Source: Bdellovibrio sp.
Lineage (GTDB): Bacteria; Bdellovibrionota; Bdellovibrionia; Bdellovibrionales; Bdellovibrionaceae
DNA length: 13,255 bases
Assembly: GCA_019104905.1 (NCBI GenBank)
Contig: JAHRXB010000116.1
Coordinates: forward strand, 1-13,255
Reading direction: 5' to 3'
Shown here one piece after another: positions 1 through 13,255 of this stretch (positions are counted from its first letter, which is position 1; each line of letters opens with the position of its first letter). Under the pieces are notes generated by a model, which was given only the letters and a program-made list of their open reading frames with translations, searched no databases and was not told the DNA's origin. Position numbers and translations under genes: made by a program.

Positions 1-1
1 T

Positions 2-1270
2 ATCTTGGTTGCGGATACGAATAATCATCGGGTGCAAATATTTACCGCGTCAGGCGATTATGTTAGTCAGTTTGGTTCATTTGGCAGTGGTGATGGGCAG
101 TTTAATCTTCCGATTTCTTTGGCTGTGGATTCTAGTGGCAATATCCATGTTCTTGAGCGGGGGAATGGACGCATTCAGAAATTCGATGGGACCGGTGCCT
201 ACGTTAGTAAGTTTGGAGTTCCAGGAAACGGCGATGGCCAGCTGTCTTCCTTTACACGGGGAGTGGTGGTGGACTCCTTGGGAAACATCTATGTTTCGGA
301 ACATCCGAAAGTTCAAAAATTTAATTCTTCTGGAGTGTTTCTATCAAAGTTAACTATAGATTTCGCGGCAGGACTGGCGATTGATGTTAGTGATAACTTA
401 TATGTTTCCGCAGGCGGTAGTGTTCGAAAATACTCCTCTGCGGGAATTTTACAGAAGACATTTGGCGGAGTTTCCTCAGAACCGGGGTATCTCAATAGGC
501 CGAGGGATATGGCTGCGGACTCTGGAGGTAATATCTACGTTGCGGATTCAGAGAATCACCGCATTCAGAAGTTCGACTCTCAGGGGAACTTCCTTTTTTC
601 TTTCGGTAGTGAGGGGAGCGGCAATGTCGAGTTTAAATTTCCTTCGAGTGTGACAGTGGATAGTGATGGAAATATTCATGTTCTTGATGTGGGCAATTCG
701 AAAATAAAGAAGTTTACGTCCACGGGAGCGTTCATATCCGCCCGATCTTCATCTATGACCAAAAGAATTCGCAGTGATTCATTCGGAGGGATTTATGAGG
801 TCAGCTATAACTCAGCAATTTCAAAGATGGATAACAATGGAGTCTTTGTAGCCACGATAGGGGACGGGATGTCGTTTTATGATTTCAGTGTTCATGAAAA
901 TCGAATATATGCGGCATCTACAAGTGGGATATCCGTTTATGATCTGGATGGATCTCCGCTGGGAATCGATATGGATGTTAGTGGGATTGTGGATACAAAT
1001 AGTATTACGTCCATGCTCTTTGATGGATATCGACTCCGGATAGCAGGTCCAGGGGTGGCGCAAACGAGCTTATACTATCATAGCTTTTATGCAGGCGACA
1101 GCTATCTGAGTTTCGAGGTTTCATCTATTGCTGGGGAGCCTTCCTGTTATCCGCGCCCTTCGAATATATCGTCGATGGTTAAATTAAATGGAGAACTTTT
1201 GATTCTGGATTCATACTGCAGCCGAATTTTTAAATTCACCGGAGATGGGCTTTTCTATCTGTTGCAATAG
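2..1270 (+). CDS. NHL-repeat beta-propeller protein, 5' end missing
   Basis: The reading frame is open to the left edge, and the first visible codons (ILVADTNNHRVQIF) lie inside an NHL repeat, so the true start is upstream; the TTG at position 5 is not the start. Counting from that codon, NHL-type strands are visible near residues 1-13, 46-60, 93-106, 130-143, 173-190 and 222-237, each ending in a pattern like N.IYVAD..N.RIQKF. Repeats from about 250 to 390 are degenerate, and a last clear one (ELLILDSYCSRIFKF) closes the protein at 397-411. Two late cysteines, C381 and C405, could form a disulfide, which would fit an exported protein. NHL propellers are usually binding or scaffold domains; no catalytic motif is seen and the ligand is unknown. 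The gene converges on the histidine kinase gene with six bases between stop codons. Family call is secure, function is not. Confidence 0.85.
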   Translation: MLVADTNNHRVQIFTASGDYVSQFGSFGSGDGQFNLPISLAVDSSGNIHVLERGNGRIQKFDGTGAYVSKFGVPGNGDGQLSSFTRGVVVDSLGNIYVSEHPKVQKFNSSGVFLSKLTIDFAAGLAIDVSDNLYVSAGGSVRKYSSAGILQKTFGGVSSEPGYLNRPRDMAADSGGNIYVADSENHRIQKFDSQGNFLFSFGSEGSGNVEFKFPSSVTVDSDGNIHVLDVGNSKIKKFTSTGAFISARSSSMTKRIRSDSFGGIYEVSYNSAISKMDNNGVFVATIGDGMSFYDFSVHENRIYAASTSGISVYDLDGSPLGIDMDVSGIVDTNSITSMLFDGYRLRIAGPGVAQTSLYYHSFYAGDSYLSFEVSSIAGEPSCYPRPSNISSMVKLNGELLILDSYCSRIFKFTGDGLFYLLQ

Positions 1271-1276
1271 TGACAG

Positions 1277-3415
1277 TTAAAGATCAGGTCCTGGAGAGTC
1301 TTTATATGAATGGCTCGAAGATTTTAGGGTTAAATGTTGAACTAGAATTTCCAGGATCTCACTTTTCTTCACCGGCTTTACCGCGTAAGAGTTGCAGCCA
1401 CTGGCAAGAGCCCGTTGAAGATCTTCCACGACAGCCGTGGCAGTGAGGGCGATGATCGGGATCGGAGTCAGGTTTTTTTCTTTCTCCCAAAAACGAATCA
1501 GCTCCGTGGCTTTATAGCCCGTCATGATGGGCATTTGCATATCCATAAAAATCAGGTCGTACTTGTTCTTTCTAAATTTATCGACCGCCTCTTCTCCGTT
1601 TTTAGCCTCGTCGCAATCAAAGGGCAGGTTTTTTAGGTAGTGAATCATCAGAACGCGATTGTCCTCTGAATCGTCGACCAGCAGAAGGTTAAAACGGCGA
1701 TGCGGGAAGAGGTCGGCCCAGGAGGTCTCGACAGAGGCCTTTCTTTCGATTCGCGGGTTTAGATCGGGACGATGCGGAAGATAGATTCGAAAGGTGGTTC
1801 CTCGTCCTGCAAGACTTTTGACATCCATACTGCCACCCATGATCTCGACCAGATTTTTTGAAATGACCAAACCCAAACCTGTGCCGCCATATTTTCGAGT
1901 GATTCCAGGGTCTGCCTGAAAGAAAGGGGAGAACAAGCCTGATTGTTTTTCTCGAGGAATTCCAATCCCGGTGTCTTGCACCTCGATCATTAGCTTTTCT
2001 CCTCGTTCTTGTACAATTTTGACTGTGACTTGAACGACTCCCTCGTCGGTGAACTTCAAAGCATTTCCGATAAGATTAAAAAGAACCTGACGAACGCGAG
2101 TGGGATCTCCCCATTGGTATTTGGGGACTTCTCGACTGATATTCAGTATGAAGTTCAATCCCTTTTCTTCGGCTTTGATCTGCAGAATTTCAAACACGCT
2201 GCGGATGGTGGAGTGTAAATCATAACTGGTATTTTCTACCGTCAAAGCCTTGGCTTCAATTTTCGAAAAGTCCAGGAGATCATTGATCAATGCTTTTAGA
2301 TTTTCTCCGGCATGACTGAAAAGCGTGAGATAGCGTTCTTGATCCTTTGATAGTTGAGTTTCTTTTAAAAGCTCTAACATTCCTAACACCGAATTTAGCG
2401 GTGTGCGAATCTCATGACTCATCCTCGCTAAAAACTCTGATTTTGCCAAAGAGGCCTCTTCCGCTTGTTCTTTGGCGGTTTTCAATTCTCGTTCTGTTTC
2501 TCGGATGGTGACGAGTTTTCCGGTCAAAGAGGTGACTGCAGATCCGGTCACCAGAGAACAAAAACACAGCGTCAGCAGTGTTGCGGGGGTGTGGATCAAG
2601 ACGGGATCGTTTGCCCAGGGAAGACCCAACAACTTAGGAAGGATCACAGTGATAGCCATGATCCAGGTATTGATTAAGAGTGCGGCATAAAGTCCATACC
2701 AGGCCGAGGATATCAAGATAAGTATTCCATAGACATACCAAGTTTGAGAAAGAGGAAGGGAGATCCCCAATACCAGGCTTCCTGCCAAGATCGCCACCCA
2801 AAGAAATTTTTCTTTTCGAGGAACCCGATCTAAGCGTAAAGGGGGCAAAGAGTTATTGGGGAAGTAAGACAGGCCTGATCTATACAGAACGGGAGTCACA
2901 AGAATAAGAAGAGACAAACAAATAAGAACGGCCCCCGTAAGATCTCCTATGATTGTCACCAAAGAAAACCATAGAAGTTGAGACTTGTCGGTTACACCAG
3001 TTAAGACAAAGAGTGTTTGAATGGCGATGGAACTCACAAGGGACGGAATCAGAAGGCCATAGACAAAGAAAAGACTGATGTTTTTGGGGTTCGGCCTCCA
3101 ACAAGTCATAAGCTTAAAGCGTTCGCGGACCAGCATCCAGGCAAAGAAGACCTCCAGGGTTTCAGGAACCGCATAAATCGGATAGAGGAGGGGATTGGGA
3201 AGACCTAAGAGGGGGGCTGCGAAAAGTGCATTGAGATAGACCGCGATCAGAACCCGTGGGCCCCACCAAAGACTCATGGCAATGGCAATATTGACGGGAA
3301 AGTAGATCCAATAGATGCCTTGAGCGACCACGAACTGGCGGCTAGCCAGAGTGGCGAGAATCAATACAAGGAATGGGACGACCCAGGTCCACCAAGGCAG
3401 GCGCTTTGTGTTCAT
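1277..3415 (-). CDS. MASE1-domain hybrid sensor histidine kinase with receiver domain
   Basis: Complete 712-residue inner-membrane hybrid sensor kinase. Residues 1-300 are a MASE1-like integral membrane sensor with about eight to ten hydrophobic segments (the IYFPVNIAIAMSLWWGPR region is typical). A short charged coiled-coil linker (about 300-325) leads to HisKA with the phospho-acceptor H334 in SHEIRTPLN. The HATPase_c domain has the N box around N447 and N451, the G1 box DTGIGIP at 481-487 and the G2 box GTGLGL at 511-516. A C-terminal receiver (about 575-695) has acidic D581/D582, phospho-acceptor D625 in MDMQMP, T658 and K680. All catalytic residues are present, so the protein should autophosphorylate and pass phosphate to its own receiver. 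There is no output or Hpt domain, so a separate Hpt protein or response regulator elsewhere is needed. The ATG start is followed directly by the first membrane segment; no clear ribosome site is visible. It lies 54 bases after the protease gene and may be cotranscribed with it. The signal sensed is unknown. Confidence 0.95.
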   Translation of the reverse strand: MNTKRLPWWTWVVPFLVLILATLASRQFVVAQGIYWIYFPVNIAIAMSLWWGPRVLIAVYLNALFAAPLLGLPNPLLYPIYAVPETLEVFFAWMLVRERFKLMTCWRPNPKNISLFFVYGLLIPSLVSSIAIQTLFVLTGVTDKSQLLWFSLVTIIGDLTGAVLICLSLLILVTPVLYRSGLSYFPNNSLPPLRLDRVPRKEKFLWVAILAGSLVLGISLPLSQTWYVYGILILISSAWYGLYAALLINTWIMAITVILPKLLGLPWANDPVLIHTPATLLTLCFCSLVTGSAVTSLTGKLVTIRETERELKTAKEQAEEASLAKSEFLARMSHEIRTPLNSVLGMLELLKETQLSKDQERYLTLFSHAGENLKALINDLLDFSKIEAKALTVENTSYDLHSTIRSVFEILQIKAEEKGLNFILNISREVPKYQWGDPTRVRQVLFNLIGNALKFTDEGVVQVTVKIVQERGEKLMIEVQDTGIGIPREKQSGLFSPFFQADPGITRKYGGTGLGLVISKNLVEIMGGSMDVKSLAGRGTTFRIYLPHRPDLNPRIERKASVETSWADLFPHRRFNLLLVDDSEDNRVLMIHYLKNLPFDCDEAKNGEEAVDKFRKNKYDLIFMDMQMPIMTGYKATELIRFWEKEKNLTPIPIIALTATAVVEDLQRALASGCNSYAVKPVKKSEILEILVQHLTLKSSSHSYKDSPGPDL

Positions 3416-3469
3416 GGATGCAGTCTAGAAAAGATAACGGCGTCTGACTAAAGCGGACTGATTCTTTTG

Positions 3470-4351
3470 TTAAAGGTCAATGTTTGAAGTTTTAAAGAAC
3501 CTTTCTCCAAAGCAGGTCCCATTTTTACAGCGATGAAAGTTAATACAGCCACCTTCGGATTGAACCCGATAGATGTCATCTTCCAAAAAATCTTCCATGC
3601 CACTACTCAAGATGCCAAGGAGCTCGCCCTTGCCATTAAAAAGCGGAGAGCCCGAACTTCCCATAAAGGTGTCAACTTCCACTTTGAGAGTGTAGGATCC
3701 GTCCGCGCTTTCAAGGACTTTGCCGATATCTTGTTTCAGAGGCAGTCCCATCGGATAAGAAAGGCTTAAAACCAAATCACCGCGTTTATGAAGTGCGTCC
3801 TTGGCGATACTGACAGGTTGTATTCCCTTCGCGGGGCGATCCAATTCAATGATAGCATAGTCGATGCCTTTGCTGCGGTTATTCTCTTGGCGTAAAATAT
3901 TTTTGCAGTGAAAGACCTCAGAGTTTGCGAGGGTTTTGTGTTGAGATCTTTCTAGATCCCAGCCAAAGATAAACTTTGTATTTTTACAGATGTCTTTTTC
4001 GGCGACACAATGCCCGGCGGTCAGAATTTTATCGGGGGCAACTAAAACGCCAGAACAAAATCCCAAGACGGGTTGCTTTAAGAACTTCTCATCAGCACAA
4101 AGGGGATAGCTTTTTTCTAGAGGCCGTGTTCCCAAAGACCATGTGGTGTCGGCGTTTTGAGAGATAAGTCGCCCCTCGACAAGAGTGACGGTGGCTTGTG
4201 CTAGAGATGACACGGAACTGGTTTTTTCGACCTCCTGGCGTGTGTCCTCATGGTAGATCACAGCCGAAGTTTGAGAGAGATCGACCTCGGGGGCGAGAGG
4301 AGCGCAGGCTATCAAAACAAAGGGTAGAAGAAGAAGAAGAATGTAATTCAT
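3470..4351 (-). CDS. Trypsin/V8-like serine protease, predicted lipoprotein
   Basis: Predicted secreted endopeptidase of 293 residues in the trypsin-like fold (MEROPS clan PA). The N terminus is a leucine-rich signal ending in a lipobox (LIAC) with C16 as the likely lipidated residue, so it is probably anchored to a membrane facing the periplasm or the outside. The triad is visible: H114 in LTAGHC, D164 in GIDYAIIEL and S233 in GSSGSPL. The serine motif has Ser where trypsin has the second Gly of GDSGGP, as in several V8-like bacterial enzymes. Several further cysteines (C85, C99, C115, C122, C149, C269, C275, C280) suggest disulfides. No PDZ domain follows, so it is not an HtrA/Deg protein. 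The ATG lies one base after the stop of the upstream gene, strongly suggesting translational coupling. The Leu run of the signal peptide is encoded by a GAA/TTC triplet repeat. Substrate unknown. Confidence 0.9.
   Translation of the reverse strand: MNYILLLLLPFVLIACAPLAPEVDLSQTSAVIYHEDTRQEVEKTSSVSSLAQATVTLVEGRLISQNADTTWSLGTRPLEKSYPLCADEKFLKQPVLGFCSGVLVAPDKILTAGHCVAEKDICKNTKFIFGWDLERSQHKTLANSEVFHCKNILRQENNRSKGIDYAIIELDRPAKGIQPVSIAKDALHKRGDLVLSLSYPMGLPLKQDIGKVLESADGSYTLKVEVDTFMGSSGSPLFNGKGELLGILSSGMEDFLEDDIYRVQSEGGCINFHRCKNGTCFGERFFKTSNIDL
4327..4341. repeat. GAA/TTC triplet repeat in the protease signal peptide
   Basis: Five tandem GAA units (TTC on the coding strand) encode the leucine run of the lipoprotein signal peptide. 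Gain or loss of a unit would change the number of leucines without shifting frame, so any effect would be on export efficiency only. Confidence 0.6.
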
Positions 4352-4352
4352 T

Positions 4353-4832
4353 TTATTGCCCCGACTTCGAGTCGATCAGTCCCGTGACGACACCGTTTAT
4401 TGCTAAATATCCGTCATCGTGAGCGCTCTTCTTGGGGCTGACATGCAACCAATGAATAACCGCTTTAAATGGCGAATAGGGGTCAGCAACAAAGTCTCCA
4501 CAGGCGATAAGCTCATCTCCAGAACGGTTTTCGGGAAGGGGACCAAACTTGGTGTTGTAAATGACTTCGATGCGATCTTCATTGGTGGAAAGATCTGCAT
4601 CAAGATCCACCTCAAAATGAACATGCTTTTGGCGGTCCTCCATGATGCGAACGATGACGCCTTTGATGAAAGCGCGAGCGGTGAATTTCTTTTCCATTAA
4701 ATCCCGCCAAGTTAAAACCTGACTTTCATTGAATTCAAGGCGTTCTTTTTTGTCCATGCACGCGGGGACCTTGGCAAAACCGGGGGCTGAATAGGCTAAA
4801 AGAAGGCAGAGTAAAAGAGCGAGTCGTTTCAT
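4353..4832 (-). CDS. Small secreted DUF3465-like protein
   Basis: The 159-residue protein starts at the ATG at 4832. A longer frame from a TTG at 4907 exists, but the ATG is preferred because it is immediately followed by a good signal peptide (MKRLALLLCLLLAYSAPGFA, likely cut after residue 20). The mature part has a short helix-like segment and then a compact beta-rich domain. The region VIHWLHVSPKKSAHDDGY near 125-142 resembles the HW.H..P...H.DG. signature I associate with DUF3465, a small OB-fold-like periplasmic family of unknown function. Two cysteines, C25 and C111, could pair. The stop codon is one base before the start of the protease gene, so the two products are probably made together; it might serve as partner or inhibitor, but that is only inference. 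The family assignment rests on motif memory and is moderate. Confidence 0.75.
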   Translation of the reverse strand: MKRLALLLCLLLAYSAPGFAKVPACMDKKERLEFNESQVLTWRDLMEKKFTARAFIKGVIVRIMEDRQKHVHFEVDLDADLSTNEDRIEVIYNTKFGPLPENRSGDELIACGDFVADPYSPFKAVIHWLHVSPKKSAHDDGYLAINGVVTGLIDSKSGQ

Positions 4833-4859
4833 GCCGACAATATAACAGACGAGCGCTCC

Positions 4860-4877
4860 AGCTTCCCGAGGGAAGCT
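4860..4877. repeat. Perfect inverted repeat upstream of the DUF3465-like gene
   Basis: AGCTTCCC and GGGAAGCT flank a GA dinucleotide, giving a perfect 8+8 palindrome that could fold as a 7-bp stem with a CGAG loop. It sits 28 bases upstream of the 4832 start and about 70 bases after the end of the barrel gene. On the minus strand no T run follows it, so a canonical intrinsic terminator is unlikely; an operator or an RNA hairpin is equally possible. Confidence 0.4.
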
Positions 4878-4902
4878 CTCAGAGGGAAACGATTTCAAGG
4901 GT

Positions 4903-4917
4903 GTCAAAAGATTTGAC
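4903..4917. promoter_or_regulatory. Operator-like palindrome overlapping a TTGACA hexamer
   Basis: GTCAAA and TTTGAC are separated by AGA, a perfect 6+6 inverted repeat. Read on the minus strand, it overlaps a consensus TTGACA -35 hexamer at 4907-4902 that points toward the DUF3465-protease pair. No convincing -10 is found 16-18 bases beyond it, so the promoter assignment is weak; the palindrome itself is directly seen. Confidence 0.3.
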
Positions 4918-4948
4918 GGTGGAGGCGATCCTAAGGGAGGGCGGGAGG

Positions 4949-5896
4949 CTAGAAAAACATTTTTACGGATAGCTTTCCGTAATAAGCGTTCCCAATATCC
5001 ACGGGCGCCTCTGGATTCGTCGTATAGTTCTCAGAAATAAAGAAGGATCGATCAAAGGCATGGCCGGCCTCGATCTCTGCAAAAATATTTCTAGACAACG
5101 GAGTCTTTAGCCCTAGAAAAATCTTCTTTTCGTCGTAAAAAAGACGATCTTTTTCATTTTGGCGGCCATACAAATAGTAAGTGACCTGCGAGAAGTCAAT
5201 TCCACTGTAAACTCGCGCATATTCATTGAGTTTATAGCTGAGAGAGCTTTTAAGAATCCAAGGAACTAAAGCAAAAAGATCCAAGACCCATTTTTCGCTG
5301 AAATTCCAGTTGATGGAAGCAAAGGGGGCTCCGAACACCGCGCGGAATTCTTTAGAGGGATAATAGAAATAAGCAAATCCCGGCAGTGGGATATTATTAA
5401 GAATAGGGCGGTTGTTTGAATAGTCCACCAAAAGCAACCAGCGGCTGGTTTCGTCACTAGGAAACGAATAGAATGCAGTCATTCCCAAAGTCGTGACATT
5501 GGCTGCTTCAAAGGGTTTATCGCTGGCTGAACCATAGCGGGCAGAGACGGACCACAAACGTTGTTCATCCAAAGCTTTGGTGTATCCCAAGCCTAACTTA
5601 AGATCATAGAGCTCAGAAAAATTGTTCTGCGCAGGGCGAACTGAGAACTGCGTTCCGCTCAGAGAAACCGTGACGGAATCGACCTCCGACTTGTAGACCG
5701 GAATCGAAAAATCGGCGGTTTGATAGGAGGTCGAAGCCCGCTCTTGAGGGAAATCTGACTTGTCATGAAATAGGCCTGAATAATTGATAAGAATTTTTTG
5801 CTGTTTCGGAGGAGTTAAGCCCGCAGCAAGTTCAAAAGCATTAGTGGTCAGTGGAAGCCAAAGGCTGAAAACAAAAAAGAAACCGACTTTATTCAT
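4949..5896 (-). CDS. Predicted outer-membrane beta-barrel protein (unknown function)
   Basis: A 315-residue protein with a clear signal peptide (cleavage likely after TNA, residue 20). The mature protein has many amphipathic beta-strand stretches of alternating hydrophobic and polar residues, rich in aromatic residues and separated by short turns (for example DLKLGLGYTKALD and RLWSVSARYGSAS). It ends in YGKLSVKMFF, whose terminal phenylalanine fits the BAM recognition signal of outer-membrane barrels. I recognise no named family with certainty; DUF6268-type barrels are a possibility. The start follows the small zinc-ribbon gene by 28 bases, a gap that contains a short inverted repeat, so cotranscription is plausible. 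Substrate or role cannot be read from the sequence. Confidence 0.8.
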   Translation of the reverse strand: MNKVGFFFVFSLWLPLTTNAFELAAGLTPPKQQKILINYSGLFHDKSDFPQERASTSYQTADFSIPVYKSEVDSVTVSLSGTQFSVRPAQNNFSELYDLKLGLGYTKALDEQRLWSVSARYGSASDKPFEAANVTTLGMTAFYSFPSDETSRWLLLVDYSNNRPILNNIPLPGFAYFYYPSKEFRAVFGAPFASINWNFSEKWVLDLFALVPWILKSSLSYKLNEYARVYSGIDFSQVTYYLYGRQNEKDRLFYDEKKIFLGLKTPLSRNIFAEIEAGHAFDRSFFISENYTTNPEAPVDIGNAYYGKLSVKMFF

Positions 5897-5903
5897 TTAA
5901 ATA

Positions 5904-5920
5904 GCATAGAGGAACTATGC
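5904..5920. repeat. Short inverted repeat between two minus-strand genes
   Basis: GCATAG and CTATGC flank a five-base loop (AGGAA) in the 28-base gap between the zinc-ribbon gene and the barrel gene. On the minus-strand transcript this hairpin would lie just upstream of the barrel start codon and could affect its translation or RNA stability. No T run follows, so it is not an obvious terminator. Such short repeats can arise by chance. Confidence 0.3.
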
Positions 5921-5924
5921 CAGA

Positions 5925-6317
5925 TTACACAACTTCTTTTCGTTCCATGCGTACCACTCGTGCGCAGTTTTGACAAATTTCTGACAGGGGCCATTGCAGT
6001 TCGGTGGACTTAATTTTTACTGGATACTGGCAATGAGGGCAGACAGTTTCTCCGCCTAAGACTTTGCCCTCAGCTTTATAGCTTCGAAAGGCGAAGAATA
6101 ATCCAAGAAAGAAAAACAGGGGCACAGTCACAAAGTGAAAGACCGGGATAAGAATGGATAAAATGGCGATCCCCCAGAAAAGGCCCAGCTTCTTTAGCGC
6201 TTGAAGAACTCGATCCGATGGCGAAAAGTCTTGGACATAAACAAAGCCCTCACTGCGACGTTCGTCGTTGACGTTTCCCACGATCAGAACTTTTCTTCCG
6301 TTATGAGTGTTATCCAT
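5925..6317 (-). CDS. Small membrane protein with C-terminal zinc ribbon
   Basis: A 130-residue protein from the ATG at 6317. A TTG one codon earlier is rejected because the ATG has a G-rich site (GGGGGAT) about ten bases upstream. Residues 1-40 are polar and probably cytoplasmic. Residues about 44-78 form two closely spaced hydrophobic helices with a tight turn. The C-terminal tail carries C93-x2-C96 (CPHC) and C115-x2-C118 (CQNC), a four-cysteine zinc-ribbon arrangement, followed by a basic end. The short loop between the helices suggests both termini lie in the cytoplasm. I do not recognise the family. It follows wecB by 49 bases on the same strand, and a link to polysaccharide synthesis is possible but rests only on position. 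Confidence 0.8.
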   Translation of the reverse strand: MDNTHNGRKVLIVGNVNDERRSEGFVYVQDFSPSDRVLQALKKLGLFWGIAILSILIPVFHFVTVPLFFFLGLFFAFRSYKAEGKVLGGETVCPHCQYPVKIKSTELQWPLSEICQNCARVVRMERKEVV

Positions 6318-6366
6318 CAAAGCAATCCCCCAGCTAAATTAGATTGGGTCCCATGATGGCTTAATG

Positions 6367-7530
6367 TCAAAGTCTTTCCGCCATAATATTTAAAATCCTC
6401 TCGCAGGCTTTCCCGTCGCCAAACGGATTTTTAGCTTGAGACATCCGGCGATAGATCTCGGGATTATCTAAGACTTCAGCCGCCGTAGCTACGAAGGTCT
6501 TTTCTTCCAGAGGAATAAGCTTTGAGGTGCCCGCGGCAATGGCCTCGGGGCGCTCGGTTTTTTCCCGCGCGACAAGAATGGGTTTTCCCAGCGATGGGGC
6601 CTCCTCTTGCACGCCACCAGAATCCGTGATGATAAGATGAGCTCGATTCATCAGATAAACGAAGGGAACATAGTCGACAGGCTCACAAAGCCAGATGCGA
6701 CTTTGCCCCATGTGCGCAGGATGACCTTTGTCGATCCATTGGGCGTGGGCACCGAAGATCTTTTCTGCGGAGGCCCGCACCTGGGGATTCATATGCAGAG
6801 GAATTAGAAGTTCAACATCTTCCCTTTGAGATAAAGAGACCAATCCTTTCATGACTTCTTCCATGGGGGTTCCGAAAGATTCGCGACGATGAACTGTGAC
6901 TAAAATGAACTTCTTTTTAGGATTAAGAAAAGAATAGGTTTTATCCAGCGAGGCTCTGAGTTCAGGGGAATCCGCTAACTTCTTTATGACCGTGAAGAGC
7001 GCGTCGATCCCGGTATTGCCGGTAACATAGATATCTTCATCGGGATAGTGTTCGCGGAGAAGATTCTCGCGTGAGGGTTCGGTGGGCGAAAAGTGCAAAG
7101 AGGCCACAAGCCCCGTGGCCTTGCGATTGAATTCCTCCGGGTAAGGGGAGTAGATGTCTCCAGAGCGCAACCCCGCTTCGACATGCATGACCGGCACCTT
7201 ATGATAAAAAGCAATCAGACTTGCAATAAAACAACTCGTTGTATCTCCCTGCACCACAACGGCATCCATCTTGTGAGTGTTCAAGATGTCATGAAGTCCT
7301 CTCATAACGCCAATAGAAATGTCTGCCAGTGATTGTCCTGGTTTCATCAAATCCAAATCAAAATCCGGAGTGATGTCGAAAAAGTTTAAGAGAGGCTTAA
7401 GCATTTCGCGATGTTGTCCTGTAGAGCAAACATAGGTGCGAAAGCGGCGATCGCTTTTTGCTTGAAGAATAAAAGGGGCAAGTTTGATGGCTTCAGGTCT
7501 CGTTCCGAATACAACAACTATGTTTTTCAT
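6367..7530 (-). CDS. wecB: UDP-N-acetylglucosamine 2-epimerase (non-hydrolysing)
   Basis: A cytoplasmic 387-residue enzyme of normal family length that interconverts UDP-GlcNAc and UDP-ManNAc. The fold is the two-domain GT-B-like epimerase fold. Family motifs are intact: GTRPEAIKLAP at 9-19 with K16, VQGDTTS at 93-99 with D96, VEAGLRS at 117-123 with E118, PEEFNRK at 131-137 with E132, and HRRES with H214. These match the catalytic and binding residues known for E. coli WecB (K15, D95, E117, E131, H213). The C-terminal nucleotide-binding segment TDSGGVQEE...GKPILV...TERPEA is also complete. No wecC (UDP-ManNAc dehydrogenase) gene is adjacent, so the product may be used as ManNAc rather than ManNAcA. 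The gene is transcribed divergently from the NfrB-like operon 117 bases away; UDP-ManNAc is thought to be the donor in the E. coli NfrB pathway, so a shared role is likely. No strong ribosome site is seen. Confidence 0.96.
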   Translation of the reverse strand: MKNIVVVFGTRPEAIKLAPFILQAKSDRRFRTYVCSTGQHREMLKPLLNFFDITPDFDLDLMKPGQSLADISIGVMRGLHDILNTHKMDAVVVQGDTTSCFIASLIAFYHKVPVMHVEAGLRSGDIYSPYPEEFNRKATGLVASLHFSPTEPSRENLLREHYPDEDIYVTGNTGIDALFTVIKKLADSPELRASLDKTYSFLNPKKKFILVTVHRRESFGTPMEEVMKGLVSLSQREDVELLIPLHMNPQVRASAEKIFGAHAQWIDKGHPAHMGQSRIWLCEPVDYVPFVYLMNRAHLIITDSGGVQEEAPSLGKPILVAREKTERPEAIAAGTSKLIPLEEKTFVATAAEVLDNPEIYRRMSQAKNPFGDGKACERILNIMAERL

Positions 7531-7647
7531 GCGTCGTAAACTATGGCGGGGAATTATTCTTTGGCAACTTTATTATTGTTACATCAGTTTAATTACTATT
7601 CTCAAAGGTCCTCGATTAGCGTTGATTCAACTTTTTGTGGGTGAATT
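7531..7647. promoter_or_regulatory. Divergent intergenic region between wecB and the exopolysaccharide operon
   Basis: This 117-base gap must hold the start signals for wecB leftward and the barrel-nfrB-deacetylase operon rightward. The centre (about 7567-7600) is AT-rich. A perfect palindrome GTTGA-T-TCAAC lies at 7621-7631, 16 bases before the operon start, and could be an operator. A leftward TTGCCA (7567-7562) and CATAGT (7545-7540) pair with a 16-base spacer is weak and would leave almost no leader. No convincing sigma-70 pair was found rightward. Confidence 0.45.
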
Positions 7648-8427
7648 ATGAAAATCTCATCGAGATGTGTTTTGTACGTTGTAGGTCTTATTGTCTTGAT
7701 GACGTCTTTGTCTCAAGCTTCCGAAGCTGAAGAGGCGATGTCTTACAAGTTGGTAAAAAAGTTTCGGCAAGAACTTTATTCGGAAAGTACTTACTACCAA
7801 AAATATGACGTCGTCACAGAAAGTCGACTGCGCTCTTACATTTCCATTTGGCAAGATGAACACTGGGAGCTTCGTCCTTATTTGGGAATCTCACTTCAGT
7901 ATCAGACGCCCGGCGCTCAAAATAAGTATTTTGATAACACACTCCATCCCGCTTTAGGTGTGCAGATGACTTATCTGCGAAAAATATCTCTTTCTTTGCA
8001 AGGGGGAGTGCGAACGAACCTGTCGCAAACAGAAAAACAAAGCGAGTGGGACCCTCGCGCCGTTCTGAGCTTCGGCGACTTCTGGTCGTGGGTGCCCGTG
8101 AAGCTCCCGGGCGTATTCACGGAGATCTATGCCGAAAGTGCTTATCTGCCTCGGCTTTCAAGCACTCCAGTTTCAACTCTGTGGTTGAAACAAGGATATC
8201 GCATGAACCTTACGTCGCATCTTTATTTGGATCCCTATGTCGAACTCTTTTTGCGTGAAAGTCGCTCTGCAGATCTGGGACCTTCTTTGACCCAAGGGCG
8301 AGGTGGCGCGCGCCTTTTGTGGGTCAATGATTCATGGAGTGTGGCCGGACTTATCTATCACAATTTTAGACAAGATGAATCTTCCGCCTCAACGGAAGGT
8401 CTTTTGGTGGTTGGGGGGAATTTCTAA
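7648..8427 (+). CDS. NfrA C-terminal-like outer-membrane barrel, putative exopolysaccharide exporter
   Basis: A 259-residue protein with a signal peptide (cut likely after SQA, residue 24). The rest is a series of amphipathic beta strands in the style of a small outer-membrane barrel: LRPYLGISLQYQTPG, ISLSLQGGVRTNLS, TSHLYLDPYVELFLRES, GGARLLWVNDSWSVAGLIYH, ending in VVGGNF with terminal Phe. The arrangement resembles the C-terminal barrel domain of E. coli NfrA (Pfam NfrA_C), but the protein lacks the roughly 700-residue TPR region that precedes it in E. coli. It is the first gene of the operon, and its TAA stop overlaps the ATG of the NfrB-like gene (TAATG), so it very likely forms the outer-membrane exit for that enzyme's product. 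The NfrA link rests on pattern and context and needs a profile search. Confidence is high for a secreted barrel, moderate for the family. Confidence 0.75.
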   Translation: MKISSRCVLYVVGLIVLMTSLSQASEAEEAMSYKLVKKFRQELYSESTYYQKYDVVTESRLRSYISIWQDEHWELRPYLGISLQYQTPGAQNKYFDNTLHPALGVQMTYLRKISLSLQGGVRTNLSQTEKQSEWDPRAVLSFGDFWSWVPVKLPGVFTEIYAESAYLPRLSSTPVSTLWLKQGYRMNLTSHLYLDPYVELFLRESRSADLGPSLTQGRGGARLLWVNDSWSVAGLIYHNFRQDESSASTEGLLVVGGNF

Positions 8428-9824
8428 TGAACATCGCGGGCATTGAATTCGAACAACTCTTTGTGAATTTGGTTTACGCCGTTGTCACGGTGACGTTTGT
8501 TTTTACGTTGGATGATTTGTTTATTGATTTGGTGGCCTTGGTCCGTCGCCTAAAACCTCGTCGGATCAGCCTCAAAGAATTGATGGGGATGACGGAAACT
8601 CGTCAGAAGAACATCGCCATTATGATTGCTAACTGGAAGGAAGCAGAAGTGATTGCCCCGATGATTCGCGGGAATATTCGCGGCATCAAGTACGAGAACT
8701 ATACTTTCTTTTTGGGTGTTTATCCCAACGACACAGAGACCTGGAGAGAGGCAAAAAGACTGGAAGAGCTGTTCCCGCAGCGAGTGATGGTGGTGGTTAA
8801 TTCCATGCAGGGGCCGACGTCCAAGGGGCAAATGCTTAACGAGATGGCGCGAAGAATTTTGGAATCCGAAGTCGTTTCGGGGATTCAGTATGATCTGTTT
8901 TTAATGCAAGACTCTGAAGATGTGCTTCACCCGTACTCGTTGACACTTTTAAATCAGTTCAGCAGTCAGTCCGAGTTTATTCAAATTCCGGTTTTTTCAT
9001 TTGATGTGCCCAAGCGGTCTTTGGTTGCGGGGGTTTATATTGACGAGTTCAGTGAATCGCATACGAAAGACCTGCTGGTTCGGCAAGAGCTGGGGGCGGC
9101 AATTCCCTCGGCCGGAGTCGGAACTTTGTTATCCAGAGAACTCATGCTCAGTGCGATGCTTTTGCAAGGGGGACATTTTCTTAAAGAAGACACGCTAACA
9201 GAAGACTATCACTTAGGGATCATGACCAAAATTATGGGTTTCCGAAGTCAATTTCTTTGTGTGCAAATCGAGATGCCTCGGGGAAGTAAAGAGTTTATCG
9301 CGACTCGGGAGTATTTCCCTTCGGATTTCTTTGCAAGCATTCGTCAAAAATCACGTTGGACCCTGGGGATTGCGTATCAAGGTTTAGATAACATTCAATG
9401 GCAAGGAAGTTGGGTGGATCGCTATTTTCTTTTGCGCGATCGCAAAGGACCGCTCAACAGTGCTCTTGTAATTTTATCGGTGATAGTGCTTTTGGGTCTT
9501 GCGGGGTTTAGGCTTTTTTCTGGTCGAGTCCCCGAAATGTTGGACAACCCTGTCTTCGACACTCTTATTGTCTTAAATGCGGTGAATATGTTGTTAAGAG
9601 TGTTTCAGCGGATGTGGGCCGTGCGCAGGGTGAACGGTTGGACTCAGGCTTTGATGGTTCCGGTGCGATGGCTTGTTGCGAATGTTGTGAACGTTGCGGC
9701 CACGATAAAAGCCCATCGAACTTATCGACACAGTTTAAAAACCGGGCAGAAGCCTGCCTGGGTAAAAACAGATCATCGGCTTCCGGCCCATTTTGGTAAG
9801 GAAGTGGAGGTACAAACACAATGA
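8427..9824 (+). CDS. nfrB: NfrB-like processive family 2 glycosyltransferase, without c-di-GMP-binding domain
   Basis: A 465-residue inner-membrane glycan synthase. An N-terminal membrane segment (about 12-36) is followed by DDLFIDLVALVRR, matching DDFFIDVVYWVRR of E. coli NfrB. The cytoplasmic GT-A domain holds PGPTSKAD-like QGPTSKGQ (128-135), DSED at 162-165 (donor and metal site), YIDEFSESH, PSAGVGTLLSR, TEDYHLG with D260 (catalytic-base motif) and QKSRW at 307-311 (the QxxRW motif of processive synthases). Hydrophobic helices follow at about 345-366, 378-396 and 407-425. It ends soon after WVKTDHRLP, the point (W.KTTHDFP in E. coli) where the E. coli protein continues for roughly 290 residues into the MshEN region. 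A strong ribosome site (GGGGGGAA) precedes the ATG, which overlaps the barrel stop; its own TGA overlaps the next start (ATGA). It probably polymerises an aminosugar and threads it into the periplasm. Confidence 0.92.
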   Translation: MNIAGIEFEQLFVNLVYAVVTVTFVFTLDDLFIDLVALVRRLKPRRISLKELMGMTETRQKNIAIMIANWKEAEVIAPMIRGNIRGIKYENYTFFLGVYPNDTETWREAKRLEELFPQRVMVVVNSMQGPTSKGQMLNEMARRILESEVVSGIQYDLFLMQDSEDVLHPYSLTLLNQFSSQSEFIQIPVFSFDVPKRSLVAGVYIDEFSESHTKDLLVRQELGAAIPSAGVGTLLSRELMLSAMLLQGGHFLKEDTLTEDYHLGIMTKIMGFRSQFLCVQIEMPRGSKEFIATREYFPSDFFASIRQKSRWTLGIAYQGLDNIQWQGSWVDRYFLLRDRKGPLNSALVILSVIVLLGLAGFRLFSGRVPEMLDNPVFDTLIVLNAVNMLLRVFQRMWAVRRVNGWTQALMVPVRWLVANVVNVAATIKAHRTYRHSLKTGQKPAWVKTDHRLPAHFGKEVEVQTQ

Positions 9825-11635
9825 GAATCAAGGATGTTTCCATTGCTATAGGAACGATGGCCACTTTATCATTGGCCGCGATTTTAGGATTTACCAATCA
9901 TCAGGAAATCCAGTGCGTTAATATCTACTATGATAAAACGGACAAACCAGATTATTGGATGGGAAAAAGTTATTCCGTCATGTTGCAAAATCTTTTGGGG
10001 CACTTCCCAGAATATCAACAGATAGTAACTCCCATTGAGTCCTATCAAGTCGGAGGGCTGGATAAGTGCCAGGCTAATATTTATATTGGTTCATACTTTG
10101 ATAATAAAATTCCCAGGGCTTTTTTGGAAGACTATCTAAAAACCCAAAAGAATGTCGCATGGCTAGGATATAACATCTGGCAACTGGGCGATCAGCTCGA
10201 TAAAGAAATGGGCTTACGTTATGTGCGGCTCACGACTTTGGATAAACATCTTCTTGATAAAGAGAAGCAACCGACGTTCTTCAAAGAAATTCTTTATAAG
10301 GGAGAAACCTTCTACAAATTTGCAGAGTGGAGTCGCAAAGAGCCGGGGCACTTTATTGCTCCCTATGAGCAGACCGAATTAATGCCAACGGATCTTTCAA
10401 AATTTGAAACTTTGGCAGAGGCCCGGCATACGGGGACGAAAGAGGTGATTCCTTATATCGTCAGATCGAAGAATCGTTTTTTTGTTGCAGATGTTCCCTT
10501 TGCCTATATCCATGAAGCCGATCGGTATCTGGTTTTTGCCGACGTCCTTTTTGATATTCTCGGGGCTCAACCTCGTCATAACGGGAAATATGCTTTTGTC
10601 AGAATCGAAGATATTCATCCCGTGTCGAATCTGGGATTTCTTTATGGATTGATCAACGTTCTTAAAGAAGAAAAAGTGCCGATTAATATTTCCTTGATTC
10701 CGATTTTTTACGATCCTCTTTATCGTTATGGACGAGCGGAAAATGAAGAGTTCGTGCCCATGGAAAGAAAGAAGTCTTTTGTGACTTTTCTCAATGAGAT
10801 GAAAGCCTTGAATGCAAATTTCATCATGCACGGAATTACTCATCAGTATCAAAGTCACGTCAACCCTTTTAACGGGGCTTCTGGTGAAGATTTTGAATTT
10901 TGGGATGCCGTTCGAAATGCGCCTTTGCAGGAAGACAGTGTGAACTATGTTTTAAGTCGCTTTGATGATGGATGGCATTCAATGAACAAAGCCGGGGTGA
11001 CGACTCGCATGTGGTTGACACCCCATTATCAGGCCAGTCCTTTGGATTACATCATTTTTGGAAAAGTCTTTCCGTGGAATGTGGGACGAGTCATCTACTA
11101 TAACTTTAAGGCCAGTGGTTTGAATGAAACCCTTTTGCAAAAAGAAATTCGCTCTGGCGATGATCCCAGATTGCATTACGCCACGAACTCCGCCGATGGA
11201 AAGAGTTTGCGTGAAGAGTATTTTAAAGATCTTCATGTTGAATATTTAGCGGATAAGTGGAGTGGCCAGTTCTTCCCTTATGAGATCTTCGGGGATGTGC
11301 ATGGTCAGCGTTTGATTCCCGAATGTTTGGGAAATCCTCAGAACTATTTGACAGAACAGGTTCTAAGAACCAGATCCGCGAAGCAGATCATCGAAGACGC
11401 CAAACGCAATCGAGTGCTTCGTGATGCCTGGGCCTCGTTCTTTTTTCACACCTATCTTTTGGATATCCCAGCCAACGATGGTCGCGGTCACCAGCCGGGG
11501 GACCCTCGAGAAATTCGCTACCTTGTCCAAGAAATCAAAAAGCTTGGTTACACCTTTATCGACATAAATACGTTTTTGGATGCAAACACACGGACGATTC
11601 GTCCTGAACCGATCTATACGGAGGTAGGTCTATGA
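9821..11635 (+). CDS. DUF2334 polysaccharide deacetylase-like protein, membrane-anchored
   Basis: A 604-residue protein with an N-terminal hydrophobic segment (about 6-24) that would act as an inner-membrane anchor or uncleaved signal, placing the bulk in the periplasm. Residues about 30-245 form an alpha/beta N-terminal region. The segment from about 255 to 590 matches the DUF2334 family of putative polysaccharide deacetylases: VRIEDIHP at 260-267 (E263, D264, H266), HGITHQY at 337-343 (H337, H341 as likely metal ligands), WLTPHYQAS at 398-406 (H402) and FFHTYLLD at 541-548 (H543). All expected polar residues are present, so a metal-dependent N-deacetylase or related hydrolase acting on the NfrB product is the best inference; no deacetylase activity is proven for most of this family. 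The start has GGAGG ten bases upstream and overlaps the nfrB stop (ATGA); the stop overlaps the next ATG. It is fully embedded in the operon. Confidence 0.88.
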   Translation: MRIKDVSIAIGTMATLSLAAILGFTNHQEIQCVNIYYDKTDKPDYWMGKSYSVMLQNLLGHFPEYQQIVTPIESYQVGGLDKCQANIYIGSYFDNKIPRAFLEDYLKTQKNVAWLGYNIWQLGDQLDKEMGLRYVRLTTLDKHLLDKEKQPTFFKEILYKGETFYKFAEWSRKEPGHFIAPYEQTELMPTDLSKFETLAEARHTGTKEVIPYIVRSKNRFFVADVPFAYIHEADRYLVFADVLFDILGAQPRHNGKYAFVRIEDIHPVSNLGFLYGLINVLKEEKVPINISLIPIFYDPLYRYGRAENEEFVPMERKKSFVTFLNEMKALNANFIMHGITHQYQSHVNPFNGASGEDFEFWDAVRNAPLQEDSVNYVLSRFDDGWHSMNKAGVTTRMWLTPHYQASPLDYIIFGKVFPWNVGRVIYYNFKASGLNETLLQKEIRSGDDPRLHYATNSADGKSLREEYFKDLHVEYLADKWSGQFFPYEIFGDVHGQRLIPECLGNPQNYLTEQVLRTRSAKQIIEDAKRNRVLRDAWASFFFHTYLLDIPANDGRGHQPGDPREIRYLVQEIKKLGYTFIDINTFLDANTRTIRPEPIYTEVGL

Positions 11636-13255
11636 TGATTTTAAGAGCGTTCTTACTGGCATTGCTGCTGACTCCCGGGTTCTCCTGGGGGAACGAGGGG
11701 GGCTTACCGCCTGCAGACGAGTTGATGTTTAAAGCCTCTCAGGGGCGCATTGAGTTGCGCGAGGTCTTGATGGACCTTGAAAATAATATTCAGGAGATGG
11801 GATACCCGGAAGTTTTTGATTCCTATTTCTATTTGTTGGATGGTCTTAAGGAACTGGCAATTCGTTTTAATCTGGACGAGATCTATCCAGGGGCTGTGGA
11901 GAATCTCGGGGCACAGATGGTCGATAGTGGAATTCGCTGGTTGGATATTGCCGAGGCCAAAGAGGAACGTCTTCTTTATTATCATAAGTGGATGAACCTG
12001 GATGTAGCGGTTCGCTATATGGATCAGGTCGAGGTCGAGATCGGATCTCTTAAGAATATGGATAAAGTCCGTTCTGCCAGTGACAATGTCGAAATTCTTT
12101 TGAATTACGTCGAGACGCGGTTTCCTCGATATTATCATTTGAAAACGGGCTATCGTCGTATTTTATCCAATGTGGCTTTAAAGTTTTTACGTCAGCCGGA
12201 CATTTCGAATGAAGATGTGCAGCACTGGATCGGCAAACTGCGCAGTCCTGCTGGGTATATGGATTATATGATTCTTCTTTCCACTGAAATTTATTCTTTG
12301 AAAGAAGACACCAAAGGGGAGGCTCATGTCTATAGTGGCCGCCTCAAGGCGTTAGCGACAGTGGTGGCGCAAGATGGAATGGATATTCCTGTCGCGATCC
12401 CTAAAGGGATTGGTGAGATCAGTGAAGATTTGATTTTGCGTTTTATCCATTTAGAAGAGCCTTTCCAGGCCGAAGAGTTGCGAGGGCTGTTGGATCTTCT
12501 CAGTGTGGGTCAGTTGCATGATCTGACCACGCGATGGAACTCTTTTAAGAAACTTCCTTCAGACAAGTACATTCAAAGCTATTTTGAATCCTCTCGCGAG
12601 TTTGTCGGCAAACTTCGTGAAATTGGTATGGCGAAAGAAGTAGCTGATATCAACTCTTGGGTCGGAGCGATGGGCGCTCCCGCGATGGTTCGACTTTTAG
12701 GAATGGAAGGACGCTATTCTTTGAAGGATGCTCAAGGGGCGGCGTGGACGTTGATGATCGTCAAAGTTCGTGAGATGCAACTAGAGGCCTTGATGTGGAA
12801 AGAGGGCGATGAGTTTGGTAAACTCTATCAAACCATTCGCTGGGACTTTGAAAAAAGCACGTTTGTTGCTTCTGAACGCGTCCTGGATTTGACAGATTTT
12901 TCAGCCCCTTCTTTGGTCAAATTTAATGCGATCCCTGGGGGTATTGAGTTCTTTAATCCTTTCGCGAATCCAGACACTCAGAAGATGGCGGGCGTTATGA
13001 CGGAAGCCTACGAAGATCTAATGAAAGAAGCCACAGAATCTTTTGATTATGAAGGTTTCTATCATGGTGTTTTGAAGGATGCGGCGGGAAAAACAATTGC
13101 TGTGAATCTGACCGTGAGCTCTTTGGGAGGACACTACATGGGACGCATTATCGGGGAGGGTGTTGATCACTCCTTTGAAATGGGCTCTCAAGTAAACGGT
13201 GGCGCTCTATATCTGACAGCCTCTCGCGACGGCTCCTTGTCAGAGTTCTCTCACC
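11632..13255 (+). CDS. Large secreted protein of unknown family, 3' end missing
   Basis: An open frame runs from the ATG at 11632 to the right edge without a stop: 541 codons are visible. GGAGG at 11620-11624 is seven bases upstream, and the ATG overlaps the deacetylase stop (ATGA). A second ATG follows directly. The signal peptide (MMILRAFLLALLLTPGFSWG) is short and likely cut near residue 20. Residues about 25-470 look mainly alpha-helical, with many acidic, Leu-rich and aromatic helices, no clear TPR consensus and no cysteines in the visible part. From about 480 the pattern changes to glycine-punctuated beta strands (GFYHGVLKDAAGKTIAVNLT, HYMGRIIGEGVDH), suggesting a small beta domain that continues beyond the window. 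I recognise no family or catalytic motif. Its position as the fourth overlapping gene implies a periplasmic or outer-membrane role in glycan handling; it could stand in for the missing NfrA scaffold, which is inference only. Confidence 0.88.
   Translation, partial: MMILRAFLLALLLTPGFSWGNEGGLPPADELMFKASQGRIELREVLMDLENNIQEMGYPEVFDSYFYLLDGLKELAIRFNLDEIYPGAVENLGAQMVDSGIRWLDIAEAKEERLLYYHKWMNLDVAVRYMDQVEVEIGSLKNMDKVRSASDNVEILLNYVETRFPRYYHLKTGYRRILSNVALKFLRQPDISNEDVQHWIGKLRSPAGYMDYMILLSTEIYSLKEDTKGEAHVYSGRLKALATVVAQDGMDIPVAIPKGIGEISEDLILRFIHLEEPFQAEELRGLLDLLSVGQLHDLTTRWNSFKKLPSDKYIQSYFESSREFVGKLREIGMAKEVADINSWVGAMGAPAMVRLLGMEGRYSLKDAQGAAWTLMIVKVREMQLEALMWKEGDEFGKLYQTIRWDFEKSTFVASERVLDLTDFSAPSLVKFNAIPGGIEFFNPFANPDTQKMAGVMTEAYEDLMKEATESFDYEGFYHGVLKDAAGKTIAVNLTVSSLGGHYMGRIIGEGVDHSFEMGSQVNGGALYLTASRDGSLSEFSH

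Follow-up and report, generated by a model that had tools for sequence, protein, structure and literature searches.

Organisation of the locus

The window analysed here is a stretch of DNA of 13,255 nucleotides from Bdellovibrio, a predatory bacterium, and makes up an entire contig (G000:C119:1-13255). It carries a wecB gene that is divergent from an operon on the plus strand, with the following features:

6367-7530, minus strand: wecB, 387 aa (TIGR00236, PF02350, 1f6d alignment)
7531-7647, no strand: intergenic region of 117 bases from which wecB and the operon diverge
7648-8427, plus strand: outer-membrane barrel gene, 259 aa, with an N-terminal signal-like helix and 12 modelled strands
8427-9824, plus strand: NfrB-like GT2 synthase gene, 465 aa, a short form without the C-terminal MshEN region
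9821-11635, plus strand: DUF2334 protein gene, 604 aa, with two domains and an N-terminal signal-like stretch
11632-13255, plus strand: gene for SecP, a secreted protein, 541 aa visible with no stop, cut by the contig end

Successive operon genes overlap by 1, 4 and 4 bases in the open reading frame map, and the reading frames confirmed the layout given in the initial annotation, with wecB lying 117 bases from a plus-strand operon of overlapping genes. Since the window is the entire contig, the operon is incomplete at its end, where approximately 25 residues of SecP are lost together with anything that follows; the assembly itself (G000) is 88.24% complete. A scan of positions 7450-7750 for sigma-70-like promoters gave two weak matches, both on the wecB strand (shuffles gave 0.6 +/- 0.7), and no site on the operon strand.

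WecB and the NfrB-like synthase

The TIGR00236 profile (cut-off 210.15) identifies the wecB product as a non-hydrolysing UDP-GlcNAc 2-epimerase, with a score of 435.3 bits. The protein scores 355.8 bits with PF02350, and 74.9 with the NeuC model, under that model's cut-off of 235.9. In an alignment with E. coli WecB (1f6d), the protein retains one Asp, one His and two Glu, which we take to be the catalytic residues of that enzyme, and also the K15 region, in agreement with the earlier claim that the catalytic residues are all present. The window gene is the single TIGR00236 match in an assembly that is 88.24% complete. WecB would be expected to convert UDP-GlcNAc to UDP-ManNAc and so to supply the precursor.

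The synthase had been described as NfrB-like, and membership of the NfrB family is borne out by a phmmer match of 232.8 bits to E. coli NfrB, with no match to E. coli PgaC or BcsA. Its PF13641 score is 144.1 bits; Pfam at E up to 1 returned GT2 families only, and phmmer against the PDB returned nothing. Equivalents of D169, D267 and W330 (the Asp, TED and QxxRW residues) are present in the window synthase and in all 58 aligned rows, two outgroups included. These residues are also found in PgaC and BcsA and therefore indicate a working GT2 rather than a family. The initial annotation had named as contrary evidence a grouping of the NfrB-like homologues with another synthase family, and no such grouping was found; the synthase tree omitted the duplicates L062 and L065 (same genomes as L033 and L035) and E. 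coli BcsA, and rows over 520 aa were trimmed.

The NfrB profile NF008411 scores 317.9 bits on the window synthase, under its cut-off of 1170, and covers profile positions 12-474 of 723. With scores under the NCBIfam equivalog cut-offs, the protein is, on these sequence matches, a member of the NfrB family and not an equivalog. The C-terminal MshEN module is absent from its 465 residues, the match stopping at position 474 of 723. In E. coli NfrB this module is reported to be required, for activation by c-di-GMP. The window synthase would therefore not be subject to direct control by c-di-GMP as E. coli NfrB is and, as far as its domain content indicates, its regulation must differ from that of E. 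coli NfrB. We propose that this inner-membrane GT2 would polymerise UDP-ManNAc and hand the chain to the periplasm, the genomic link with wecB making UDP-ManNAc its putative donor.

The barrel, the DUF2334 protein and SecP

The barrel was modelled by AlphaFold2 with 12 strands (pLDDT 90.1), which upholds the small outer-membrane barrel noted initially; neither Pfam nor phmmer recognised an NfrA. Pfam, which presumably includes an NfrA_C model, gave no family at E up to 1, and phmmer gave no match to E. coli NfrA; together with the 12 strands, these results lead us to reject a reading of the barrel as a recognisable NfrA. Fold searches placed generic barrels among the best 50 matches of each list, and a barrel profile run against PDB sequences found nothing convincing. 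NfrA is described as N-terminal TPRs with a 16-strand barrel (PMC8669472). The same barrel family lies immediately upstream of nfrB in 29 of the 41 mapped Bdellovibrionota loci, a set that omits the nfrB places of G180, G169, G204, G273 and G092 and a second fragment in G206. As a candidate export pore, the barrel would release the chain through the outer membrane.

The next protein but one scores 120.8 bits with PF10096 (DUF2334; cut-off 26) and consists of an N-domain reaching to about residue 254 and a DUF2334 catalytic domain at 258-560. R261, E263, D264, H337, H341, P401, H402, R534, D535, W537 and H543 are invariant in 17 of 17 aligned DUF2334 proteins, as is a CE4-like Asp/HxxxH/His motif. 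An indirect link to CE4 comes from four proteins in which matches to Polysacc_deac_1 and to DUF2334, each over cut-off, overlap; an hhalign comparison with PgaB was weak (P 0.076), and no solved CE4 enzyme was matched in the PDB at E up to 1. A literature search found no paper linking DUF2334 with exopolysaccharide. We infer that the protein is a CE4-like polysaccharide deacetylase, which would strip some of the N-acetyl groups from the chain in the periplasm.

SecP is 99% identical to P0121, a protein of 566 aa, in a similarity search that scored only candidates sharing most words. It comprises an alpha-helical repeat domain (28-356) and a beta domain (360-566), and the AlphaFold2 model of P0121 has a pLDDT of 87.9. 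Generic solenoids were among the fold-search matches listed, and assignment of SecP as a TPR protein was unsupported; no fold supporting a scaffold role appeared among those matches. By analogy with the TPR scaffolds of the Pga, Pel and Alg systems, SecP is a candidate periplasmic scaffold whose helical repeats might hold the chain, the enzyme or both.

Co-occurrence and linkage across the Bdellovibrionota

We surveyed 290 Bdellovibrionota genomes drawn from a larger group. A WecB match (E up to 0.001; 168 of the 290 genomes) was present in 43 of 43 genomes with NfrB and in 125 of 247 without (P=5.5e-12, Fisher tests here treating genomes as independent, with kinship uncorrected). Counting only WecB over cut-off, the figures were 43/43 and 89/247, the cut-off status of G092 being inferred from its E-value. 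The wecB gene lies within 10 kb of nfrB in at least 28 of the 43, in several gene orders, and in six further genomes it adjoins genes for GH113, DUF2334 or both on contigs that lack nfrB. It was not seen linked in nine of the 43. G118, G077 and G013 each have a single wecB distant from nfrB; the single wecB of G142 is linked.

Many exopolysaccharide GT2 enzymes use UDP-GlcNAc. Given how common such donor use is, and the nine genomes in which linkage was not seen, wecB could be a general envelope-supply neighbour of an NfrB that makes a PNAG- or chitin-like product from UDP-GlcNAc. The presence of WecB in every NfrB genome, against about half of the others, makes this distinctly improbable, as does the fact that, of the three E. 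coli synthases compared, only NfrB matches. Furthermore, the search for UDP-ManNAc consumers covered two kinds besides NfrB: a WecG/TagA-type ManNAc transferase, found in 0/24 Bdellovibrio genomes (7/14 in the control), and an NDP-sugar dehydrogenase, over cut-off in 12/24. Both are absent from G000, G142, G177 and G211, which argues for ManNAc as the NfrB substrate.

The wecB-nfrB linkage pointed out in the initial annotation extends through much of the phylum, to Alphaproteobacteria and to one Terriglobia record, with the exception of the nine genomes above; outside the Bdellovibrionota 15 loci were collected and 12 counted, L042-L044 being omitted as their nfrB was missed by the ORF picker. 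Apart from those nine, the wide comparison did not show the loss of adjacency that had been named as contrary evidence. The linkage had also been put forward as independent support for ManNAc. The link is indeed conserved, but the idea is already in print: an nfrB-wecB link was reported after NfrB homologues from 406 species other than E. coli had been surveyed (PMC8669469). What is new is the co-occurrence of NfrB with WecB, DUF2334 and GH113 across the Bdellovibrionota.

DUF2334 was found in 35 of 43 genomes with NfrB and in 4 of 247 without, counting matches of at least 88 bits, a threshold set after viewing the score gap; four of the weaker, excluded matches were checked and are polysaccharide deacetylases. 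A GH113-type hydrolase, of a beta-mannanase family, showed a similar pattern (31/43 against 14/247). Eight of the 43 NfrB genomes have no strong DUF2334 match and 12 have no GH113, the window's assembly being among these 12.

Gene loss is also evident at the same chromosomal site in relatives, where the deacetylase domain, SecP, NfrB or wecB has gone. Nine short DUF2334 genes stop at the domain border, in L112 and L113 the N-domain and SecP persist but no intact NfrB adjoins them, and G092 has an NfrB remnant containing a stop. The short genes and the remnant would fit a decaying relic of which the window copy may be unused, but the window genes are all open to the contig end and keep their catalytic residues, and we regard decay as very improbable.

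A GH113-type hydrolase in relatives

By its own profile, the GH113-type gene lies within 15 of the 41 mapped Bdellovibrionota loci, in part of the relatives after SecP. Both catalytic Glu of these PF22612-type proteins are invariant in 13 of 13 aligned and line up with the Glu of the beta-1,4-mannanase 5ylh; the match to PDB mannanases is distant (51 bits). The relatives' enzymes thus have the family profile and both catalytic Glu in common with GH113 endo-beta-1,4-mannanases (5ylh and others), from which they are distant and differ in a substrate that is probably N-acetylated. GH113 gave no match in the E. coli control genome or in the window's assembly, which is 88.24% complete and whose contig stops inside SecP. 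A literature search found no paper joining GH113 with Bdellovibrio. In many relatives this hydrolase, which has a signal-like start, would trim the chain.

Independently of the WecB evidence, the hydrolase class points to a manno-configured beta linkage, and so does the inverting mechanism of a GT2 whose donor is an alpha-linked UDP-sugar. As a tentative proposal, the Bdellovibrionota NfrB product could be beta-1,4-linked poly-ManNAc, in effect an N-acetylated mannan, partly deacetylated by the DUF2334 enzyme and cut by dedicated GH113/GH26-type hydrolases, and NGR of E. coli might have this backbone too.

Other sugars have some room in the product, since an NAD-dependent epimerase gene lies just downstream in three scanned relatives' loci (L056, L112 and L113); a PMT_2-like glycosyltransferase gene lies downstream in L052. 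The product might then combine ManNAc with another sugar, or NfrB might do no more than attach ManNAc to a glycan linked to lipid or protein. This is unlikely, as these genes lie outside the recurrent core, which has one GT2 and whose deacetylase and pore, with the relatives' hydrolase, suit a processive synthase system.

Comparison with known polysaccharide systems

The genes, their families and catalytic residues, the barrel model, the gene linkage and the co-occurrence were observed directly; from them we infer the substrate, its linkage, deacetylation, the scaffold role and export. The gene set supports the arrangement for periplasmic modification and export suggested initially, and the locus probably makes, modifies and exports a polymer of N-acetylmannosamine, a pared-down relative of the surface sugar of E. 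coli that phage N4 uses. Judged from sequence, we consider it likely to be an NGR-like, synthase-dependent exopolysaccharide system for poly-ManNAc with its own deacetylase, to which relatives often add a hydrolase.

With E. coli NfrA/NfrB/WecB, which make the NGR receptor of phage N4, it shares the NfrB GT2 catalytic residues, WecB and a barrel gene beside the synthase gene. In contrast to that system, the window synthase has no MshEN, a separate 12-strand barrel replaces the 990-aa NfrA, a DUF2334 protein and a secreted solenoid are added, and wecB is adjacent. The chemical nature of NGR is described as unsettled in two 2021 papers (PMC8669469, PMC8669472), and among the papers since 2022 listed, none evidently determines it in its title or the start of its abstract.

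Achromobacter xylosoxidans has an nfrA-nfrB-wecB cluster (PMC8669472), and the nfr cluster of Simplicispira is reported to contain alginate-type acetyltransferase genes (PMC8669469). Both are grouped with polymer-modifying genes, as in the window, and that of Achromobacter with wecB too. Their modifying genes are reported to be for O-acetylation, with a BcsB homologue also in Achromobacter, whereas the window has the DUF2334 protein and loci of its relatives also carry GH113/GH26/GHL6-type hydrolases.

PgaABCD (PNAG) and Pel follow a shared logic of synthase, periplasmic deacetylase and hydrolase, helical-repeat scaffold and outer-membrane pore, as described in PMC12022489 and PMC9384988. By comparison, the synthase here belongs to another family, with no phmmer match to PgaC, the candidate scaffold and pore are separate proteins, the locus is linked to UDP-ManNAc supply, and the hydrolase of those relatives that have one is encoded by a GH113-type gene of its own.

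A literature search found no paper joining NfrB with Bdellovibrio, and matches listed for NfrB with glycoside hydrolase were off topic by their titles and abstract starts. The polymer-acting enzymes beside the synthase, namely the probable deacetylase and the mannanase-family hydrolase of many relatives, offer a means of identifying the product. The ManNAc hypothesis is directly testable by gene removal in those Bdellovibrio whose near-complete genomes lack the two other UDP-ManNAc-using enzyme types searched.

An NfrB-like synthase and WecB are encoded by the window

Every open reading frame proposed in the initial annotation was recovered at its claimed position. The window is one entire contig (C119) of an assembly that is 88.24% complete and in 317 contigs, and the closest named homologues among the candidates scored come from Bdellovibrio. 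The last reading frame, encoding the secreted protein SecP, runs past the contig end, and comparison with a protein that is 566 aa long and 99% identical to it indicates that approximately 25 residues are absent. WecB is a non-hydrolysing epimerase by profile (435.3 bits, cut-off 210.15), and it does have the catalytic residues ascribed to it: those of E. coli 1f6d that we take to be catalytic are kept in the alignment.

The synthase had been described as NfrB-like, and in phmmer it scores 232.8 bits against E. coli NfrB, with neither PgaC nor BcsA matched. It keeps the equivalents of D169, D267 and W330, which were mutated in NfrB (PMC8669469); the same three residues are also found in PgaC and BcsA. 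An IQ-TREE tree of 55 rows placed E. coli NfrB inside the Bdellovibrionota sequences (100/97), although its branch is long and the outgroup very distant, and the window nfrB as sister to nine Bdellovibrio copies (97/84). At 465 aa the synthase matches the NfrB profile only up to position 474 of 723, ahead of the c-di-GMP-binding MshEN part. Mapped NfrB homologues are at most 507 aa long, save E. coli NfrB and the 855 aa product of locus L088 (genome G146), which far exceeds in length every other NfrB mapped in the phylum. Since MshEN was counted in 1,705 of 1,841 NfrB homologues (PMC8669469), forms without it were already present in that survey.

wecB is linked to nfrB in variable gene orders

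We surveyed a draw of 290 Bdellovibrionota genomes, treated as independent in all P-values. NfrB was found in 43, one of which (G092) has a remnant with a stop, and 168 had a WecB match, 132 of them over the cut-off (control 11/14). All 43 genomes with NfrB had a WecB match, against 125 of the 247 without (P = 5.5e-12). At least 28 of the 43 have wecB within 10 kb of nfrB, and in six more genomes (G011, G034, G098, G160, G222, G273) wecB adjoins a GH113 (β-mannanase family) gene, a DUF2334 gene or both, on a contig that lacks nfrB. Gene order varies by clade, wecB being divergent, upstream and co-directional, or later in the operon, yet the link is kept. No link was seen in nine of the 43 (G118, G254, G162, G107, G013, G189, G064, G077, G092). 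For six of the nine, the surroundings of one wecB copy were inspected (L094-L097, L103, L105), and no further locus genes were found there. G118, G077 and G013 (78% complete) each have a single wecB match that is distant from nfrB, an exception to the published rule by which a genome's only wecB is found next to nfrB. Within the genus of the window, NfrB is present in 11 of 22 genomes of the draw (the window and the G092 remnant counted), and the system is therefore accessory there.

Outside the phylum, wecB follows nfrB in nine of 12 mapped loci (11 from Alphaproteobacteria and one from a Terriglobia MAG), in eight as the next gene on the map. An HlyD-like periplasmic adaptor gene lies beside the pair at all nine (L036, L037, L039, L041, L045, L047-L050) by our own profile, and Pfam confirmed it in two; a barrel gene of the Bdellovibrio kind was not recognised in the maps of these nine loci (Alphaproteobacteria and one Terriglobia).

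The module extends beyond the nfrB-wecB pair

The remaining genes of the module go beyond what has been published. Because several contigs end early, gene counts over the 41 mapped Bdellovibrionota loci, the window included, are lower bounds: the barrel gene is straight upstream of nfrB in at least 29, DUF2334 is full-length in at least 26 and short in at least six, wecB lies within 10 kb in at least 25, a GH113-type gene is present in at least 15 and SecP in at least 14. Genome-wide, DUF2334 (at least 88 bits) occurs in 35/43 genomes with NfrB versus 4/247 without (P = 6e-33), and GH113 in 31/43 versus 14/247 (P = 2.7e-21), with some copies away from the locus.

The DUF2334 protein gave no direct match to PDB sequences. 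Residues R261, E263, D264, H337, H341, P401, H402, R534, D535, W537 and H543 are invariant in 17/17 aligned proteins, and the order Asp, HxxxH, His resembles D530, H600, H604 and H761 of PelA (PMC12022489). DUF2334 is tied to the CE4 group by four deacetylases of the phylum in which a Polysacc_deac_1 match (60.1 to 85.4 bits) overlaps a DUF2334 match (30.4 to 31.5 bits, cut-off 26).

The GH113-type proteins match solved β-1,4-mannanases (5ylh, E = 9e-13), and in the alignment the two invariant residues E181 and E336 fall on the Glu of the 5ylh motifs 'CEMVQ' and 'VEAG'; 5yli, also listed as a mannanase, has Ala at the second site, as would be expected of a catalytic mutant. No GH113 match was found in the window's assembly (88.24% complete). 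Other clades have GH26-type (L069, L077) or GHL6-type (L053) genes.

The barrel model has 12 strands (pLDDT 90.1), and the matches listed in a fold search include the generic monomeric barrels BrkA, EspP, OmpG, VhGalP and KdgM, at TM < 0.5. NfrA has been described as a 16-strand barrel carrying TPRs (PMC8669472); at the window locus the helical repeats may reside on a separate protein, SecP, modelled (pLDDT 87.9) as an α-solenoid (28-356) followed by a β domain (360-566). SecP had no specific fold match among the matches listed; it may act as a scaffold, as the TPR region does in PgaA (PMC9384988). The SecP position is occupied in L067 (12586-14136) by a protein that weakly matches the transglutaminase-elicitor family (PF16683, 26.9 bits, cut-off 25), as is the position straight after nfrB in L075 (7947-9488; 26.8 bits). 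In L063 (12712-14562) and L064 (12664-14493), the place of SecP behind the DUF2334 gene is filled by proteins 610-617 aa long, for which no Pfam family exceeds its cut-off.

NfrB as a probable outlet for UDP-ManNAc

None of 24 Bdellovibrio genomes gave a match to a ManNAc transferase of the WecG/TagA type (control 7/14 named genomes). NDP-sugar dehydrogenase, the class needed for UDP-ManNAcA, was over cut-off in 12 of the 24 and in none of the window's assembly, G142, G177 and G211; the last three are 99-100% complete, and their nfrB loci include a DUF2334 gene of full length. G142 has two nfrB copies, and its single wecB match is linked to one of them. In these assemblies NfrB is the sole UDP-ManNAc outlet among the three kinds looked for. 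This supports ManNAc as the substrate better than linkage alone, although there may be other consumers, and the assembly of the window is not complete. We consider it fairly likely that the locus specifies an NGR-like poly-ManNAc system with a deacetylase and, in many kin, a hydrolase; our confidence is slightly lowered because no more than 15 of the 41 mapped loci include the hydrolase gene and because only two further kinds of UDP-ManNAc consumer were covered.

Pared-down loci in kin

In seven of the nine sister copies the DUF2334 gene is short, its end corresponding to window residues 233 to 256, and in the remaining two (L053, L055) the map shows none. The N-terminal domain of the DUF2334 protein is found with SecP beside the NfrB remnant of G092 (L112:7251-10515; domain ending at 262) and, with no NfrB, at a second site of G065 (L113:8482-10961; ending at 247). 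Intact NfrB, barrel and wecB are all missing beside the pair at both sites, and the next gene downstream on that strand encodes an NAD-dependent epimerase, not GH113. No traces of the DUF2334 catalytic part were detected by tblastn in the 11 loci examined. Since kin have a short or no DUF2334 gene and NfrB that is lost or a remnant, the locus, pared down in them, is retained in a fuller form in the window. The N-terminal domain and SecP persist together, which suggests that the two proteins interact by direct binding. Their retention without intact NfrB in L112 and L113 is also a hint of a unit of their own.

Other window genes are as follows:

1277-3415, minus strand: hybrid histidine kinase with MASE1 sensor and receiver domain, near the locus
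3470-4351, minus strand: trypsin-like protease
4949-5896, minus strand: marginal DUF6268 match (23.4 bits, cut-off 22.8)

The last of these, together with its small neighbour (5925-6320), is found again in L112 and L113, at the corresponding site.
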